A program made the position numbers and the translations under genes. The notes beneath the pieces were generated by a model, which made no database searches, was not told where the DNA came from, and worked only from the letters and a program-made list of their open reading frames with translations. A stretch of 64,000 nucleotides of DNA from Verrucomicrobiia bacterium (GTDB lineage: Bacteria; Verrucomicrobiota; Verrucomicrobiia; Limisphaerales; JAEYXS01): positions 1 through 64,000 of the forward strand of contig DASWYF010000037.1 in NCBI GenBank assembly GCA_036405135.1. The letters are read 5' to 3'. Of the stretch, positions 1 through 64,000 are shown piece after piece (position 1 is the stretch's first letter; each line of letters begins with the position of its first letter).

Positions 1-1
1 G

Positions 2-115
2 TGCCGCTTCAAACGGCCCGGCCAGTTCTGGACGCCCAAAGGCATGCGCCATCTGGCCGCACTCTCCGAGGCACGCCATAATCACCACTGGGATCAACTC
101 TGGTTCACTACCTAA
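2..115 (+). CDS. C-terminal fragment of a probable transposase (5' end outside window)
   Basis: The frame starting at base 2 is open from the window edge to a TAA at 113-115 and gives 37 residues that begin CRFKRPGQFWTPKGM and end HHWDQLWFTT. The basic start, the RPGQFW motif and the terminal W-D-x-L-W pattern resemble the extreme C-termini of several insertion-sequence transposases. The family cannot be settled from this tail. The gene-free, repeat-rich DNA that follows fits the edge of an insertion-sequence scar. It could also be the end of an intact gene, since its beginning is not visible. Confidence 0.4.
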   Translation, partial: CRFKRPGQFWTPKGMRHLAALSEARHNHHWDQLWFTT

Positions 116-332
116 TCGGGGGCAGTGTCAAGATGCGCCCACCGTGACATTAACCCTTTTTAACGGTAGGGCGAGAGTCCGCCTTGCCCCGACGTTTTGG
201 TCGGGGTCGAGCCCAAACCAATCCCTCCACCATTGAAAGTAGAGTGAAGACACGAATTCCACCCATCCCCACGAATTGAACTCTATTAGCTCCATCGGAC
301 CCATAAGTCCTATTCGTCCCATTTCCCTCTCT

Positions 333-372
333 GAACGTTGGACGTTGAGAGTTGGAAGTTGGACGTTTCCCC
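333..372 (-). repeat. Heptad-periodic array, copy N
   Basis: Read on the plus strand, GTTGGAC, GTTGAGA and GTTGGAA follow one another with an exact spacing of 7 bases. On the minus strand this is five or six units of the form AACNNNN. See the 7-base-period finding. Confidence 0.65.
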
Positions 373-544
373 AATTCCCTTTTCATACCTCATCCTTCAT
401 AATTCATACATTCCCCGAAGCGCGCCTTCCCGCCTGATCCATTCAATGTGACCCTCCGCGATAGCATCCTGTTCTTGCGGCACTTTAGCCACCAGTCCAC
501 ACCTCCTGGATCAAACCCTCGCCAGCCACTTCTCGCCACCCAAT

Positions 545-580
545 CGTCCTTCGTCCTCGTCGTCGTTCTCGTCCTCGATT
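545..580 (-). repeat. GAGGACGA-type tract, copy 1
   Basis: On the minus strand this is a purine-rich quasi-repeat made of CGAGGACGA, GAACGA and CGACGA blocks. Similar tracts lie at 22364-22386, 24342-24360, 45656-45675 and 49059-49092. It is not in a gene. Confidence 0.55.
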
Positions 581-660
581 TTTAGATCATGGACAGACAC
601 CAAACTTGAACAAAATCAGAGTCTTTCCGCTTTCGGTGTCCCCGCCACCGGTGCAACCGG

Positions 661-694
661 CTGAAAACTGAACACTGAAAACTTCCAACTCCGC
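661..694 (+). repeat. Heptad-periodic array, copy M
   Basis: Units such as AACTGAA, CACTGAA, AACTTCC and AACTCCG recur every 7 bases. This matches the AACNNNN consensus of the dispersed family. Confidence 0.6.
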
Positions 695-1029
695 CCCTTG
701 GGCGGCTAAGGAACTATGTCAAAGAGCAATGAAACCATCCGACCCCTGTGAATGTATCTGGCCTATGGCTCCTCCTAAAAGGGAGGCCAGACTCTGGCGC
801 TGTCCCTGACGCGGTTGGTTCCGCAGTGGGTACCATGGTCACACTTGTGACTTAGGGATTCCCCGGTGGGTCATAAAATCCTACGCCCACCGACGTCCTG
901 TTCCCCCTCCAGCTTACGCGCCCTGATCCAACACCCGATACACTCACATATCTGCAATGACTCCATAAGGATTGCCAAAAAGATTCCAATGAACCATTGG
1001 CTTGAGGATGTTGAACCTTTCATGTTCCC

Positions 1030-1063
1030 AACTCGAAACTCAAAACTAGGAACCCGAAACAGG
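1030..1063 (+). repeat. Heptad-periodic array, copy L
   Basis: Units AACTCGA, AACTCAA, AACTAGG and AACCCGA sit at exact 7-base spacing. The array is very close to the right arm of the array at 24306-24342. Confidence 0.65.
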
Positions 1064-1310
1064 CGTGCAGCCTCTCCTTTACCGACAACGAGTTGTCAGC
1101 ACTGAAAAGATTACCAAATTTCCCACAATCGTAAACAACTTCTCCTTAAAATGTTATTCACAATTCTAATGGTTTGAAGCTGAGCAAATTGCAGAAAACC
1201 CAACTTACGTAACTCGCATTTCTCCATTTCCCTTCAACACTAAATTGAAGCCCCCACGACGTTTTAGCGCCCCCAAAACGCCAACCCGTTGCGACAGCAA
1301 CGCCCTCAAT

Positions 1311-1381
1311 CCAAGGTGGGGCAAAGCTGCCGCTTTGCCCTTGCCCCCGAATCCAGCTTTCCCCCTTCTGGATTCGTCCCC
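1311..1381 (+). repeat. REP unit upstream of the RAYT gene
   Basis: The unit carries two hairpins. The first is GGGCAAAGC (1319-1327), loop TGCC, GCTTTGCCC (1332-1340). The second is GAATCCAG (1349-1356) paired with CTGGATTC (1368-1375). The same two-hairpin unit follows the transposase at 2011-2079 with base-pair-preserving differences. Placement on both sides of a REP-type transposase suggests this is its cognate REP family. Confidence 0.75.
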
Positions 1382-1476
1382 TGATCGATAATGCACGCAA
1401 TACACATTAAATATTCAAACACCCCCTTTCATTCCCCTTTCCAAAAACATGAACTTCCTCCTACCCTAAACTCATC

Positions 1477-1940
1477 ATGAGCAAGGATGGAAACGCAGGC
1501 CGTCACTATCCCGCCAAAGGCGTCCACATTTCCCTTCAAGGACCGAACTGGGTTTTCCTAACAGTGAACGTGGAGAACCGTGAACGCTGGCTTGCCCAAC
1601 ACTCCGTGCAACGCGCCTTGCACCAGATCTGGGAACACAAAGCCACCGCCTGGCTCGTGAGCGATTACCTCCTCATGCCCGATCACCTCCATCTCTTCTG
1701 CGCCCCACGCGATCCCGAATTCACCATCGAACAATGGATGGGCTTCTGGAAAGACCGCTTCGCCAAGACCCATCCCGATACCGGCACCTTTCAAACCGGC
1801 GGCTTCCATCATCGCCTTCGCGATGGCGAAAGCTACACCGAGAAATGGCACTACGTTCGCTAAAATCCCATTCGTGCCGGACTGGTGAAAGAACTCGAGG
1901 AGTGCCCTACTTCGGTCGCGTCCACGAAATCCATTGGTAA
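1477..1940 (+). pseudogene. REP-associated tyrosine transposase (RAYT), disrupted by a stop and a frameshift
   Basis: RAYTs are single-domain Y1 nucleases of the IS200/IS605 superfamily that act on REP sequences. The first 128 codons carry the HUH-type pair in MPDHLHLF (H70, H72) and the catalytic tyrosine Y126 in KWHYVR. A TAA at 1861-1863 replaces the residue before the conserved continuation NPIRAGLV, which is still readable in the same frame. About 40 bases later one base is missing, near 1904-1907 (TGCCC where TGGCCC would give W-P). After that shift the family-typical ending PYFGRVHEIHW and a TAA at 1938-1940 appear in another frame. The reading is therefore two lesions in a formerly normal gene of about 154 codons. 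A 128-residue product keeping all catalytic residues could still be made. Confidence 0.85.
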
Positions 1941-1981
1941 GCAAAAGAAGTGAGATAAGCAGAGAAGGGGACATATGCCAC

Positions 1982-2079
1982 GGCGGAGCGGCAGCTCCGC
2001 CCCACCTTATCCAAGGTGGGGCAAAGCTGCCGCTTTGCCCTTGCCCCGAATCCGGCTTCCCCCTGCCGGATTCGTCCCC
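1982..2079. repeat. Inverted REP doublet downstream of the RAYT gene
   Basis: The right half, 2011-2079, repeats the unit at 1311-1381: hairpin GGGCAAAGC/GCTTTGCCC at 2019-2040 and hairpin GAATCCGGC/GCCGGATTC at 2048-2073. The left half is an inverted copy with hairpin GGCGGAGC-ggca-GCTCCGCC at 1982-2001. The two halves meet head to head through CCCCACCTT and AAGGTGGGG. This is the layout of a bacterial interspersed mosaic element. Confidence 0.8.
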
Positions 2080-2159
2080 AACCGCTCTGAAACTTTCGAT
2101 TCTCAATTCGGCCAAGAAGTGCATTGTAGCCAGGCCACCCATCTATAATATTCCAGTCC

Positions 2160-3218
2160 ATGACCCCAAAGCCCATCCACCTGGCCGTTCTGCTGTTGAC
2201 GTTGGCTGCCTCGTTTGTCACCGCTGCGGATGCCCCTCTCTATGTACATTTGCTTGCCCCTGAGCATTTGCTCACCAGCCGCATTCATTTGGGCCAGCCC
2301 ATCATGGTCCGGGGTAAAATTTCCTTGAGCTTGAGCGGCACTATCGAGCAGCGCGGCACCAACCTCATCGCTGACTTGCGAGGCGGCACGGGCTTATATG
2401 GGACATCTTACCAAGGGGAGATGGCTCTGGATAAACCCTATTTTTCCGGTGGGGGCGGGGGTAGTGGCGGTGCTGGCCCGCTATGGTTTGCCGTTTCCAC
2501 CAACGCGGATTGCACCCACATCATTGAAGGTCTGAAAAAGAGCCAGCCAGCGGCCCGTTCTGATCGTCAGGTTTTACTGCTCAACTTTCCCAAGTCCGTG
2601 GATATCGCAGACGCACAAATCGAATACTTCCTCACCGGCCCCTTTGGCGGGGTGGGGAACCGTGTCACCTCCAAGCCTAATCTCCACCAATATGTGATTG
2701 ATACCACGCATGAGAGCAAGCCGGCCCAATCGCTAAAAGCCATCATCTATTGCCCTGGCTACGGCTTCGCCTTGGTCAACGCACCGTCTTTGAAAACTCC
2801 CGCCGCTGGAAACGCGACCATTGATCTCAGTCCACAGCGAACTATTCCTCTCGCTGGTAAGATTGTCGCGCCCGCAGGCAAAAGCCTCGCTGGCTTAAAA
2901 CTCGAAGTCACTTATCACGCCCTCTGGGGCATGGAATATTTCGGCTATATCGATGGGATGGCCCCTGAATTTAAGGTCGCTACGGCAGATATAGCTGCCG
3001 ACGGTTCCTTCACCCTCACACTGCCGGATTTGGCGAACGATGCGACCATTAAAATGTTTCAGCTCACTGAAGAGCGCCTTAAATTGGCCTTGCGTGATCC
3101 CAAGACCGGCAATTTTCCTTATGCCTTGGCCGTGCCTGAAAGTCTTGGCTGGAAAGATGAGTTTAAGATCGCCTCGTCGTATCCCATACCGCTGCACTTG
3201 CAAGCCCGGCCCAAGTAG
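2160..3218 (+). CDS. Secreted protein of unknown function
   Basis: The 352-residue product starts with a classical signal peptide (positive start, hydrophobic LAVLLLTLAAS, likely cleavage after VTAA near residue 23). The mature part is beta-rich in appearance, with a glycine-rich loop around residues 98-108 that contains five glycines in a row. There are no cysteine motifs or catalytic signatures I recognise. Its convergent neighbour (3249-3764) and the large minus-strand gene beyond it are also exported proteins of unknown role. Export to the periplasm or outside is inferred; the function is unknown. Confidence 0.7.
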   Translation: MTPKPIHLAVLLLTLAASFVTAADAPLYVHLLAPEHLLTSRIHLGQPIMVRGKISLSLSGTIEQRGTNLIADLRGGTGLYGTSYQGEMALDKPYFSGGGGGSGGAGPLWFAVSTNADCTHIIEGLKKSQPAARSDRQVLLLNFPKSVDIADAQIEYFLTGPFGGVGNRVTSKPNLHQYVIDTTHESKPAQSLKAIIYCPGYGFALVNAPSLKTPAAGNATIDLSPQRTIPLAGKIVAPAGKSLAGLKLEVTYHALWGMEYFGYIDGMAPEFKVATADIAADGSFTLTLPDLANDATIKMFQLTEERLKLALRDPKTGNFPYALAVPESLGWKDEFKIASSYPIPLHLQARPK

Positions 3219-3248
3219 TATTTTACCATGCTTTCCCCGGTCATTCCC

Positions 3249-3764
3249 TTATTTTATCTCACAGATCACATCTTTGACCATGAGTGGAGCGGTGCCAGCG
3301 GGTTCCAAGGTCACGCTCAGATGGTACGTGCCGGGTTTGATGGCGTAGATCTGGTTCAGGTCAAACTCCCAGTTGTTGGACGCGCGTGAACCAAGGAACC
3401 GGCGGACACGCCGCCAATCATCACCACTACCGCCCAAGACCTTGTTGCCAAAGTCGGTGAAGGGACAGGCGTTACCTTGGGCATCCATCAGCTTGAGCGT
3501 GAGGTCTCGATAGCCATTGATCTCGTACCACGCAATTTCCCGTTCACTTTCATTCGTCAGCACGACCCGCATCATGGCGGGTTGGCCAGCGTTGAGCGGT
3601 TGGGTCAGATAGATGGAGAGTTTCAAACGGTCGGCAGAGGTCATCTGCCCGGCTAACACCGTTTTTTTGCCTATTGATGTCGAGTTAGTAACTGCGTTCG
3701 TTTGCCCCATGGCTGAAGTGGCGATGAACAATAGGACGCAGCAAACATAGTGTCTAAATGGCAT
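3249..3764 (-). CDS. Secreted protein of unknown function
   Basis: A 171-residue protein with an N-terminal signal peptide (MPFRHYVCCVLLFIATSAMGQ, split as charged start and hydrophobic core). The mature part contains LNAGQPAMMRVVLTNES, typical of an immunoglobulin-like beta-sandwich that begins with a statement about relative strength of a load or ligand, but no family can be assigned. A GGGAG-like Shine-Dalgarno site lies about 6 bases before the ATG. It converges on the gene ending at 3218, with 30 bases between the two stops and no clear terminator. Confidence 0.65.
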   Translation of the reverse strand: MPFRHYVCCVLLFIATSAMGQTNAVTNSTSIGKKTVLAGQMTSADRLKLSIYLTQPLNAGQPAMMRVVLTNESEREIAWYEINGYRDLTLKLMDAQGNACPFTDFGNKVLGGSGDDWRRVRRFLGSRASNNWEFDLNQIYAIKPGTYHLSVTLEPAGTAPLMVKDVICEIK

Positions 3765-3920
3765 AGTGATCTCCCGTCGGACCGTTCCTCAATCATAGTT
3801 AACGGGGCAGTCATGAATGTGCTCGTTCAAACCTGAATAAGCAACCCGGCTTCATACACACGTCACACGGCGTCCCCGTCCAAACATCTTTCCTCAACTA
3901 CGCCCGCCTCACGGTTTCGG

Positions 3921-5537
3921 CTAACGAGATTTAATTCTCGGGGCGGGAAAAAATGGAGATTGAAACTGTGCCTCGGATTCATCAAGCAATTCCCACTGTG
4001 CCTCGGCTTCACCAGAAGACGGCTCAGTGCGTGGTTGCTGAAACCGCGTCGAAACTTTCCGTTCGCTGTGAGGCATTATCCCATTTTCACCGTAAAACTC
4101 CGCCACCGCTTCGGCCGAGTTGTCCGACACCGTCTTGACCTTGATCTTCCCATAACCAGTTTGCGGCAGGAGATAAAACCCGGTTGGAGGCAGGTAATAA
4201 AACTCCATGCCTTCCAAGACTCCAGCCTGCCTGCCCTTATCCAATATCACCTCAACCGATTTGAGCCTATCTATTGGCCGGTCCTCCGGTATTTTCCCTG
4301 CTTTGGTAATGGTCGCCACGATTGGCTCCTTCAAGAGATACGGGTGATACTTCACTGGGATTTCGGGCCAGCCTGCCAAGGCGATCTTTTCATCGCCCTC
4401 ACGTAATAAAAAACTTCCGAACCTCGTTTTTCTAGGCTCACTCCCGGCATTGACCGCCACGCAGAAATCTATCATTTCATTGGGCGCCACCAGATACTTC
4501 CGTCTACCCCATGCCACCGGGATATAAGCCAGCTCCATTCCCTGGTCTTTCCTGCTCAGCCAAAGCGCTCTCAGTAATCGGGTGGTTTTGATCTCCAGTT
4601 GCTCAGGGTTCTCATATGTTGCACGGGTGCCATCTCTCCGCCACCGCATCAAATTGTCATTTGGCAGTAGCGTCACCGTGATTGGGTCATTGACCGCCGC
4701 GTCCGGTAGGGCCCCACCATGATCATTTCGGAAATAAACTCCTGACCATGGATGCACAACACGTTTGTTGGGCTGGGACCAATCCACGGGATCGGAAATT
4801 TCCATCTCTTTTCCATCCGCCACCGCCCTGATCACCTTCTTGCCTTTCACATCGAACCACACACTTGCCGGAATTTTTCTGAGCGGATTCCATAGGTCCA
4901 CCCGCAAAATCCCTTTAGTCATCTCCGCGTTCTTAAGTTCAACTCCTGCTGACATCCCACCTGGAGCAGATGAATCCGAAAAATACCCAAAGGGCAGATC
5001 ATCACGGAAAAAGATCACCCTTCTTTCGTATGGCCCTATCTTTTCCAAGATGGCCTTTTCCACATCAAAGACACTTTCAAAATAGGCGATGTCTGCCGCC
5101 TCACCTTTAGATTCCGCCAATTCCAAAAGGCTCATGGAACAGTATAAAGAATGGAAAATGGGCGAATACGCTGTCACCCCATCCGGGCTGGATACGTAAA
5201 ATCCTTGGCTTATGAAGACGGTTTTCTTGGAGTGAGGATCGCGAAACATCACGATGTGAAGTTCGGCAGGCGCACTTGTGTAAGGGGTGCTCAACTCCAA
5301 CTTGGCCGTAAATGCCTTGTTCAGCTTATAGGTCGCCCATTTTGCTTTGACCTCCTGAAATGCTTTACCATCCGTCTTCGGTGAGTCCGCCACGATCAAA
5401 CGAACAGTCGTTTCCTCCCATGTCGGCCCTTTCGTACAAGTCCACATGGGCGTGTTGGTATTCGTCTGCCCCCATACCGCCGTGGTCAGCGAAACCATGA
5501 GCAAAATACCGCCCAGAAAATTTCTCAGATGAATCAT
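3921..5537 (-). CDS. Secreted protein of unknown function (538 aa)
   Basis: The ATG at 5537 is chosen because GAGGTG sits 6 bases upstream and the product then begins with a clean signal peptide (MIHLRNFLGGILLMVSLTTAVWG). A start 17 codons further upstream is possible but would bury the signal. The mature protein is acidic and has no repeats or membrane segments. Near residues 430-455 there is a VEVILDKGRQAGVLEGMEF segment resembling the cores of beta-barrel domains that bind flagellar or translation factors, but this is too weak to name. The function is unknown. Confidence 0.65.
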   Translation of the reverse strand: MIHLRNFLGGILLMVSLTTAVWGQTNTNTPMWTCTKGPTWEETTVRLIVADSPKTDGKAFQEVKAKWATYKLNKAFTAKLELSTPYTSAPAELHIVMFRDPHSKKTVFISQGFYVSSPDGVTAYSPIFHSLYCSMSLLELAESKGEAADIAYFESVFDVEKAILEKIGPYERRVIFFRDDLPFGYFSDSSAPGGMSAGVELKNAEMTKGILRVDLWNPLRKIPASVWFDVKGKKVIRAVADGKEMEISDPVDWSQPNKRVVHPWSGVYFRNDHGGALPDAAVNDPITVTLLPNDNLMRWRRDGTRATYENPEQLEIKTTRLLRALWLSRKDQGMELAYIPVAWGRRKYLVAPNEMIDFCVAVNAGSEPRKTRFGSFLLREGDEKIALAGWPEIPVKYHPYLLKEPIVATITKAGKIPEDRPIDRLKSVEVILDKGRQAGVLEGMEFYYLPPTGFYLLPQTGYGKIKVKTVSDNSAEAVAEFYGENGIMPHSERKVSTRFQQPRTEPSSGEAEAQWELLDESEAQFQSPFFPAPRIKSR

Positions 5538-5841
5538 GATGCACCTCGATCGGCTTATACCCATACCATACCCCATCCGCCATGACATAAAAGCTCAGAA
5601 GTGACGCTTGCGCATTGTAGCACATCCGGCGCACTTGCTCCTCTGTGCTGCCGGCAGTCGAGGGTGGTGCGTTTGGTGACGCTCAGTTCAATCAATGCCT
5701 GCGGGTTCGCTCTCCTTAAAAACACCCCTGACCCCTTCATTCTGAAGAACTTCACGCGGAACACTTGAAACTTCTTCCACATAAAAAACTCAGTTGAATC
5801 CCGGCCGCTCCTGTGGGATGGGTAACGCACGCCAAAGACCT
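5538..5841. other. Divergent intergenic region
   Basis: This 304-base gap separates the minus-strand secreted protein from the plus-strand lipoprotein and must hold both promoters. A possible plus-strand promoter is TTGAAA near 5766 followed by CATAAA about 16 bases later. No repeat family or RNA gene is recognised. Confidence 0.35.
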
Positions 5842-6345
5842 ATGAACACATTCGCACACCTCTGGTCACTGGGATGCCTCCTCTTCCTCTCAGCTTGCGC
5901 CAGCCAGCCGCAGCCGCCGACACCGAATTCCATGTTGCCACAGCAACCGCAACCACAGCAGCCGCTGCCGCAAAAGCAGCAACCGGAGCAGAAAAACACG
6001 GACATCATCGGCACTTGGCAATGGGTGTTGGACGACGGTACCCCTGTCAGTCAGTCATTTTACGTCCGCTACTATTCTAATGGAAAGGTTGCTTCATGGC
6101 CTTCGCCGAAAGATTGGTCCGATTCCAAGGGCGTGTCGTACGGACGCTATTCCGTCGTCAAAAATTTCCTGAGCCTTGAGACCAGTTCGGGCGCAAACAC
6201 TCCTAAGTCGCGGCTGCAGATCGCAGATCAGGAGATGCTCATCACGACCGCCAGCGGTCGCCAACTGGGCTACCGTCGCGTCACCCCAGCTCCCGCGCCC
6301 GGCAAACTTCCCGATGGCAAACCTGCAGGTTTTGCCCACCATTGA
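5842..6345 (+). CDS. Small lipoprotein with Pro/Gln-rich linker
   Basis: The ATG at 5842 gives 167 residues starting with a lipoprotein signal whose lipobox LSAC places the lipidated cysteine near residue 19. A Pro/Gln-rich linker (roughly residues 22-52) follows, then a small compact domain with GTWQWVLDDG and G-Y-S/V-type strands. That domain resembles the lipocalin-like stand-alone domains (often starting GTW) that many PVC bacteria export. An upstream in-frame ATG at 5794 would delay the signal by 16 residues. The ligand is unknown. It is followed by a long inverted repeat rather than by a partner gene. Confidence 0.6.
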   Translation: MNTFAHLWSLGCLLFLSACASQPQPPTPNSMLPQQPQPQQPLPQKQQPEQKNTDIIGTWQWVLDDGTPVSQSFYVRYYSNGKVASWPSPKDWSDSKGVSYGRYSVVKNFLSLETSSGANTPKSRLQIADQEMLITTASGRQLGYRRVTPAPAPGKLPDGKPAGFAHH

Positions 6346-6375
6346 TTTCCGTTCCTTTGTAACGCCTATCGGAAT

Positions 6376-6556
6376 AGAGCGTTTCAAGAAATACTGTGGT
6401 CGATTGGAGCGAGGATTTTTTGGTCAGGGCGAGGCTTTGGCGAATGAGCAGGTTCCAAGGACCCTGTGACTGAGCCGAAACGACGCCCTGACCCAAAAAG
6501 ACCGCTTGCTCCGCCCCCCCCCAGACAATCGGCTGCAGTATTTCTTGAACCGCTCT
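6376..6556. repeat. 181-bp imperfect inverted-repeat element
   Basis: The outer arms 6376-6406 and 6526-6556 are complementary at 27 of 31 positions, both containing TTCAAGAAATACTG. Inner blocks GGTCAGGGCG (6422-6431) and CGCCCTGACC (6484-6493) are exactly complementary. The element has no reading frame and lies between a lipoprotein gene and a peptidase gene. It has the shape of a MITE or of a large dispersed palindrome. No target duplication is evident. Confidence 0.7.
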
Positions 6557-6682
6557 AAGTCCTGTAGGTTTCCCTCTATCGCCAAGCCGTAGGGCTGCGG
6601 CAGCGGGATGCTCAATAAGCAGAAATGTTACAAGGGCATTATCCCGCTTGTCCTCATCCCATTCGCGATTACCTTCAGGCCC

Positions 6683-8290
6683 ATGAACCAGACGGGCAAA
6701 ACTTTTGAAGGGATACTGGACCGCTACTTCGAGACGACACTGGAGAAACATCCAGTGTATGCGAATTACGTGGGCCTCAAAGCGGGTGAGGGGAAGTTGG
6801 ATCGCGCCGATCTGGCGAGTATCGAGGCGGCGGAAAAGCTGCGTCGCAAGACGTTGGAGGCCCTGGAGGGGATCAATCCGCGGGAGCTGACGAATGAGCA
6901 GCATCTGGATCGGTTGGCATTGCGCAGTCAGCTTCTCAATGAGATGGAGGATTACGCGACGGCGTCGCATGAGTTGTCGCCGGATGCGCCGGATACGTTG
7001 TTGAATCTGTTGCTGCATGAGTTGCAGCGCGGGGATGATGAACTGGCGCGGGCGGCGAAGAATATCCGCGCGATCTTGAAGGCGGCTCCGCGTTACTTGG
7101 CAGAAGACGCAGCAGTGGTGACGCGACCAGAACGGGTGTGGTTGAAGATCATGCAGGAGACTTGTGACAGTGCGGATTCGCTCTTCACGGCGGTGGCTGG
7201 ATTCTTAGCGAAAGCGCAGGCGGGTGCGAAGGATACTGAGCTAATCGCGGATGTTCAGAAGGCGGTGAAGTCTTATCGCGATACGGTGAGTGCGCGGGAG
7301 TTGGCGCCGGAGGGGTCCTTCGCGGTGGGGGTCGAGTCATTGCAACGGCGGGTGCGGGATCAGGTGGGGTTGAATTATTCGCTGGGCGAGATTGAGACGC
7401 TGGCTCTCGGTGAAGTAGAACGCATCGGAGCGTTGCTGAAGCAGGCTTGCAAGAAGTTCGGCAAGGGCAGTGATGCGGATGCGATCGTGGCGAAGGCGCG
7501 GGAGGAGTGGAATCCGGGTGGCGACTTGCTCGGGGTGTATCGGAAAGAGACGGATCGCGTGGCGCAGGCGTTTCGTGAGGCGAAGGCGGTGACGTTTCCG
7601 GTGGGGGATGAATTGCAGGTACGGCCGGTGCCGGAATTCATGCGGCATCTGTTTCCCACGGCGGCTTATTCATCGCCGGGAGCATTCGAGAAACGGCAGC
7701 GCGGCATCTTCTGGGTGAATGACCTGAGTGTGACGAAGACGACGGAGGCGGAAAAGCTGAAGGAGCGTCAACAGCACTTCGGGCTGAGCCTGACGTCCGC
7801 GCATGAGGCGTATCCGGGGCATCACTTGCAATTCGTGATCGCGAACCAGCATCCACGCAAGTGGCGGCGGCTCTTCGCACACGCGGTGTTCTACGAAGGT
7901 TGGACGTTGTGGTGCGAGCAGATGATGGTGGACTTGAAGATCGACCGTTCGCCGTGGCTGGAGGTGCAACAACTGCACGATGCCTTGTGGCGTTGCCATC
8001 GCATTTTGGTGGACTTGCGCTTGCAGACAGGGCGTTACTCCTACGCGCAAGCGGTGAAGCACATGCAGAAGCATCTGGGCTTCACGAAAGCGCGCGCGGA
8101 AGCGGATGTGAACTGGTACACGAGTTCACCGGCAGTGCCGATGAGTTACTGGCTGGGGCGGTTGGAGAATGCGCGACTGCATAAACGACTCGTCGAGGGG
8201 CGTGGGTGGAAGTTGAGGCAGTTCAATGACTGGTTGATCAGTCATGGGACGCTGCCGCAGGCATGGTTGGAGCGGTATATGTTGGACTAG
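6683..8290 (+). CDS. DUF885-family zinc metallopeptidase
   Basis: The 535-residue protein carries the DUF885 signature SAHEAYPGHHLQ near residues 371-382, in which an HE-x-x-P-G-H-H arrangement is expected to hold catalytic zinc. Later motifs (FYEGWTLWCEQ near 403 and the terminal LPQAWLERY) also fit the family. Typical members are 550-600 residues, many exported. Here the ATG at 6683 gives no signal peptide. An upstream in-frame ATG at 6608 would add 25 residues with a hydrophobic patch, but that start overlaps the edge of repeat DNA. Substrates of the family are poorly known; peptide hydrolysis is inferred from the motif. Confidence 0.8.
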   Translation: MNQTGKTFEGILDRYFETTLEKHPVYANYVGLKAGEGKLDRADLASIEAAEKLRRKTLEALEGINPRELTNEQHLDRLALRSQLLNEMEDYATASHELSPDAPDTLLNLLLHELQRGDDELARAAKNIRAILKAAPRYLAEDAAVVTRPERVWLKIMQETCDSADSLFTAVAGFLAKAQAGAKDTELIADVQKAVKSYRDTVSARELAPEGSFAVGVESLQRRVRDQVGLNYSLGEIETLALGEVERIGALLKQACKKFGKGSDADAIVAKAREEWNPGGDLLGVYRKETDRVAQAFREAKAVTFPVGDELQVRPVPEFMRHLFPTAAYSSPGAFEKRQRGIFWVNDLSVTKTTEAEKLKERQQHFGLSLTSAHEAYPGHHLQFVIANQHPRKWRRLFAHAVFYEGWTLWCEQMMVDLKIDRSPWLEVQQLHDALWRCHRILVDLRLQTGRYSYAQAVKHMQKHLGFTKARAEADVNWYTSSPAVPMSYWLGRLENARLHKRLVEGRGWKLRQFNDWLISHGTLPQAWLERYMLD

Positions 8291-8350
8291 CCGAGCCGAA
8301 GTTCGGCTTCCCTATCGAAGGGAGAAGAAGCGCGTGTGAGTTCTTCCACC

Positions 8351-8740
8351 TTAGCCGTTCTTCGTGTCGCTGTTCGTGGCCAAGACCTTTTCCAGCACGA
8401 GCAGGAGTTCGCTCCCGCTGAAAGGCTTGGGCATCACGTGATTCGCACCGAATTTGGCGGCGATAGGTAGAAAATCCACGCGGCCATCGAGCATGCCGCC
8501 GGACATGGCGATGATGCGGAGTTTCGGCAGCTTCTTGCGCACGGCCTGGATGGTTTCAAGGCCGTCCTGTTCCGGCATCATGATGTCTGTCAGCATGACA
8601 TCCGGCTCCGAAGTGGCAAGGACCTGCATGCCGACTTTGCCGTTGGAAGCTTCCAGAACTTCGTAGCCGTGACGCTTCAACCACATGCAGATAGTGGTTC
8701 GAAAGGTGTCGTTATCATCTATGACAAGAATCCGTGGCAT
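8351..8740 (-). CDS. Single-domain response regulator (CheY-like receiver)
   Basis: All 129 residues form one receiver domain: acidic pair D8-D9 near the start, phosphoacceptor D52 in LTDIMMPEQDG, Ser80 in IAMSGG and Lys105 in MPKPFSG. There is no output domain, so it should work as a phosphorylation relay or by protein contact. No histidine kinase is adjacent; the nearest is the hybrid kinase at 56973-59534. It is convergent with the DUF885 gene and divergent from the oligopeptidase gene. Confidence 0.9.
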   Translation of the reverse strand: MPRILVIDDNDTFRTTICMWLKRHGYEVLEASNGKVGMQVLATSEPDVMLTDIMMPEQDGLETIQAVRKKLPKLRIIAMSGGMLDGRVDFLPIAAKFGANHVMPKPFSGSELLLVLEKVLATNSDTKNG

Positions 8741-8873
8741 GTGTCTGAATGGCTCTTGGCGGATATAATTCGTGTCACTCTTACTTTATCGCAAGTTTCT
8801 TTTTCACATATGAACGATTTTCACGTTCGGGAAATATCGTTTGCAACTTTCCGGGATGCGCTATCTTGCGCGC

Positions 8874-10604
8874 ATGAACTTGCTGCCGTTTGGGAATTTG
8901 CCGCCGCATCGTCCGCGCCGTTTCGTGCCGGAGCAGATCGACTTGGGGAATTGGGAGCAGATAAAGCCTCTTTTCGACAAGTTGGAAGTTGAAGCTGACC
9001 AGTGTGTTAGCGTGACGGATCTGGAGAGGTGGATATTGAACTGGGATGAACTGCGCGCCGCCTTGGATGAAGAATCGGCCCGACGTTATATAGCCATGTC
9101 TTGCCATACGGAGAGCAAGGAAGCAGAAGGTGCCTATCTGCACTTCGTGGAAAAGATTGATCCGGAGTTGAAACCCCGAAATTTCACTCTCGAAAAAATC
9201 TATCTGGAGAGTCCGTTGCGGAAGCAGCTCGATCAAACGCGCTTCGCTGTCTATGACCGCAGCATCAAGAATCACGTGGAACTCTATCGCGAGGAAAACG
9301 TGGCGCTCGAAACGGAAGAGGCGAAGCTCGGCCAGCAGTATCAGAAGCTCGCGGGCAGTCTCACGGTGAATTTCCGTGGCGAGGAGAAAACGCTCATCCA
9401 GATGGGCCGATTCCTCGAAGAGCCGGATCGGGCATTGCGCCAGGAGGCTTGGGAACTGGTGGCCAAACGACGTTTGCAAGAAGCGGACAAGTTCGAAGAA
9501 CTGTTCGATGGCCTTATCAAGTTGCGCGAACAGATCGCGAAGAATGCGGGGTTTGGTAATTATCGTGATTACGCGTTCAAGGCGCGCGAACGGTTTGATT
9601 ACGGCCCGGAAGATTGTGCGAAGTTCCATCAAGCCATCGAGGATCACTTCATCCCCGCGATGAAGCAGCTTCAGGCGGAGCGGAAGAAACAGCTCGGCGT
9701 GGAGCAGTTACGCCCGTGGGATTTATCGGTGGACCCGTTCAATCGCGCGGCGTTGCGTCCCTTCGAGAAGGTGGACCAGATGGTGACGAACACGCAGAAG
9801 ATATTTGACCAGATCGATGCCGGGCTGGCAGCGGGCTTCAAGCAGATGCGCGATCTGAAGTTGCTGGACCTCGAAAATCGCAAGGGCAAAGCGCCCGGCG
9901 GTTATCAATCCACTTTGAACGAAGCACGGTTGCCGTTCATCTTCATGAATGCTGTGGGTGTGCAACGCGATGTGGAGACGATGTTGCATGAGGCGGGTCA
10001 TGCGTTTCATGCGCTGGCCACGCGTGAGCAGGACATCTACGCGTATCGCGGTGCGCCGATCGAGTTCTGCGAAGTCGCTTCCATGAGCATGGAATTGCTC
10101 GGGAACGAATTCCTCGAAGAATTCTATAACGAGACGGATGCGAACCGCGCGCGCAAGACGCATCTGGAAGGCATCATCGGCATCTTCCCGTGGATCGCCA
10201 CGGTGGATGCGTTCCAGCAATGGATCTACACGCATCCGGGTCACACTCGTGCGGAGCGGAAGGCCGCATGGCTCGCGCTCATGGACCGTTTCGGCGGTTC
10301 TACGGAGTGGAGCGGTTATGAAGATGCGCGGGCCTATATGTGGCACCGGCAATTGCACATCTTCCTCTATCCCTTCTACTACGTAGAATACGGCATCGCA
10401 CAGCTCGGTGCACTGCAAGTCTGGGCGAACTCGAAGAAGAACAAGGCCAAGGCGCTGAAGGATTATCAGGATGCGCTGGCATTGGGCGGCTCGAAGCCGT
10501 TGCCGGAATTGTTCAGCGCGGCGGGTTGCCGCTTCCAGTTCGATGGACCGACCGTGCAGCCTTTGGCGCAATTGGTCACCAGCGAGCTGGCCACTATGAA
10601 ATAA
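8874..10604 (+). CDS. M3-family oligoendopeptidase (PepF-like)
   Basis: This 576-residue zinc peptidase has the M3 signature MLHEAGHAFHAL, with the H-E-x-x-H zinc site at about residues 372-376, and the downstream glutamate region EFCEVASMSMELLG near 400. The length matches the oligoendopeptidase F branch (about 560-600 residues). No signal peptide is seen, so it should clip short peptides in the cytoplasm. The start at 8874 (MNLLPFGNLPP) is preferred over in-frame ATG 8856 and TTG 8841, none with a strong Shine-Dalgarno site. The rhomboid gene follows 21 bases downstream on the same strand and may be cotranscribed. Confidence 0.88.
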   Translation: MNLLPFGNLPPHRPRRFVPEQIDLGNWEQIKPLFDKLEVEADQCVSVTDLERWILNWDELRAALDEESARRYIAMSCHTESKEAEGAYLHFVEKIDPELKPRNFTLEKIYLESPLRKQLDQTRFAVYDRSIKNHVELYREENVALETEEAKLGQQYQKLAGSLTVNFRGEEKTLIQMGRFLEEPDRALRQEAWELVAKRRLQEADKFEELFDGLIKLREQIAKNAGFGNYRDYAFKARERFDYGPEDCAKFHQAIEDHFIPAMKQLQAERKKQLGVEQLRPWDLSVDPFNRAALRPFEKVDQMVTNTQKIFDQIDAGLAAGFKQMRDLKLLDLENRKGKAPGGYQSTLNEARLPFIFMNAVGVQRDVETMLHEAGHAFHALATREQDIYAYRGAPIEFCEVASMSMELLGNEFLEEFYNETDANRARKTHLEGIIGIFPWIATVDAFQQWIYTHPGHTRAERKAAWLALMDRFGGSTEWSGYEDARAYMWHRQLHIFLYPFYYVEYGIAQLGALQVWANSKKNKAKALKDYQDALALGGSKPLPELFSAAGCRFQFDGPTVQPLAQLVTSELATMK

Positions 10605-10625
10605 CGGGCAGAAGTTCGATCCGTT

Positions 10626-11336
10626 ATGGATGCTTCGGCTCCAAGACACTATCCACACCGGGAGCGCTGGTATCAGACCGTTACCGGTTGGATCATCTTC
10701 GTGAACATCGTGATGTTCTTCGTCCAGATGTGGCTGGACGGTGACGATCAGGAGTTCACGTATTCATGGGCCTTGAGCCTGCCCGGATTGCAGGAAGGGC
10801 ACTGGTGGCAGTTGCTCACGTTTCAGGTATTGCACGGTGGGTTTTTGCATCTGCTGATCAATTGCCTGCTCATCCATGTGATGGGGCGGGCGATGGAAAA
10901 TTACATCGGCAAACGGCGGTTGCTGGAGGTCTATCTGGCGAGCGGTGTGGCAGGGGGGCTGTTGGAGATAGCGATCAAGTTTCTCTGGCCAGATGAATTT
11001 CCCAGTGCCGTATTGGGCGCATCGGCAGGAGCCTGTGGATTGATCGCAGTGTTTGCCACGCTCTTCCCATGGCAACCCTTGCGCGTGCTGATCCTCTTTG
11101 TCATACCGGTCTCGATGAAAGCGCGGACGCTGCTTTTGTTCTCCATCATCATTTCACTGGTCGGCATGACGGGTGTGATCCATGACGGCATAGCGCATGC
11201 GGGACACTTAGGCGGCATACTCTGGGGCGTCATCTATACGAAGCTGCGTCTGCCCGATTACATCCTGCCACCGCCCCCGCCGATGCCGCCACCACCACCC
11301 AATCCGCCCCCGGCCACACCGCCTCCTTTGCCTTAA
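10626..11336 (+). CDS. Rhomboid-family intramembrane serine protease
   Basis: The 236-residue protein has about six transmembrane segments and both catalytic elements of rhomboids: the Ser in GASAG (S133) and the His in HAGHLGG (H194). The early motif GHWWQLLTFQVLHGGFLHLLIN also fits the family's L1/TM2 region. The last 25 residues are almost all proline, an unusual tail that may bind other proteins or lie at the membrane surface. Rhomboids cut membrane proteins within or near their helices; the substrate here is unknown. Confidence 0.88.
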   Translation: MDASAPRHYPHRERWYQTVTGWIIFVNIVMFFVQMWLDGDDQEFTYSWALSLPGLQEGHWWQLLTFQVLHGGFLHLLINCLLIHVMGRAMENYIGKRRLLEVYLASGVAGGLLEIAIKFLWPDEFPSAVLGASAGACGLIAVFATLFPWQPLRVLILFVIPVSMKARTLLLFSIIISLVGMTGVIHDGIAHAGHLGGILWGVIYTKLRLPDYILPPPPPMPPPPPNPPPATPPPLP

Positions 11337-11401
11337 GGATTGGAAAATTCCTTCCTGTCATCAGACAAATTTTCCGGGTATCTACGTCTGCCTAGGTGAG
11401 C

Positions 11402-11914
11402 ATGACGGATTTGCAACGCATTGAGGGCCTCTACGATGAGCACGCCCGGACGTTGCATGCCTTTCTCCTGAACTTCACGCGCAGCGAGGCGGATACGAAA
11501 GACCTCCTGCAAGAACTCTTCATCAAGCTCGCGAAGCAACCGGCCTTGCTCAAAGGCCTGCACGATGAAAAAGCCTTCCTTCTGCGGCTCGCGCACAATC
11601 AAGCCATCGACCTCATCCGACGCAATGCCAGCAAGGGCCGCGTGGTCGATGAACTCACCGAAGCTTCTGCGAACCTGTTTCAAGATGCGGCTGACCCGGA
11701 TACGAACTCCTTTCGCAGAGAACTTTCGCTGGCCCTCGGCGAACTGCCTACGGACCAACGCGCCGTGGTGCATCTGAAACTCTGGGAGGGTATGACGTTT
11801 GAGGAGATCGCGGGCGCGCTGGAGCTGTCGCCGAACACGGCGGCCAGCCGGTATCGCTACGGGTTAGACAAATTACGGGCGCGCTTGCGTCCACTCTATG
11901 ACGAGATCAAGTGA
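11402..11914 (+). CDS. ECF-type RNA polymerase sigma factor, module A
   Basis: The 170-residue product has sigma region 2 (residues about 8-70, with the TKDLLQELFIKLAKQP helix) and region 4 (about 110-165, with LPTDQRAVVHLKLWEGMTFEEIA and the recognition helix SPNTAASRYRYGLDKLR). AGGTGAG lies 5 bases before the ATG at 11402; a GTG two codons upstream is the alternative. The next gene starts directly after its stop codon, the usual layout for a sigma factor and its regulator. It is the first gene of a three-gene unit repeated at 14386-17439. Confidence 0.9.
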   Translation: MTDLQRIEGLYDEHARTLHAFLLNFTRSEADTKDLLQELFIKLAKQPALLKGLHDEKAFLLRLAHNQAIDLIRRNASKGRVVDELTEASANLFQDAADPDTNSFRRELSLALGELPTDQRAVVHLKLWEGMTFEEIAGALELSPNTAASRYRYGLDKLRARLRPLYDEIK

Positions 11915-12367
11915 ATGAAACCGGACGATTTTGAATCGCAATTGCAACGGCAACCGTTGCGCGGACTGCCGAGCGAATGGCGGTCGGAGATCTTGTCTGC
12001 CGCACGGGAGGCGTTGGTGGCTGAACCGGTGAAGCCAGCGGTGACGACCTCATGGTGGCGGGAATTGCTCTGGCCATGCCCGCAAGCATGGGCGGGATTG
12101 GCCGCCGTGTGGGTGGTGATCTTGGGATTGAACTGGGTGAACAACCGCCCGTCGGAAGGGCAAACGATGATGGCGCGTCGCGAATTGACACCGGAAGAAC
12201 GCATGGCCTTCATCGAGCAGCAGCGATTGCTGGCGAGTTTGCTGGAGGCGCAAGTGGTCGTGAATCCGCCGCCACCAGTGAAGGAAAAGGTGCATCCGCC
12301 GCGTAGTGAAGTGGATGTTGAGTGCCGTCGGGCATATCGCCGGATGCGCGAAACAATTTTAGCGTAG
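11915..12367 (+). CDS. Single-pass membrane protein, candidate anti-sigma partner (module A)
   Basis: This 150-residue protein begins immediately after the sigma-factor TGA. It has a cytoplasmic N-terminal half (about 50 residues), one hydrophobic segment (AWAGLAAVWVVILGLNW, about 58-74) and a C-terminal part with EERMAFIEQQRLLASLLE. The topology and position fit an anti-sigma factor, but the zinc-binding HxxxCxxC motif of the ZAS type is absent, so the role is inferred from context only. The paralogue at 15145-15555 shares the W-x-E-L core, the AAVW helix and the downstream helix. Confidence 0.6.
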   Translation: MKPDDFESQLQRQPLRGLPSEWRSEILSAAREALVAEPVKPAVTTSWWRELLWPCPQAWAGLAAVWVVILGLNWVNNRPSEGQTMMARRELTPEERMAFIEQQRLLASLLEAQVVVNPPPPVKEKVHPPRSEVDVECRRAYRRMRETILA

Positions 12368-12412
12368 TGGTTATTTAATCAAACCAGCAGACGCCAAGGA
12401 GGTGAGGTGGGT

Positions 12413-14290
12413 ATGAACGAATCGAAGCAAAGCATTTGGGAGAGGTCATGGGATTGGCAGACACCCGTGCTTCAATTCTTGAAGCGACTTTGGGTGGTTG
12501 TCTGCAAAGTGTTCGCATACTTAACGCTTAGAAGGGTGGTTTTCCTTACCGCTTGCACGGTCACACTAGTTGCGCTGGTTTATGCGGTGGAAAACTGGCG
12601 CGGGAAGACGGCGTGGGAGAAGCATAAGCGGGCGATGGCAATGAAAGGGGTGAATCTGGATTGGGATTCTTATATCGCCACCAACAGTCATTTACGGGTT
12701 AAAGCTGAATCGGAAGAAGTCCGATTGGTCAGGTCGGTGTTGCAACGTTCTGTGATGACTGTCACTACGAATTCTCCCGGATTCGCGCTGTCACCCTATC
12801 ATCTGGCGTTCAGTAATCTGAGTTGGCCGCCCCCGTTTGAGGAGATGCAACGGTTGCGCAAGCATAGTGCAGATCAGATCACCCGTGAGCGTCTCATGGA
12901 GCAAGGTGGTCAGCCGGTGGAATTTGATGCGCCTGCATTCATGGGAAAGCCAGCTCACGAAATTGCGATCGCATTGGCGGCGAAATCTGGTCTCGCAATC
13001 GAAGTGAGGGTAGAGCGGCGACATTTGTCCGGCAGTTCGGTGCTCAGGGAGGAGATGTTGAAATTCCTGCAAGGGATGGATTCGCTGGATGGCATCAAAG
13101 TGTTGCTCGAATCATCCGCGCTGACGTTGGTGCCGAGTGCGACGCGCGGAACTTTTTATCTCAAGCAGGATATCTCACTGGATTCTTTTCGCGCTTGGTA
13201 TGCCTTGCATGAGCCGCTGCTGGATAAACTGTTTACTGGCATCATGGCCAAAGGAATGAAGCTGGATGCTAATCTTCAAGATCCATTGCGTAGTGCCATA
13301 CCCAGCTATGTGGCCGCCCGGACTTTGGTTCAATCGCTGACTGCCGGGGCTCAGTTTGCGGTGGTAGATGGGAATCCAGAACAGGCGATACTGTATGTGC
13401 AGCGAATTTTGGAGCTCACGAAGTTATTGAAAGACGGACACTGGCATCTCATGGCCGTCATGATCGAGTCTCCGAGCTTATATATGAGCGGACAACCGAT
13501 ATTCGGTGGTCTGCAAACGGGTGTGTTCCAAACGAAGCATCTGACGCAGTTGAAGGAAATGTACGGTGAGATAGATCTGATCCGTGATTATATGCGCTCG
13601 GTTGATGAAGGGGAGCGTTTGCATCATGCTTTCGGGATGGAACGTTTTACCCGTGGTGATCTGATCTGGATGTTTGGTGATAGCAAGCTGGTCGATGAAA
13701 AAGGGCTTAATTGGTTTCACATTGCTTTGAAATACGTGCCACGGGGATGGGTATATCAGAATCTTGTGAATTTCGACGAGGTCTCGCAAAAATTCATGGA
13801 CACGATCCACTTGGAGAGAGGTGAGGTGGATACCGGTTTGATTGACCGATACGCGGTAGAGCTTGAGCAGCATGAGAAAGATAGCACTCCCTATTTCTTC
13901 CTAGCTGGCAGGTTTATCGTTAATCATCAGCGGGCCTTACAGCCCATACTCATGCACCAAGCGGCGGTGCATCAACTGCTCATCGCCTGTGCTTTGGAAG
14001 AATACCGGCTGCAGCATGGTGAATATCCGGAGAAGCTGGATGAGTTGATGCCGAAGTATCTGGCTAAGATACCTCACGATATCATCGATGGAAAACCGAT
14101 GCGGTATCGCCGGGAGGCCCAAGATTCATTTATCCTCTATTCCGTTGGCTGGAACCGCAAAGATGAAGGCGGGGTGGTAAAGGAGACGACAAATATCAAC
14201 ACCTTTCCCCATTTCGGTTTCACCTATGCCAGCAAGGATAAGACGCAAGGAGATTGGGTTTTCCGCTCAAAGCCTTTAACGAATCAATGA
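12413..14290 (+). CDS. Large single-pass membrane protein of an ECF module (module A)
   Basis: The ATG at 12413 is supported by AAGGAGGT 8 bases upstream. The 625-residue protein has one transmembrane helix near residues 36-58, then VENWRGKTAWEKHKRAM, followed by a long soluble domain. It closes with ALEEYRLQHGEYPEKLDEL and SVGWNRKDEGG. That ending resembles the C-terminal pseudopilin-like segment of many PVC proteins (A-L-E-x-Y, Y-P-E-x-L, GWN-K-D-GG). The domain is probably periplasmic. The paralogue at 15778-17439 shares the helix, VENWRGK and the terminal motifs but diverges in between. Function unknown; the context suggests an effector or sensor tied to the sigma factor. Confidence 0.65.
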   Translation: MNESKQSIWERSWDWQTPVLQFLKRLWVVVCKVFAYLTLRRVVFLTACTVTLVALVYAVENWRGKTAWEKHKRAMAMKGVNLDWDSYIATNSHLRVKAESEEVRLVRSVLQRSVMTVTTNSPGFALSPYHLAFSNLSWPPPFEEMQRLRKHSADQITRERLMEQGGQPVEFDAPAFMGKPAHEIAIALAAKSGLAIEVRVERRHLSGSSVLREEMLKFLQGMDSLDGIKVLLESSALTLVPSATRGTFYLKQDISLDSFRAWYALHEPLLDKLFTGIMAKGMKLDANLQDPLRSAIPSYVAARTLVQSLTAGAQFAVVDGNPEQAILYVQRILELTKLLKDGHWHLMAVMIESPSLYMSGQPIFGGLQTGVFQTKHLTQLKEMYGEIDLIRDYMRSVDEGERLHHAFGMERFTRGDLIWMFGDSKLVDEKGLNWFHIALKYVPRGWVYQNLVNFDEVSQKFMDTIHLERGEVDTGLIDRYAVELEQHEKDSTPYFFLAGRFIVNHQRALQPILMHQAAVHQLLIACALEEYRLQHGEYPEKLDELMPKYLAKIPHDIIDGKPMRYRREAQDSFILYSVGWNRKDEGGVVKETTNINTFPHFGFTYASKDKTQGDWVFRSKPLTNQ

Positions 14291-14310
14291 CTCTGGTGTG
14301 AGCTTCCTAA

Positions 14311-14331
14311 TCCCGCATGCGGGACTGCTAC
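14311..14331 (+). repeat. CCCGCATGCGGGACTGCTAC element, copy 1
   Basis: A short palindrome (CCCGCATGCGGG) followed by ACTGCTAC, lying between the two ECF modules just after the 14290 stop. Similar copies occur at 41605-41625 and 53770-53788. Confidence 0.55.
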
Positions 14332-14385
14332 ATTTCTTCATTTCGATTGAACCTTTTCTCGCCGGGCCCATTCCACTGAGCAAAG

Positions 14386-14952
14386 ATGCTGGCAGTGGGC
14401 GACTCTGAACAACTACCCGTGGCGGATGCCCGGGCGGGGGATGCCAAAGCGTGGGACATTCTGTTCCGGCGCTATCAACTGCCACTCTATGCCTACGTCA
14501 TGGAACTCGTGCGCCACGAACAGACTGCCTTGGATGTCGTCCAGGAGACGTTCATCAATGCCGTGCGGCACCTGAAATCCCTGCGGGAAGATGCACGGTT
14601 CGGCTCCTGGCTCTTCAGCATCGCGCATCAGAAAGTAGTGCAACAATGGCGCAAGCAAGGTCGTGAGCGGGAATGGATCGCCGACGGCTTGATGGATGGC
14701 GAAGTGGAATTCGCGGCCGCCGAAGCAGGACCGGATGGGAGCTTGGTAGAGCAAGAGGATTCAGCCGAGTTGTTGGCGCATCTGGAGCGGTTGCCCTTGG
14801 CTCAACGATCCGTGCTGGTGTTGCATTACCTGGAGGAATTTTCCTTGGAAGAGATCGCAAGCATCACCGAAGTGCCGCTAGGCACCGTGAAGTCGCGACT
14901 GCATCACGCGCGCACGGCCCTGCGCAAGCAATTGGAGGGGACGACAAGATGA
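14386..14952 (+). CDS. ECF-type RNA polymerase sigma factor, module B
   Basis: The 188-residue product has region 2 (about residues 20-90: AWDILFRRYQLPLYAY, then the DVVQETFINAVRHL helix and FGSWLFSIAHQKV) and region 4 (about 130-185: LPLAQRSVLVLHYLEEFSLEEIA, recognition helix VPLGTVKSRLHHARTAL). It is not a close copy of the module A sigma factor, so the two probably read different promoters. Its TGA (14950-14952) overlaps an ATG at 14949 in an ATGA. That ATG was probably the original start of the partner gene, now separated from it by an inserted element. Confidence 0.92.
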   Translation: MLAVGDSEQLPVADARAGDAKAWDILFRRYQLPLYAYVMELVRHEQTALDVVQETFINAVRHLKSLREDARFGSWLFSIAHQKVVQQWRKQGREREWIADGLMDGEVEFAAAEAGPDGSLVEQEDSAELLAHLERLPLAQRSVLVLHYLEEFSLEEIASITEVPLGTVKSRLHHARTALRKQLEGTTR

Positions 14953-14974
14953 AGGCGTTGAATTGCATCAAGAA

Positions 14975-15134
14975 TGGTAGGGCGTCGGTGTCCTCACCGC
15001 GCCGCTGTCGAAGCCAGAGTGCTATCGAGCAAGGCAAGGCGATGTTACGTCGGTTGCCAATCGAACTTCATCTTAAATTCGAGAGACACATGTCTATCGC
15101 ACCACGGCCCGCTGAGGACAGACGGGCCCTACCA
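14975..15134. mobile_element. 160-bp MITE-like element at the sigma/partner junction
   Basis: The ends are 30-base inverted repeats (14975-15004 and 15105-15134) matching at 23 of 30 positions, with outer TGGTAGGGC and internal TGTCCTCA conserved. The interior has no gene. The length of 160 bases is not a multiple of three. Removing it places the ATG at 14949 in frame with the partner gene, whose present ATG is at 15145. The element therefore appears to have landed 26 bases inside the partner gene. Confidence 0.75.
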
Positions 15135-15144
15135 CTTCAAACCT

Positions 15145-15555
15145 ATGCGTAAACATCTCTTGGACAAATATCGTCCGGCGGAAGCGAAGCTCACGGGGCT
15201 TCGCCAGCAAGTCCTCGCAGAAGAGTTGAGCGCCGAGCCGCCTATGGGCTTTTGGACGACGCTGTGGCAGGAGCTGTTTTTGGGACCGAAACTGATCTGG
15301 CGCGGGATGGCCGCGGTGTGGCTGGTGGCGCTGTGCTTGAACATGGCCAGCAGCAGTTCTGAATCCACGATGCAAATGGCCCAGCAACCGATTGAAACCA
15401 CGCCTGACGTGATGGAAGTGGTGCGTGAGCAACGTCGGATGCGGGATGAACTGCTCGGCATCGGCGTAGCTTCTGTAGAGCTGAGTCCGGCAGATCGCCC
15501 GCGTGATGGCCTGAAACCGCGGAGTGAACGCAAAGAAGATTACGCGGCGGTGTGA
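15145..15555 (+). CDS. Single-pass membrane protein, candidate anti-sigma partner (module B), N-terminus altered by insertion
   Basis: From the ATG at 15145 the product has 136 residues: a short cytoplasmic part with LDKYRPAEAKLTGLRQQVLAEE, a membrane helix (WRGMAAVWLVALCLNMA, about residues 50-66) and a C-terminal helix with VREQRRMRDELLG. It matches the architecture of the module A partner (11915-12367), including W-x-E-L before the helix. If the 160-base element upstream is removed, the reading frame extends back 12 codons to an ATG that overlaps the sigma stop. The insertion has thus probably broken translational coupling and trimmed the N-terminus. The anti-sigma role is inferred. Confidence 0.55.
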   Translation: MRKHLLDKYRPAEAKLTGLRQQVLAEELSAEPPMGFWTTLWQELFLGPKLIWRGMAAVWLVALCLNMASSSSESTMQMAQQPIETTPDVMEVVREQRRMRDELLGIGVASVELSPADRPRDGLKPRSERKEDYAAV

Positions 15556-15607
15556 GGTCTATCGGGAGCGTGATATGAACTGTGATGATGGAAAACGATT
15601 AGAGCTA

Positions 15608-15733
15608 GCACCCTCACCCTTCGGAGGGGAGAGGGTTGGGGTGAGGGGTGCCGGGATTTGTCCGAAAGCATTGCCTTTAGAGAAGAGGAGCACCCCTCAT
15701 CCTCATTCCTTCTCCCCTCCGAGGGGAGAAGGA
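15608..15733. repeat. Inverted pair of CCCTCTCC-type palindromic repeats
   Basis: The left copy (15608-15652, minus orientation) and right copy (15690-15733, plus orientation, hairpin CCTTCTCCCC-tccga-GGGGAGAAGG) face each other between the partner gene and the large membrane protein of module B. Plus-orientation relatives lie at 23517, 45684, 46449 and 49100. Confidence 0.7.
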
Positions 15734-15777
15734 CGAAAGAGCAGTTGCTCAGTTCAATAATTTTTAAAGGAGAATTT

Positions 15778-17439
15778 ATGAGTGAGGCAGAGAAAACGGT
15801 TGCCACTACGTCAAGTGAAGTGAAACCCAAGAAACGTTCCTGGCGCTGGCGCTTCTTCCGCTTCGTAGTGCTGAGCTTCGCGGCGCTAGTGACGCTGTTC
15901 ATTCTGTTCCATGCCGTAGAGAACTGGCGGGGTAAACGTGCATGGGATCAATACCGCAAGGAGCAAGAGGCGAAAGGTGTGAGCTTTGATTTCAACAGCA
16001 TCGTGCCGCCGCCGGTTCCCGAAGAAAAGAATTTCGCGATGACGCCGTTGTTGAAGCCGCTCTATGAATTTAATCCGCCTGATATTCAGCCTCGTCACAG
16101 AGATACAAATGCTATCGAGAGAATTCCTGATTTTTATCCTCAACCGCACGAGGCAAGTTTGGATTTACCCTCATTGAGCACGTGGCGATACGGCGTCGGT
16201 TCAACGCTTAAGCTGTGGCAAAAGGCGATTTTTGCCTCTACCAACTTGCAGCATCGAGCTGAGATGGCTGAACCGGCGGACGATGTTTTATATGCGTTGA
16301 AGCAATTCGATGCCCAGCTTGATGAATTGCATCAAGCCAGCCAGACCCGCCCTTTGACACGATACCAGATCGAATACGCACATGAGCCCAAGGTTGAGAT
16401 TTTACTGCCGCATCTGACCAGGGTGAAGAACATCGAGAAAGTGCTGGCGATTCGAGCGTCGGCTTATCTGGAAAAAGGGGAGGTGGAGAAAGCTTTTGAT
16501 GATGTGAACCTCATTTTGTTTGTGGCGGAACCGCTGAAAGATGAGCCGATTTTTATCAGCCACTTGGTTCGCAAAGTCTGTTTCGAGTATGGCATCAAAG
16601 TCATCTGGTTGGGCATGGTGAATCATAAATGGAAACCCGAACATTTGACCTATTGGCAAAGCCGAATGACAGAATATGACTTCGTGAAGGACATTCATCA
16701 CGGCTTACAAGGCGAGCGGTTGATGGGGGATGGCACGATTGAGTTTTTGCGCAGAAATCCTCATCGGATCGACGACTTCACTGAGATGTTTTATCAATTA
16801 TCCCAAGGGTCAGGCTATTGGGTGGATTTTGAGGCGCTTAGTTCAAAGGGTTGGCTTTGCAGGCTGATTCCGGATGGCTGGTTTTATATGGAGCGAGTGA
16901 ATTACAATCAGGCTTTCGACCGATACTTGCTGACGCCAGCGGCGAAGGAGAAGACGACTGTGGATGTGAAAAGTGTGATGGATGCAGACGGTGAATTTTC
17001 GCGCTTCTTGGGTGGTAAAAACCCTATCAAGCATGTCACAGGCCATACTGTCATAGTGAAGAACCTTATGCCCGCACTGACTATGTTCTTCCAGAAAGCG
17101 GTTCACGCTCAATCCACCTTCGATCTGGCTCTGGTAGCCATGGCTCTGGAAAAGTATCATCTGAAACATCAGGATTATCCGGAAACTCTGTCTGTATTGG
17201 TGCCTGATTTCGCGCCTTCTCTTCCTCTGGATATCCTGTCCAAGGCACCATTCAAATATGAGCGGCAGTCTAAGGATGCATTTCGCCTCTGGTCGCTGGG
17301 ATGGAACCTCAAGGATGATGGCGGCGTCATTGTGCGTAACAGCAAAGCACCTGATGCGACTATCAAATGGGAAGAAGGTGACTGGACATGGCCCCAAGTG
17401 GAAAAAGCTCTCAAGACAAAAGAAGGCGGTTTTGAATAA
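15778..17439 (+). CDS. Large single-pass membrane protein of an ECF module (module B)
   Basis: The ATG at 15778 follows AGGAG by 6-7 bases; the frame is open further upstream only because it runs through repeat DNA. The 553-residue protein has a charged N-terminus (KPKKRSWRWRFFRF), one helix (about residues 28-46), then HAVENWRGKRAWDQYRKEQEAKG. The PPPVPEEKNFAMTPLL motif follows near residues 76-92, one I remember from many verrucomicrobial paralogues. It ends with ALEKYHLKHQDYPETLSVL and SLGWNLKDDGG. It pairs with 12413-14290 as the third gene of a duplicated unit. Location is probably inner membrane with a large periplasmic domain; function unknown. Confidence 0.65.
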   Translation: MSEAEKTVATTSSEVKPKKRSWRWRFFRFVVLSFAALVTLFILFHAVENWRGKRAWDQYRKEQEAKGVSFDFNSIVPPPVPEEKNFAMTPLLKPLYEFNPPDIQPRHRDTNAIERIPDFYPQPHEASLDLPSLSTWRYGVGSTLKLWQKAIFASTNLQHRAEMAEPADDVLYALKQFDAQLDELHQASQTRPLTRYQIEYAHEPKVEILLPHLTRVKNIEKVLAIRASAYLEKGEVEKAFDDVNLILFVAEPLKDEPIFISHLVRKVCFEYGIKVIWLGMVNHKWKPEHLTYWQSRMTEYDFVKDIHHGLQGERLMGDGTIEFLRRNPHRIDDFTEMFYQLSQGSGYWVDFEALSSKGWLCRLIPDGWFYMERVNYNQAFDRYLLTPAAKEKTTVDVKSVMDADGEFSRFLGGKNPIKHVTGHTVIVKNLMPALTMFFQKAVHAQSTFDLALVAMALEKYHLKHQDYPETLSVLVPDFAPSLPLDILSKAPFKYERQSKDAFRLWSLGWNLKDDGGVIVRNSKAPDATIKWEEGDWTWPQVEKALKTKEGGFE

Positions 17440-17486
17440 TTGCTTCCCGGCTTGCGGGAGATGCGCGTTGGGTGTTTGTTTAAGGC

Positions 17487-18566
17487 ATGCACGCGTATCA
17501 GTTGATGGAACATGGGAAACCTGGGCGTTTTGAATATCGTGAAGTGCCTGACCCCATCCCCGGTGCCGATGAAGTGGTGGTGCGGGTGCGGGCTTGCGGG
17601 TTGAATCATTTGGATCTCTGGACGGAGAAAGGGGAGTTGCCCACGCCGATCAAATTGCCACGCACGCAAGGCGGCGAAGTCGCTGGGGAAATCGTGGAGC
17701 TGGGCGGGGATGTGGACCAATGGCAGGTGGGGGATCGCGTGGCCATCCAATCGAATCTCTTTTGTGGGGAGTGCGAGTTCTGCCGTCGTGGAGATGAATC
17801 CATCTGTTTGAAGAGCGAATTGCTCGGTGTGCAGAAGGATGGCGGGTTTGCAGAAAAGGTTCTGGTGCCAGCGCGGGCTTTGGTGCGTTTGCCGGACGCG
17901 GTGGATTTCACAACCGGCGCAGCACTGACACTCGCTGCTAGCACGGCGATGCATATGCTGACGGATCGCACGGAAGTGAAGCCGGGCGATTGGGTGCTGG
18001 TGATGGCGGGGGCGAGTGGCGTGGGCTCAGCGGCGGTGCAGATCGCGAAGCAACTGGGCGGCAAGGTCATCGCCACGGGTTCCACGGTAGAGAAGCGCGA
18101 ATTGGCGAAACAGCTCGGTGCGGATTTCGTGGTCGATACGTCCGCGACGGATTGGTCCGTGGAGGTGCGGAAGATCACGGGCAAGCGCGGTGTGGATGTG
18201 GTGGTGGAGCACATCGGCGGTCCGGTGCTCGAACAGATTTTCCACTGCCTCGCTCGCGGCGGCACGATCGTTACTTGTGGTGCCACGGCGGGACGTGAGA
18301 TCACGTTGAATCTCTGGCCGCTCTTCGTGAAGCAACAACGGCTTATCGGCAGTTACGGGCGTAATCGCGCTGACCTGCAAGCGACACTTGAATGGGCGGC
18401 GGAGGGAAAGATCAAGGCGACGATTGATGCTATCTATCCGCTGGCAGAAGCGAACAAGGCGTATGAGCGGCTGCACGCGCGTCAGGTGTTGGGCAAGGTG
18501 CTCGTGGAACCGGGGATGGTGAAGGAGGATAAGTGGTCAAAGCGGGGAGCGGGGCCGTCGTTTTGA
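17487..18566 (+). CDS. Zinc-type medium-chain alcohol dehydrogenase/quinone oxidoreductase family protein
   Basis: The 359-residue enzyme has an N-terminal GroES-like domain and a Rossmann domain with GASGVGSAAVQIAKQLGG (about residues 169-186) for NADPH or NADH. Four cysteines C93, C96, C99 and C107 form the structural-zinc lobe. The catalytic-site cysteine (C38, ACGLNHLDLW) is present, but the histidine usually found in the next motif (G-H-E) is glycine here (GGE, 62-64). This is a variation known in several reductase branches. The substrate is unknown. It is not obviously linked to its neighbours. Confidence 0.85.
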   Translation: MHAYQLMEHGKPGRFEYREVPDPIPGADEVVVRVRACGLNHLDLWTEKGELPTPIKLPRTQGGEVAGEIVELGGDVDQWQVGDRVAIQSNLFCGECEFCRRGDESICLKSELLGVQKDGGFAEKVLVPARALVRLPDAVDFTTGAALTLAASTAMHMLTDRTEVKPGDWVLVMAGASGVGSAAVQIAKQLGGKVIATGSTVEKRELAKQLGADFVVDTSATDWSVEVRKITGKRGVDVVVEHIGGPVLEQIFHCLARGGTIVTCGATAGREITLNLWPLFVKQQRLIGSYGRNRADLQATLEWAAEGKIKATIDAIYPLAEANKAYERLHARQVLGKVLVEPGMVKEDKWSKRGAGPSF

Positions 18567-18648
18567 GTTTTTCCAAACGATCTGGCAATGGCACTATGCT
18601 TCCAATTAGATTTGTTCAGATTACCGCACATCAAACCAAGGTTGATCA

Positions 18649-19182
18649 ATGAATAGCGTGATTTCCGTTTTCGAAATGAAGCATAAGTTAGGATATTTTT
18701 TGATCGAACGACTTTGCTGGTTTTGCGCGTTGGTTTGTTCATTTCATTTAGCGTATGCAGGCGAAAGCATCATTTTCAGTTCATACAAGGACGGGCTTTA
18801 TCACAACTATGGGGTGAGCGATATAGATCTGGAAAAATCACCTGCCTGGTTTCCTGCAGACGGAAAATTTTCTCCCCCGATCAACTCTCTGGTTGAGAAA
18901 ACATTTGAAAACCTCAAACAGAAGCATGGTGCAAATGCGGTCTGTTCTTTGGAAAATATTTCCTTCTTCAACGTGGGGAGGACAAAGAACATCGGGCCAT
19001 CTTCCGGTCTCAGCAATGCTGGGCGTGATGCGCTGGTTGCAAAAGGAAAATGGGTTTGCATCGTTGATGTCAGCATTACCACCAAAAATGAAAACCGGGT
19101 TGATATTAAGCAGGACGCGTGTGTTTTGCTCTTGGATGGAACTGTAGCCCGGCTTGTCAGCCGGACAAAGGAGCTGCCGTGA
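18649..19182 (+). CDS. Secreted protein of unknown function
   Basis: A 177-residue product with a long N-terminal region ending in a hydrophobic segment (CWFCALVCSFHLAYAG, cleavage expected near residue 38). A second possible start is the Met at residue 10. The mature part (about 140 residues) has two cysteines and no recognised motif. The DNA is clearly more AT-rich than its neighbours, which suggests a later arrival. No partner gene is apparent. Confidence 0.55.
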   Translation: MNSVISVFEMKHKLGYFLIERLCWFCALVCSFHLAYAGESIIFSSYKDGLYHNYGVSDIDLEKSPAWFPADGKFSPPINSLVEKTFENLKQKHGANAVCSLENISFFNVGRTKNIGPSSGLSNAGRDALVAKGKWVCIVDVSITTKNENRVDIKQDACVLLLDGTVARLVSRTKELP

Positions 19183-19288
19183 CGAGATCTGATAGGTTAT
19201 ACACGTTGTTTTGGGTGTTTTTGAGAACTGGTGGTTGTGAGTTAACTTTTTGATTTGTAGGAGGTTGCAGATTCTGCGTGCAGAATTG

Positions 19289-19304
19289 TGTCATTTATGT
19301 GACA
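19289..19304. promoter_or_regulatory. Palindrome before the DUF47/Pit operon, possible operator
   Basis: TGTCA and TGACA half-sites face each other across six bases, 11 bases upstream of the chosen DUF47 start. The TGTCAT half resembles half of a Pho box, but the direct repeat that defines one is absent. The palindrome may instead be a leader hairpin. Confidence 0.25.
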
Positions 19305-19315
19305 ACCTGTGCGCC

Positions 19316-19945
19316 ATGTTTTCACTGCAACAGCTATTTGGTGAAGGTGACAAGTTTTTTGATCTGCTGGAAGCCAGCGCGGAAGAGGCGCGGAACAGCA
19401 TGCGCTGCCTCGTCGATTTCCTGAAGCATCCGAACAAAACGGGTGCCATGGATGAATTCGTCCTGACGCGCCGGAAGGAGAAGCGCATCACTGAGCAGAT
19501 CAGTGAGGAACTGGTGCGCACATTCGTCACTGGCTTGGAGCGTGAAGAGATCGAGGCGCTTTCACACGCACTCTATAAGATTCCCAAGACGGTGGAGAAG
19601 TTCGCCGAGCGTTATCATCTGGCCAGCGCTCAGATGAAGGATGTGGATTTCAGCAAGCAGGCGGAAGCCGTGGAGAAGACTGCTGAGATCCTTGTGCAGA
19701 TGGTGAAGCTGCTGCGCAAGCTGCCGCCGCTCGAGAAGGTGAAAGAATTAAACGACCGCCTGCAGTACGTGGAAGGCGAAGCGGACAAGATCATGCTGGA
19801 ACTGCTCAAGGAGCTTTACGCCGGCAAGTATGACCCGATCAAAACGATGATCGCCAAGGATCTCTACGAGCTGCTCGAGAAGGTCGTGGACCGCTGCCGC
19901 GATGCCGGTGGTGTGGTGACGCACATCGTGTTGAAGAATTCGTAA
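19316..19945 (+). CDS. DUF47 (PhoU-like) protein, Pit accessory factor
   Basis: The 209-residue all-helical protein belongs to the DUF47/PhoU-like family (FFDLLEASAEEARNSMRCL at the start; EKVVDRCRDAGGVVTHIVLKNS at the end). Members are usually encoded just before a Pit phosphate transporter and are thought to tune it. Here the transporter begins 12 bases after the stop, so the two are almost certainly cotranscribed. The start at 19316 (MFSLQQLFGEGD) fits the family length; the frame extends 22 codons upstream. Confidence 0.9.
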   Translation: MFSLQQLFGEGDKFFDLLEASAEEARNSMRCLVDFLKHPNKTGAMDEFVLTRRKEKRITEQISEELVRTFVTGLEREEIEALSHALYKIPKTVEKFAERYHLASAQMKDVDFSKQAEAVEKTAEILVQMVKLLRKLPPLEKVKELNDRLQYVEGEADKIMLELLKELYAGKYDPIKTMIAKDLYELLEKVVDRCRDAGGVVTHIVLKNS

Positions 19946-19957
19946 GCACTTGCCCGC

Positions 19958-21028
19958 ATGACACTGATTCTTTGCGTCATATTGGTCGCGTTGATTTTCG
20001 AGTACATCAACGGCTTCCATGACACGGCCAACTCCATCGCCACGGTCGTTGCCACGAAAGTGCTGACGCCGAAGCAGGCGGTGGCCATGGCGGCGATCTG
20101 TAACTTGATCGGTGCGTTGATGGGCTCCGCAGTGGCCAGCACCATCGGCAAAGGCTTGGTGGATATCGATTACGTGACCTCTGCCACGATCTTGTGCGGA
20201 TTACTCTCTGGCATCATCTGGAATTTGATCACGTGGTATTTCGGCATCCCGTCCAGTTCCAGCCATGCATTGATCGGCGGTCTGGTGGGTTCCACGCTGG
20301 CGGCGGCGCATGGGAATTGGGACGTGATCCATTTCACGGAGAAGGGCGGCATCCTGCAAAAGGTGATCATTCCGATGTTCGTATCCCCGATCTGCGGCAT
20401 CGTGATGGGTTTCGTCATCATGGGTTTCTTGTATTACTTCCTGCGCAAGTGGCGGCCTAACACAGTTAAAAATGTGTTCGGCAATCTCCAAATCTTCAGT
20501 GCGGCGGGCATGGGCGTGGCGCATGGCTTGAACGATGCTCAAAAGACCATGGGTATCATCGCGCTGACATTGCTGGCGGGAACGAAAGCCGGCTCGCTCG
20601 ATCAAATCCCTCACTTCATGGATTTCTTGAAGACGACAGAGCCAGTCCCGGGGCAAAAGCTGGAAGTGGCACTGTGGATCAAACTCATGTGCGCGGTCAC
20701 GATGGCGGCGGGCACTTGGGCGGGTGGCTGGAAGATCATCAAGACATTGGGGCATAAGATGGTGCGTCTGCAACCCGTGCATGGCTTTGCTGCGGAAACG
20801 ACAGCAGCGACGGTCATCAGTGTGGCGAGCTTCTTCGGTATCCCGCTTTCTACCACTCACGTTATCTCCTCCTCCATCATGGGCGTGGGCGCGGCGAAGC
20901 GCCTGAACGCAGTGAAGTGGACGGTGGTGGAGCGCATGGTGTGGGCGTGGGTGTTCACGCTGCCGGTGACGGGGATTTTGGGTTATCTCATGGTGCGGTT
21001 CGGGATTTTGGTGGGTTGGATGGATTGA
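19958..21028 (+). CDS. Inorganic phosphate transporter, PiT family
   Basis: The 356-residue membrane protein has about ten transmembrane segments. Both halves of the PiT inverted repeat are visible: GFHDTANSIATVVATK near residues 19-34 and GLNDAQKTMGIIALT near 188-202. The family imports phosphate as a metal-phosphate complex or with cations at low affinity. The length is somewhat shorter than the E. coli protein and normal for the DUF47-linked type. It is the second gene of the DUF47-pit pair; a heptad array follows its stop within a few bases. Confidence 0.93.
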   Translation: MTLILCVILVALIFEYINGFHDTANSIATVVATKVLTPKQAVAMAAICNLIGALMGSAVASTIGKGLVDIDYVTSATILCGLLSGIIWNLITWYFGIPSSSSHALIGGLVGSTLAAAHGNWDVIHFTEKGGILQKVIIPMFVSPICGIVMGFVIMGFLYYFLRKWRPNTVKNVFGNLQIFSAAGMGVAHGLNDAQKTMGIIALTLLAGTKAGSLDQIPHFMDFLKTTEPVPGQKLEVALWIKLMCAVTMAAGTWAGGWKIIKTLGHKMVRLQPVHGFAAETTAATVISVASFFGIPLSTTHVISSSIMGVGAAKRLNAVKWTVVERMVWAWVFTLPVTGILGYLMVRFGILVGWMD

Positions 21029-21032
21029 GAGG

Positions 21033-21073
21033 GCAGTTGAGGGTGGATGGTTGAGAGTTGAGAGAAAGTTTGA
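21033..21073 (-). repeat. Heptad-periodic array, copy O
   Basis: On the minus strand, units such as AACTCTC and AACCATC recur every 7 bases. The array starts 5 bases after the pit stop and runs directly into the GCCTC...GCTACG element at 21074. Confidence 0.6.
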
Positions 21074-21096
21074 GCCTCGTCACCTCGGCTGCTACG
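21074..21096 (+). repeat. GCCTC...GGCTGCTACG element, copy 1
   Basis: A 23-base unit starting GCCTCGTCACCTCGGC and ending GCTACG. Relatives are at 27617-27692 (inverted pair), 41470-41499 (minus) and 53806-53828. Confidence 0.6.
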
Positions 21097-21105
21097 GTTG
21101 CAACC

Positions 21106-21708
21106 ATGTTTGCTGAAGAAGATGCAGCGGTAAAAGTATTGGTGGTCATCGGCAGTCCGGCGCAGAAGTCGGTGACGGCCACGGTGATGATGCAGATTGC
21201 GGACCGCATTAAGAAACGCGGCGGCATTGTGGATGTGCTGGACCTGAGCCTCGAACCTCTGCCGCTCTTCAATCCCGAGACGGCTTTTAAGGCGGAGTAT
21301 TATGCACCCGTTCGCGAACGTGTGTTAAAGGCGGATGTCATCGTGGTGGGCACGCCCGATTATCACGGGAGCATCAGCAGCACGCTCAAGAATTTTCTCG
21401 ATCATTTCTGGAAGGAGTATGCGGGCAAGCTCATCGCGTCCGTGGTCGGCTCGTTCGAAAAAGGGCTGACGGTGACGGATCAGATCCGCACGGTGGCGCG
21501 GCAATCCTATGCGTGGTCCATGCCGTATGCCATGGCGTTTCAGGACAAGGAAGACGTCATTGACGGCAAGCTGCTCAGCGAGACGTTCACGAAGCGCGTG
21601 GATATGTTCGCACGGGATGTGGTGGTGTATGGCAAGGTGCTGGCAGAGCAACGTAAGTATGATCTGGAATCGGCAGAAGTGGGCTTCATGGTGCGGTATC
21701 GGAAATAA
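21106..21708 (+). CDS. NADPH-dependent FMN reductase family protein
   Basis: The 200-residue flavodoxin-like protein has the flavin-phosphate loop GSPAQKSVT near residues 15-24 and the family motif TPDYHGSISSTLKNFLDHF near 83-101. The family reduces flavins or quinones, or small xenobiotics, using NAD(P)H. The start at 21106 is chosen because the upstream extension of the frame is repeat DNA. The next gene starts 9 bases later. Confidence 0.85.
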   Translation: MFAEEDAAVKVLVVIGSPAQKSVTATVMMQIADRIKKRGGIVDVLDLSLEPLPLFNPETAFKAEYYAPVRERVLKADVIVVGTPDYHGSISSTLKNFLDHFWKEYAGKLIASVVGSFEKGLTVTDQIRTVARQSYAWSMPYAMAFQDKEDVIDGKLLSETFTKRVDMFARDVVVYGKVLAEQRKYDLESAEVGFMVRYRK

Positions 21709-21716
21709 TTCTCCCT

Positions 21717-22307
21717 ATGCAAATGCCGGCGGATAATTCCGGGCAGCCGCCGAAATTGCCGCCGCCTTTATCCGATGCAAATGAGGCGCAGCGGCTGGGA
21801 TTGACGCTGGAGGTGTATCAACGGCTCAAGCGGCAATCGAGGACGGGAGATGTGGCGGCGGACTTGCACGCGATGACGGAGGCAGCCTCTGCGCGCGGCG
21901 ATGCCATGGGAGACGATATCGCACAGGATGACTCGGCATATCAGCGGATGCGCAATGAACAAGGCGTATTCAAAAAACGTGGAGAAGCACCGGGATTACT
22001 CAGGATGGCAAGTGAGGCACCCGGCGAGGTGGCGCGAACGATTCTGTTCTTTTTAGCGTTCTTGGTTCAATTGTGCCTTTTGAGCATCTGGCATCAGAAT
22101 ACGGGACGCAGAGAACTTGGCGCATTATGGCTGGTTATCTTTGTATTGCTTGGGATCACGTCGATGATCATCTCAGGTGTCATCTGGCGGGCTTTGGGTG
22201 AAAGGGCGAGGGATGTCATCCGGTTGCTGATACGGTTCTGGCCGATCACGCTGCCGCTGTTTATTTTCCTGCTGGGTCTGTTGAAGATGCTGTTCGGTCC
22301 ACCGTGA
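21717..22307 (+). CDS. Membrane protein of unknown function
   Basis: The 196-residue product has a charged, probably cytoplasmic N-terminal half (about 95 residues, with LGLTLEVYQRLKRQSR) and then three hydrophobic segments: about 102-122, 133-152 and 168-190. No family is recognised. It is 9 bases downstream of the FMN reductase, so cotranscription is likely. Confidence 0.6.
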   Translation: MQMPADNSGQPPKLPPPLSDANEAQRLGLTLEVYQRLKRQSRTGDVAADLHAMTEAASARGDAMGDDIAQDDSAYQRMRNEQGVFKKRGEAPGLLRMASEAPGEVARTILFFLAFLVQLCLLSIWHQNTGRRELGALWLVIFVLLGITSMIISGVIWRALGERARDVIRLLIRFWPITLPLFIFLLGLLKMLFGPP

Positions 22308-22363
22308 AATTTAAAAGTTTGAGCAGTTAACCTGCTTTCAACTGATTTAACGATTTCGAAACG

Positions 22364-22386
22364 CGAGGACGAGGGCGACTACGACC
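22364..22386 (+). repeat. GAGGACGA-type tract, copy 2
   Basis: CGAGGACGA followed by GGGCGACTACGACC, about 50 bases before the nadA start. Confidence 0.45.
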
Positions 22387-22434
22387 TTTTAACCGCCCGT
22401 TGACGATGGGGCCGGTCAATCGTAGTGTCTGCCC

Positions 22435-23439
22435 ATGATCGATTTGACGGAGATTACTCCAGCAGGGGTAGATCGTTTTGGCCTCCGGAAGCCCATGGCT
22501 CCGGCGCAGTATGATGCCCTATCGCGCAAGATCCTGGAGCTGAAGAAGAAGCTCAACGCCATCATCCTGGCGCATAACTACCAAGTGTCCGAGATTCAGG
22601 ACGTGGCGGATTATGTGGGTGACTCGCTTGGCCTCGCACAACAAGCCGCCAAGACGAGTGCGGATGTGATCGTTTTCTGCGGGGTGCATTTCATGGCGGA
22701 GACGGCGAAGATTCTCAATCCGAACAAGGTCGTCATCTTGCCGGATAAGGACGCGGGTTGCTCACTGGAAGAGAGTTGCCCGGGTGAAAAACTGAAGGCG
22801 TTCCAGGCGACGAATCCGAATTTTTACACCATCGCGTATATCAATTGCAGCGCGGAGGTGAAGGCGCTGAGCGATGTGATCGTGACGAGCGGTAACGCGA
22901 TGAAGATCGTGAACGCGGCACCGAAGGACAAGGACCTGCTCTTCGTGCCGGATGAGAATCTGGGCTCATGGGTGATGGAGAAGACGGGTCGCCCGATGAC
23001 TTTGTGGAAGGGCAATTGCTACGTGCACGTGGAGTGGACGCACGCAGCGATTTCGAAGATCCGGCAGACGCATCCGCACGCGCCGCTGGTGGCGCATCCG
23101 GAATGCACGAAGGCCGTGCGCATGCTGGCGGATGAGGTGTGCTCCACGGAGAAGATGGTGACGTATTGCCAGAAATCTCCGGCGAAGGAGATCATCATCG
23201 CCACGGAAGCAGGCATGCTGCATCGCCTGCAGAAGGAGTGCCCGGGCAAGACATTCATCCCGGCGCCCACGGAGAATTGCCGGTGCAACGAGTGTCACTT
23301 CATGAAGATGAACACGCTCGAGAAGCTGTATGATTGCATGCTGAACCTGAATCCACAGGTGGAGTTGCCGAAGGAGATCATCGAGCGGGCGCGGTTGCCG
23401 ATCGAGCGGATGTTGGAGATCTCGGCGCGGCCGGAGTGA
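22435..23439 (+). CDS. nadA: Quinolinate synthase NadA
   Basis: The enzyme condenses iminoaspartate with dihydroxyacetone phosphate to give quinolinate in NAD synthesis, using an oxygen-sensitive 4Fe-4S cluster. The 334 residues carry the family motifs LAHNYQ (45-50), CGVHFMAETAKIL (C82), GNCYVHVEW (C194) and NCRCNECHFMKMNTL (C282, C284, C287). C82, C194 and one of the last group are the expected cluster ligands. Length and motif order are normal. No other nad gene is adjacent, so it appears to be a single-gene unit. Confidence 0.96.
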   Translation: MIDLTEITPAGVDRFGLRKPMAPAQYDALSRKILELKKKLNAIILAHNYQVSEIQDVADYVGDSLGLAQQAAKTSADVIVFCGVHFMAETAKILNPNKVVILPDKDAGCSLEESCPGEKLKAFQATNPNFYTIAYINCSAEVKALSDVIVTSGNAMKIVNAAPKDKDLLFVPDENLGSWVMEKTGRPMTLWKGNCYVHVEWTHAAISKIRQTHPHAPLVAHPECTKAVRMLADEVCSTEKMVTYCQKSPAKEIIIATEAGMLHRLQKECPGKTFIPAPTENCRCNECHFMKMNTLEKLYDCMLNLNPQVELPKEIIERARLPIERMLEISARPE

Positions 23440-23516
23440 TGGCCACAAAAAGGCACAGAAGGCGCAAAAGGGGAGAACTTTGGAAGCGTTCTCTGAGGTC
23501 ACGCGCTAGGCTTGCT

Positions 23517-23560
23517 CACTCCTCACCCCAGCCCTCTCCTCATTGAGAGGAGAGGGAGAA
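23517..23560 (+). repeat. CCCTCTCC-type palindromic repeat, copy 3
   Basis: Hairpin CCCTCTCCTC-attga-GAGGAGAGGG downstream of nadA. One pair differs from the other copies (T-A in place of C-G), which keeps the stem. Confidence 0.7.
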
Positions 23561-23611
23561 CATCTGTCGCCGTTGAGGTTGTTTCACGACGCTGTATTTC
23601 GGCAGCGTCTT

Positions 23612-23650
23612 TCACTATCCACCATTGACCATCCACTACCTACTTTCCAG
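23612..23650 (+). repeat. Heptad-periodic array, copy Q, overlapping a stop codon
   Basis: Units CACTATC, CACCATT, GACCATC and CACTACC follow each other at 7-base spacing. The array includes the stop codon (23640-23642) of the minus-strand membrane protein gene. Confidence 0.55.
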
Positions 23651-24185
23651 CTCCCCATGGGATCATCACGCCGTAGGGGGCTAGCTTATCCGTCTGCTCT
23701 TTGAAGGCGGGTGGAGGCATGCTGGCACTTTTTAGAACTTCGCCGTTCTTCAATTCCAGCACGAGGGCGTGACGGCCTTCTTTCCGTGACCAATCGACGG
23801 CACCGGTCCAGCGGTGGATCTCGGTTTCCGGGATGGCGACGGTGCGGTTCGGGTAGTGATAGGTGACTTCCCAAGTCACGTCCTTGCCTTTGGCTAAGCG
23901 ACGGATCTCCACGAATTTGCTGCCGAGGGAGAAGTTATAGACCCAGGAGACGCAGATGAACCAGACGGCGAAGGTGATGATTGCGCCTTTGGATTTCTTC
24001 ATCAGGGTCACGGGTTTGTTGAAGCCGGAGCGGATCTCCTTATGAAAGGCAGTTTCCACGCACATGAGGACGAACAGGCCGATGGCGAGGAGGGTGAAAA
24101 AGACGGCCATGGCGATGAAATAGGCAAACTGGGCCCGGGCATCGCCAAAGCTAAGGACAAAATCGGAAACTTCGGTCACGGGCAT
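23640..24185 (-). CDS. Membrane protein of unknown function
   Basis: The ATG at 24185 gives 181 residues; the TTG 16 codons further upstream lies in repeat DNA. Two transmembrane segments are visible (about residues 20-45, IAMAVFFTLLAIGLFVLM; and 66-84, IITFAVWFICVSWVYNF). A soluble C-terminal domain of about 95 residues follows, with HRWTGAVDWSRKEGRHALVLEL. No family is recognised. Its stop codon lies inside a heptad array, so the C-terminal residues may have been shaped by repeat insertion. Confidence 0.6.
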   Translation of the reverse strand: MPVTEVSDFVLSFGDARAQFAYFIAMAVFFTLLAIGLFVLMCVETAFHKEIRSGFNKPVTLMKKSKGAIITFAVWFICVSWVYNFSLGSKFVEIRRLAKGKDVTWEVTYHYPNRTVAIPETEIHRWTGAVDWSRKEGRHALVLELKNGEVLKSASMPPPAFKEQTDKLAPYGVMIPWGAGK

Positions 24186-24233
24186 GAGATAGGGGTAACT
24201 CGCGGGGAGTTTCAAGTTTTCAGTGGAGGACAA

Positions 24234-24342
24234 AAGGTTTCTTGTTTCTGGTTTTGGGTTTCGGGTTGACGAGATTTTGGATGTTTAAGGGACGTAGAAA
24301 GCCGTGACTCGAAACTGGAAACGAGAAACACGAAACAGTTTC
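24234..24342. repeat. Pair of facing heptad-periodic arrays, copy K
   Basis: The left array (24234-24273) reads on the minus strand as units such as AACCCGA, AACCCAA and AACCAGA. The right array (24306-24342) reads on the plus strand as AACTGGA, AACGAGA and AACACGA. Because they face each other, the two arms can pair over most of their length. Confidence 0.7.
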
Positions 24343-24360
24343 GAGGACGAGCACGATTGG
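24342..24360 (+). repeat. GAGGACGA-type tract, copy 3
   Basis: CGAGGACGAGCACGATTGG directly abuts the right heptad array. Confidence 0.45.
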
Positions 24361-24433
24361 AGCGGTGAATAGTCCGAATGGGGGATGGTGGGGGATAAGG
24401 GTTTTGAATAGAGTTTGGGTGTGGTTGGGAACT

Positions 24434-24544
24434 CCGTTGGGGTTCAGAATCATGGTTGCCCGGCCCTGTAGGCCGGTTTAACTGAACCGAGGTTTGTCAA
24501 CGGATCGGCGGCTGGAGATTGTAGATCTCCAGCCGCCGTTTTTT
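24434..24544 (+). ncRNA. Candidate structured small RNA with intrinsic terminator
   Basis: Three nested helices can form: CCGTTG (24434-24439) with CAACGG (24498-24503); GGTTCAG (24441-24447) with CTGAACC (24482-24488); and CCGGCC (24460-24465) with GGCCGG (24471-24476). A 14-base-pair terminator stem follows (24506-24519 with 24525-24538), then TTTTTT with one leading G. The U-run fits transcription on the plus strand, yet no plus-strand protein gene lies between nadA (ends 23439) and 26964. The best reading is a free-standing RNA of roughly 110 bases. No promoter was recognised, and a bidirectional terminator for the symporter gene is the alternative. Confidence 0.5.
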
Positions 24545-24599
24545 AGGGGTAATAAAGGAGAAACTTTTGAGTGATTTCACCCGTCTTAGGTGATGGCTT

Positions 24600-26015
24600 C
24601 TATGTGCCTTGTGCTGGGGTTGCCTGGGGCGATGTGTTTTTCAGGCCAAGGAATTTGTGCTCGATCAGGCCGGCGAGAAAGTATCCTCCAAACGCAGCAA
24701 GCATAGAGATGAGGAATGGGTAAGGATATTCGTATTTTGCTGCGGCGAGGTAAACTAAAAGACCCGCTCCCAAAGACGTGAGTGCTGCGGCTGAACCGCC
24801 AAAGTTCGAAAAGAGAGCCATGACCATGATGACGAAAACACCGGTGCTGCCCATGGCGGAGGCTTCGTGGACAAGTTCGAAAACGGATTCCGCACCTAAG
24901 GCCAGCCACGCTGCGATCAGGCCGCTTACCACGACCATGATACGGGCGGAGAGAATCTTTCCGCGTTCTTCAATGCCTGGCACCAAGGGGACTATGAGAT
25001 TGTGCGAGACAAGAGCAGAGGCAGAAAGCAGCGTGGAATCTACCGTGGACAGAATGGCGGAGACCAAGGCGCCGCTGAAGATGACATACATGAAAGTGTT
25101 CAGATGCTCCTTCGCCAAGGTGGGCAGGACGTGCTCCGGGTTTTCGATGCCAGGCATCATCTTGAACGCAAGCAGACCGAGGATGGCGGGGATCAATCCA
25201 ACCAGGATGTAAATGCCACCGCCGATGAGAGCGGATTTGCGGGCGACTTCAGGGGAACGAGTCGCGATGACACGACCGATAAGTTCCTGGGCTACGACGG
25301 AGCCGCAGATGGGGACCATCCACTGCTCAAGCTGTTCCAAGAGACCTCCGTTACCGTGGAATGGATTAAGGCGCTCGGGTTCGATCTCGCGGATCGCGCC
25401 AGACAGGTCCGGGATCTGTGCGAGGACGATGATGAAGATGACGACAAGGCTGAAAATGATGATGATGCCCTGGACGAGATCAGTCATGACATCTGCCTTC
25501 AACCCGCCGGTGACGGTATAGACGATGGTGACACCAGTCGCGATGAGGATGGCGATATCCACACTGACGGATCCGTTGGAGATGTTGCTGATGACCTCAC
25601 CGAAGGCGCGCACTTGTGCCGCGGCCCAGATGATGGAGGTGGGCGCGATGAGGAGGACGGAGGCGCGCTCCACGGTGACGGAATAGCGCTGGCGGAACAG
25701 GTCGATGAGCGTGGTAAGCTGGCGTTTCCACAGAGGGACGGCAAAAACGAATCCCAGAAAAAGAATGCAAAGGCCATAACCGAAGGGGTCTGCTGCGCCG
25801 CCTGAGAAGCCTTGTTCATAAAACATGCCGGCCGAGCTGATGCACGTTTCCGCGCCGAACCAGGTGGCAAAAATGCTGAACGTGGCGAGGCCCAAGCCAA
25901 GGCTACGACCGGCGAGGAGATAGTCTTCTTCGCTGTCGATATTGCGCGAGACCATGAGGCCGATCGCTAGTTGGATGAGGACGTAAACCAGCACCCCTGT
26001 GAGTATCCAGTTCAT
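24600..26015 (-). CDS. Sodium:solute symporter family (SSS) transporter
   Basis: The 471-residue membrane protein has about 13 hydrophobic segments. Family signatures include DYLLAGRSLGLGLATFSIFATWFGAET near residues 35-60, the TGGLKADVMTDLVQ loop near 160-173 and the SAILSTVDSTLLSASAL segment near 325-341. SSS proteins take up sugars, amino acids, organic acids or urea with Na+; the substrate cannot be read from the sequence. ATG 26015 is preferred, with ATG 26027 and GTG 26030 just upstream. The 14-base-pair hairpin downstream has its U-run on the wrong strand to serve this gene. Confidence 0.9.
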   Translation of the reverse strand: MNWILTGVLVYVLIQLAIGLMVSRNIDSEEDYLLAGRSLGLGLATFSIFATWFGAETCISSAGMFYEQGFSGGAADPFGYGLCILFLGFVFAVPLWKRQLTTLIDLFRQRYSVTVERASVLLIAPTSIIWAAAQVRAFGEVISNISNGSVSVDIAILIATGVTIVYTVTGGLKADVMTDLVQGIIIIFSLVVIFIIVLAQIPDLSGAIREIEPERLNPFHGNGGLLEQLEQWMVPICGSVVAQELIGRVIATRSPEVARKSALIGGGIYILVGLIPAILGLLAFKMMPGIENPEHVLPTLAKEHLNTFMYVIFSGALVSAILSTVDSTLLSASALVSHNLIVPLVPGIEERGKILSARIMVVVSGLIAAWLALGAESVFELVHEASAMGSTGVFVIMVMALFSNFGGSAAALTSLGAGLLVYLAAAKYEYPYPFLISMLAAFGGYFLAGLIEHKFLGLKNTSPQATPAQGT

Positions 26016-26110
26016 GGCGCGTGACATCACGGCAAGTGGCCGGAGATGTCAATGTGGAGTTTGGATACAGGGGAAAGAATTTTTGTAATCGGTGGGTTTC
26101 CCGTTCACGC

Positions 26111-26839
26111 TCACACGATGAAATCGCGAAACCAGTTTTCAGGTTCGGCGCGATAGATGCGTTCTTCACCCTGCCATTGGAAGCGCAATTCACCGGCATG
26201 CAAGGCCTGGCAATGGAGGATCAGCCGTTGGCGCTGTTCCTCTGTGAGGCGACTTTCTACAAGGGCTAGATAAAGCGTTTCATCACCGCCATAGATTTTA
26301 TCACCCACGATCGGGTGCCCGATGTGGGAGAGGTGGATGCGGATCTGGTGCTTGCGACCGGTGAGCAGTTCCACTTCAAGCAACGAGAAATCTCCTTCTG
26401 TGCGCGTGAAACGTTTCAGCACTTTGTAAACCGTCTGGGAATTGGCACCGTCTGGTCGTACACAGTCTTTGATCGCCACGATGCTCTTCTCGTCTTTACC
26501 CAAAGGCGCATCGATCAACCCGCCATCTGTGGCCACATGTCCATGGACGATGGTCTGATAAATCTTTCGCACCTCGCGACTCTCCCATTTTTTGCGAAGT
26601 TGCTTGGCGGCTTCATCCGTCTTGGCCACGAGGACCAGGCCGCTCGTCTCACGGTCCAGCCGGTTGATGAGGTGTGGGTTGATGCTTTCGCCCAAATGGA
26701 TGCGCACCCGGCTGATGAGGCTGGAGTAGATATCGCCCTTGGTCGGATGACAGACGAGGTCTGCGGGCTTGTTGATGACGAGGAATTCGTCATCCTCATG
26801 GATGACTTCAAAAAGGCGGGATGGAAGCGTGGTGTTCAA
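26111..26839 (-). CDS. RluA-family RNA pseudouridine synthase
   Basis: The 242-residue enzyme carries the RluA motif HLINRLDRETSGLVLVAKT with catalytic D62, plus KPADLVCHP near the start and GRKHQIRIHLSHIGHPIVGDKIYGG in the second half. There is no S4 RNA-binding domain, as in the short RluA/RluC-like members. The start is a TTG at 26839, supported by AGGGAGG 4-5 bases upstream; no alternative ATG precedes the conserved region. The target uridine in rRNA or tRNA cannot be told. Confidence 0.92.
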   Translation of the reverse strand: MNTTLPSRLFEVIHEDDEFLVINKPADLVCHPTKGDIYSSLISRVRIHLGESINPHLINRLDRETSGLVLVAKTDEAAKQLRKKWESREVRKIYQTIVHGHVATDGGLIDAPLGKDEKSIVAIKDCVRPDGANSQTVYKVLKRFTRTEGDFSLLEVELLTGRKHQIRIHLSHIGHPIVGDKIYGGDETLYLALVESRLTEEQRQRLILHCQALHAGELRFQWQGEERIYRAEPENWFRDFIV

Positions 26840-26963
26840 TTAGCCTCCCTTCGCGCTGCAAAGGCTTGCGATTGAGCAGCATGGCGCAGGCACTCTGCTG
26901 AAAAATCATTCAGAGTTCTCAAAGGACGAAAGCTTTTGCTTCTGCGGCTTGTCACAAGGGCGG

Positions 26964-27614
26964 ATGTGCGTATCATCCGCGCGAGTGAAAGAAAAGTGGA
27001 ATGTCGTGTTGCCGGTCCTGTTGCTGATCGCGTTTGCGGTTACGCGCTGGCCCGACTTCATGCCGGCGAACTTCAGCGCGGCCTATGCGCTGGCGTTCTG
27101 TGCAGGGGCTTACTTCCCCACGCGTTATGTCTTGTGGGTGCCTTTTGCGCTGATGCTGGGCAGCGATATGATCATCAACATCTTCTACTATAAGGTCGCT
27201 CCGATCGGTGGTTACATGGCGGTGAGTTATTCGCTTTATGCGTTGCTCATCGTGTTGGGGCGTCAGTTTGGTCCGAAGGCGAGTTTCTTGAAACTCTTAA
27301 GTGGTGGTATCCTGGGTGCGTTTCTGTTTTACCTCGTCTCCAACACGTTCGCGTGGATCAGCAACCCGGCTTATCTGAAGACGTTGGATGGCTGGATCAA
27401 GGCGTTGACCGTGGGTGTGGACGGGTTTCCGCCTACCTTGATGTTCTTGAAGAATACTCTGATGAGTGGCGGACTTTTCACAGGCCTCTTCGTCGGTGCG
27501 ATGAAGCTGGCGGAGAAGGAAGCCGAGGCGACAGAGCCGGAGCCGAAAGAACAGGAAGAGCCGGAAGAATCGGAAGGCGCGGAAAAGCCTGAGGGTGAAG
27601 AAGCGAAGGCGTGA
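26964..27614 (+). CDS. DUF6580-like membrane protein
   Basis: The 216-residue protein has five or six hydrophobic segments and the motif FPPTLMFLKNTLMSGGLFTGLF near residues 151-172, which I associate with the DUF6580 family of putative transport proteins. The topology resembles the substrate-binding membrane subunits of ECF vitamin transporters, but no ATPase genes are near. The C-terminal 35 residues are almost entirely Glu/Pro/Ala/Lys, a charged low-complexity tail. ATG 26964 has AAGGGCGG upstream; GTG 26985 is an alternative. Confidence 0.7.
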   Translation: MCVSSARVKEKWNVVLPVLLLIAFAVTRWPDFMPANFSAAYALAFCAGAYFPTRYVLWVPFALMLGSDMIINIFYYKVAPIGGYMAVSYSLYALLIVLGRQFGPKASFLKLLSGGILGAFLFYLVSNTFAWISNPAYLKTLDGWIKALTVGVDGFPPTLMFLKNTLMSGGLFTGLFVGAMKLAEKEAEATEPEPKEQEEPEESEGAEKPEGEEAKA

Positions 27615-27616
27615 GG

Positions 27617-27692
27617 GTAGCCGCCGAAATGATGAGGCGGAACTTGCTTGATCAAGAATAGTTAGTTCTGCCTCCTCACGTCGCCAGCTACG
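27617..27692. repeat. Inverted pair of GCCTC...GCTACG elements
   Basis: A minus-orientation copy (27617-27643, GTAGCCGCCGAAATGATGAG...) faces a plus-orientation copy (27670-27692, GCCTCCTCACGTCGCCAGC...). The arms match at 22 of 28 positions, so the pair could form a long hairpin. It fills the gap between the DUF6580 gene and the phosphodiesterase gene. Confidence 0.65.
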
Positions 27693-27701
27693 AATAAACT
27701 A

Positions 27702-28163
27702 ATGAAAATCGGCCTTATCTCAGACACGCATGGGTACCTGGACCCGCGAGTGCCGGAGATTTTTGAAGGGGTTGAGCATATCTTGCACGCGGGGGATATC
27801 GGTTATGCCTCCATCATTTTAGAGCTTGAACGCATCGCTCCGGTCACGGCGGTCTTGGGGAATAATGATTTCGGGATGGAGTATCGGGAGACGGAGGTGG
27901 TCGAGCTTGGCGGGTGCAAGTTTCTGATTCACCACATCGTTGAGCCGCGCCGCCTGACAGACTCGTTGAAAAGCCGGATCAAGCATGCGGCTCCTCAAGT
28001 CGTCATGTTTGGTCACACGCATAAAATGTTTAATGATGTGATCGATGGTGTTCACTTCCTCAATCCCGGCTACTCGGGCAAGCAGCGGTTCAAGCTGGAG
28101 CGGTCGGTGGCGATTTTGCATCTGGAGGAGGGAGAGCGGCGGGTGGAGTTTGTGGTGCTTTGA
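27702..28163 (+). CDS. YfcE/MJ0936-type metallophosphodiesterase
   Basis: The 153-residue protein is a minimal calcineurin-like phosphoesterase. Metal ligands are all visible: D8 and H10 (ISDTHG), D32 (HAGDIG), N55 and D56 (GNNDF), H77-H78 (LIHHIV) and H105/H107 (FGHTHK). The family cleaves phosphodiesters, often shown with model substrates or cyclic nucleotides; the physiological target is unknown. It stands alone behind an inverted repeat pair. Confidence 0.92.
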   Translation: MKIGLISDTHGYLDPRVPEIFEGVEHILHAGDIGYASIILELERIAPVTAVLGNNDFGMEYRETEVVELGGCKFLIHHIVEPRRLTDSLKSRIKHAAPQVVMFGHTHKMFNDVIDGVHFLNPGYSGKQRFKLERSVAILHLEEGERRVEFVVL

Positions 28164-28240
28164 GGGGTGGTATTCCAAGGCTTGGGATTTTGTGTAATTG
28201 CCGGCCAAGCTCAATGATGGAAACCTGATGGTCATCAACC

Positions 28241-28507
28241 ATGTGGTTCATCTTGGAAATCATTTTAGCAGTTGGCTACTGGGTGTGGGAAATCGGCTTT
28301 TTCCCCCGCTTCTACGCGGTGTTGTTCACGGTTTTGTCAGCTGCGGTCACCGGAGATACGCTCTTGCGGGACGATAGCGGGTGGCGGGCGTTGGGTGCGC
28401 CCATGGTAGTCGCTGGTGTCATTGCCGGGGTGATATGGGAGTGGCGATATCGGCGGGAAAGAGATTACAACCCGCCGATAAAGACATTGAACGGAAAAGT
28501 GAACTGA
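28241..28507 (+). CDS. Small membrane protein of unknown function
   Basis: An 88-residue product with two or three hydrophobic segments (about residues 2-20, 24-38 and 46-65) and a charged end (WRYRRERDYNPP). No family is recognised. It starts about 77 bases after the phosphodiesterase stop and may be in the same transcript. Confidence 0.5.
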   Translation: MWFILEIILAVGYWVWEIGFFPRFYAVLFTVLSAAVTGDTLLRDDSGWRALGAPMVVAGVIAGVIWEWRYRRERDYNPPIKTLNGKVN

Positions 28508-28584
28508 TCTAAGCCGCTTAGGTTCGGCGTGGAAGCCATCCTTACTTAGATTTCAGGCAAGGCGTTACGTTGGATTACATTTTT

Positions 28585-28764
28585 TCAGCAGCAGAAATCT
28601 CCGCCGAGGATGTAAAGTAGGAGCAGCAAACCGGGGCCTTTGAAAAGGAATACTAACAGCCCGATGGCCATGAACGGGATGGCGAGGTAGGCGGCGGTTT
28701 TGAAGATGGGAAATGACTCTTCTGCTTCGTGTTCGTTTGCTTCGTTGTGTGTTGGATTGTCCAT
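28585..28764 (-). CDS. 59-residue membrane protein of unknown function
   Basis: ATG at 28764, TGA at 28585-28587. The first 20 residues are rich in Glu, Asn and His (NEANEHEAEE). Then come two closely spaced hydrophobic stretches, AAYLAIPFMAIGLLVFLF and GPGLLLLLYILGG, and the protein ends in two cysteines. The acid-rich start followed by a hydrophobic hairpin looks like a genuine small inner-membrane protein. It is divergent from the LysR gene, with 74 bases between the starts. Confidence 0.5.
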   Translation of the reverse strand: MDNPTHNEANEHEAEESFPIFKTAAYLAIPFMAIGLLVFLFKGPGLLLLLYILGGDFCC

Positions 28765-28838
28765 GGCGCAACAACTTATCTGCTGTTCTCACCATGCGTT
28801 AATTGATAAAACTTCTGCAGCCATCGGTTTAATCAATC

Positions 28839-29717
28839 ATGAACATCCATCATCTTGAGCTGTTTTATTATGTGGCGAAGCATGGCGGCATCATGAACGC
28901 GGTGCGGCACATCCCGTATGGCATCCAGCAACCGGCGGTGAGCAGCCAGATACTTCAATTGGAGGCGGATCTGGGACAGTCACTTTTTCAACGCCGACCA
29001 TTCCAGCTCACTTCGGCAGGGGAGGAGCTTTACGGATTCATTAAACCTTTCTTTGAGAACATCGGGCCGGTGACGGAGAAGTTGCGGGGTGGGGCGACAC
29101 AGTTGGTGCGCATCGCGGCATCATCCATGGTCTTGCGCGATCATTTGCCAGCGGTGTTGGCGCGAGTGAGGAAACAGTTCCCGCGTTTACGGTTCACGCT
29201 GGTGGAGGCGACCTTGGTGCAGGTGGAGCAGGGTTTTGCGAAACAGGACTTTGATCTGGCGGTGACGGTCACTACGGGGAAGCTGCCATCAGGTTTGCAC
29301 GCGATGGAGTTGATCGAATTGCCGCTGGTGTTGCTGGTGCCGGATGATTGGAAGCTGAAGTCCGCAGAGGATTTGTGGAAGCAGGGTTACATCAGCGAGA
29401 CGCTGATCTGTCCGCCAGCTTCGGAGCCGTTGACCATCGCATTGCGGCAGGGATTGGCGAAACGGAAGGTGGATTGGCCGACGGGCATCGAAGTGACCTC
29501 GCTCGAACTGCTGCATACTTACGTGGCACATGGATTTGGTCTGGGCGTGTCGTTGAGGGTGCCGAAGGGCCAGCTTCCCAAGAGTGTGCGGATGCTGCCG
29601 ATGGAAGGATTTCCGGTCATCAATATCTCAACGGTTTGGCAGGGGACGGCGGGGCCAGTGACGCGGATCATGCTGGAGGAGATCAAGAAACAGGCGGCGA
29701 GTTTAGTCGGGAAGTGA
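28839..29717 (+). CDS. LysR-family transcriptional regulator
   Basis: The 292-residue protein begins with the winged helix-turn-helix of LysR regulators (HHLELFYYVAKHGG, QPAVSSQILQLEADLGQSLFQRRP, residues about 3-60). An effector-binding domain of two alpha/beta lobes follows (about 85-290). LysR regulators usually control a divergent neighbour; here that is the 59-residue membrane protein. No inducer is predicted. Confidence 0.9.
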   Translation: MNIHHLELFYYVAKHGGIMNAVRHIPYGIQQPAVSSQILQLEADLGQSLFQRRPFQLTSAGEELYGFIKPFFENIGPVTEKLRGGATQLVRIAASSMVLRDHLPAVLARVRKQFPRLRFTLVEATLVQVEQGFAKQDFDLAVTVTTGKLPSGLHAMELIELPLVLLVPDDWKLKSAEDLWKQGYISETLICPPASEPLTIALRQGLAKRKVDWPTGIEVTSLELLHTYVAHGFGLGVSLRVPKGQLPKSVRMLPMEGFPVINISTVWQGTAGPVTRIMLEEIKKQAASLVGK

Positions 29718-29816
29718 AACGGCAGACGTGGTTGGAAGGTGATTACAAAATTATTCGGACAATGACTGGTTGATTTTTTGAGGGGTGTGTTAGGTTGTTT
29801 CTATAGCGAGGAGCAA

Positions 29817-30887
29817 ATGAGCAGGGTTCGACACTTATCTGCAGTTTCCAGATCATGCTGGGTCTTCATGGCGATCCTGATTGCTACACTTCGAGCAGGT
29901 GCCTGTGTGTGGGATTCGGATTCTTTGACATGGGAGAAATGGATGAATCCAAAACTGGCCGATGTCATCCTGAACCCGCGGCAGCCAAAGATGGACAGGA
30001 AGGCGTTGGAGTCAAGGGTGGCAAAGTTGCTAGCACATCGTGAAGAATCAAAGGAGGCGTGGTGGAATGAACTGGCCGGTGCGTATATTAGGTTGGGGCA
30101 ATCTGAGAAGGCTATCACGCTTCTGGAACCGGTGGTCGACCGTTTTGAGAATGACTACGCGATCCACGCCAATCTGGGTACGGCGTATCATATGGCGGGG
30201 CGATATGTTGAGGCGGAGAAACACATCGCGCGCGATCTGGAACTGAATCCTGAGGGGCATTTCGGATTGGAGAAGTATCATCTGGCGTTGTTGCAGTATC
30301 TGACGCAGTCGAAGGAATACCAGAGCCGGCATCTGTTTGTGGATGAGCTGTCTTTAAAATTTTTACGCCCTTCCATTTTATTTGGGACTGGATGGAATGA
30401 AAAAATGAGCAGGGAGGAAATAGAGAAAGAAATCGAGGCAATCTCCGCTTCCAAAGGCGATCTTAAAGGGAGATGGATATTTGACTTGGCGTCACTTAAA
30501 AACCGGCTGGATTTGCCTCCTAACTATAGAAAACAATGGAACTTGGAGATGCATGAAAAGCTGGAAGATGGGGTGATCTACATGGCCACATTGAATCCGC
30601 AAGAGCCTGCCTGCTGGACGATGCTGGGCGTGGTAGCGCTCAAGAAACGTGATCTGAATCTGTCAGCAGCAGCTTTTGAGAAAGCGGTGGCTTTGGATTC
30701 ACCGATGAAAGAACTGTTACAGGTGAAGATATCTGCCATCAGAGAACACATTAAAGAGGCCAGACAGCATCAGTGGCCGTTGCAATTGATCGGGCTGTTA
30801 TTGATCGGATTGCTATGTGTGCTGGTGTTCAAGGTGATACAGAATCTGCGGACATACATGGCCAGACGGAAAACAGCATCTGCATAA
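29817..30887 (+). CDS. Exported TPR protein with C-terminal membrane anchor (unit A)
   Basis: The ATG at 29817 has AGGAG about 5 bases upstream and gives 356 residues. There is a signal peptide ending before ACVWDSDSL (about residue 30). Next come PKLADVILNPRQP, then TPR-like helices (WWNELAGAYIRLGQ, ALLEPVV-type repeats, AIHANLGTAYHMAGRYVEAEKHIARDLELNP; about 75-150). A C-terminal helix pair about residues 324-345 (LIGLLLIGLLCVLVFKVI) and a basic end RRKTASA close the protein. It is paralogous to the two fused units in the next gene. Function unknown; the domain probably mediates protein contacts in the periplasm. Confidence 0.7.
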   Translation: MSRVRHLSAVSRSCWVFMAILIATLRAGACVWDSDSLTWEKWMNPKLADVILNPRQPKMDRKALESRVAKLLAHREESKEAWWNELAGAYIRLGQSEKAITLLEPVVDRFENDYAIHANLGTAYHMAGRYVEAEKHIARDLELNPEGHFGLEKYHLALLQYLTQSKEYQSRHLFVDELSLKFLRPSILFGTGWNEKMSREEIEKEIEAISASKGDLKGRWIFDLASLKNRLDLPPNYRKQWNLEMHEKLEDGVIYMATLNPQEPACWTMLGVVALKKRDLNLSAAAFEKAVALDSPMKELLQVKISAIREHIKEARQHQWPLQLIGLLLIGLLCVLVFKVIQNLRTYMARRKTASA

Positions 30888-30921
30888 GGTCAATGGTTCC
30901 TGCCAAATACATGGAGTATTT

Positions 30922-33156
30922 ATGCGATTGAAGCATTTGCCGCGAAATGTGTGGTTACCGTTTCTTCTGTTGCTTGTAGCAGTATGCTTTGTTGTCACGG
31001 CTCATGCCTGCATCTGGGATGGGGATACGCTGGCGGATGATATCAAAAAGAGTCCCAAGCTGGCCGATGCCATCTTGAATCCAAGACCACCGCAGGTGGA
31101 TCGAGCGAAGCTGACGGCGCGGTTGAATGAGCTGTTGGGTGATCGGAAGGAGAATGATCCGGAGTGGTGGAATAATGTGGCGGGGACGTATCTGCGACTG
31201 GGGCAGGAGGAGGAGGCAGTTAAATTGTTGGAGCCGGTGGTGAGCCGGTTTGAGAACAATTACGGCATCCATGCAAACTTAGGCACGGCGTATCACCTTC
31301 TTGGCCGGTATGCGGAGGCGGAGAAGCATATCGCGCGTGATCTGGAGCTGAACCCTGACGCGCATTTTGGGTTGGAGAAGTATCATCTGGCGTTGTTGCA
31401 ATATCTGACGAAGTCGAAGGATTATCAGGCGAGGCATGTGTATGTAGATGAATTCACTGCTCCACTTTTCGACATACCCGACATCAACCAACCACAGCCC
31501 TATGCGCTCAGCTACGTCAGGGACACCAATCAATCGCCTGTGCAATTAACGGCAGCCTTGCAGGTGATCAAAGGGAACAGCAGGGCCGATCAAGAAGCCA
31601 AGGCACGCCTGCTTTTGAAGCTGGCCGCGTGGGATGATCCACCGGCATACGCACCAGAGCCAAAACCGCGCTATGTAAGCCCGGCTCCTTACGATGTCTC
31701 TAAGCACTCTGCTGCGGAAGCGGCTCGCGGTAAATTCGAACTGGCCGAAGATGAGAAATTTCAGGAAGGAGTCATCTATATGGCGATGCTCAATCCGGAT
31801 GAGCCGGCATGTATGACGATGCTGGGAATGGCGGCCTTAAAATCAGGCGATCTCAATCTTGCCCAGAAAGCTTTTGAGAAAGCGATCACCATGGGCAGCC
31901 CCATGAAGGATGTATTGGAATTGAAGATTCTCAAGATCCAAACGCACATCCAAGAATCGAAAGCAGTTTCAACCAAGATAAAATGGTTCATTCTGACGGT
32001 GATCGGTGTGCTATGTATAGGTCTTTGGATTTTGGTGGTGATAGTAAAGAAGCTGAAACGAAAGGTGAACCTAAAGCAGACTGCCAGTGCGATGATGCTG
32101 GTCCTCTTTTGGCAATGCGCATCCCCAGTTCACGCGTGCATCTGGGATGGGGATACGCTGGAGGATGATGTCAGGAAGAACCCCACATTGGCCGATGCCA
32201 TCTTGAATCCAAAGCCACCACAGGTGGATCGAACTAAGCTGATGGCGCGGTTGAGTGAGCTGTCGGGTGATCGGAAAGAGAATGATCCGGAGTGGTGGAA
32301 TAATGTGGCGGGAACGTATCTGCGGCTAGGACAGGCGGCGGAGGCGGTGAAGTTGTTGGAACCAGTGGTGAGTCGGTTTGAAAATAACTACGGCATCCAC
32401 GCTAACTTGGGCACGGCGTATCATCTGCTGGGCCGATATGCGGAGGCGGAGAAGCACATTGCGCGTGATTTGGAGCTGAACCCGGACGCGCATTTTGGGT
32501 TGGAGAAGTTTCATCTGGCGCTCCTGCAATATCTGGCGAAACCGAAGGAGTATCAGTCGCGGCATTTATATGTGGATGAGTTTACGGAAGTAGTTTTTGA
32601 CAAGTATGGGGTGGTGCGGATCAGGCCTATGCCATTGGAGCGTTCGGGTATGTCCGGTGCATCTGCTCCCATAGCCGAACTGGAAGCGGAGTTGCAGGCT
32701 ATGATCAAGAAAGGGGAGTCGGGGGAGAAGCTAGTCGCATTGCTTCAACAGTTGGCAATGACCGATGAACTCCCAGCATACGCTGCCAAATATGATTTGG
32801 CAAAAGACCCGAAGTTTCAGGAAGGAGTCATTTATATGGCCACCTTAAACCCTAAGGAACCCGCCTGCATGGCTATGCTAGGAATGGCTGCTTTATACAA
32901 TCAGGATTTAAATCTGGCTAAGAAGGCTTTTGAGCGTGCTATTGCCATGGGCAGCCCGATGGAGCCGGTGTTGAAATTCAAGATTGAGCAAATTGTGGAG
33001 CATCTCAAAGAAGCAGATGGTCGTTCAAGTCCGCCAGACGCGATATCCGTGCTCCTTGCAATTGGGGTCATGGGGCTCGCTGGAATTATCTTTTTGATAG
33101 CAGCGATAATGTTGGGCCGGAAACTTTGGAGGAAAGCCCAGCTGGCCGGGCAGTGA
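30922..33156 (+). CDS. Fused double TPR protein (units B and C of a triplication)
   Basis: The 744-residue protein holds two copies of the unit seen in the previous gene. Unit B (residues 1-390) has its own signal, HACIWDGDTL, TPR helices and a membrane helix (WFILTVIGVLCIGLWILVVIV) ending KLKRKVNLKQTASA. Unit C starts at the Met-Met pair of residues 391-392 (32092) with a new signal-like stretch and HACIWDGDTL, then repeats the plan to a final helix near 720-740. The end TASA of unit B equals the very end of unit A, so a stop codon appears to have been lost between B and C. B and C are almost identical in DNA over the TPR region. The internal helices raise the question of whether the chain is cut into two proteins. 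Confidence 0.7.
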   Translation: MRLKHLPRNVWLPFLLLLVAVCFVVTAHACIWDGDTLADDIKKSPKLADAILNPRPPQVDRAKLTARLNELLGDRKENDPEWWNNVAGTYLRLGQEEEAVKLLEPVVSRFENNYGIHANLGTAYHLLGRYAEAEKHIARDLELNPDAHFGLEKYHLALLQYLTKSKDYQARHVYVDEFTAPLFDIPDINQPQPYALSYVRDTNQSPVQLTAALQVIKGNSRADQEAKARLLLKLAAWDDPPAYAPEPKPRYVSPAPYDVSKHSAAEAARGKFELAEDEKFQEGVIYMAMLNPDEPACMTMLGMAALKSGDLNLAQKAFEKAITMGSPMKDVLELKILKIQTHIQESKAVSTKIKWFILTVIGVLCIGLWILVVIVKKLKRKVNLKQTASAMMLVLFWQCASPVHACIWDGDTLEDDVRKNPTLADAILNPKPPQVDRTKLMARLSELSGDRKENDPEWWNNVAGTYLRLGQAAEAVKLLEPVVSRFENNYGIHANLGTAYHLLGRYAEAEKHIARDLELNPDAHFGLEKFHLALLQYLAKPKEYQSRHLYVDEFTEVVFDKYGVVRIRPMPLERSGMSGASAPIAELEAELQAMIKKGESGEKLVALLQQLAMTDELPAYAAKYDLAKDPKFQEGVIYMATLNPKEPACMAMLGMAALYNQDLNLAKKAFERAIAMGSPMEPVLKFKIEQIVEHLKEADGRSSPPDAISVLLAIGVMGLAGIIFLIAAIMLGRKLWRKAQLAGQ

Positions 33157-33256
33157 GTTTATTTTGTTGTTCCAGAGGTTGTTTTGAACAGGAAGGTAGT
33201 GAATGTAATTTGGGAGCCGGTTTTATTGTGAGTGCGGCGGTGAAGGCCGAGGTTAG

Positions 33257-33276
33257 GGCAAAGCGGCAGCTTTGCC
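33257..33276 (-). repeat. Single REP hairpin distant from the RAYT gene
   Basis: GGCAAAGC-ggca-GCTTTGCC is the first hairpin of the REP units at 1319 and 2019, in the opposite orientation, with the flanking AGGGTGA/AAGGTGG also similar. It lies in the gap between the TPR gene and the sulfatase gene, 31 kb from the transposase. Confidence 0.65.
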
Positions 33277-33364
33277 TCACCCTGAGCAGGGAACTGGCGT
33301 TGACGCCAACGCTAAGGTTCAGTAGCTCATGACAGGTGCCGGAAGAGGCGGCTAGTTGAACACG

Positions 33365-34774
33365 CTATGGCTTATTAGCCGCCACAGGCACTGGCCACAG
33401 GTCTGAATCTGTGTGCGCTTGGGCCATCAGCTCGGAAATCTTTTTCACTTCCTCGGGATGTTGGGCGGCGATGTCCTTCTTCTCCTGAGGGTCTTGCTTG
33501 AGATTGTAGAGTTCCATGGGCTTGCCGTGCGGGCGGATGGCTTTCCAATCGCCCGTGCGCAAAGCTTGTGCGAAGCCGTTATTGTGCAGTTCCCAGTAGA
33601 GATACTCCGCAGGCTCCATGGCTTTGCCTTTCAAGGCGGGAACCAATGAACGGCCATCGACGCTTCCGCTGGTTGCGCCGGTCAGATCAGCCACGGTGGG
33701 GAGGATGTCCCACATGGCGCAGGGGGTATCTACGACATTGCTGGCGGCGATTTTGCCGGGTGCCCAGACGATGAGGGGCACGCGCAAACCGCCTTCATAG
33801 AGGTCACCTCGTTGGCCGCGCAGGCCACCGGTGGCGTTGAAGAAGGCGGGATCGGAGCCGCCTGCGCGCCACGGGCCGTTGTCACTGGTGAAGATGAGGA
33901 CGGTGTTGGTATCGACTTTGGATTTGACCAATTGATCCATCAGACGGCCCACGTGGGTGTCGAGACGCGTGATCATGGCAGCGCGGTTTTTTTCTGTCTG
34001 CGGCCAGCGTTCATCGGTGTAAGGCTCGTCACTGGGGATTTCCATGCCGTTACCGGTGGCTCGACCGAGATCGGCATTTGCGCGGGGCAGTTGTGAAGCG
34101 AAGTAGAGGAAAAAACGGCGGTCCGGAAGTTGCGGCGTGCGGCTGTTCAAATGGATGAGCCGGTTGGCGTTGGTCGTCAGCATGTCGGGAGCGTAAAGGC
34201 CTTTTGCGCCGTTTTTGTTTTCATCGATCACCACAACGGAACCGTTTTTGAAAACCACGGGGGGGTAATACATTTGAGCGAGGCTGCCGGTGAGGAAGCC
34301 CACCCAGTTTTGAAATCCCTGATTGTTGGGTGTGCCGGAGGTGCCGAGATCGCCCATATCCCACTTGCCTGCTGCAGCGGTGTTATAACCGTTTTTTTGA
34401 AGCACTTCGGCGATGGTGACATCGCTGTTCAAAAGTGAGTTCGCGATGGGGGAGATGCCCCGGATGCTGGTGTGACCGGTGTGGCGACCGGTCATCAAGG
34501 CGGCGCGGGAGGAGCTGCCCAGTGGGCTGCCGGCGTAGAATTGGGTGAAGCGGGTGCCTTCTTTGGCAAGGCGGTCCAGATTCGGGGTCTTGACCTTGGT
34601 TTGTCCGTAGCAGCCCAGGTCGCCATAGCCGAGATCGTCCGCCACGATGAGGAGCACATTGGGGCGATCTGGCTGCGCAGGAGCGGGGGCCAGAGGTTGA
34701 GCAATAGAAATACCGGCACTGCCCAGCATGAGTGCGAGCAGAAGCAGGCGTACGGTCTGAGGGAACAACAGCAT
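33365..34774 (-). CDS. Arylsulfatase-family protein lacking the formylglycine residue
   Basis: The ATG at 34774 gives 469 residues with a signal peptide (MLLFPQTVRLLLLALMLGSAG). The alkaline-phosphatase-like sulfatase fold is clear: NVLLIVADDLGYGDLGCYG (metal D46, D47), PNLDRLAKEGTRFTQFY, TGRHTGH, FTSDNGPW and DLYEGGLRVPLIVWAPG. However the C-x-P-S-R motif that is modified to formylglycine reads G-S-S-S-R (residues 86-90). The usual lysine before YEGG is arginine (RGQRGDLYEGG), and the expected H-x-P-H segment reads QLPRA. It is probably not a normal sulfatase and may be a binding or structural pseudoenzyme. The upstream part of the open frame is dropped because it precedes the signal. Confidence 0.85.
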   Translation of the reverse strand: MLLFPQTVRLLLLALMLGSAGISIAQPLAPAPAQPDRPNVLLIVADDLGYGDLGCYGQTKVKTPNLDRLAKEGTRFTQFYAGSPLGSSSRAALMTGRHTGHTSIRGISPIANSLLNSDVTIAEVLQKNGYNTAAAGKWDMGDLGTSGTPNNQGFQNWVGFLTGSLAQMYYPPVVFKNGSVVVIDENKNGAKGLYAPDMLTTNANRLIHLNSRTPQLPDRRFFLYFASQLPRANADLGRATGNGMEIPSDEPYTDERWPQTEKNRAAMITRLDTHVGRLMDQLVKSKVDTNTVLIFTSDNGPWRAGGSDPAFFNATGGLRGQRGDLYEGGLRVPLIVWAPGKIAASNVVDTPCAMWDILPTVADLTGATSGSVDGRSLVPALKGKAMEPAEYLYWELHNNGFAQALRTGDWKAIRPHGKPMELYNLKQDPQEKKDIAAQHPEEVKKISELMAQAHTDSDLWPVPVAANKP

Positions 34775-34872
34775 GGGCGTAATCTCACGCAACAGGCGTG
34801 ATTCGTCCAGTCCGTCTTGCGAAGAGAACTTGCCTTGTGAACTGGTCCGAGTGATGCAAGTATTGGGCGGTT

Positions 34873-36597
34873 GTGAATGTGACAATATTGGCGGATTACC
34901 TGAACCGGGTGCCGAAACGGTTCCGGGTGGTCTTGCAGACATGTATTTACGGACTGGTTGCCGGATTGGCCGCGGTAGCGTTTCACCTAGGTATCCATTG
35001 GTTCTATAAACTTACTTTTGTGGAGCTGGCCCAACGTTCCAAGGGCGAGTTTCTCGTCGGCAGCCTGATAGTGATCTTATCCACCTCTTTGCTGGCGGGC
35101 TGGCTGTTGACCTACTTTTGTCGGCAAGCAGCGGGCAGCGGCATTCCCCAGGTGAAACTTTCTTTCTGGAAGGAATTTGGCCATATCCCGTGGCGGGTGG
35201 TGTGGGTGAAGTTTGTGGCTGGCATCTTGAGTATCGGTGGCGGGTCCAGCTTGGGGCGTGAAGGTCCTAGTGTGCAGATCGCGGGTGGACTGGCCTCAAA
35301 CGTGGCCGGGCTGCTGGGCGAGGCCAAGCAAAAGCGGCGCCTCGCGTGTGTGGCCGGTGCCGCCGCCGGTCTGGCGGCGGCGTTCAATACGCCTTTGGCC
35401 GCGATCACCTTCGTGCTGGAAGAGATCATCGCGGACCTGAACAGCCGGTATCTTGGTTCTGTGTTGCTGGCTTCGGTGATCGGGGCCTTGGTGGCACATG
35501 GTTTGATCGGCAAACAACCGGCCTTTGAACTCGGTGATGTGGCCGCACCGAATTGGGTGGTGTATCTGATGATCCCGCTCGTATCCGCTGCGGCGGCTAT
35601 CATCGGCGTCATTTTTCAACGGTCCTCGCTGGGCTTGCGCGCCCGCGCGCGGAGTTGGACGGGCATTCCCGCCTGGCTCCTGCCTGCTTTCGGAGCGGTC
35701 ATCACGTGGGCGATCGGCTGTGCCATCTGGTGGCATACCGGGCGACTGGGGGTGTTCAGCGTGGGATATGACGATCTATCCGCCGCGCTCAATCATCAAT
35801 TAGGCTGGAAGATCGCGGCGGTTCTGCTGGTGGGGAAATTGATCGCCACCATCTGTTGCTACGGCATGGGTGGTTGCGGTGGGATATTTTCTCCCACTTT
35901 GTTTCTGGGCGGCATGACCGGTGTGTTGCTCGCGGGACTATTCGGCATGGCCACACCTTTGGCCCCCACGGATGTTGTGGTGCTGGCGGTGGTGGGCATG
36001 AGCGCCACCTTGGGCGGAGTCGTGCGTGCGCCGGTCACGGGCATTCTCATCGCATTTGAGATGACGCATGAGTTCGCCTTGGTGCCCGCCCTGATGCTCG
36101 GCGCACTGATCAGTGGGGCGATCAGCCGCCGGATGACGCACCATAATTTCTATGATGAACTGCTCAAGCAAGACGGGCATAATATCGAGCATGTGGTGCC
36201 TCCCCGTGACTTGAACACCTGGCAGCAATTGCCCATATCCTCCATCGCAAACTTTCAACCTGTGGTGATCAAAGGTGAATCGCGCGAAGCCATCAGCGGG
36301 GCTTTGGCGAATTATCCCTACAATTATTTTCCCGTCGTCGAGGACAAAAGATTGAAAGGCATCCTGAGCCGCCAGAAAGGGGAGATGGCGCTGAAGACGG
36401 GTGAGACCCCGATCCTGCAAACCGCCGTCACGTGTTTGCCCACGCAGAGCATCCGGGAGCTGCAACATCTGCTGATCCAATCGCCCACGGGGGTGGCTGT
36501 GCTGCTGGACCGGCCGGAGGGGAAGGTCATCGGCCTTATCACGCTGCACGATCTTTTACGTGCAGAGATGGCGACGGCGGAAGCGGGCAAAGATTAA
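34873..36597 (+). CDS. ClC-family chloride channel/antiporter with CBS domains
   Basis: The 574-residue protein has the three ClC selectivity motifs in order: GSGIP (88-92), GREGP (128-132, with gating glutamate E130) and GGCGGIFSPTLFLGG near residue 335. About the last 140 residues form a pair of CBS domains, a regulatory add-on. The gating glutamate means it could be an H+/Cl- exchanger or a channel; the proton glutamate was not identified. The start is a GTG at 34873 (a second GTG at 34879), in a region divergent from the sulfatase gene. Its stop overlaps the stop of the convergent larA-like gene in a shared TTAA. Confidence 0.9.
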   Translation: MNVTILADYLNRVPKRFRVVLQTCIYGLVAGLAAVAFHLGIHWFYKLTFVELAQRSKGEFLVGSLIVILSTSLLAGWLLTYFCRQAAGSGIPQVKLSFWKEFGHIPWRVVWVKFVAGILSIGGGSSLGREGPSVQIAGGLASNVAGLLGEAKQKRRLACVAGAAAGLAAAFNTPLAAITFVLEEIIADLNSRYLGSVLLASVIGALVAHGLIGKQPAFELGDVAAPNWVVYLMIPLVSAAAAIIGVIFQRSSLGLRARARSWTGIPAWLLPAFGAVITWAIGCAIWWHTGRLGVFSVGYDDLSAALNHQLGWKIAAVLLVGKLIATICCYGMGGCGGIFSPTLFLGGMTGVLLAGLFGMATPLAPTDVVVLAVVGMSATLGGVVRAPVTGILIAFEMTHEFALVPALMLGALISGAISRRMTHHNFYDELLKQDGHNIEHVVPPRDLNTWQQLPISSIANFQPVVIKGESREAISGALANYPYNYFPVVEDKRLKGILSRQKGEMALKTGETPILQTAVTCLPTQSIRELQHLLIQSPTGVAVLLDRPEGKVIGLITLHDLLRAEMATAEAGKD

Positions 36598-37856
36598 GCG
36601 AGATATGGAATGGTAAGCGGCCCTTGGGGCAAAACCGCTATCCGTGCATTTGGGCCGAGTTTGGTGAGTCTCTCACGCACTGCCGCGCCGATGTCCCGAC
36701 AGGGCGTCAGATGGCATGCACGCACCGTTTTTTCCGGTAATGCACTATAAACCTGCACCTCGGCGCGGCGTTGGATGAGGGCTTGGATCTGGGCCTGCCA
36801 TTGTTCGGGTCGGATGAAGCCGGGGGTGGCCAGCATGGTTAGGATTTCCTCGGGGCTTTGCGCGCTGGTGAGGAGTTGATTGAAAGGGCTGTTCGTGGGC
36901 ACGCCTTCGCTGCATTCGGCGGCGAGGATGAGGAGACCACCTTCCGCGAGGATGCGGGCTCCGGCGCTCATGCCTTTCACGCCTTGATAGAGATTCATAT
37001 CCAGCGGGTAACCGCTGTTCGTGGTGACGACGATCTCGAAGGGAGACTTCACCTTTTGCATGGCGGACTGGCGGACGAATTCAGTGCCGGCCTTGTGCGC
37101 TTGAATGAGGTCGCCGGCGAAGACGTTGGTGATTTGGCGTTGCTCGTTCAGGGTTACGTTCAGGAGGAAGCTCGGTCCGGCGCGCAAGGCGATGTCCCGC
37201 AGTTCTTCCCAGAGCGGGTTGCCCTCATTCACGCCGAAGGTCGCCTTGGAACTACTAATATTACGCACGCCGTGATTGCTCATTACAGTGCGTAACCCGG
37301 CGACACCAGGCATCAACCCCTTTGGTCCACCACTGAAACCGGCGAAGAAGTGTGGCTCGATGAAGCCGGTGACGATGCGCAGATCGGCCTCGATTGCATG
37401 GCGATTGAGCAGGGCGGGTGTGCCATCGCGAGTGGTGCCGACTTGCACGAGTTCCGCTTCGTTCTCGGGTTCATGATTCAGCACGTTCCAGTTTGTCACC
37501 ACTTCCGGTGTGAGCATTTTTTCCAACTCAGCTTTGGTGTTAGGGCGATGGGTGCCGAGTTGGTTGAGGAGCGTGATGTTCTTACGTGGATGATCTTTTA
37601 GGAAATCAAGCAGCCACGGAATGATGCGATCATTAGGCGTGGCGCGGGTGATGTCGGTGAAGAGGATACAAATCTTGTCGCTGGGCTTGATGCGCTGGAG
37701 CAGGGGAGCTGAGGCGATTGGATTCTGCAATGCAGCCAAGATGGCGGCGCGTTCATCCGCCAAGCCGGGGATGTGAGCTGGCTCGATGATGGTGGTGCGG
37801 TCATCGGGGAGGTCGATCTCCAGATGGCTTTGGCCGTAGGCGAGCGGGATTTTCAT
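36594..37856 (-). CDS. LarA-like (DUF2088) nickel-dependent lactate racemase family protein
   Basis: The 420-residue protein has the catalytic pattern of LarA: H103 in LNQLGTHRP, H169 and K179 in EPHFFAGFSGGPKGLMPG, and H195 in MSNHGVRN. LarA-type enzymes racemise lactate or related 2-hydroxyacids with a nickel-pincer nucleotide. The genes that build that cofactor (larB, larC, larE) are not in this window. The substrate may differ from lactate, as the family is diverse. ATG 37856 is used; ATG 37874 is possible. Confidence 0.85.
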   Translation of the reverse strand: MKIPLAYGQSHLEIDLPDDRTTIIEPAHIPGLADERAAILAALQNPIASAPLLQRIKPSDKICILFTDITRATPNDRIIPWLLDFLKDHPRKNITLLNQLGTHRPNTKAELEKMLTPEVVTNWNVLNHEPENEAELVQVGTTRDGTPALLNRHAIEADLRIVTGFIEPHFFAGFSGGPKGLMPGVAGLRTVMSNHGVRNISSSKATFGVNEGNPLWEELRDIALRAGPSFLLNVTLNEQRQITNVFAGDLIQAHKAGTEFVRQSAMQKVKSPFEIVVTTNSGYPLDMNLYQGVKGMSAGARILAEGGLLILAAECSEGVPTNSPFNQLLTSAQSPEEILTMLATPGFIRPEQWQAQIQALIQRRAEVQVYSALPEKTVRACHLTPCRDIGAAVRERLTKLGPNARIAVLPQGPLTIPYLA

Positions 37857-37956
37857 GCTGTAGTTCCAGTGTGTCATGACTTGGGGCAAAATTCAGCAGC
37901 AAAGTAGGGAGTTGACCGGCTTGCTCTTGCGGCGGGGTTATGTTTTGATTTCCGTT

Positions 37957-38745
37957 ATGAAACGTCGCTTGCTCCGCATCTCGCTTTCGTTCGCGCTCAC
38001 CGCAGTTTTGGGTTTTGCCTTCATCGGTTGCACTACGGTGCCGGAAACTGGACGGCGCCAGTTCAACTTCATGAACTCGCAAGAGGAGATGAAGCTGGGC
38101 TTCACGGAGTTTGAGAAGATGAAGACGGAGACGCCAATCAGCAAAGATCCTAAGATCAACGAGATGGTCACGCGCGTGGGCAAACGCATCGCAGCGGTCG
38201 CGAATCTGCCAGACGCGCAATGGGAGTTCGTGGTGTTCGACAGCCCGGAGGCCAACGCCTTCTGTCTACCGGGCGGCAAGGTGGGGGTTTACACGGGCAT
38301 TTTGCCGATCACGAAAGATGAGGGCGGTCTGGCCACAGTGATCGGTCATGAGGTGGCGCACGCGGTGGCGCGTCACGGTGGGGAACGCATCAGCCGGGCG
38401 ATGGCCACGCAGATGGTTGGTCAGGCAGTCGGCACGGCGACAGCGGAGAGCAAGTATTCTCAGGCCATCCAGGTGGCTTATGGACTTGGTTCGCAGGTGG
38501 CGGTGGAGTTGCCGCACAGCCGTTCGCAGGAGTCGGAGGCGGATCGCATCGGGCTGATCTACATGGCGCGCGCGGGTTATGATCCGGAAGCGGCGGTGGC
38601 TTTCTGGCAGCGCTTTGGCGAATACAATGCCAAGGCAGGTTCTTCCACGCCGAAGTTCCTCCGCACTCATCCTACCGATGAGACGCGCGTGAAGCAGCTC
38701 AAGGAATGGATGCCTGAAGCGAAGGCGCAGTACAAGAAGCAGTAA
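37957..38745 (+). CDS. M48-family metalloprotease lipoprotein
   Basis: The 262-residue protein starts with a lipoprotein signal ending FIGC (C25). It contains the zinc site VIGHEVAHAVARH (H131, E132, H135), with the third ligand in QESEADRIGL (E194). It has the size of the periplasmic M48C proteases related to LoiP, which degrade misfolded envelope proteins. ATG 37957 is chosen because the upstream extension lacks a signal. A small conserved-looking gene follows 13 bases later. Confidence 0.92.
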   Translation: MKRRLLRISLSFALTAVLGFAFIGCTTVPETGRRQFNFMNSQEEMKLGFTEFEKMKTETPISKDPKINEMVTRVGKRIAAVANLPDAQWEFVVFDSPEANAFCLPGGKVGVYTGILPITKDEGGLATVIGHEVAHAVARHGGERISRAMATQMVGQAVGTATAESKYSQAIQVAYGLGSQVAVELPHSRSQESEADRIGLIYMARAGYDPEAAVAFWQRFGEYNAKAGSSTPKFLRTHPTDETRVKQLKEWMPEAKAQYKKQ

Positions 38746-38758
38746 GCCGATTCATCGC

Positions 38759-38971
38759 ATGGACCGCCAAGCCGCGACTGAGCAGATCCGTTCGGTGTGC
38801 AATACGATTGCGCGCGAACTGATGAAGGTGCATCCCGCCGTGCCTGCCTTGAAGGATGAGGAGACGCAGAAGGTTCTCTACGAGACACTCTACGAACTGA
38901 CGAAGAACGTGGAGACGATCAAGAAGAAGCTGAACAAGTTGCAGGCGTCAGACGATACCAAGGTTCTCTGA
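38759..38971 (+). CDS. Small helical protein of unknown function
   Basis: A 70-residue, mostly helical, charged protein (RSVCNTIARELMKVHP, then EETQKVLYETLYELTKNVETIKKKLNKLQ). It looks like a short coiled coil. The two-gene order with the M48 protease, 13 bases apart, suggests cotranscription. No family is recognised. Confidence 0.55.
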   Translation: MDRQAATEQIRSVCNTIARELMKVHPAVPALKDEETQKVLYETLYELTKNVETIKKKLNKLQASDDTKVL

Positions 38972-39031
38972 TCGCATAGCTTCCATTCTCATTGTGTGAA
39001 AGCGGATGGAGTTCTAATCTGCCCGCATCGC

Positions 39032-39901
39032 ATGAAAACTTCCTTCCTTCTACTCTTGCTGGCCGTGTCTCTTTGCGGTGGTTTCAATGGCAAGGCGGCA
39101 GAGGGTGATAAAGCCGTCGCCATGCTCACCGAGGCTGAGAAGAAGATCCGGGCCGGTGATGTGAAAGGCGGAATGGAACTGGCAGATCAGGCGGTAAAGC
39201 TGGATCCTAAAAATCTTGATTCGTTATATGTGCGAGGGCGTTTGGCAGAGTGGACTAAGCAGTATGATAGGGCGCTGACCGACTATTCTGAGCTTATCAA
39301 ACAGGGTAAACGGACAACTGAACTTTATCAAAAACGTGGGGAGATCAATTTGCGTCTCGGCAATTTCAAGGAATCGGTGGCGGACTTTGACGAGTATCTC
39401 AAACGTGTTCCGTCGCAAGTTCCACAGCATTGGCAGCGTGGCATCTCGCATTATTACGCAGGCATGTATGCGGAGGGGGCGAAGCAGTTTGAGGATCATC
39501 GCACGGTGAATCCGAACGACGTTGAGAACTCGGTGTTCCACTACATCTGTCTGGTGAAGGCGAAAGACAAGGCGACGGCGTTGAAGGAGTTCATTCCCAC
39601 AGCAGGGGATGGTCGCGTGCCCATGATGCAGATCCATGCGCTGTATTCAGGAAAGGGCACGGTGGAAGAGGTTTTGAAGTCTTGTCAGGTGGGGAATCCC
39701 GGGCCGATAGAGTTAAAAGGACGGTTTTTCTACGCTCATTTGTATATCGGTCTCTGGTATGAGTCGGAGGGCAAGGCGAAGGAAGCGCGTGAGCATATCT
39801 TCAAAGCCGCTGGCGAATATGGTGTGGAGGGTTACATGGGGGACGTGGCAAGGGCGCATGCGGCGGTGTTCAAGAAACAGGACGGCCTTAAAAAGCCGTA
39901 A
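39032..39901 (+). CDS. Secreted TPR protein
   Basis: The 289-residue protein has a signal peptide (MKTSFLLLLLAVSLCGG) and four to five tetratricopeptide repeats between about residues 30 and 200 (for example AMLTEAEKKIRAGDVKGGMELADQAVKLDPKN, split over two helices, and LYVRGRLAEWTKQYDRAL). The C-terminal part (YAHLYIGLWYESEGKAKEAREHIFKAA) resembles a further TPR. It is not a close relative of the TPR units at 29817-33156. Protein-protein binding in the periplasm is inferred. Confidence 0.75.
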   Translation: MKTSFLLLLLAVSLCGGFNGKAAEGDKAVAMLTEAEKKIRAGDVKGGMELADQAVKLDPKNLDSLYVRGRLAEWTKQYDRALTDYSELIKQGKRTTELYQKRGEINLRLGNFKESVADFDEYLKRVPSQVPQHWQRGISHYYAGMYAEGAKQFEDHRTVNPNDVENSVFHYICLVKAKDKATALKEFIPTAGDGRVPMMQIHALYSGKGTVEEVLKSCQVGNPGPIELKGRFFYAHLYIGLWYESEGKAKEAREHIFKAAGEYGVEGYMGDVARAHAAVFKKQDGLKKP

Positions 39902-40043
39902 GCTCCAAATCCCAAGTTTAAAGCTCAAAAGAAGCTCCAAAGCTCAAGTTTCAATGCGGTGATGAGAAGCGGCTTCTGGTTTGATTTAAGTTTCTCCGCT
40001 GTTTGCCCCTCATTTTGAGCTTTGAGCTTTGAACTTTGAGCTT
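39899..40043. repeat. Facing heptad-periodic arrays, copy J
   Basis: The left arm (39899-39955) repeats AAGCTCC/AAGCTCA-type units every 7 bases with one 4-base slip. The right arm (40011-40043) is its near inverse (TTTGAGC, TTTGAAC). The arms can pair. The element fills the gap between the TPR gene and the enolase-superfamily gene. Confidence 0.7.
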
Positions 40044-40069
40044 CATCCCCCTAACTTCCCCTTCGTCAC

Positions 40070-41467
40070 ATGAAGACCTCAGACATCCGCTGCACCAGTG
40101 CCACGCTGTACTATCTCCCGGTTTACACCCGTGTACCTTTGAAGTTCGGCACCGAAACGGTCACATACGTTACCTGTGCCCGCGTCAAAGCGACCGTGCA
40201 AGATCGCTCAGGCAAAACAGCGGAAGGCTGGGGCGAGACGCCGTTGAGCGTGACGTGGGTGTGGCCTAGTACGCTGCCATATGAGACGCGGCATGTGGCG
40301 TTGAAGAAGTTCACGGAATTGCTTGGCAAAGAATTGGTGAAGTATGCGGAGCCGGGACATCCCATTGAACTGAGCAATGATTTTCAGGAACATGTGCTGC
40401 CGCGCTTGTTGCAGGAGTTCAATGCCACGCGGGCGAGTGAAGAACCGATGCCTTGGCTGGCGGCGCTCGTGTGCTTCTCGCTGTATGATATCGCGCTGCA
40501 CGATGCTTATGGCAATCTGCTCGGCCTGCCGGTGTATGAGACGTATGGCCCCGCGCACATGAACCGCACGCTGGAGCAATTGCTCACGCCAGCGGTGGAT
40601 ACGAAGGTTTCATTCAAGGGATTGTATCCCCAAGATTTCTTCGCGAAGCAGCGTCCGGATAAATTGCCAGCGTGGCATCTGGTGGGTGGATTGGATCTGC
40701 TCACGGATGCGGATCGCAAAGGCACGGAGCCGAACGATGGTTATCCGGTCGTCTTGACGGAATGGATCAAGCGTGATGGCCTGAAATGCCTGAAGATCAA
40801 GCTCAAGGGCAATGATGCCGCGTGGGATTACGCGCGCACGGTGGCCATCGGCAAGATCGCGGTGGAACTGGGCGTGGACTGGCTCACGGCCGACTTCAAC
40901 TGCACCGTCCTCGATCCCAAGTACGTGAACGACATCCTCGACCGTCTGCGCGATGAGCACCCGCGTTATTACGGCATGATCCTTTATGTGGAGCAGCCGT
41001 TCCCGTATGAGCTGGAGAAAGATCGTATCGACACGCACAGCCTTTCCGCCCGCAAGCCGCTCTTCCTCGATGAGAGCGCACATGACTGGAAGCATGTGAA
41101 ACTCGGTCGTGAACTCGGCTGGACGGGTGTCGCGCTCAAGACGTGCAAGACGCAGAGCGGAGCCATCCTCAGTGCGTGTTGGGCCAAGGCGCATGGCATG
41201 ACATTGATGGTGCAGGACTTGACGAATCCCATGCTTGCGCAAATCCCCCATGTGCAACTCGCGGCCTTCGTGGGCACCATCATGGGCGTGGAGACGAATG
41301 CGATGCAGTTTTATCCGGAGGCGTCCTCTATCGAAGCGAAGGTGCATCCGGGCATCTATCAGCGGCGCAATGGTGGAGTGGATCTGTCCACGATCAAGGG
41401 GAGTGGGTTTGGGTATCGGTTGAGTGAGATTCAGCGGGAGTTGCCTGCGCCTGCGGTGACGTTTTGA
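40070..41467 (+). CDS. Enolase-superfamily (mandelate racemase/muconate lactonizing-like) protein
   Basis: The 465-residue protein has an N-terminal capping domain and a C-terminal barrel. Barrel motifs include LKCLKIKLKGND near 240 (a K-x-K pair typical of the second strand), TADFNCT near 278 and VEQPFPYEL near 305 as metal-ligand strands, and LFLDESAHDW near 330. These support abstraction of a proton alpha to a carboxylate with Mg2+, the shared step of the superfamily. The reaction is not predictable. It is longer than typical members (about 370-400) because of an extended N-terminal segment. Confidence 0.75.
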   Translation: MKTSDIRCTSATLYYLPVYTRVPLKFGTETVTYVTCARVKATVQDRSGKTAEGWGETPLSVTWVWPSTLPYETRHVALKKFTELLGKELVKYAEPGHPIELSNDFQEHVLPRLLQEFNATRASEEPMPWLAALVCFSLYDIALHDAYGNLLGLPVYETYGPAHMNRTLEQLLTPAVDTKVSFKGLYPQDFFAKQRPDKLPAWHLVGGLDLLTDADRKGTEPNDGYPVVLTEWIKRDGLKCLKIKLKGNDAAWDYARTVAIGKIAVELGVDWLTADFNCTVLDPKYVNDILDRLRDEHPRYYGMILYVEQPFPYELEKDRIDTHSLSARKPLFLDESAHDWKHVKLGRELGWTGVALKTCKTQSGAILSACWAKAHGMTLMVQDLTNPMLAQIPHVQLAAFVGTIMGVETNAMQFYPEASSIEAKVHPGIYQRRNGGVDLSTIKGSGFGYRLSEIQRELPAPAVTF

Positions 41468-41469
41468 TT

Positions 41470-41499
41470 TAGCTGCCGAGGTGAGGAGGCAGAGCTAAC
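41470..41499 (-). repeat. GCCTC...GCTACG-type element, minus copy
   Basis: TAGCTGCCGAGGTGAGGAGG and following bases are the inverse of the 21074 element. It starts 3 bases after the stop of the enolase-superfamily gene. Confidence 0.55.
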
Positions 41500-41544
41500 C
41501 AAATCAATCAGCTTTCTTGTGCGCAAACGGGGCGAGGCGTCAAG

Positions 41545-41625
41545 CCGCCTCGGGCGGAAAGCGGAGTCAAGCCTCCGCACTCCAAATGAGTCAGAGGCTC
41601 CTCATCCCGCGTGCGGGACTGCTAC
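41545..41625. repeat. Cluster of short palindromes at the recF 3' end
   Basis: GAGGCG-tcaag-CCGCCTC and GCGGAG-tcaag-CCTCCGC sit side by side, both with a TCAAG loop. They are followed by CCCGCGTGCGGGACTGCTAC (41606-41625), a copy of the element at 14311. The last element contains the recF stop codon (41622-41624). Confidence 0.55.
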
Positions 41626-42716
41626 GCTTGAGGAATTTTCTTCAGCGTCCCCGCCTTCACCAGCCAGCGCTGGATATCCCGCCCCAGTTCCTGCGGCCAG
41701 TTCTCTTCGGTGCAGGTCATGAAGACCTGGCCGCGGGCGTGATTGGTGCGTTCCAGCAAGGGCAGGAACCCGCTGCGGCGGGTGATGTCGAGTTCGCCCA
41801 TCACATCATCGATGAGCAGGATTGGGGGCGTGCCGTGGATGCCGGTGAGGTATTCGGCTTGCGCCATTTTCAGCGCGATGGAGAGGGAGCGCTTCTGGCC
41901 TTCACTGCCGAATTGCGCGGCGGATTTGTCGTTCAACGTGAGATTCAGTTCATCGCGGTGCGGGCCGATCATGGTGGTGCGATAAGTCTTTTCGCGGCCG
42001 CGTGATTGCGCGAGTTCGATGGCGAAATCTTTTTTCACGCTCGGTTGATATTCGAGCTTCAGATCTTCCGCATCGTTCGAGATGCGACGATAGGCCAACC
42101 GTGCGAGAGCCGAGAGACGCGGGGCCAGTTCTTTGCGCTGGGCGATGAGGCGATTGCCCAGTGCGATGAGTTCCGTGGAGAAGCTTTCCAGCGCCGCTTC
42201 GTCTTGCTTGTGCGATTTCAACAGGGCGTTACGCGAGCGCAACGCTTTCGTGTAACGCTGGAGCATGGTGAGGTAGCCGCTCTGGGTCTGCGCGAGGAGG
42301 AGATCGAGGAAGCGGCGGCGGATGCGGGCGGTGCCTTTCACGAGTTGCAGATCCTCGGTGCAGAACACCACGGTGCTCACGGTGCCGTAATAATCCGCGA
42401 GCTTCTTCACGGCCTGGCCATCGAGGCTGAGTTTCTTTTCTTTCAGCGACCAATACATCTTCAACTCATGCTCGGCTTGACTGACCACTTTCCCGCCGAC
42501 GAACCAGCCGGTCTGACCGTGCCGAACCATTTGCGCACCACCGACTCCGCGAAAGGAACGTAACGTGGAGAGGAGGTAAATAGCCTCGAGAATACTGGTC
42601 TTTCCCTGCGCATTGCCGCCTAAAAGCAGATGGAAGCCCGGGCCGAAATCAACGTCCAGCCGGGCGTAGTTGCGAAAATCGCGCAATCTCAAATGAGCCA
42701 GTTGCACAGTATCCAA
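41622..42716 (-). CDS. recF: DNA replication/repair protein RecF
   Basis: RecF is an SMC-like ATPase that helps load RecA at gapped DNA. The 364-residue protein has the Walker A motif GGNAQGKT (33-40), the N-terminal signature LRLRDFRNYARLDVDF, and the Walker B region ILLIDDVMGELD near residue 305. The start is a TTG at 42716 supported by AGGAGG 10 bases upstream; a GTG three codons in is the alternative. In many genomes recF sits with dnaA, dnaN and gyrB, but here it stands alone. Its stop codon falls inside a dispersed palindromic repeat. Confidence 0.94.
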   Translation of the reverse strand: MDTVQLAHLRLRDFRNYARLDVDFGPGFHLLLGGNAQGKTSILEAIYLLSTLRSFRGVGGAQMVRHGQTGWFVGGKVVSQAEHELKMYWSLKEKKLSLDGQAVKKLADYYGTVSTVVFCTEDLQLVKGTARIRRRFLDLLLAQTQSGYLTMLQRYTKALRSRNALLKSHKQDEAALESFSTELIALGNRLIAQRKELAPRLSALARLAYRRISNDAEDLKLEYQPSVKKDFAIELAQSRGREKTYRTTMIGPHRDELNLTLNDKSAAQFGSEGQKRSLSIALKMAQAEYLTGIHGTPPILLIDDVMGELDITRRSGFLPLLERTNHARGQVFMTCTEENWPQELGRDIQRWLVKAGTLKKIPQA

Positions 42717-42821
42717 ATAATCTAAGGCCTCCTAACGAGGAAGCGAATGGCGGGGAGTATTGCGTCGGGAGGGCCGGGCAGCAAATGGATTGTCTCAGAC
42801 CGGGTGGCGACGATTTTCAAG

Positions 42822-42849
42822 TTGATTGCGAAGGAGTCTTTTCTAGACT
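42822..42849 (+). promoter_or_regulatory. Possible sigma-70-type promoter for the gene at 42889
   Basis: TTGATT (42822-42827) and TAGACT (42844-42849) are 16 bases apart and end 39 bases before the ATG. The match is plausible but was found by eye. Confidence 0.35.
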
Positions 42850-42888
42850 GTTAGAGCAGCAGCACCCACAAACTCAGGAGCATCACTC

Positions 42889-45177
42889 ATGCGCATCTCT
42901 CTCTATCTGGCACTTATCATGGCGGTTTGCAGCGGCCTGTTGGCGGCCCCGGTGGAGCTCACGATGGCGGATGGCACGACGATCCAGGCGGAGGCCGTGA
43001 TGAACCAAGGCGGAGCGGTGACGTTCCGGACGGGGAACCGTACCTTTCGGGTGCCGGGCGGAGACAAAGGTTTCACACCGGAAAGTATTGTCTGGCTGAA
43101 AAAGCATCCGACGACGGCAAGCATTCCTTTCCTTGGGTCCACAACAGTGCAGCCGAAAGGTTATCAACCGAACACTTACATGGACCTGAAGGCGGCTCAT
43201 GAGCATGGACTTATAGAGCTTGGGCTGTTGAGCAATGGGACGAATGTGAGCCTGACGGTGGCACGGACGGGATTGATGCCGGAGATGAAACTGGCTTTGA
43301 GCCTTTCGCGTGCGTGGCTGGTGCGGCCAAAGAACGGCGCGGATGCGGTGTATCTACTGCGGAGGGAGGGACAGCGGATCTCGGCGGCTGACGGACTCAA
43401 ACCGGGTTCCGCGCCTGTGAACGTGGCGTATCTGGTGGCGTTGGAGCGGGACAAGCCGGTGCCGAAGACGGGCGACCCTTTTGGGCTGGAAGAGCCGGAG
43501 CCGTTGGTCAGCTACCTGACGGCGATCAGCTCTCTGACGGGGCCGGTGGGAAGTCTGGCGCTGATCATGCATTTCAATCCGGGGAAGACATGGGAAGAGT
43601 GGTCCAAGACCGGACCGGCAGGCTACAAACCGGAGAACTGGTACAGTGCGTCCAACCTGCTGCTGTATGCCCAGACGCGGGTGGCGGCGTACAAGAGCAC
43701 GATCGGTGAGGGGGCGGCGGCTTTTGAAGGCAAGTGGGTGCCGGCAACGGCAGAGGAGATCGAGGCAGCGGTGGAGGATGTGATGGCGGAAAGGAGGGCG
43801 TTGCGGGCGATCGTGAACAATCAAGGAACACCGGCAGAGATCGAGGCGGCGAAGGCGGTGCAGGAATCCGACATGAAGAGGGAGTTGATGGGCAAGTTCA
43901 AACCGGCGGAGGATCCGCTCTACTTTTATCATGACCGGCACTGGTGCAATCTGGTCCCGGGATTACAGCCGCCCGTCGGTATTGAGGGCGATCCGATGGG
44001 GCTGACCCGGGTGGTGACGCAAGGCCGCTGGTCATGGGACGGCTTTCAGTTGCGACAGGAAAGAAACCAGCGGGGATCCGGCTCCTTGGGAGGGATTGAT
44101 ATAGGCTGCGTGGCGGCGAACGGAGTCGCCTTGCTGCAATCCGGTGACTACAGCAATTTCCGAGGAGGCTTCAAGCGCAGCGGGGCGGCAGCAACGGTCA
44201 CCACCGCGATGACGAAGCTGGTGGCACCAGCAGCTCCCGTTGCAGCACCATCCGCACCGGTCAAACCCGCTGTCACTACGCCAGCGACAGCGGCTGTACC
44301 GGTGGCTCCTGCCGTGCGGCGTGAGATGTCCTTGCTGGAGGCTTTCCAGAACGGTTTGCTGACGGTGCGGGTCAACGGTTCCGAGGCGGAGTTGCAGCGG
44401 ACGCCGAAGGCGGGTTTCGCGCCCTTGAATGTAGTGTGCTACCGGGCGGTGGCGGTGACGCTGGAGGGGGGCACTGGGGCCGAGGTTTTCCTGCCGCCGG
44501 GCCGGAAAGTTGCCGTGCCGCCCTCCGATCCGAGGCGTTTCTCCACCGTCATCAATCTGGGTGCCGGTGCCCAGACGGCGAAGCTGGCGAGCAAGTTGGA
44601 GGAGGCGGATGCGCTGACGCAATTCATCCTGGCCTCCGGGCATTTGCAAAGCCAGCATCGTGACCTGCTCTTGCAGGTGAAGAATAAAGAAGACTCGGCC
44701 GTGCTAAAGCGGTTGCGGGCGGCGTCGGAGAACTTGCAGCAGATCACGGGGGGAAATCCAGAAGCATGGCTGGCCGGGAACTGGGTGGCCGCTACGACGA
44801 CTGAAGCGGAAAAATCCTTTTATGAGCTGAAGGATCGCGAGATCGAGGAGAAGATGCTGGCCAACGCATCTCAATTCACGCCGGAGAGATACGATCAGCA
44901 GTTGACCATGAGCAAGGAATTCGTGCGGCAACAGTGGACGCTGGGCGTGCGCGGGATACAACGGAGCACCTCCGCCGTGTTCACGCCTGAGGGCGGCTTC
45001 GCCAACCTGCCTAACATAGGGCAGGCGAAAGGAGTTTGGTGGTGGTGGGATGGCCGTTACGTCCGGTTTGACCGCAAAACGGAAAAGCAGGAGGCGGTGG
45101 AAATTTCATCTTCAGGCATACTTTGCAATGACTACCTGCGACCGGTGATTTTCCTGAAAAAGGCAGGCACTCCCTGA
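42889..45177 (+). CDS. Large secreted protein with an internal duplication, function unknown
   Basis: The 762-residue protein has a signal peptide (MRISLYLALIMAVCSGLLAAP) and AGGAG about 9 bases before the ATG. The first mature segment (MADGTTIQAEAV...RTFRVPGGDKGF, about 25-65) resembles the short SHD1-like domain common in PVC exported proteins. Two larger halves are joined by an Ala/Pro/Val-rich linker near 445-480. Both halves contain a W-V-x-A-T-x-x-E segment followed by about 60 residues and a G-x-W-x-W-D-G-x-x-x-R-x-x-R segment, so the halves look like diverged copies. No enzyme motif is seen. Confidence 0.65.
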   Translation: MRISLYLALIMAVCSGLLAAPVELTMADGTTIQAEAVMNQGGAVTFRTGNRTFRVPGGDKGFTPESIVWLKKHPTTASIPFLGSTTVQPKGYQPNTYMDLKAAHEHGLIELGLLSNGTNVSLTVARTGLMPEMKLALSLSRAWLVRPKNGADAVYLLRREGQRISAADGLKPGSAPVNVAYLVALERDKPVPKTGDPFGLEEPEPLVSYLTAISSLTGPVGSLALIMHFNPGKTWEEWSKTGPAGYKPENWYSASNLLLYAQTRVAAYKSTIGEGAAAFEGKWVPATAEEIEAAVEDVMAERRALRAIVNNQGTPAEIEAAKAVQESDMKRELMGKFKPAEDPLYFYHDRHWCNLVPGLQPPVGIEGDPMGLTRVVTQGRWSWDGFQLRQERNQRGSGSLGGIDIGCVAANGVALLQSGDYSNFRGGFKRSGAAATVTTAMTKLVAPAAPVAAPSAPVKPAVTTPATAAVPVAPAVRREMSLLEAFQNGLLTVRVNGSEAELQRTPKAGFAPLNVVCYRAVAVTLEGGTGAEVFLPPGRKVAVPPSDPRRFSTVINLGAGAQTAKLASKLEEADALTQFILASGHLQSQHRDLLLQVKNKEDSAVLKRLRAASENLQQITGGNPEAWLAGNWVAATTTEAEKSFYELKDREIEEKMLANASQFTPERYDQQLTMSKEFVRQQWTLGVRGIQRSTSAVFTPEGGFANLPNIGQAKGVWWWWDGRYVRFDRKTEKQEAVEISSSGILCNDYLRPVIFLKKAGTP

Positions 45178-45261
45178 GCGGGGCTGTTATCTGATGGGGC
45201 TGGTATCCGGGCTTGCCGGGGGGCTTCGCGACCGGGCATCTTACGGGTGGATTTTGATGCC

Positions 45262-46416
45262 ATGTTGATTTTAGCGATAGAGACTTCCTGTGATGAGACG
45301 AGTGCGGCGGTGGTGGGGGATGATGTCATCCTGGCCACGGTGGTGTCATCGCAGATCAAGTTGCATGAGGAGTATGGTGGGGTGGTGCCGGAACTGGCGA
45401 CGCGGGAGCATCTGCGGAATCTGACGCCAGTGGTGAATGAGGCGTTGGCGAAGGCGGGGGTTAAGGCGGAAGAGTTGACGGCGATCGGGGCGACGCAGGG
45501 GCCGGGGTTGCCGAATGCGTTGATGATCGGGTTTCGGGCAGCGGAGGCGATGGCGTGGTCGTTAGGGTTGCCGTTGATCGGGGTGAATCATCATGAGGCG
45601 CATCTGTATTCGCCGTGGATTGCGGCCGAAGGTCGGCCTCCCAATGGGGGGGGAATCGAGGACGATCACGATGGGAAGGGGGGGCACCCCTCACCCCGGC
45701 CCTCTCCTCTCCGAGGGGCGAGGGAGATGGATGCTTTAGTGGATGGTGGCGCCTTAGGACTATCGAGGGCTCGTTTTGATCTGTTTCAGCCTAATGTGTC
45801 TTTGATCGTCAGTGGGGGGCATACGATGTTGGTGGATGTGCGGGGGGAGCTGGATCATCGGGTCTTGGGCGGGACGGTGGATGATGCGGCGGGGGAGTGT
45901 TTCGACAAGGTGGCGAAGTTGATCGGGTTGCCGTATCCGGGCGGGCCGCAGTTGGACCGGCTGGCGGCGAAGGGGAATCCGCTGGCATTCGTTTTTCCGC
46001 GTCCGATGATCCATGAGACGCATGATGATTTCAGTTTCAGTGGTTTGAAGACTTCGGTCCGGTATTTCTTGCGGGATAATCCGAGTGTCATCGCTTCGGA
46101 GGCTGGTATCGCGGATATTTGTGCGAGTGTGCAGGCGGCGATCGTGGAGGTGCTGGTGGCCAAGACCATCCGGGCGACGAAGCGGTTGAAATATCGTTGT
46201 GTGACGGCTTCTGGCGGGGTGACTTGCAACAGCGGATTGCGGGTGAAGCTGACGGAGGAGTGTGCGAAGCGGGGGTTCACACTCAGGCTGGCGGAAAGGC
46301 AGTTGTGCACGGATAACGCAGGGATGGTGGGTGTTTTGGCGGCGCGGAAGCTGGCTAAAGGGCAGGGATTTACGGAGTATGATGCGGATATTTTGCCGGC
46401 GGATGCGTTGGGGTGA
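45262..46416 (+). CDS. tsaD: tRNA threonylcarbamoyladenosine biosynthesis protein TsaD, with repeat-derived insert
   Basis: TsaD with TsaB and TsaE transfers the threonylcarbamoyl group to A37 of ANN-decoding tRNAs; it is essential in most bacteria. The 384 residues show ILAIETSCDETSAAVV, TQGPGLPNALMIGFRAAEA, metal histidines H110 and H114 (NHHEAH) and VSGGHT (183-188). Between H114 and SGGHT there are about 69 residues where E. coli TsaD, as I recall it, has about 20. The extra stretch (about 122-172) is Pro/Gly/Asp/Arg-rich and is encoded by a GAGGACGA tract plus a CCCTCTCC palindrome, in frame. The gene is otherwise intact. ATG 45262 is preferred; GTG 45247 is possible. Confidence 0.95.
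   Translation: MLILAIETSCDETSAAVVGDDVILATVVSSQIKLHEEYGGVVPELATREHLRNLTPVVNEALAKAGVKAEELTAIGATQGPGLPNALMIGFRAAEAMAWSLGLPLIGVNHHEAHLYSPWIAAEGRPPNGGGIEDDHDGKGGHPSPRPSPLRGAREMDALVDGGALGLSRARFDLFQPNVSLIVSGGHTMLVDVRGELDHRVLGGTVDDAAGECFDKVAKLIGLPYPGGPQLDRLAAKGNPLAFVFPRPMIHETHDDFSFSGLKTSVRYFLRDNPSVIASEAGIADICASVQAAIVEVLVAKTIRATKRLKYRCVTASGGVTCNSGLRVKLTEECAKRGFTLRLAERQLCTDNAGMVGVLAARKLAKGQGFTEYDADILPADALG
45656..45675 (+). repeat. GAGGACGA-type tract inside tsaD
   Basis: TCGAGGACGATCACGATGGG encodes part of the unusual TsaD insert (I-E-D-D-H-D-G). It is followed 8 bases later by the CCCTCTCC-type palindrome, the same order as at 49059-49145. Confidence 0.6.
45684..45727 (+). repeat. CCCTCTCC-type palindromic repeat inside tsaD
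   Basis: GCACCCCTCACCCCGGCCCT and the following hairpin tccga loop match the intergenic copies at 46449 and 49100 almost base for base. Here it is read in frame as H-P-S-P-R-P-S-P-L-R-G-A-R. Confidence 0.8.
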
Positions 46417-46448
46417 TGGCTTGATTTGGTTTCGTCAGCAAATCCTGT

Positions 46449-46492
46449 CACCCCTCACCCCGGCCCTCTCCCCTCCGAGGGGAGAGGGTGGA
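46449..46492 (+). repeat. CCCTCTCC-type palindromic repeat downstream of tsaD
   Basis: Perfect hairpin CCCTCTCCCC-tccga-GGGGAGAGGG, 33 bases after the tsaD stop and 760 bases from the copy inside the gene. Confidence 0.75.
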
Positions 46493-46663
46493 GAATGTCT
46501 TGGTCCCTTCTAGGGCTTCTGGCACGCGGTAGTTTGTCTTGAGCTGGGTAACTTTTAGGCTTCGTTTTTCGTCTGATATTACGTGGGCTTACGGAATAGT
46601 ACGTATGCGTTAAATTGTCTTGGACAAGCACATGGAAAAGTTAAATATTTAGGCTTAGACAGC

Positions 46664-49048
46664 ATGAAGTTGAGCAGAAAAATCGTGGCGTTAACGCTGG
46701 TCGGCACCTTTTCCGGGGTGGCGGCTGCGGCGGGTGTTTTGGATCTGTTGAAAAAGAAGGAGCCGGTGCAATACGCGGCTGCCACGACGACGGCCAAGGC
46801 GGCTTCAGCTCCGGGCAAAACTATTTCTTACGAGAAGGACGTCAAGCCCATCCTTGAGGAGTTTTGCTATGATTGCCATTCTGACGGGACAAAGAAGGGC
46901 GGGGTGGCACTGGATGAGCATGCGGATCTGGCCACCTTGATGAAGGACCGGAAGTTCTGGAACAGTGTGGCGGTGAACACCGAGCAGCGCCTGATGCCGC
47001 CGGAGAAGAAAGCCCAGCCGACCCAGGAGCAACGGGACATCATCTCAGCATGGGTGAAAAAAGAGGTGTTCAAAGCGGACCCGAAAAACCCTGATCCGGG
47101 CCGGGTGACGATCCGCCGTCTGAACCGCGTGGAGTATAACAACACGATCCGTGATCTGGTGGGAGTGGATTTTGATCCGGCGGATGATTTTCCGGCGGAT
47201 GATACGGGCTACGGTTTCGATAATATCGGTGACGTGCTCTCGCTCTCGCCCATCATGCTGGAGAAGTACATGAAGGCGGCACAGAACATCTTGGACAAGG
47301 CCATCGTGGTGGGACTGCCGAAACCGCCGAGCACGCGCTATGGAGCGACGCGGTTGGCCGGCGGTACACCGCACGGGGAAGGGCGCATCCTGGTCTCCAA
47401 CGGGGAGATGTTTTTCAATCACAAGTTTCCTGCGGATGGCGAGTATTACCTCTATGTGAAGGCTTACGGGCAGCAGGGCGGCCCGCAACCGGTGAAGATG
47501 GCGGTGCGGTACCTGGGGAAAGATTTGAAGCAGATCGATGTACGGGAAGTGGAGGACAATCCGGGCACGTTTGAAGTCAAGTTCGCCGCCAAGGCGGGTG
47601 ATGGGCGCGTGGCAGTGGCGTTTCTGAATGATTACTATCTGGCCCCTCCGGCCAAGGACAAGGGTAAGAGGCGGCCGATCGATACGAATCTGATCGTCAA
47701 TCATGTGGATGTGGCGGGGCCGATCAATACGACGAATCCGGTTTATCCGGACACGCACAACCAGATCTTCACGAAGAAGCCGAAGGGCACGGATGATCGT
47801 GTGGCAGTCGGTCGTGAACTGGTGGAGGCGTTTGCGACGCGGGCATTCCGTCGTCCGGTGACGGGCGGGGAGATGGACCGTTTGATGACGATCTTCAACC
47901 TGGCTGAGAAGAACAAGGAACCGTTCGAGATGTCGGTGAAATTGACGTTGCAGGCGGTGCTGGTGTCGCCGCACTTCCTGTTCCGTGGGGAGATCCAGCC
48001 GGAACCGGATAATCCGCAGAAGGCGCATCCGATCAATGAGTATGCGCTGGCTTCGCGCCTGTCGTATTTCCTGTGGAGCAGCATGCCGGACCGGGAGCTG
48101 TTCGATTATGCGCGGCGCGGGGAATTGCGGAGGAACCTGGCTTTCCAAGTGCAGCGCATGTTACGTGATAATAAGTCCAAGGCGCTGGTGGAGAACTTCG
48201 CGGGGCAATGGCTGATGTTGCGTAATCTGGACATTGTTTCGCCGGACCCGAAGACTTATCCGGACTGGGATGACAGCTTGAAGGGGTTGATGCGGAAGGA
48301 GACGGAGATGTTCTTCGAGTATATCATGCGCGAAGACCGGCCGTTGCTGGACTTCCTGACGGCGGATTACACGTTCGTGAACGAGAAGCTGGCGGACCAT
48401 TACAATCTGGGCGGTGTGGTGGGTGACAAGTTCCAGAAGGTGTCGCTGGCGGGCACACAACGGTCCGGTGTGTTGACGCATGGCAGCATATTGACGATCA
48501 CGTCGAATCCGACGCGCACCTCGCCGGTGAAGCGCGGTCTGTGGGTGCTGGAGAATCTATTGGCCACGCCGCCGCCGCCAGCTCCACCGGATGTGCCGGC
48601 GCTGGAGGATAACAAAGAAGCGGCCTCAGGCAGCTTGCGTGTGCGGTTGGAGAAGCATCGCGCGGATGCGGGTTGCGCTTCGTGCCATGCGCGCATGGAC
48701 CCCTTGGGCTTTGGCTTGGAGAACTTTGACGGCATCGGCGGGTGGCGGGAGAAGGATGAGGGTTTCAAGATCGATCCTGCGGGCAAGCTGGTGAGCGGTG
48801 AGGCATTTGCCGGGCCGAATGAGTTGAACAAGATTTTGGCGAGCCAGAAGCGGGAGGAGTTCCTGCACTGCATGGCGGAGAAGATGTTGATCTATTCCTT
48901 GGGCCGCGGTCTGGAATGGTATGACAAGCCGACGCTCGAGCAGATCTCCACTGAAGTGAAGGTGGGGAATATGAAGTTCTCCGCGTTGATCATGGCGGTG
49001 GTGAAGAGTGTGCCGTTCCAGTTGCGCCGTGGGGATGGGGAGAGATAA
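46664..49048 (+). CDS. PVC-type cytochrome c with DUF1587/1592/1588/1585 domains
   Basis: The 794-residue exported protein has a signal-like start (residues 1-24) and a c-type heme site CYDCH (68-72) in a PSCyt1-like domain. The planctomycete domains follow in order: DUF1587 (TIRRLNRVEYNNTIRDLVG near 145-165), DUF1592 (AFATRAFRRPVTGGEMDRL near 400, LASRLSYFLWSSMPDREL near 460), DUF1588 (GSILTITSNPTRTSPVKRGLW near 610) and DUF1585 (the last 75 residues). A second C-x-x-C-H (CASCH, near 671) lies in DUF1588. Such proteins occur with DUF1552 partners, as here at 49267. The pathway is unknown; a role in exported oxidative or polysaccharide metabolism has been proposed by association only. Confidence 0.88.
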   Translation: MKLSRKIVALTLVGTFSGVAAAAGVLDLLKKKEPVQYAAATTTAKAASAPGKTISYEKDVKPILEEFCYDCHSDGTKKGGVALDEHADLATLMKDRKFWNSVAVNTEQRLMPPEKKAQPTQEQRDIISAWVKKEVFKADPKNPDPGRVTIRRLNRVEYNNTIRDLVGVDFDPADDFPADDTGYGFDNIGDVLSLSPIMLEKYMKAAQNILDKAIVVGLPKPPSTRYGATRLAGGTPHGEGRILVSNGEMFFNHKFPADGEYYLYVKAYGQQGGPQPVKMAVRYLGKDLKQIDVREVEDNPGTFEVKFAAKAGDGRVAVAFLNDYYLAPPAKDKGKRRPIDTNLIVNHVDVAGPINTTNPVYPDTHNQIFTKKPKGTDDRVAVGRELVEAFATRAFRRPVTGGEMDRLMTIFNLAEKNKEPFEMSVKLTLQAVLVSPHFLFRGEIQPEPDNPQKAHPINEYALASRLSYFLWSSMPDRELFDYARRGELRRNLAFQVQRMLRDNKSKALVENFAGQWLMLRNLDIVSPDPKTYPDWDDSLKGLMRKETEMFFEYIMREDRPLLDFLTADYTFVNEKLADHYNLGGVVGDKFQKVSLAGTQRSGVLTHGSILTITSNPTRTSPVKRGLWVLENLLATPPPPAPPDVPALEDNKEAASGSLRVRLEKHRADAGCASCHARMDPLGFGLENFDGIGGWREKDEGFKIDPAGKLVSGEAFAGPNELNKILASQKREEFLHCMAEKMLIYSLGRGLEWYDKPTLEQISTEVKVGNMKFSALIMAVVKSVPFQLRRGDGER

Positions 49049-49058
49049 TTAGTTAGCT

Positions 49059-49092
49059 CGAGGACGACGACGAGAACGAGGACGATTAGGAG
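49059..49092 (+). repeat. GAGGACGA-type tract, copy 5
   Basis: Four to five GAGGACGA/GAACGA blocks between the cytochrome gene and the DUF1552 gene, 8 bases before a CCCTCTCC-type palindrome. The order matches the pair inside tsaD. Confidence 0.6.
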
Positions 49093-49099
49093 TGGGGGG

Positions 49100-49145
49100 G
49101 CACCCCTCATCCTCGGTCCTTCTCCCCTCCGAGGGGAGAAGGAAG
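49100..49145 (+). repeat. CCCTCTCC-type palindromic repeat, copy 6
   Basis: Hairpin CCTTCTCCCC-tccga-GGGGAGAAGG. The third pair is T-A instead of the C-G of other copies. Confidence 0.75.
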
Positions 49146-49266
49146 ATTAAGAGCGGACGTGGCAGTGAAATTTGTCCGTATATCGGCGGGTGAATATTGA
49201 ATTAAGTTTTTGTTTCCATGGTCTAATGGAAGTAAAGTTGTAACAACAAAAGCACAGACGAAACAT

Positions 49267-50631
49267 ATGAACAAATCGTGGCAAATCCCGCGTCGTACCT
49301 TTCTAAAGGGTTTGGGCACCATGCTGGCGCTTCCTTCGCTCGAGGCGATGGTATCGCCAGTGGCAAACGCAGCTGAAGCCGTTGCTGGCGCAGCGGCGGG
49401 TGCGTTGCCACGACGTATGGCGTTCGTCTATATCCCGAACGGTGTGATCGGGGAGAACTGGTTCCCGCAGGGGACGGGGGCCAATTATCTGCTTTCGCCG
49501 ACACTTGCACCGTTGAAGAATGTGAAGGATGACGTGCTGATCGTATCCGGTCTGAAGCATGACAAGGCCAAGGCGAATGGTGATGGCGCGGGCGATCATG
49601 CGCGGGCGAATGCGACGTTCCTCACAGGTGTGCAGGCGCGCAAGACGGCCGGTGCGGATATCCGCGTGGGTACGTCCGTGGACCAGATAGCGGCGATGAA
49701 GATCGGTCGCCAGACACGTTTCCCTTCGCTGGAGCTGAGCTGCGACAAGGCGCGTCAGGCCGGTTCGTGCGATTCCGGTTACAGTTGCGCGTATCAGTAC
49801 AATCTTTCCTGGAAGACGGAGACGATGCCGATGGCACCGGAGAACGATCCGCGCCGCGTGTTCGAGCGTCTTTTCGGCGGCGGTTCGGCGAATGAGAACG
49901 CGCAGGCGCAGGCTCTCCGCAAGCAGTATGACAAGAGCATCCTGGATTTCGTGATGGAGGATGCCAAACGCCTGCAAGCGCAACTGGGCACGAACGACAA
50001 GCGCAAGGTGGACGAGTATCTGGCGGGTGTGCGCGAACTGGAATTGCAGATCGAGGCGTCTGAGAAATTCAACGCGAAGGAACTGGATTACAAGAAACCG
50101 ACGGGCATCCCGAAGGAGAAGTCCAATCACTTCAAGCTGATGTATGACCTGATGACGCTGGCGTTCAAGACGGATACGACGCGCATCTCGACGTTCCTGA
50201 TGGCGCATGACGGCAGCAACAGCCCGTTCCCGGAGATCGGCATCCCGGACGGTCATCACAATCTCTCCCATCATCAGAACGACAAGACGATGATCGAGAA
50301 GCTGAAACGGATCGATCATTTCCACATGCAGAATTTCGCCTACTTCATCCAGAAGCTGAAGGACACGAAGGAGGCGGACGGCACGCCGTTGCTGGACAAC
50401 TGCATGGTGGTGCTGGGCAGCGGCATCGGCGATGGCAACCGCCATACACATCATGATCTGCCGGTGGTCATCGCGGGCAAGGGCGGCGGGACGATCAAGA
50501 CGGGCCGCCACCTGAAACTGCCGGAGCAGGTGCCGATGACGAACCTGTATCTCTCCATGCTGGATCGCATGGGGGTGACGGGCATCCCGCGCCTGGGTGA
50601 TAGCACGGGGCGGTTCCAGTATCTGGGCTAA
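49267..50631 (+). CDS. DUF1552 domain protein, Tat-type export
   Basis: The 454-residue protein starts at an ATG (49267) and has a twin-arginine leader (IPRRTFLKGLGTMLALPSLEAM) typical of DUF1552 members. The family body is clear: AFVYIPNGVIGENWFPQGTG near 50-70, GDHARANATFLTGVQARKT near 115-135, FPSLELSCD near 155, and GSGIGDGNRHTHHDLPVVIAG near residue 390-410. DUF1552 proteins resemble the alkaline-phosphatase/sulfatase-like DUF1501 group and are nearly always next to a DUF1587-1585 cytochrome. The intrinsic terminator at 50656 ends the unit. Confidence 0.9.
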   Translation: MNKSWQIPRRTFLKGLGTMLALPSLEAMVSPVANAAEAVAGAAAGALPRRMAFVYIPNGVIGENWFPQGTGANYLLSPTLAPLKNVKDDVLIVSGLKHDKAKANGDGAGDHARANATFLTGVQARKTAGADIRVGTSVDQIAAMKIGRQTRFPSLELSCDKARQAGSCDSGYSCAYQYNLSWKTETMPMAPENDPRRVFERLFGGGSANENAQAQALRKQYDKSILDFVMEDAKRLQAQLGTNDKRKVDEYLAGVRELELQIEASEKFNAKELDYKKPTGIPKEKSNHFKLMYDLMTLAFKTDTTRISTFLMAHDGSNSPFPEIGIPDGHHNLSHHQNDKTMIEKLKRIDHFHMQNFAYFIQKLKDTKEADGTPLLDNCMVVLGSGIGDGNRHTHHDLPVVIAGKGGGTIKTGRHLKLPEQVPMTNLYLSMLDRMGVTGIPRLGDSTGRFQYLG

Positions 50632-50655
50632 TCAAGCCGCAGTAGAATCACGAGA

Positions 50656-50690
50656 AAGGCCGGACGAGAAATCGTCCGGCCTTTTGCTTT
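50656..50690 (+). terminator. Intrinsic terminator after the DUF1552 gene
   Basis: A 12-base-pair stem AAGGCCGGACGA (50656-50667), GAAA tetraloop, and TCGTCCGGCCTT (50672-50683), followed by TTGCTTTT. It lies 25 bases after the stop. Confidence 0.9.
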
Positions 50691-50819
50691 TAGCCACGGA
50701 TGAAACACGGAATCACACAGATGAGAGGGAGCGAGGCTTGGATGGTCTGAAATGCAAGAGCGCGCCCGAGTGGTGGTGAGGCCCGGGCGCGCTTGGTTGT
50801 CTGCGAGGACAAGCAGAAA

Positions 50820-51449
50820 TCACTGCTTCTTTTGCTGGGAGAGGTAGCTGTAGATGAGGCAGCGGTAGCTGGGCAGGTGATTGGAGAACAGGGCACCGAG
50901 GCCTTCGATGTCGTTGCGCCAGTCGCGGTGGAGTTCGCAGGCTACGCCGAACCAAGTCATCAACTGGGCACCGGCGGCCTGCATGCGGAACCAGGCGGCA
51001 TCGCGGGTGGTCTGGTTGAAGGTGCCGGAGGCGTCGGTCACGACGAAAACTTCATAGCCTTCTTCCAAGGCGGAAAGGGCGGGGAAGGCGACGCAGACCT
51101 CGGTGACGATGCCCGCGATGAGGAGTTGTTTTTTGCCGGTGGCTTTGACGGCCTTCACGAAATCGGGGTTGTCCCAGGCATTGATGTTGCCGGGGCGGGC
51201 GATGTAGGGGGCATCGGGAAAGAGTTCCTTGAGTTCAGGGACGAGGGGGCCGTTGGGGCCGTCTTCAAAGCTGGTGGTGAGGATGGTGGGGAGCTTGAAG
51301 TATTTGGCAGCATCGGCCAGCGCGAGGACGTTGTTCTTGAAATCATCCGGCGAGAAATCATGGACGAGGTTGGTGAGGCCGGTCTGATGATCCACGAGCA
51401 GGACGGCGACATTGTTTTTATCGAGGCGGTTGTATTTGAAGTTACTCAT
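50820..51449 (-). CDS. Isochorismatase-family hydrolase (YcaC-like)
   Basis: The 209-residue protein has the cysteine hydrolase triad region: D20 in VLLVDHQTG and C119 in IAGIVTEVCVAFPALSALE, with a lysine near 107 (KKQLL). The length and the FEDGPNGPLVPEL segment fit the YcaC-like branch, whose substrates are uncertain. ATG 51449 is used. It is divergent from a LysR gene that probably controls it. Confidence 0.85.
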   Translation of the reverse strand: MSNFKYNRLDKNNVAVLLVDHQTGLTNLVHDFSPDDFKNNVLALADAAKYFKLPTILTTSFEDGPNGPLVPELKELFPDAPYIARPGNINAWDNPDFVKAVKATGKKQLLIAGIVTEVCVAFPALSALEEGYEVFVVTDASGTFNQTTRDAAWFRMQAAGAQLMTWFGVACELHRDWRNDIEGLGALFSNHLPSYRCLIYSYLSQQKKQ

Positions 51450-51507
51450 AAGGCTTTGGGTTAAGGGTTGGGCGGCGCAGTCGAATCGCCGGCTTTTTGT
51501 GCTCATA

Positions 51508-51520
51508 ATCTAGCCTAGAT
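51508..51520. promoter_or_regulatory. Palindrome between isochorismatase and LysR genes, candidate operator
   Basis: ATCTAG-c-CTAGAT is a perfect 13-base palindrome midway in the 133-base divergent gap. LysR sites are usually longer interrupted dyads (T-N11-A), so this could be a core half or another site. Confidence 0.35.
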
Positions 51521-51582
51521 GAGGGCAAGCGGTGAAATGCTTAGTTGCTTGGCTTAGCATGCGTGCAAGGTATGCTCGTGGC

Positions 51583-52494
51583 ATGGAACTGCGGCATTTG
51601 CGTTATTTCGTGGCGGTGGCCCGGGAGGAGAACATCACACTGGCAGCGGCCCGGCTGCATGTCTCCCAACCAGCATTGAGCCGCCAGATACGCGATCTGG
51701 AGTGTGAACTGGGTGTCGAGCTGTTCGTGCATGGGGCCAAGGCGATCCGGCTCACGGAGGCGGGGCGGATCTTTCTGAATGAGGCGAATGCCGTGCTGCA
51801 AAGGGCGGAGGACGCGATCGCAGTGGCGAAGTCCGTGGCCAACGGTAGCAAGGGCGTGATCCAGGTGGGCTATGCGCCCTCGCTGATGGTCGAGATATTG
51901 CCGCTGACGTTGCGCCGGTTCCAGCAGACGAACCCCGGAGTGCGGGTGCAGTTGCACGATCTCTCCACGCAGGGGATGCTGGAGGGGCTGAAGGAGGGGC
52001 GGTTGCACGCGGCGCTAATGATCCGGACGGAAGTGAAAGCGCGGCGGGGTATCCAATTTGAAGAGCTAGGGCGACTGGCGATCTGCGTGGCGGCGCATCC
52101 CGAGCATCCATTGGCGCGGCGGCGGCGAATCGGTCCGGCACAGGTGGCGCAGGAGCGGTTGGTGGCGTACACGGCGGCAGATTATCCGGAGTATCATGCG
52201 TGGCTGGCGGACTTGTTCGCGCCTTTGAAGATGCGGCCGGTCATCAGCGAGGAGCATGACAGTTCGACGAGTTTGATCGCCTCGGTGGAGGCGGGTCATG
52301 GAGTGGCGCTGGTGCAGCAGGGGTTCGAGTGTTTGACGGGACCGCGACTCAAGGTGCGGCCGATCAGCCCGGCGCCGGCACCGTTTGTGATCGGAATCGC
52401 TTATTGCGAGGAGGTGGCGAAGGGAGCGGTGATGAAGTTTGTGGAGGTGGCGAGGGAGGTGGGTGGGAGTTTGGTCAGCGGGAAGGGGTTTTAG
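51583..52494 (+). CDS. LysR-family transcriptional regulator
   Basis: The 303-residue protein starts MELRHLRYFVAVAREEN and has the LysR helix-turn-helix (TLAAARLHVSQPALSRQIRDLE, about residues 17-38), followed by a substrate-binding-protein-like effector domain. The ATG at 51583 matches the family start exactly; the upstream extension is discarded. It faces the isochorismatase gene across 133 bases, the usual LysR-target layout. Its 3' end overlaps the convergent secreted-protein gene by 20 bases. Confidence 0.93.
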   Translation: MELRHLRYFVAVAREENITLAAARLHVSQPALSRQIRDLECELGVELFVHGAKAIRLTEAGRIFLNEANAVLQRAEDAIAVAKSVANGSKGVIQVGYAPSLMVEILPLTLRRFQQTNPGVRVQLHDLSTQGMLEGLKEGRLHAALMIRTEVKARRGIQFEELGRLAICVAAHPEHPLARRRRIGPAQVAQERLVAYTAADYPEYHAWLADLFAPLKMRPVISEEHDSSTSLIASVEAGHGVALVQQGFECLTGPRLKVRPISPAPAPFVIGIAYCEEVAKGAVMKFVEVAREVGGSLVSGKGF

Positions 52495-53419
52495 GAACCC
52501 ACGTCAGACTGCTGCTATCGGGCGTGTAAATGGTGAGAGACCAGTGTCCAGCGACTCTGGGGTGCGAAAGGACGATGATGGTCTCTGGGGTGGGATGATG
52601 GCGGCGCTTGGAAAAGTAAAACTTAAGCGGTTTAAATTCCTCGGCTTTGAGGTCAGTAGGAGCTTTGAATTCTTTCAGTTTCCATTCCATGAAATTCAGT
52701 TCCTCGGAGATTTCCCGGTTAATGGTCGCACGGGGTAAGATTTTTCCAGAAAGGGTAGCGCGGGCGAAGGTGGCGATCTCAGCGAACATGGCCGGTTTGG
52801 CGTGGAACTCGATTTCCAAAGGATGACCGGCATACATGGCTTTGCCTTTCCAGAAATCTTCCTTTTCCTGAACGAGCTGGCCGAGGCCTTCGACAGTGCG
52901 TGGTGGAGCGAGTTGCGGGGTGTTGGGTTTAATCTCGGTTCTGGCTTTGAGGGTGATGGGGTATTTATTGGATCCCGACTTGGGGAGATGAATTACGAGG
53001 TCGTATTCGGCTTCGATGGAGTTGGTGCTGGCGTTCAGAAAGCGGATCTCTTTCAGATCCACCCAATTGTGTTCGGCGAGAAAGTAAAACGAGCCTTCGT
53101 AATCTGAGCCGGGTTTGAAACGTTTGTTGGCCAGTTTGGCGGGATCGAGTGAAGGCAGGGGAATGTGTTCGAGTTGGATTTCTGGCTCCAATTGCTTCGC
53201 GGAATCTGGGTCGAGGAAGGTGAGAGGCTCCGTCTCGATAACAATGCTGACCTGTCCTTGGTATTCCGAGCTGCGATAGGTGGAGAGAATGGCGCGTTCG
53301 GCCTTGGGCGGGGTTTGGAAAAAGCTGTTGGTTGGCACGGGTGAGGTTTCTTTGGTTTGAGCGGAGGCACTCCATAGGTCAATCACGAGAAACGTGATGA
53401 GAGTAAGGAGCCAGTGCAT
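52475..53419 (-). CDS. Secreted protein of unknown function
   Basis: The 314-residue protein has a signal peptide (MHWLLTLITFLVIDLWSASAQ). The mature part carries two segments of similar tone (QGQVSIVIETEPLTF and YDLVIHLPKSGSNKYPITLK), suggesting beta-sandwich folds. No family is recognised. It overlaps the end of the LysR gene by 20 bases on the opposite strand. Confidence 0.6.
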   Translation of the reverse strand: MHWLLTLITFLVIDLWSASAQTKETSPVPTNSFFQTPPKAERAILSTYRSSEYQGQVSIVIETEPLTFLDPDSAKQLEPEIQLEHIPLPSLDPAKLANKRFKPGSDYEGSFYFLAEHNWVDLKEIRFLNASTNSIEAEYDLVIHLPKSGSNKYPITLKARTEIKPNTPQLAPPRTVEGLGQLVQEKEDFWKGKAMYAGHPLEIEFHAKPAMFAEIATFARATLSGKILPRATINREISEELNFMEWKLKEFKAPTDLKAEEFKPLKFYFSKRRHHPTPETIIVLSHPRVAGHWSLTIYTPDSSSLTWVPKTPSR

Positions 53420-53446
53420 GGAGGCAGGATGACAGGAGAAATGTTT

Positions 53447-53467
53447 AACGTCCAATGTTCAGATAGG
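53447..53467 (+). repeat. Short heptad-periodic array, copy R
   Basis: AACGTCC, AATGTTC and AGATAGG follow each other at 7-base spacing. They match 18-19 of 21 positions of the inverse of the array at 333-372. Confidence 0.5.
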
Positions 53468-53511
53468 GATGAACATCAAGTGTTGGGTGAAATGCTGAGG
53501 TGTATTATTTA

Positions 53512-53610
53512 GAGCCTGTATCAAAATGACATTTTGCCGGTGAATCTTTTATTCAATCCCGCTGCAAACTGCGTGCAACCTGCGAGGAAACCTCATTTTG
53601 ATACGCGCTC
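53512..53610. repeat. 99-bp inverted-repeat element
   Basis: Arms 53512-53529 (GAGCCTGTATCAAAATGA) and 53593-53610 (TCATTTTGATACGCGCTC) are complementary at 16 of 18 positions. The interior (63 bases) has no gene. It resembles a small MITE; a second copy is not in the window. Confidence 0.65.
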
Positions 53611-53769
53611 TTAGTTAATGGAGAAGTAGAAGGGGTTGGTTTTTATAGTTCCAAGTTATCGCAGTTTATTCTCGAAAGTTTCGAGAAAAAGTTAGGGACC
53701 GGGTGGAACCGGTCCTTACCGGATTGGTTAGAGCCTCGTTCCTCGGCTGAGGAAGGAGCGGCCGGGTGA

Positions 53770-53788
53770 TCCCGCATGCGGGACTGCC
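53770..53788 (+). repeat. CCCGCATGCGGGACTGCTAC element, copy 3
   Basis: TCCCGCATGCGGGACTGCC, ending in CC instead of CTAC, and sitting 17 bases before a GCCTC...GCTACG element. Confidence 0.5.
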
Positions 53789-53805
53789 CACCTCTAGTTA
53801 GTTCC

Positions 53806-53828
53806 GCCTCATCACTTCGGCGGCTACG
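53806..53828 (+). repeat. GCCTC...GCTACG element, copy 5
   Basis: GCCTCATCACTTCGGCGGCT and ACG. It matches the 21074 copy at most positions. Confidence 0.6.
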
Positions 53829-53847
53829 ATTGGAGAGGGGAAAGAAC

Positions 53848-53875
53848 AAGGCCAGCTTGCGCTGGCCTTTTGAAA
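53848..53875 (-). terminator. Intrinsic terminator after the aminotransferase gene
   Basis: A 9-base-pair stem AAGGCCAGC (53848-53856), loop TTGC, GCTGGCCTT (53861-53869). On the minus strand it is followed by a T-rich tail (gTTCTTT), and on the plus strand by TTGAAAA. It lies about 32 bases past the aminotransferase stop. Confidence 0.75.
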
Positions 53876-53901
53876 AGAGAGTTGAAGGTGACTGAACGGT
53901 T

Positions 53902-55077
53902 TTACTTGTTCAGGCCTTTGACGAATTTCTCCAAGCGGTCCAAGCCCTTCTCGATGTTGGCGAGGCTGGTGGCGTAGCTGATGCGGAGGTAGTCGTCGGC
54001 GCCGAAGGCGATGCCGGGGACGGCGGCGACTTTTTCCTGTTCGAGCAAACGGGCGCAGAAGTCGGCGGATTTGAGGCCGACCTTGGAGATGTTCGGGAAG
54101 AGGTAGAACGCGCCCTTGGAGTTCACGCAAGAAATTCCAGGGATGCTGTTGAGCTTCTGCCAGGCGTAGGTGCGGCGCTTCGCGTATTCGGCGAGCCACT
54201 TGGGCAAGTGATCTTGCGGTCCGGTGAGCGCGGCCACGCCGCCTTTTTGGGCGAAGGAGGTCGGGTTGCTGGTGCTGTGGCTCTGGATGGCATCGATGGC
54301 CTTGGCGATCGGTTCCGGAGCGGCGAGGAAGCCCAAGCGCCAACCGGTCATGGACCAAGCCTTAGCGAAGCCGTGGACGACAATGGTGTGGTCGTAGTGG
54401 GCCTGCGAGAAGCTGGCGACGGACTTGTGCACGGCTCCATCGTAGAGGAGATGCTCGTAGATTTCATCGCTCATGATGAGGACGCCTTTTTCCACGCAGA
54501 TGTCACCGAGGGCTTTCACCTCTTCCGGCGTGTAAACGCTGCCGGTGGGGTTGCTCGGGGTGGTGAGGATGAAGAGGCGGGTGCGCGGGGTGATGGCGGC
54601 GCGGAGTTGCGCGGGCGTCACCTTGAACTCGGTCTTGTCGGACGTGCTGATGATGACGGGGGTCGCGCCGGCGAGCTTAGCCATCTCGGGATAGCTGAGC
54701 CAGTAGGGGGCGGGGATGATGACTTCATCTCCCTCTTCGCAGGTGGCCAGAATGACGTTGTAGCAGGAGTGTTTGCCGCCGCAACTCACGATGACTTGTG
54801 AGGGCTTGTAGGTGAGGCCGTTCTCGCGCTGGAACTTGTCGGCGATGGCCTGGCGGAGCTCGGGGATGCCGCTGCTGGGGGTGTACTTGGTGAAGCCATC
54901 AGCAAGGGCCTTGGAGCAGGCGTCCTTGATGTGTTGCGGGGTGTCAAAGTCGGGTTCACCGGCGCCGAAACCGACGACGTCTTCACCGGCAGCCTTCATG
55001 GCCTTGGCCTTGGAATCAATGGCCAAGGTCAAAGATGGCGACAGGGACGCGGCACGCTTCGAGATATGATAGTTCAT
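53902..55077 (-). CDS. Aspartate aminotransferase-like class I PLP enzyme
   Basis: The 391-residue protein shows the fold type I pattern: NPTGSVYTPEE (N177-P-T-G), D204 in MSDEIYEHL, and Schiff-base K239 in HGFAKAWSMTGWRLG. The start MNYHISKRAASLSPSLTLAI and GAGEPDFDTPQHI fit the bacterial Igamma/1b aspartate aminotransferases (about 390-400 residues). It transfers amino groups between aspartate (or prephenate in some relatives) and 2-oxoglutarate. A good hairpin terminator follows. Confidence 0.92.
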   Translation of the reverse strand: MNYHISKRAASLSPSLTLAIDSKAKAMKAAGEDVVGFGAGEPDFDTPQHIKDACSKALADGFTKYTPSSGIPELRQAIADKFQRENGLTYKPSQVIVSCGGKHSCYNVILATCEEGDEVIIPAPYWLSYPEMAKLAGATPVIISTSDKTEFKVTPAQLRAAITPRTRLFILTTPSNPTGSVYTPEEVKALGDICVEKGVLIMSDEIYEHLLYDGAVHKSVASFSQAHYDHTIVVHGFAKAWSMTGWRLGFLAAPEPIAKAIDAIQSHSTSNPTSFAQKGGVAALTGPQDHLPKWLAEYAKRRTYAWQKLNSIPGISCVNSKGAFYLFPNISKVGLKSADFCARLLEQEKVAAVPGIAFGADDYLRISYATSLANIEKGLDRLEKFVKGLNK

Positions 55078-55167
55078 AACAAAATCGAGTCGGGAAGGAT
55101 TAGCGAGCGGGGGGCTGCGGGCAAGAACGAATTAGCCAGGGCGGGTTGCACCCGCGGGCCCATTATG

Positions 55168-55203
55168 GGAAACGTCGAACACCCAACTTCGAATCTCGAA
55201 AGG
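55168..55203 (+). repeat. Heptad-periodic array, copy P
   Basis: Units AACGTCG, AACACCC, AACTTCG and AATCTCG repeat at 7-base spacing between the aminotransferase gene and the secreted paralogue gene. A GCGGG-ttgca-CCCGC hairpin precedes it at 55141-55155. Confidence 0.65.
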
Positions 55204-55210
55204 CGGCTGG

Positions 55211-56002
55211 TTATTGGGCGGCTTTCAGACGGTAGAAGGCTTTGGGTTCCTTAGGTGGTTCCAAGATGGTGATGGCGGTCCAGTTCGAAAGGTCGGTGGA
55301 TTTCTCGATGGTGACGCTATTCTGGCTGGAAACTTGGAGGGCACCTTCGGGGATTTGAACGGCATCTTCGGCGAAGTAGTAGGTGATGTATTGGATGGGG
55401 GGTGTGCCTTCCACGGTATACGGTTGGATGTTCAGTGTGACGGGACCAGCGATGAAGAAGTTGAGATGAGCTTCATGGGAGGCGGTCAGATTAATCTGAG
55501 GCGAGATGATGCCTCCACTGGATGTCACGGTAGCATTGATAGATGGGCGCTGGCTTGTCCGAAAAATATCGACGATACGCAAAGTTTTTCCGGCAGGAAC
55601 AGAAATACTCAAGCCTTCAGTGATGTCATACGTCTTGGTGATCAAGCCGTTGGCGGGAAATGTTTGATAGAAGACGGCACCGCTGCCTGGAGAGTTGGTG
55701 CCCTTGAATTCAAATACGGCAGGACCTTGAACGGTCACTACTTGGGTTGCGGGCTGAACATCGGTGGTCAACTGGAGCGTGACACTGTCTTTGGTCAGGT
55801 AACAGCCATACTGAGGCACGACGTAGTGCATGCGGATGGCCTGATTGGCTGGCACATTGATGACGTGATTGGTTTCGACATCCGGTGGGAATACCACGGT
55901 GACAGTCTCACCATAAGCAGGTAACTGAAGAATCAGGGTGAGCAAAATCAGCTTCCACATGAAGCCGACGAACTTGAGTGGCGAATGTGTCGTGTTTGGC
56001 AT
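55211..56002 (-). CDS. Secreted protein, paralogue 1 of a tandem pair
   Basis: The 263-residue protein (ATG 56002; ATG 55960 gives a cleaner signal MWKLILLTLILQLPAYG) is beta-rich. The first mature part has VINVPANQAIRMHYVVPQYG and the C-terminus has VTIEKSTDLSNWTAITI, ending FYRLKAAQ. That ending is a sorting- or anchor-like motif I remember on many verrucomicrobial exported proteins. The neighbour at 56108-56866 is a clear paralogue with the same ends. Function unknown. Confidence 0.65.
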   Translation of the reverse strand: MPNTTHSPLKFVGFMWKLILLTLILQLPAYGETVTVVFPPDVETNHVINVPANQAIRMHYVVPQYGCYLTKDSVTLQLTTDVQPATQVVTVQGPAVFEFKGTNSPGSGAVFYQTFPANGLITKTYDITEGLSISVPAGKTLRIVDIFRTSQRPSINATVTSSGGIISPQINLTASHEAHLNFFIAGPVTLNIQPYTVEGTPPIQYITYYFAEDAVQIPEGALQVSSQNSVTIEKSTDLSNWTAITILEPPKEPKAFYRLKAAQ

Positions 56003-56107
56003 GGCGATATGGGCGTTAAATGAGTCCCTGTTCCACTCTTTTGAACAGAATGGTGAACGATTAGTCGAGCAAATCCTTGCAGTGTTTATGGGACAAAGTC
56101 TTTTAGA

Positions 56108-56866
56108 TCACTGTGCTGCTTTCAGACGGTAAAAGGCCTTGGCATCCTTGGGGGCGGGGACAACGCCAACCGTGGACCAGTTCGAAAGATCGGTGGATTT
56201 TTCAATGGTGATATTCGATTGGCTGGAAACTTGGATGGCGCCTGCGGGGAGCTGGATAACATCTTCGGTGAAGTAATAGGTGAGGTAACGGGTGGAGTCG
56301 CCAGAGCTGGTCACGGAAAAGGTCACGGGGCCGGTGACGAAGAACGGAAGATGTGCGCCAAATTCAGTGGACAGGTTTCCTTGAGGTGAGGTGACGCCCT
56401 CTGTGTTCTTGAGCACGTAGGAGAGAATTGGGGCCGAGGAGCTGTCTATAATCCGAAGGGTCTTGCCTGCGGGGACCAAGATATCAAGGCCCGCAGAGGC
56501 CAGATAGGTTTTGGTCACCAAACCTTCGGACGGCAGAATCTGATAGGTTAGGGTGCCTGTGGAGGTTGTGTTGGTGGCTTTCCATTCAAAGGTCAGCGGA
56601 CCTTGGACGGTGAGGATGTTCCGATCAGCATAGATGTAGGGGAAAAAGGAGATGGTCGTTGCGTCTTTGGTCAGGTAACCGCCCCAGTTCGGCAGGTTGC
56701 AGTACAAACGGAGCGCTTGGTTTGCCGAGATGTTCAGGACGAAGTTGGTGGTGGTTCCCGAAGGAAAAACGATAGTGGCGGACTGGCCGTGAAGAGAGTT
56801 TTGCAGAAGACTGGCCAGAAGCAGAAGCCCGATAAATACGCGAATGAAGCGACCGGAGGTTTGCAT
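56108..56866 (-). CDS. Secreted protein, paralogue 2 of a tandem pair
   Basis: The 252-residue protein (ATG 56866, signal FIRVFIGLLLLASLLQNSLHG) matches its neighbour throughout: LNISANQALRLYCNLPNWGGYLTKDATT against NVPANQAIRMHYVVPQYGCYLTKDSVT, and the ending ITIEKSTDLSNW...FYRLKAAQ. The pair is a tandem duplication with 106 bases between the genes. Both have WGGYLTKD/YGCYLTKD, probably a core strand of one domain. No enzyme motif was seen. Confidence 0.65.
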   Translation of the reverse strand: MQTSGRFIRVFIGLLLLASLLQNSLHGQSATIVFPSGTTTNFVLNISANQALRLYCNLPNWGGYLTKDATTISFFPYIYADRNILTVQGPLTFEWKATNTTSTGTLTYQILPSEGLVTKTYLASAGLDILVPAGKTLRIIDSSSAPILSYVLKNTEGVTSPQGNLSTEFGAHLPFFVTGPVTFSVTSSGDSTRYLTYYFTEDVIQLPAGAIQVSSQSNITIEKSTDLSNWSTVGVVPAPKDAKAFYRLKAAQ

Positions 56867-56972
56867 AGTGTATCTCGTTGGATGTGTTGACATTCCTGTC
56901 CTTCCTGATTCGCAAATTTCCGCAGGGAAGTCGAGCAAATCCGGGCTGGAAAGAGCAGGAAGCGAACGTGGG

Positions 56973-59534
56973 TCAACCCATCCGGCCGGTGAGGCGATTG
57001 AGGGCTTCTTCGAGCTGGGAAATCTTCACCGGCTTCACCAGATGTTCACTAAAACCGGCCACGAAACATTTACGGATGTCTTCATCCATGCCGTAGCCGC
57101 TCAGGGCGATGCCGCGGAGGGAGGGACAGCGAACGGCGAGTTGCGACATGAGTTCGTAGCCGGTGCCATCGGGCAGGCCGAGGTCGCTGACGAGGATATC
57201 GAACTCCTGCTTGTTGACGTGCTGGAGAGCAGTGGTGACATCCTTCGCAACTTCCACACTGTAACCACGGCGAGTGAGCAAGGTATGGAGGGAGACGGCC
57301 GTATCCGTGTGATCTTCGACGAGCAGGATGCGCCACGGCTGGCTGACAGTGGCCGAGGGCGGCGAGAGGACAGAAGGCTTCAGTGCAACGGGGTTGGTTT
57401 CGAACGCAGATTTATCGGCGTTTTGCAGTGGCAGTGACAGGGTGAAGGTGCTGCCCAAGCCCGGTCCCAGACTGTTGGCAGTGAGGGTGCCAAGATGTGA
57501 TTCCGCAATGGCACGGCTGATGGCAAGACCGAGGCCAAGGCCGCCGAACTGGCGGGTAATCTGGCGATCGCCTTGTTCGAAGGCTTTGAAGAGACGTTGC
57601 AAATGGGAGGATTCGATGCCCTTGCCGGTGTCTTCCACCTCGATGGTCAGTTGCGGGAGTTCGGCAGATTCATGGATGCGCGTGCGGATGGTGATGGACC
57701 CGCCAGCAGGGGTGAACTTGATGGAGTTCTTCAGCAAGTTCCAAAGGATCTGCGTGATGCGGGCGCCATCGACGAGGATCATCCGCTCAGGCTCGGTGAT
57801 GTCGCGGACTAGGTTGAGATCGCGCGCCTTGAGTTCGGGCAGGCAGGTCTTGATGGCGTCTTCGATTACTTCGCCCAATGGAACGGGCGTGAGATGAAGC
57901 TCGAGCTTGCCCTGGCTGATGCGTGTGAGGTCGAGCAGGTCATCGATGAGGCGGGATTCCAGTTCGACGTTGCGACGCATGGTCTCGAGATCGCGCGTGA
58001 TCTTCTTCGGGAGCGAAGAGGCGTTTGTGCAGAGATCGGAGAGCAGGGCGAGAACGGGCGTCAGCGGAGTGCGCAGTTCGTGACTGAGCGCGGCGAGGAA
58101 ATGGTCTTTCGCGTGGTTGGCCTGTTCCGCAGCAGCGCGGGCTTGTTGCTCGGCTTGGTAAGCGGTGGCGGTATCCATCGCGGCAGCGGTTTGGGCGGCG
58201 ATGCCGACGATGATCTTTTCATCGCGTTCAGTGAAGACACCTGCCTCTGAGTGACCGAAAAACAATCCGCCCAAGACAGTTCCAGAGCGCGAGATGACAG
58301 GCACGGCAAGGTAGCTGACCACGGGCAGATGGCCAGCGGGCATGCCGTGATGCGGGGCGTTATGGCCGAAGCGCAGGTCTTGCCGCACATCGTCACGACG
58401 GATCACTCCCTCGCCGCGAAAGGTAGGACCGAACAAGCCGGTGGCGCGTGGCATCGGGAATTTGGAAAAGGCTTCGCGAGGAACGCCAGACAGGGCGTAG
58501 AGCATGTAGGAGCCGCCTTTGTCATCGAGCACATTGTAGAAGAAGGCACCGAATTGCGCACGTGTGACCTTGGTGCCGGCATCGGTGATGAGCTGGACGA
58601 TCTTGCTGATGTCGAGCTCGGTGGCGAGGGCGCGGGCGACGCTGTTAAGCTGCTCGGTGATGGCGTATTCCTCGCGCAAGGCTTCCTCGACGTTCTTGCG
58701 CTCGGTGATGTCCTGCACGATGCCGATCATGCCGGTGATGGAACCATCAGCGGCATAAACACCCTGGCCATTGGCGGCGACCCAGCAATTCTCGCCGGAA
58801 GGGCGACGCACGCGGTACTCGATGCGATAGGCGGAGTGCGTGGCCAGCGCGCGTTCCACAGCGATTCGGGCGCGTTCGCGATCGTCGACGTGGAGGTAAT
58901 CGCGGAGCTTGGTCCAAGAAATGGTAGTGCCTGGCTTGAGACCGAAAATCTCCAGACCACGAGCGCCGAAGACGACTTCGTCTGTGTGGGTGCTCCAGGA
59001 CCAATCACCCAGTTCACCGGCGGCCAGGGCGAGGTTCAGATGCGCTACAGCCTGTTTGCGGCGGGTGGCTTCTACGGCACGATTGGTGATGTCGTGAAAG
59101 CTCCAGACGCGGCCGACTTTTTCGCCGTTCACGAGTTGCCATTTCGAGTAGCGTTCTACCACGCGGCCGTCATTGAACTCGATGATGTCAAATGTCTCCG
59201 GAGGCCAGACGGTGTAAATCTCCTCGATGCGTTCGAGAAAAGGGATGGGATGCTTCACCATGCTGGCGGCGAGCTTGCGCAGTTCAGCACGGTTTTCAGT
59301 GACGAACATTTCCCGGGTCACGCCCCAGAGTTTCAGGGCGTTTTCGTTGAACCAGGTTACGATGCCTTTCTCGTTGGTGACGATGATGGCATCCGTAGTT
59401 GCTTCGAGGGTGGCCTGCAGGAGAGAAAGAGAATGAGCCAAGGCGGCAGCATCAGTTGCGGCAGCCGGTTGGAGAGTCGAGTCTTTCTCAGAGTTTCCCA
59501 AGCGTGTGCTCCTGAGGATGGATTGAACCGGCAA
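56973..59534 (-). CDS. Hybrid sensor histidine kinase with PAS, GAF and receiver domains
   Basis: The 853-residue protein has, in order, a PAS domain (about 45-160), a second PAS/PAC (about 175-285), a GAF domain (about 300-465), HisKA with ALSHELRTPLTP (H485), a HATPase domain with DTGKGIESSHLQRLF and GGLGLGLAISRAI, and a C-terminal receiver (IAL-LVED start; phosphoacceptor D784 in SDLGLPDGTGYEL; LVKPVKISQLEE). No membrane segment is seen, so it likely senses something in the cytoplasm. Phosphate flows from H485 to D784. The start is a TTG at 59534, as no ATG precedes the first PAS in frame. Confidence 0.92.
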   Translation of the reverse strand: MPVQSILRSTRLGNSEKDSTLQPAAATDAAALAHSLSLLQATLEATTDAIIVTNEKGIVTWFNENALKLWGVTREMFVTENRAELRKLAASMVKHPIPFLERIEEIYTVWPPETFDIIEFNDGRVVERYSKWQLVNGEKVGRVWSFHDITNRAVEATRRKQAVAHLNLALAAGELGDWSWSTHTDEVVFGARGLEIFGLKPGTTISWTKLRDYLHVDDRERARIAVERALATHSAYRIEYRVRRPSGENCWVAANGQGVYAADGSITGMIGIVQDITERKNVEEALREEYAITEQLNSVARALATELDISKIVQLITDAGTKVTRAQFGAFFYNVLDDKGGSYMLYALSGVPREAFSKFPMPRATGLFGPTFRGEGVIRRDDVRQDLRFGHNAPHHGMPAGHLPVVSYLAVPVISRSGTVLGGLFFGHSEAGVFTERDEKIIVGIAAQTAAAMDTATAYQAEQQARAAAEQANHAKDHFLAALSHELRTPLTPVLALLSDLCTNASSLPKKITRDLETMRRNVELESRLIDDLLDLTRISQGKLELHLTPVPLGEVIEDAIKTCLPELKARDLNLVRDITEPERMILVDGARITQILWNLLKNSIKFTPAGGSITIRTRIHESAELPQLTIEVEDTGKGIESSHLQRLFKAFEQGDRQITRQFGGLGLGLAISRAIAESHLGTLTANSLGPGLGSTFTLSLPLQNADKSAFETNPVALKPSVLSPPSATVSQPWRILLVEDHTDTAVSLHTLLTRRGYSVEVAKDVTTALQHVNKQEFDILVSDLGLPDGTGYELMSQLAVRCPSLRGIALSGYGMDEDIRKCFVAGFSEHLVKPVKISQLEEALNRLTGRMG

Positions 59535-59680
59535 AGCATTGGCAGGGGCAGTGCTTCTGCTGGAACCCTGCGTGTGCGGAGTGGCGATTCATGTGGGTGA
59601 TGGTCTATGAGAAGACCCGTCGAATATAAATCTTTTTCAGTCAGCCGCAAACAAACATTCGTGCCGGGAGTGGCACAGGC

Positions 59681-60742
59681 TCAATAAACCAGCAGATCAA
59701 TGAGCTTCTGACCGGTGGCGGTCAATTCCCACTGGTTGCCCTTTTTGCTGACCAGTCTGCGGCAGGGGTGTTTCGCTTGTTCTTCGGCATTCACACTCAG
59801 GAGCTGGATGCGCGCTTTGCCGGGGATCTCCATGGCAGAACGGGGGATGAGTTGGAAGGGCAGACCATTGTAGTTCAGGGCGATCTCGTATCCGGCGATA
59901 CCGCTCTTCTCTGCCAGGGGATTGCGACGGACCAGACGGATGTAGCGCGCGAGCCACGGGAATTTATTGTCGCGCACCACGATCCGGCACAGTTCCCTTT
60001 GATTGCGTATATAGTTCAAAAAGCTGTAACGGGAACCGTCCTTGTGCTGTTCGCGCAAGACTTCCAGTGGATCGACGCCGATGAGGTTCTGACCGTTCCA
60101 ATCACCGTGGTCGTTTCGCTGGCCGGGGAGATAGGACTTGTGCCATTCGGAAAAGCGATCGTTGACCATGAAGTTGATCTCAAAATGCAGGTGCGCGCGG
60201 TCTTTGGTGATGGCCTGACGCGTATTCGCCGTGCGGCCCATAAGGCCGATGACTTCACGCGACTTGACGGGCTGACCGATCTTCAAATCACTTCGGACAG
60301 AGGCTAGATGGGCGTAAAGCGTGTAAACTTCGAGTCCTTCGATGTTGTGCTTGAGGATGATGTAATTGCCGTAATTCGAGAGGGCGACTTTGCGGTTGAT
60401 GTAGGCAACGGTGCCATCCGCTGCCGCCCAAACATCGTCAGTGGGTTCGCCTTTTTTGTCGCGGTTCAAAGGCAGGATGTCGATGCCTTCATGCATCTGC
60501 CAGCCTTCGGAGCGGACGCAACCGAAGGTGCCGCTGCGCCAATCGCGACCCGGTGTGGGTGCGAAATACTTGGTAACGCCTTCTGGATCGTAGATGGCCC
60601 GATTGGGCGAGGGCAAGATGAATGGCTGTGCGTTAAGCGATGCTGGCAACAGGATGAGTAAGGCGAGCAGCGTAGTGCGTACGACAGGTGGCATGTGTAA
60701 GGTCAAAGTGTAGGAGTTACGATGAGGCTTTGGCCCGGTCAT
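59681..60742 (-). CDS. M23-family peptidoglycan endopeptidase
   Basis: The 353-residue protein has the LytM zinc site: H84 and D88 (MHEGIDI), with YTLYAHL near 140-146 and HLHFEIN (H184, H186). These enzymes cut peptidoglycan cross-links in the periplasm. The start at 60742 overlaps the upstream lipoprotein stop in an ATGA, which argues for translational coupling. An internal ATG (60694, MPPVVRTTLLALLILLPASL) would give a shorter signal. The family often acts with a partner lipoprotein, here the preceding gene. Confidence 0.88.
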   Translation of the reverse strand: MTGPKPHRNSYTLTLHMPPVVRTTLLALLILLPASLNAQPFILPSPNRAIYDPEGVTKYFAPTPGRDWRSGTFGCVRSEGWQMHEGIDILPLNRDKKGEPTDDVWAAADGTVAYINRKVALSNYGNYIILKHNIEGLEVYTLYAHLASVRSDLKIGQPVKSREVIGLMGRTANTRQAITKDRAHLHFEINFMVNDRFSEWHKSYLPGQRNDHGDWNGQNLIGVDPLEVLREQHKDGSRYSFLNYIRNQRELCRIVVRDNKFPWLARYIRLVRRNPLAEKSGIAGYEIALNYNGLPFQLIPRSAMEIPGKARIQLLSVNAEEQAKHPCRRLVSKKGNQWELTATGQKLIDLLVY

Positions 60743-61341
60743 TTATCATCAATATCTTTGATGAGGTTCTTTTTCCTGACTTCCACGATGATGTTGTTTA
60801 AGCCCAGAGCGATGCGTTCCGCCTCTTCGCGGGTGGCATCCGGGGTGAAGCGCAGCACGCCATCCTTGATCGGCTCATTGATGTAAGGAGCTGCTAAGAA
60901 GCGGAGCTTGTCCGTGGTGTCCCCGAAGAGGGCGGCGACGACTATCTGGCGGCCTTTGTAAGCGGTGGTCTGGTTTTCAAGCAACCACGTGCCGCGACGG
61001 TTGAATTCTAATTTCAGCACAAATCCGCCGATGTCATCCACTACGGAAGCCTTGGCCAAATTGATCTCATCCAAGAAAGCGATCTTATGGATGTCGATGG
61101 TCACCGGGTTGGCGCGATAGACTCGGACCTTGACGGTCCGCTCTGTGGCATCTGGTTCTTCTTGGAGATAAACACGCAGGAATGTTCGCTCCTTGCCTTT
61201 TTTATCCAGTACGGTCTTTTGTTCTTTGGGTGGCTTGTCCTTCGCATCCTTTTTGCTTTCGGAAGAGGAGGCGCAACCCGTCAGGACGATGGCCAAAGCC
61301 AGCGTCAAATAGATGTTGATACGTTTGCCATGAGTAAGCAT
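60739..61341 (-). CDS. Lipoprotein of unknown function, coupled to the M23 peptidase
   Basis: The 200-residue protein has a lipoprotein signal with lipobox LTGC (C23), then a Ser/Lys/Asp-rich linker (about 25-50) and a soluble domain with FLRVYLQEEPDATERTVKVRVYR and DGVLRFTPDATREEAERIALGLN. Its TGA overlaps the ATG of the M23 gene by one base pair set (ATGA), so the two products are probably made in step. It may guide or inhibit the peptidase, but this is inference. It is divergent from the small basic protein gene. Confidence 0.75.
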   Translation of the reverse strand: MLTHGKRINIYLTLALAIVLTGCASSSESKKDAKDKPPKEQKTVLDKKGKERTFLRVYLQEEPDATERTVKVRVYRANPVTIDIHKIAFLDEINLAKASVVDDIGGFVLKLEFNRRGTWLLENQTTAYKGRQIVVAALFGDTTDKLRFLAAPYINEPIKDGVLRFTPDATREEAERIALGLNNIIVEVRKKNLIKDIDDK

Positions 61342-61377
61342 AGTCTCGCCCTACAAATTCAGAACCGAATTAAAGAT

Positions 61378-61482
61378 ATGGGCAAACAGTATAACAAGAC
61401 GATTAAACGGAAAAGAAGAGTTGCTTACGTGAAACGCCGCGCCGACAACGCCAAAGCGAAGTACGGCAGCAAGAAGGCCTAA
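61378..61482 (+). CDS. 34-residue small basic protein (Chlamydiae/Verrucomicrobia type)
   Basis: The product starts MGKQYNKTIKRKRRVAYVKR and has 16 Lys or Arg in 34 residues. This matches a small basic protein I remember as conserved in Chlamydiae and Verrucomicrobia. It may bind RNA or the ribosome, but its role is not established. The chosen ATG matches the conserved start; the frame could begin 15 codons earlier. An intrinsic terminator follows at once, so it is its own transcript. It faces the lipoprotein gene across 36 bases. Confidence 0.75.
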   Translation: MGKQYNKTIKRKRRVAYVKRRADNAKAKYGSKKA

Positions 61483-61502
61483 GCCCAGCTTTTTCCCAGT
61501 CC

Positions 61503-61540
61503 AGCCACCACAAGCGATTGTGGTGGCTGTTTTCGTTTTC
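61503..61540 (+). terminator. Intrinsic terminator after the small basic protein
   Basis: An 11-base-pair stem AGCCACCACAA (61503-61513), loop GCGA, TTGTGGTGGCT (61518-61528), then GTTTTCGTTTTC. Confidence 0.9.
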
Positions 61541-61621
61541 TTCAACCGGTAGATGTCCGGTTTTCTTAACTTCAGCGACACCTGTTTGTAACACATAGGT
61601 GCGAGCTTGGTGCTGACTTCT

Positions 61622-63622
61622 ATGAAAAAAGTCATCATCCTGACAGCCGGATTCGGCGAGGGCCACAACGCGGCGGCCCGAAATATCCGCGACGCACTGG
61701 AGCACATCTCCGATGAGGTGAAGGTGGAGGTTCTCGATCTCTTCGAAACCAGCTACGGCTCCATCAATGAGATTGTCAAAAAAGCCTACCTCGGGCTGGT
61801 GCAGTATGCACCGGGGGTCTGGGGCGGCATCTATAACCTGCTGGATAACTCCGCGCTGCTGAACCGCAACCTCGGCGGCTTTGGCCGGTTGCGCGATGCT
61901 CTCGGCGACATCCTGCACGAGACGCAGCCGGACTGTGTCGTCTCCACCTATCCCGTTTACGCGCATGTCATACAGGAGTTGTTCAAGGATCACTCGCAGC
62001 GCAATTTCCGTTTCATCACCGTGGTCACGGATTCCATCTCCGTGAACGCCGCCTGGTTTCGCGCGCCGAGCGATCTCTATTTCGTGCCGAATGATGAAAC
62101 AGCGGAAGTGATGATCGCCGCTGGCGTGGACTCTGAGCGTATCAAGTCCATGGGTTTCCCCGTCAGCCATCTTTTCGCGGAACTACAAAAGGAAGTGCTG
62201 GATCGTCCGGAAGCGGCGAAGCTACGGCGCATCCTCTATCTCATCAACACGGGTAAGAAAAAGTCCGGCAAGGCACTGGACCGTCTACTGGAATTGCCGG
62301 ATGTCCACATCACTGTGACGGTCGGTCGTGATGCGGAGTTGAAAGAAAAATTGCTCGAACGCACGGCGGAACACAAAGACCGCGTGGAGATCCTTGGCTG
62401 GACGAATAACATGCCCGCGCTCATGCGGCAGAGCCACCTCATCATCGGCAAAGCCGGTGGTGCGACGGTGCAAGAGGCGATCGCCGCCAAGACGCCCATG
62501 ATCATCAATCAGGTGATCCCTGGGCAGGAAGAGGGGAATGCGCGCCTCATTGAAGAAGCGGGCTTCGGTGCCATTGCGGAGAAGAACAAGGAAGTGGTGG
62601 AACTGGTGGAGGATGCCTTTGCGGATGGCTCCAAGCTCTGGCACAAGTGGAAGAAAAATCTCGAAGCCAAGAGCAAGCCGGATGCTTCTCTGAAAATTGC
62701 GGAAGCTATCCTTGCCGAGAGCGACCGGCAGGATGACCCAACGAAGAAGATCAAACTCTTCGAGAAACCCTCGGAACGTTTGATGGAACGAACGGTTGCT
62801 GGTATGCCGGGTGTCATCACGAATCAGCAGAAGATGCTCCTGTGCGATTTCCACATGCACAGCAATTACTCGGACGGCAAATTGTCCGTGCCCGATCTCG
62901 TGGATTTCTATGGCAAGCTGGGCTTTGACTGCATCTGCATCACAGACCACTTGGCCGATCCGCGTCGCCTCATCGGCAAGCTGGTGAAGCTGAGCAATCT
63001 CACGCTCGGCCACAATCAAGTGGAGGAATACTTCGCCGTCATCGAACGCGAGCGCAAACGTGCCTGGCGCAAGTACGGCATGATCGTGATGACCGGCATC
63101 GAGTTCAATAAGGACGGCTACACTGCAAAGTCCTCGGCTCACTTGCTGGGCATCGACCTGAAAGCGCCCATTGACCCCGCGCTGGATTTGCCCGAGACCA
63201 TCGCGCACATCCATGGGCAAGGCGGCTTGGCCATCGCGTCACACCCGCACTTGATGAAGAGCGAGTGGGGTAAGAACACGCTGCACCTCTGGGAGAATAT
63301 CGACACCTACGCGCCGCTCATCGACGCGTGGGAAATCGCGAATCGGAATGATATCTTCAATCCCGTGGGCACACGGCAGTTGCCCTTCGTGGCGAACAGC
63401 GATTTCCACAAGCCCAAGCACATCTACTCGTGGAAGACGTTGCTGAACTGCGAGAAGAACGCCGACGCGATCAAAGAGTGCGTGAAGAAAAACGAACACG
63501 TCGCCATCACGCTCTATCGTGATTTTCCGAAGACGATAAAGCAGATGCCGCGCGTGGAAGTGGCTCCAGAAAATGTGGTACACTTGGAGCACGACATGCG
63601 GTTGCGGCAAGTAGGGGCTTAA
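61622..63622 (+). CDS. Glycosyltransferase (GT28/MGDG synthase-like) fused to a PHP phosphoesterase domain
   Basis: The 666-residue protein has two parts. Residues about 1-385 follow the MurG/diacylglycerol glycosyltransferase plan: KKVIILTAGFGEGHNAAARN at the start, VSTYPVYAHV near 110, TVGRDAEL near 230 and IGKAGGATVQEAIAAKTPMI near 280. Residues about 405-666 are a PHP domain: CDFHMHSNYSDG (H411, H413), ITDHLADPRR near 442-451, ASHPHLMKS near 540 and VANSDFHKPKHIYSWKTLL near 595. PHP domains hydrolyse phosphoesters with metal ions. Joining the two suggests handling of a lipid or nucleotide sugar with phosphate release. The real substrate is unknown. Confidence 0.85.
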   Translation: MKKVIILTAGFGEGHNAAARNIRDALEHISDEVKVEVLDLFETSYGSINEIVKKAYLGLVQYAPGVWGGIYNLLDNSALLNRNLGGFGRLRDALGDILHETQPDCVVSTYPVYAHVIQELFKDHSQRNFRFITVVTDSISVNAAWFRAPSDLYFVPNDETAEVMIAAGVDSERIKSMGFPVSHLFAELQKEVLDRPEAAKLRRILYLINTGKKKSGKALDRLLELPDVHITVTVGRDAELKEKLLERTAEHKDRVEILGWTNNMPALMRQSHLIIGKAGGATVQEAIAAKTPMIINQVIPGQEEGNARLIEEAGFGAIAEKNKEVVELVEDAFADGSKLWHKWKKNLEAKSKPDASLKIAEAILAESDRQDDPTKKIKLFEKPSERLMERTVAGMPGVITNQQKMLLCDFHMHSNYSDGKLSVPDLVDFYGKLGFDCICITDHLADPRRLIGKLVKLSNLTLGHNQVEEYFAVIERERKRAWRKYGMIVMTGIEFNKDGYTAKSSAHLLGIDLKAPIDPALDLPETIAHIHGQGGLAIASHPHLMKSEWGKNTLHLWENIDTYAPLIDAWEIANRNDIFNPVGTRQLPFVANSDFHKPKHIYSWKTLLNCEKNADAIKECVKKNEHVAITLYRDFPKTIKQMPRVEVAPENVVHLEHDMRLRQVGA

Positions 63623-63640
63623 AGTCAGGGCGAGCGCCGC

Positions 63641-64000
63641 TTATTTGGCCTTCGCCAGTTCCTGCATCATCTCCAGAAGGTTCTTCACGAGGATAACGGA
63701 AGCATCTTCCTGCACAGTATTCGTGCCGAGCCACGTCTCATAACCTCCCAGCTTGTGATGTTCGGGTGTGGGGAGATAACCATGGCGGCCATTCGCGAGG
63801 CCGATCACCATGGTTTGCCCAAAGGGACTTTTCTTTTTCAGCTCCAGGCCGATCTCCACAAACGTTTCGAACGGGATGCCACATACCACGGTGTCCCCGA
63901 TACGGATGGCTTGCAGCTTCACCGTCAGGCTGCCAGGCCGCTCGGCGGCGGATAACGTGCTGCGGGCATAGTTCTGCGCGAGGCGCGGCAGTTTTTCAAT
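63641..64000 (-). CDS. C-terminal part of a neutral/alkaline ceramidase-like protein (continues beyond the window)
   Basis: The frame is open from the right edge (64000) to the stop at 63641 and gives 119 residues. The visible part has IGDTVVCGIPFETFVEIGLELKK and GLANGRHGYLPTPEHHKLGGYETW, which matches the C-terminal region of the ceramidase-like family as exported by many PVC bacteria. The catalytic centre lies outside the window. The enzyme, if complete, would cut amide bonds of sphingolipids or act on a related substrate; this is inferred from the family. Confidence 0.7.
   Translation of the reverse strand: MEKLPRLAQNYARSTLSAAERPGSLTVKLQAIRIGDTVVCGIPFETFVEIGLELKKKSPFGQTMVIGLANGRHGYLPTPEHHKLGGYETWLGTNTVQEDASVILVKNLLEMMQELAKAK

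Follow-up and report, generated by a model that had tools for sequence, protein, structure and literature searches.

The locus at 1311-2079 of the window (the whole stretch of 64,000 nucleotides of Verrucomicrobiia DNA that was analysed) is very probably a degenerate REPtron: to judge from its sequence, a RAYT (TnpA-REP) gene accompanied by GT[AG]G-tagged hairpins that its product presumably once recognized. By homology to other TnpA-REP proteins, whose mechanism we take from PMC6006769 and PMC8266576, the HUH/Tyr enzyme would read a tetranucleotide and a hairpin in single-stranded DNA, cut beside the hairpin and transfer it; short REPs would thereby be copied around the genome, and the RAYT gene would stay put. 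In PMC6006769 the canonical foot of a REP is GT[AG]G. The features are as follows.

1311..1381, forward strand: upstream two-hairpin unit, with GTGG tag at 1316-1319, stem 1 at 1319-1327/1332-1340 and stem 2 at 1348-1356/1368-1376 (z -5.5)
1477..1940, forward strand: RAYT (Y1/HUH) gene, read as a pseudogene, with HUH-type HLH motif codons at 1684-1692, conserved Tyr codon at 1852-1854, premature TAA at 1861-1863, one-base deletion near 1903 and ancestral stop at 1938-1940
1982..2006, reverse strand: inverted REP, stem 1 alone, GGA/TCC variant, facing the downstream unit
1977-2044: tail-to-tail REP dimer made of the inverted REP and the start of the downstream unit
2011..2079, forward strand: downstream two-hairpin unit, with GTGG tag at 2016-2019, stem 1 at 2019-2027/2032-2040 and stem 2 at 2047-2056/2065-2074 (z -6.0)
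33209..33292, reverse strand: a further stem 1 (GGTGAGGCAAAGC...) within the core of a decayed MITE-like repeat

The open reading frame at 1477-1863 matches the NCBIfam model REP_Tyr_transpos (E 6.6e-10; 39 bits, which is below the curated cut-off of 80), a model matched by nine of nine family members. A profile built from nine homologues (A1) found one solved structure, PDB 4er8 TnpArep (E 6.5e-7), the Escherichia coli TnpA-REP, with detectable homology across the catalytic core. Residues P68 to F74, which include the HUH motif, and Tyr126 do not vary among the nine. No Pfam match was obtained among the aligned homologues, and the window protein was not matched to Pfam Y1_Tnp. The gene carries two lesions that the earlier note missed: the TAA falls at codon 129, where aligned relatives have Glu (Gln in L068), and one base has been lost near 1903, with C-terminal reading resuming in the other frame (...PYFGRVHEIHW). 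In its own genome (assembly 97.8% complete) the RAYT protein has four matches, and those listed are the window itself and two distant ones (34% and 27%), with no second close RAYT among them; uninterrupted homologues are present in other genomes. With a stop, a frameshift and no close intact copy among the matches listed for the assembled sequence, the gene therefore reads as a pseudogene, and the REPs that remain in this genome are probably orphans. The locus thus has the Y1/HUH and Tyr motifs and the tagged flanking hairpins of a REPtron, and dispersal of the same REP in the genome holds for stem 1 alone, mostly within MITE-like copies; the gene itself is not intact, hence the assignment to a degenerate rather than a working REPtron. 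Other Y1_Tnp genes of the same genome were considered as partners of the REPs and set aside, the six strongest not lying at REP copies and the five examined (L009-L013) being uninterrupted genes for Y1 transposases of a different type, with other palindromes on both sides.

The two-hairpin units stand on either side of the gene, as the earlier note had it, and are direct repeats whose first 39 nucleotides are identical and whose remainder is 90-91% identical. Stem 1 is GGGCAAAGC-TGCC-GCTTTGCCC in both, TGCC being its 4-nt loop, and three matches to the stem-1 pattern occur in the window where 0.06 would be expected by chance. The inverted copy at 1982-2006 is GGTGGGGCGGAGCTGCCGCTCCGCC, which departs from the other two copies at two stem pairs, both partners of each being altered, in keeping with the paired changes described for it. 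Stem 2 reads CGAATCCAG/CTGGATTCG upstream and CGAATCCGGC/GCCGGATTCG downstream; here the claim that both partners had changed together holds for one compensated pair, the other difference being a pair added downstream. With two copies and one compensated pair, covariation in stem 2 is weak, and a paired change of this kind might be expected by chance in a few cases per hundred (a figure estimated rather than calculated). Folding with DNA parameters gave two hairpins per unit, at the z-scores against shuffles listed above, and the doublet at 1977-2044, in which the inverted REP faces the next unit as had been proposed, folds into one long hairpin (z -6.9 against shuffles). Stem 2 has no further occurrence in this genome. 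Confinement to this locus, which had been named as an observation that would count against the reading, is therefore true of the two-hairpin unit and not of stem 1, of which the genome holds 34 copies. A search of Rfam with window positions 1-4000 gave no match.

The two units, being direct repeats whose hairpins lie on one strand on either side of the gene, also resemble the ends of IS200/IS605 elements, and the whole locus could be an insertion sequence of that type, bounded by the two-hairpin units and moved by its own transposase. We regard this as very unlikely: only one close copy was found in the genome among the matches listed, where an IS200/IS605 element would be multi-copy, the protein fits the REP-associated model but gives no match to Pfam Y1_Tnp, and copies of the hairpin are scattered without the gene.

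The degenerate-REPtron reading is supported by homologous RAYTs, whose close members lie in Verrucomicrobiota assemblies (titled Verrucomicrobiales, Limisphaerales and Verrucomicrobia). A strict script scanned sequence no more than 450 bases from each homologue match for a GT[AG]G tag ahead of a near-perfect stem of at least eight pairs, and took control windows 1000 bases further out. Among the 24 homologues that reached 50% identity and had full flanks, a unit was present upstream of 11, downstream of 11, on both sides of eight and on either side of 14, compared with 0 of 43 controls; below 50% identity the figures were 5/33 against 2/66 controls. At 58% identity or more, with any flank length, 12 of 15 had a unit on at least one side and nine of 15 on both (12/14 and 9/14 without L197). 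Hairpins were found on both sides of L179, L180, L182, L185, L186, L187, L189, L190 and L192, on one side of L183, L184 and L188, and on neither side of L181, L191 and L197 (59%); under a looser pattern, L181, L183 and L184 yielded additional hairpins on the downstream side. The L179 and L182 homologues are intact, and that of L179 has the flanking hairpin GGTAGGGC. Layout and distance are also kept, the window units lying at -162 upstream and +143/+152 downstream and the paired units at -163/-156 and +146/+152 in L189 and at -164/-158 and +146/+153 in L190. The claim of a REP-RAYT unit is thus borne out by like tagged hairpins in the same places at the closest homologues, and by co-occurrence across genomes (below). 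One homologous RAYT gene, L192, has a tagged hairpin within it (GGTAGGGCGGCGTTGCCGCGCCGCCC, reverse strand, about 2272-2304, in a 33-column insertion), which fits REP mobility.

Pairing in stem 1 is strongly supported as having been kept between genomes. Three stem positions are unconstrained in the pattern GGTGGGGCNNNGCTGCCGCNNNGCC. In 18 genomes it yielded 24 genome-variant combinations, in which 64 of 72 free positions were Watson-Crick paired; the shuffled mean was 27.5, and none of 20000 shuffles attained 64. Over 17 distinct variants the count was 43/51. Variants flanking RAYTs behaved in the same way (21 variants, 116/126 Watson-Crick, shuffled mean 67.5), and a reversed control pattern was absent from all genomes searched. 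The inference from paired changes to a conserved fold is accordingly upheld firmly for stem 1 and weakly for stem 2. Within the MITE-like core described below, covariation is uninformative because stem 1 hardly varies there.

Across the order, GGTRGGGCNNNGCNNCNGCNNNGCC was found in 54 of 146 genomes. Taking a RAYT match as strong at E of at most 1e-20, a cut chosen post hoc from the table, five or more REP copies were present in 18 of 30 genomes with a RAYT and in 15 of 116 others (Fisher p 4e-7); by family the figures were 15/25 against 9/37 (p 0.0075), and in permutations within families one of 5000 attained the observed value, all of these being computed from hand-transcribed counts and without a tree. 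By the test that the earlier note had proposed, copy number thus tracks RAYT presence among related genomes, with many departures both ways: fifteen genomes have five or more REPs without a strong RAYT match, and ten have such a match without the pattern. These exceptions are owed partly to incomplete genomes and to the narrowness of the pattern, which overlooked the hairpin GGTGGGGCAAACC... at the RAYT of G007.

Within the genome of the window, most of the 34 matches to stem 1 fall within a MITE-like element present in about 29 copies, which measures 197-208 bp, ends in terminal inverted repeats and is flanked by target duplications of 8-10 bp. Its 197-nt consensus has 35 matches, some 29 of which extend beyond stem 1, with about six covering little more than stem 1. 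Six copies (L149-L154) match over the full length and have inverted termini of 19 nt, and target duplications measure 9, 8, 9 and 10 bases in L149, L150, L151 and L152, L153 lying at a contig end. As an ascertainment check, a query without stem 1 found 25 places, all of them copies already known; in two (C32 and C9) the loop holds a longer hairpin. In other genomes the MITE query matched G095 and G064 around stem 1 only, gave two short stretches in G002 and no match in G001, so stem 1 is a conserved part of a repeat that seems restricted to this species or its close relatives. The element was presumably moved in trans by an unrelated transposase acting on ends CTGAGCATTACCCACAAGT; no full-length parent was seen, since the inverted-end pattern matched known MITE copies only. 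As few copies of stem 1 lie outside the repeat, RAYT-driven spread is not evident in this species.

Several further arrangements of these repeats were observed. One MITE copy (L158 and L162; G000:C31:85952-86502) is interrupted within its stem-1 hairpin; the insert, about 350 bases long, has inverted ends of its own (CAGTGGTGTCCAGC / GCTGGACACTACTG) and about 10 duplicated bases. In two core copies, L160 and L175, the stem-1 loop is replaced by a long additional hairpin, GCGGCTTG(C/T)CCCGATTC.... Upstream of the two-hairpin unit, at about 707-952 of the window, lies another repeat, with copies L055 and L060 elsewhere in G000, the genome of the window, and L101 and L112 in G002 of the same genus; these four contain stem 1 in similar surroundings, as AAA/TTT in the former pair and ATC/GAT in the latter, and the window copy is without this stretch.

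Mean pairwise identity within the MITE-like repeat is 96.7% in stem 1, 80% in the second hairpin and 65% in the remainder, which suggests either constraint or homogenization of stem 1. Such preservation might also be expected if the palindromes had been retained for a control function in RNA or DNA (as terminators or mRNA ends) with no involvement of the RAYT, an explanation that we find still less likely, given that their position is tied to one RAYT clade, that copy number is associated with RAYT, and that window 1-4000 matched no Rfam family. Least likely is that the hairpins belong to the MITE-like family and stand next to the RAYT incidentally, as might be thought from the number of MITE-like matches in this genome (some 29 of 35, among them recent copies whose target duplications agree): the RAYT-flanking copies have only stem 1 in common with the repeat, and like hairpins are borne by the RAYTs of G095 and G064, where the MITE query matches the stem-1 part only, and by RAYTs in named records, a conservation at RAYTs of other genomes that largely refutes it.

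Returning to the degenerate REPtron, we tentatively suggest that the REP hairpin may have outlasted its transposase by incorporation into an unrelated MITE, with REPs now being spread by a transposase of another family. If so, the position of stem 1 as the most constrained part of the repeat would suggest that the hairpin serves the element or the host.

The earlier note had seen a new verrucomicrobial REP class, which overstates the case. GTAG REPs, and RAYT-REP units under the name REPtrons, have been described (PMC3733652; Di Nocera 2013), as have the GTAG-20 REPs of Opitutus terrae, mostly GTGG-tagged, to which ours are likened by description, and, at two RAYTs, REPs that adjoin unrelated stem-loops (PMC3733652). 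Shared with those REPs and REPtrons are the GT[AG]G tag, a stem in the usual 6-9 bp range, tail-to-tail dimers, complementary stem changes and a RAYT flanked by REPs, in O. terrae within the same phylum; the locus differs in its 4-nt TGCC loop, modest copy number, broken RAYT and second hairpin adjoining the REP. On each side of the RAYTs at Pseudomonas putida ppf 607 and P. fluorescens pfs 4255 a REP is likewise combined with a second, unrelated stem-loop, but as terminal inverted repeats present in hundreds of copies (PMC3733652), whereas here there are two copies, in direct orientation. The REPs of E. coli are imperfect, bulged palindromes; those of the window are perfect, like the second group described in PMC8266576. 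Since REPtrons, GTAG/GTGG tags and composites of REP and stem-loop were already described, the locus belongs to a known kind, of which it is a degenerate example from a Verrucomicrobiota clade, and the possible capture of a REP by a MITE is its modestly unusual aspect.

The general view of what REPs are is unchanged by these findings. They provide the Verrucomicrobiota with a RAYT clade whose flanking hairpins covary between genomes and are usable as natural enzyme-substrate pairs, and a case of a REP surviving the death of its RAYT, mostly within another mobile element.

Follow-up and report, generated by a model that had tools for sequence, protein, structure and literature searches.

Tandem repeats with a 7-nt unit are known from several bacterial lineages. 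The heterogeneous (GGGANTN)n arrays of Xanthomonas consist of degenerate 7-nt units, mostly four in number, which lie between genes and form many close inverted pairs; these arrays are G-rich and were interpreted as forming G-quadruplexes, to which the mode of four units was linked (PMC4692102). In Geobacter metallireducens, 15 of the 16 class 3 putative global-regulator sites comprise five tandem heptanucleotides (MTYCTGA), with pairs on opposite strands (PMC2700814), and TAACTGA direct repeats are dispersed in front of start codons in Beggiatoaceae, cyanobacteria, and Bacteroidetes (PMC4679880). In REPINs, two copies of a short conserved sequence stand in inverse orientation on either side of a poorly conserved spacer, and both these doublets and singlets are dispersed in genomes (PMC3116915). 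The parS sites of omega, the ParB of pSM19035, are contiguous 7-bp sites, direct or inverted, at least four of which are needed for full activity (PMC9499535). The excess of heptamers, the inverted pairs, and the paired five-heptad sites are already described in Xanthomonas, Beggiatoaceae, and Geobacter, where they were left unexplained. What the present analysis adds is an AAC-phased five-unit layout across phyla, together with evidence against slippage; in the open-licence literature, we found no description of such a layout common to several phyla, nor of position-specific units as evidence against slippage.

The window analyzed here is a 64,000-nt stretch of a Verrucomicrobiia genome (contig DASWYF010000037.1), in which the initial annotation had listed nine short arrays between genes. 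The features in question are the following.

337..367, minus strand: AAC5 block of the GGGA-(AACNTCS)4-AAC-rTCSAGAG class, AACGTCC AACTTCC AACTCTC AACGTCC AAC.
661..683, minus strand: copy of module AGTTTTCAGTGTTCAGTTTTCAG, a second heptad family with 4 units.
1030..1060, plus strand: AAC5 block of the GAAACNN class, AACTCGA AACTCAA AACTAGG AACCCGA AAC.
21033..21064, plus strand: weak, degenerate GTT array (GTTGAGA-like), adjoining a REP-like hairpin at about 21070-21093.
24208..24223, plus strand: truncated copy of the dispersed module AGTTTCAAGTTTTCAGTGTTCAGTTTTCAG, directly upstream of the focal pair.
24237..24267, minus strand: GTT5 arm of the focal inverted pair, GTTTCTT GTTTCTG GTTTTGG GTTTCGG GTT, that is, AAC5 on the minus strand.
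24268..24305, no strand: spacer (loop) of the focal pair, with nothing recognisable.
24306..24336, plus strand: AAC arm of the focal pair, GAC TCGA AAC TGGA AAC GAGA AAC ACGA AAC, with GAC as triplet 1.
39900..39941, plus strand: left arm of a CAAAGCT-type heptad inverted pair, beginning where the preceding gene has its stop codon.
40002..40043, plus strand: right arm of the CAAAGCT-type pair (TTTGAGC x4), with 26 nt between its end and the next gene.
53440..53468, plus strand: by inspection, a degenerate, truncated copy of the 337-type class, AATGTTT AACGTCC AATGTTC AGATAGGG.
55171..55199, plus strand: by inspection, a degenerate copy of the 337-type class, GGGA AACGTCG AACACCC AACTTCG AATCTCG AAAG.

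The feature at 24234-24342 had been listed as an array, but its nature as an inverted pair had been missed, as had the fixed unit count of the blocks. It consists of GTT5, a spacer of 45 nt when measured up to the first exact AAC, and AAC4 (24313-24336, plus strand) after a GAC. Two classes of blocks occur in this genome. The GAAACNN class (AACTCGA AACTCAA AACTAGG AACCAGA AAC), to which 1030 and 24234-24342 belong, has no clearly conserved flanks, and the AACNTCS class, comprising 333, 53447, and 55168, is preceded by a conserved GGGA and followed by rTCSAGAG.GGG. Among the nine arrays, 333, 1030, and 24234-24342 stand as full AAC5 blocks, whereas 55168 (AAC AAC AAC AAT in register) and 53447 (AAT AAC AAT) are degenerate copies, both with the 333-type flank; the reported match between 333 and 53447 was right. 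The array at 661 belongs to another dispersed family, that at 39899-40043 is an inverted pair of a CAAAGCT-type unit which fills one intergenic gap, and those at 21033 and 23612 are weak. Module AGTTTTCAGTGTTCAGTTTTCAG has at least 10 copies in 1.2 Mb of the genome, and module AGTTTCAAGTTTTCAGTGTTCAGTTTTCAG is more complete in the orthologous gap of the same-genus genome G002. The REP-like hairpin at window positions 21070-21093, TTAGnGCCGnnTnACGnCGGCnGCTACGG, often occurs shortly after heptad blocks (L022 11945, L042 11279, and L219 of G002). Another dispersed hairpin repeat, CTCACTCCTCACCCC..CCTCTCCTC..GAGGAGAGGGAG, occupies positions 23504-23571 and has about 20 copies in G002; in G005, the U32 gene contains a related repeat that is apparently translated in-frame (SPGLRPPSPRLTGRGWGEG).

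Like the Geobacter class 3 sites, the blocks have five heptads in tandem and frequently form pairs on opposite strands, with varying distances between the partners, but their units are AACNNGA and AACNTCS instead of MTYCTGA, and the class 3 sites, for which the authors proposed IHF/HU, come from one species and are reported with neither an AAC anchor nor a cross-phylum layout (PMC2700814). With the TAACTGA repeats, they have in common the dispersed heptads, AAC within the unit, the occurrence in distant phyla, and, in the verrucomicrobial genome G042, the position upstream of start codons; the TAACTGA repeats differ by a near-exact unit in two to six copies, the absence of a five-unit mode, and few inverted pairs in the Beggiatoaceae genome (PMC4679880). 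The omega parS sites likewise combine a 5-bp core and two looser positions at a contiguous 7-bp pitch, but their sequence is WATCACW and they are found in one plasmid family, in 7-10 copies, and not dispersed genome-wide (PMC9499535). In contrast to the Xanthomonas arrays, the blocks are AAC-anchored and not G-rich, their AACNNGA and AACNTCS units having no regular G-tracts on either strand, and still their runs stop at four to five units, an observation that makes the G-quadruplex account of the unit number less convincing. Kinship in spirit with the STRR heptamers had been suggested, and we judge this right. The 7-nt tandem intergenic period is present, but within-array likeness and open-ended copy number are found in a few long arrays only, and not in the typical block.

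In the window, with the nine arrays read in register, AAC recurs at a step of 7 in three runs of five and one run of four, compared to no run of four or more in 100 exact dinucleotide shuffles. Six lag-7 segments were found against 0.17 expected, with none at lags 5, 8, 10, and 11 and two each at lags 6 and 9. We extended the counts to 1.215 Mb of the genome, of which crude gene calls leave 218 kb between genes. A minority of this sequence was included for holding GAAACNN arrays, the majority being stretches of C2, C13, and C37 not picked by array. Here, intergenic DNA contains 20 strong period-7 segments; its shuffled versions yield 0.4-1.0, and coding DNA, after scaling for length, yields 0.9. 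Lag 14 comes next, and smaller excesses at lags 9, 10, and 6 are due to other units. AAC leads the 32 trimers, forming 38 runs with at least four members at step 7 against 21 for AAA, the next in rank, and almost no GTT/AAC runs occur at steps 5, 6, 8, 9, and 10. The AAC-N4 rule and the strict 7-base period of a dispersed intergenic family, both put forward in the initial annotation, are borne out, and the refuting test named there, a comparison with shuffled intergenic DNA for excess genome-wide, was passed. Other dispersed short-period families are a 10-base one, CACAGATNNA, often after TTTAAC and near stop codons, and 9-base arrays of ACGCGAAYR and GAATAGGAC (10- and 9-base families together: loci L020, L058, L059, L040; L015, L016, L051).

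The number of units is fixed as well. In 1.2 Mb, there are 14 runs of four, 24 of five, and none longer, and in 1.59 Mb, which include regions chosen for AAC5, 17 runs have four AACs and 49 have five, the longer ones being single runs of 6, 8, 11, 20, and 25. The typical block therefore has exactly five AACs over 31 bp, and about a hundred such short blocks are dispersed between genes. In the whole genome, the pattern AACN4 x4-AAC has 144 matches versus 2 for the reversed-pattern (CAA) control, which is not independent where units contain CAAC; many of the 144 are overlapping frames of four long near-perfect (AACATCG)n arrays, and the remainder are mostly isolated. These own-genome figures derive from 1.2-1.6 Mb and from whole-genome pattern counts, the genomes being drafts. 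One long perfect (AACATCG)n array (G000 C4:17-152) sits at a contig end, so that arrays of this kind may interrupt assemblies and their counts may be too low.

The family is not a verrucomicrobial one: the same architecture is present in Gemmataceae, Pyrinomonadaceae, Flavobacterium, and a betaproteobacterium, that is, in Planctomycetota, Acidobacteriota, Bacteroidota, and Proteobacteria. Five-AAC matches are mostly isolated in the Pyrinomonadaceae genome G137 and the Gemmataceae genome G135, those of Flavobacterium are looser, and longer runs without a cap are found in Desulfonema, Moorena, Prevotellaceae, and G054. Across 79 Verrucomicrobiota genomes, AAC5 exceeds the control in 26 and falls below it in 9, with at least one match in 36. 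Matches occur in 19 of 20 genomes of other groups, which were picked because arrays were present (for example 74, 54, 35, and 17 matches versus 4, 1, 0, and 0 for the control); when the selected arrays were masked in 80 loci of those genomes, AAC was still the trimer that recurred at step 7 in the largest number of loci, with AAA, AAT, and ACT close. In the GTDB species set, the exact pattern (GAAACNN)3-GAAAC matches at least 119 stretches, and among the matches listed are Bacteroidota, Chloroflexota, Desulfobacterota, Acidobacteriota, Planctomycetota, Cyanobacteria, Patescibacteria, and others.

We propose, with a probability of roughly 55%, that the arrays are not microsatellites in decay but preformed, dispersed, REPIN-like blocks of five heptads which are read in trans by a factor with a 7-bp pitch. 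Each block comprises five AAC triplets spaced exactly 7 bp apart (31 bp), set in lineage-specific flanking letters (GAAACNN, NTCSAAC, WTAACNN, etc.). Ready-made blocks would have reached sites between genes and, in some cases, the linkers of proteins, where they are in-frame; two of them are often inverted around a short unrelated spacer as in REPINs, and a few loci would have been expanded by slippage into long perfect arrays. The putative factor, acting in trans and in a sequence-specific manner, would recognise the core and maintain and/or move the blocks; it might be an oligomeric DNA-binding protein, or a recombinase or transposase reading about five contiguous heptads. The fixed pitch and count, the conservation of the core in one orthologue, and the block-wise copying suggest such recognition in trans and spread as ready-made units, and the comparison of sequences argues that the blocks are read and are not a stutter of copying. 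A protein footprint with a 7-base pitch, already mentioned in the initial annotation, is our leading mechanistic guess. We found no binding protein or enzyme for the blocks, which counts against this explanation. The same holds for the uncapped longer runs of some genomes, the core comparison from one orthologous pair, the dependence of the CAA control, and the doublets, which unlike those of REPINs are not clearly more conserved than singlets; the position-specific units could also come from descent alone, and not from recognition. In a search for a source enzyme beside the long arrays, the two flanking genes tested near C4 and C9 (DUF1501, PSD1/PSCyt2) are ordinary and one gene near C25 has no Pfam match, and the best BLAST hits of the focal array against plasmids reach only E=0.9.

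An unlikely alternative is that the blocks are stationary sites of an oligomeric DNA- or RNA-binding regulator, comparable to the omega/ParB heptads or the proposed Geobacter global-regulator sites, and kept by selection instead of mobility. Consistent with this, pitch and count are fixed, cores are kept between species, and there is precedent for a protein with a 7-bp pitch that requires at least four contiguous heptads. Moreover, the runs of G042, which belongs to another family of the phylum, lie 6-33 nt before start codons and hug gene edges more closely than random (P=0.0015), as reported for TAACTGA. Nevertheless, location at gene edges had to be rejected as a general rule, as it is weak in G077 and absent in this genome, where the blocks are as far from gene edges as random sites, have either orientation, and are also found inside genes. 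The block-wise homology and the conserved flanks of one class point instead to copying, and turnover between genomes of the same genus is fast.

This turnover is seen in most of the gaps compared with G002: either just one of the two species has arrays there, or different dispersed repeats take their place. The focal gap of G002 contains GTTCAAA GTCCAAA GTTTAAG GTTCAAA GTT, versus the GTTTCNN units of the window, such that GTT is kept at 4 of 5 heptads and most other letters are changed; in G001 this gap has no array. At L012 11556-11644, the sole clean orthologous pair with G002, 6 of 14 NN sites are changed versus 3 of 41 core sites (P=0.005, from one locus with sites counted by eye). The U32 peptidase gene at L017:14131-16850 (G000 C33) contains two inverted heptad pairs in-frame and in the same phase (VSGFES...KPETKN / KPETRN), both absent from G001 and G002. 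Relatives carry variable linkers at site 1, and at site 2 G001 and G002 share an unrelated sequence, which indicates that the pairs are gains in this lineage, apparently by replacement.

Somewhat less likely still is that these are ordinary heptameric simple-sequence repeats, created by polymerase slippage with a preference for 7 nt, as proposed by Mrazek and colleagues (quoted in PMC4692102), and later decayed by point mutation. Heptamers are a known over-represented class, and the few loci with long perfect (AACATCG)n arrays (C4, C9, C16, and C25) look like slippage expansion; several relatives also have long homogeneous arrays (GAAACCT in G015, GAAACTA in G033). For the typical block, however, slippage, initially suggested as a source, is not supported. 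The units of a block are no more alike than expected from column composition: in four sets, the shuffles of columns that equalled the observed similarity numbered 332, 44, 398, and 400 out of 400. Unit positions are alike between blocks: none of 400 order shuffles reaches the observed identity in any of these sets, which are the two classes of this genome, G137, and G135, from three phyla. In G042, the N4 letters vary inside an array and AAC stays in phase. Because units are position-specific across blocks and show no extra likeness within them, the five-unit blocks do not result from local slippage, and the arrest of runs at five also speaks against slippage as the general cause, which we rejected. 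Nothing in the data specifically favors template-directed synthesis, which the initial annotation had also suggested.

Seven GTT-spacer-AAC inverted pairs were found in 1.2 Mb, all in that orientation, and many blocks are single. Similar GTT-AAC pairs occur in G042, Flavobacterium, Rhodothermaceae, Acidobacteriota, Planctomycetota, and a betaproteobacterium, and the opposite arrangement in G077 and Desulfobacterota. That such pairs are selected as RNA (or ssDNA) hairpins, for example terminators, attenuators, or processing sites, seems improbable to us. Inverted pairs do fold better than shuffles (z -4.8 for the focal pair, z -8.2 for the L012 pair), and one Flavobacterium pair comes after an intrinsic-terminator-like hairpin, but many blocks have no partner, the window contains no match to an Rfam family, and the arms are only modestly more complementary than random partners. 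At variable letters, the comparison of arms shifted by one unit versus in register gives about equal values (0.74/0.71/0.62/0.48 versus 0.75/0.68/0.62/0.46; random partners 0.68/0.66/0.47/0.41), so that selection does not seem to act on pairing at these letters, and we dropped hairpin pairing as the selected property. Inverted pairs of a CGTAAAT heptad (TCGTAAATCGTAAATCCAAAATCGTAAATC) lie near apparent tRNA genes (L062 9600-11310 and L063 1370-1440, G000 C13).

Mobilisation as REP sequences by RAYT (Y1) transposases is very improbable. The blocks resemble REPINs in their inverted doublets, variable spacer, dispersal, and singlets, this genome has 8 Y1_Tnp hits, and AAC5 and Y1_Tnp counts correlate over 79 genomes (rho 0.52, or 0.42 with genome size removed; phylogeny not corrected). 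REPIN arms, however, are RAYT-tied 16-mers with compensatory change (PMC3116915), whereas the heptad blocks show no register-specific complementarity, and doublets are not clearly more conserved than singlets (P=0.09). The three of eight RAYT genes examined are all flanked by other hairpins, with no AAC heptads, and the genome correlation has strong exceptions (64 AAC5 and no Y1_Tnp in G056, 47 Y1_Tnp and no AAC5 in G081). RAYT-type genes, each with its own distinct hairpin repeats, are located at L018:16077-16418, L036:3699-4037, and L252:2488-2832. Integron attC sites, whose core GTTRRRY/RYYYAAC is also 7 bp, were rejected by inspection, the blocks being 4-5 contiguous heptads of non-RRR units, and bending by phased tracts was set aside by reasoning, as no net bend is expected from 7 bp, two thirds of a helical turn.

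The reading of the arrays as preformed five-heptad blocks recognised in trans could be extended to one widespread bacterial machinery, a protein or transposase with a 7-bp pitch and a five-heptad footprint, that reads AAC-phased blocks, the heptamers of cyanobacteria, Beggiatoaceae, Xanthomonas, and Geobacter and those of this clade being its lineage-specific targets; we consider this possible but doubtful. An excess of 7-nt repeats in bacteria has long been reported and ascribed to slippage, the cases being described singly. If the typical arrays are ready-made five-heptad blocks whose AAC anchor is common to several phyla, neither slippage nor G-quadruplexes can explain this excess in general. 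There would then be a common reader to find, for which the 31-bp block would be a defined probe.

Follow-up and report, generated by a model that had tools for sequence, protein, structure and literature searches.

A probable genus-restricted, free-standing small RNA gene with its own terminator in a Verrucomicrobiia genome

Hfq-independent trans-acting small RNAs (sRNAs) of bacteria are compact and intergenic, are ended by an intrinsic terminator of their own, and carry a conserved loop able to pair with start regions. 6S RNA (RF00013) is a free-standing RNA as well, with stacked stems arranged around an internal loop. The element described here occupies 111 bases of the plus strand (24434-24544) in a window of 64,000 nucleotides, the whole stretch of DNA that was analyzed, and it shares with each of these kinds the features just named. 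Regulatory RNAs of the Verrucomicrobia appear to be little described, as the papers found mention the Verrucomicrobia once or twice at most. Orphan sRNAs specific to a lineage are common in bacteria, and the element is therefore a useful annotation rather than a surprise: probably a previously unannotated sRNA gene at the level of a genus, ordinary in kind and putative in function.

Fold, terminator and strand

At -56.0 kcal/mol, the full element folds far more stably than its shuffles, which average -35.65 (z -5.86; none of 200 as good). Folded alone, the 71 nt core (24434-24504) reaches only z -1.59, with 11 of 200 shuffles as good, and its z ranges from -1.2 to -2.2 across the three species compared (that of the window and two of the same genus, G001 and G002); thus it is the terminator hairpin alone that is clearly non-random in a single sequence. 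The fold confirmed the three nested helices and the 14-bp terminator with a U-run reported by the first-pass annotation. The helices of the core are CCGTTG/CAACGG, GGTTCAG/CTGAACC and CCGGCC/GGCCGG, and the terminator stem (24506-24538) has 15 pairs by our count, 14 of them perfect, and is followed by TTTTTT. The same annotation described a GC-rich fold amid AT-richer DNA, which holds for the immediate flanks (43-48% GC) but not for the element, as its 56% GC equals the window average. The element and its surroundings comprise the following features:

24434..24504 (+), structured sRNA core: an internal loop of 12 nt enclosed by three nested helices, which recur in each of the three species
24434..24457 (+), invariant stretch of 24 nt that contains the loop AATCATGGTT as a candidate base-pairing site: 100% identity among the three species
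24506..24544 (+), intrinsic terminator, 14-15 bp stem and six Ts: compensatory changes at two pairs when the three species are compared
24369..24433 (+), conserved unstructured block, probable promoter/regulatory region or RNA 5' end: identity and an absent fold signal
23640..24233 (-), genus-restricted divergent neighbor without a Pfam match: of 97 genomes searched, present in the three of this genus and in no other
24600..26030 (-), convergent sodium:solute symporter (PF00474), adjoining the element in this genome only: located on different contigs in the sisters

The antisense strand of 24434-24544 folds equally well, and the fold alone does not discriminate between the strands. The element is assigned to the plus strand because of the T-run and the conservation: in all three species a T-run lies 3' of the terminator stem on this strand, in both sisters after a gap of about 4 nt, and the minus strand of the element is without one.

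Conservation and distribution

Positional orthologs of the element occur in both of the same-genus genomes compared (88% and 80% identity over 24374-24539). In line with the first-pass reading, structure is conserved in these relatives: all five variable stem pairs stay paired across the three species, three as G-U wobble pairs in helices 2 and 3 and two as compensatory changes, both in the terminator, in a comparison for which the helices were placed by hand and in which three sequences make for thin covariation. Positions 24434-24457 do not differ at all among the three species, against 72-79% (G002) and 59% (G001) identity at fourfold-degenerate sites of the neighboring genes. It is highly improbable that the locus is instead a small protein gene, read from a minus-strand frame beginning at 24453 (MILNPNGVPN...) or from a plus-strand micro-ORF. 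The minus frame does encode identical residues over its initial ten codons in the three species, but it stops at codon 13 in G001, third positions show no concentration of the differences, and the plus-strand frame ends differently in each species.

Conservation extends upstream of the fold. The block at 24369-24433 retains 91% (G002) and 82% (G001) identity, compared to 59-79% at the fourfold sites of the neighbors, and showed no sign of folding in any of the species, as expected of a promoter region. The block lies on the 5' side of the divergent gene at 23640-24233, the one neighbor of the element that is kept in all three genomes, and it might serve this gene as a promoter/operator and leader, with the terminator acting only as insulation from swapped neighbors and with no functional sRNA at the locus. 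The equally good antisense fold would suit this account, but the sequence between the block and the divergent gene (about 24200-24365, including the spacer at about 24240-24340) is unconserved, the strongest conservation falls in the plus-strand helices, and each of the three species has its T-run after the stem on the plus strand, the minus strand having none. We therefore judge that account to be rather unlikely and favor a plus-strand sRNA.

Two observations concern the same intergenic region and its divergent gene. An imperfect inverted repeat at 24237-24336 (GTTTCTGGTTTTGGGTTTCGGG ... CGAAACTGGAAACGAGAAACACGAAAC) is not conserved at this position in the relatives and is possibly a small repeat insertion; the Rfam match to mir-3910 that it gives at 24237-24329 was rejected, as its 26.5 bits fall far below the threshold of 95. 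At the start of the divergent gene (24183 of the window, minus strand, and 3570-3700 of L025) there is a one-base length difference in G001, and the true start codon is uncertain.

The element appears to be restricted to one genus, as searches at several scales gave no credible match elsewhere. A covariance-model search of 320 genomes of the order and 387 of the phylum, run with stricter filters, returned no further credible case; as the MAFFT alignment underlying the model is slightly misregistered in helices 2 and 3, the model leans on sequence. Four weak model matches in the order (E 0.03-0.09 per genome) were dismissed as chance-level values over 320 genomes, and the two of these that were inspected are without the conserved motifs. 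DNA searches of plasmids and phages found no match to the element, and no Rfam 15 family exceeded its gathering threshold in the window, where only sub-threshold chance matches occurred. The element is single-copy in its own genome, and a repeat or mobile element was rejected on this count and for lack of a phage or plasmid match.

Genomic neighborhood and probable transcriptional independence

Both flanking genes (23640-24233 and 24600-26030) lie on the minus strand, as had been noted at first pass. The companion statement, that no plus-strand gene lies within 1 kb upstream, falls just short of exact: nadA (+), the nearest such gene, ends at 23439, 995 bases before the element. It lies beyond the divergent gene both here and in G002, and the G001 contig ends within the divergent gene. 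The downstream neighbor has been exchanged, being the convergent symporter here and, in both sisters, a codirectional large gene on the plus strand about 120-300 bases past the element, which we take to be of a GDSL/haem type from its CxxCH motif and GDSL-like N-terminal part. The ortholog of this gene in the genome of the window resides on another contig and has similar sequence directly upstream of its start. This upstream sequence includes a motif common to the different genomic locations (TTTCGCGCATGACTxATxACC...; L041 1450-1500 and L005 1898-1950), which is probably the gene's own conserved promoter or leader.

The plus-strand gene downstream in both sisters raises the prospect that the element is a leader or attenuator acting in cis on a gene since exchanged in the genome of the window, and GGAACTCC/GGGGTTC can form a hairpin that is mutually exclusive with helix 2. 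However, the next gene in the window is convergent, the GDSL/haem-type gene has its shared upstream sequence also in the one genome that lacks the element at that place, and the GC-rich terminator stem of 14-15 bp leaves little room for an anti-terminator. We consider a leader of this kind quite improbable, and a riboswitch or leader was set aside on the grounds that the downstream gene is exchanged. As the neighbor is exchanged and the GDSL/haem-type gene keeps upstream sequence of its own, the element is best seen as an independent transcription unit and not the leader of either gene; as looked for in a trans-acting sRNA, it has its own terminator and no conserved downstream gene attached. 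The first-pass proposal of a separate, self-terminated RNA gene thus finds support: the two sisters keep structure and terminator through compensatory and wobble changes, and the downstream gene differs.

A role as terminator of the symporter was ruled out, since the symporter's strand is without a T-run and the sisters do not have the symporter next to the element. The region upstream of the symporter (26030-26110, minus strand; also L038 and L039) is itself conserved in all three species and contains TTGACAT...CCGGC...GTGATGTC just before the start, a possible promoter, or operator with TGACAT/ATGTCA half-sites.

Putative mode of action and comparison with known RNAs

We regard it as reasonably likely that the locus is a free-standing plus-strand sRNA gene with a promoter in or near 24369-24433, ended by the terminator at 24506-24544. 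Transcription would start within or near the conserved block and stop at the terminator, giving an RNA of roughly 110-125 nt that would act in trans. The upstream promoter that would be expected from the first-pass reading did not emerge, as the best sigma-70-like match upstream of 24434 reached 7-8 of 12 positions and none was recognizable.

In the fold of the element from the window, the bases of the internal loop AATCATGGTTGC stay unpaired, and in the minimum-energy folds of the relatives the loop is partly paired; its first ten bases are invariant and it contains an anti-AUG. The invariant loop AAUCAUGGUU, with its anti-AUG, is a candidate pairing site that would pair with mRNAs, probably without Hfq, and blocking of translation starts would be the most likely mode of action, favored because the loop holds the anti-AUG. 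A classic Hfq-dependent mechanism is unlikely, since a search that recovers Hfq from control genomes found none in the three genomes. A search with the 11-mer complementary to the invariant loop (AACCATGATTC) gave two additional sites in each of G000 and G002, none of them clearly at the start of a gene that the genomes share, and no target with a conserved site emerged from it or among the neighboring genes. Neither target suggested at first pass was upheld. Pairing of the loop with the nadA start region is at chance level (102 of 200 shuffles as good), and pairing with the symporter start is weak (4-10% of shuffles as good in the three species), at a site that is not conserved in G001 and for a gene that is not adjacent in the sisters. 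The best pairing among the 11 start regions tried was with a LysR-type gene at 28839 (0 of 200 shuffles as good), for which no ortholog was found in the sister genomes at E 1e-60.

The element is probably a genus-restricted, free-standing, trans-acting sRNA. That it represents a new genus-restricted sRNA family of the Verrucomicrobiota, silencing mRNAs through an invariant anti-start-codon loop in genomes where no Hfq was found, is a more tentative suggestion that we hold with considerable doubt. As a conserved candidate with a defined terminator, strand and likely pairing site, the element is directly testable.

Identity with 6S RNA was ruled out: the RF00013 covariance model has no match at the element, a genuine 6S RNA lies at another locus in each of the three genomes, and the element, with its length of about 110 nt and its loop of 12/5 nt, contrasts with a model of 187 positions. 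The element has no sequence or Rfam relation to any family. It is most plausibly in the manner of the Hfq-independent trans-acting sRNAs that it would work.
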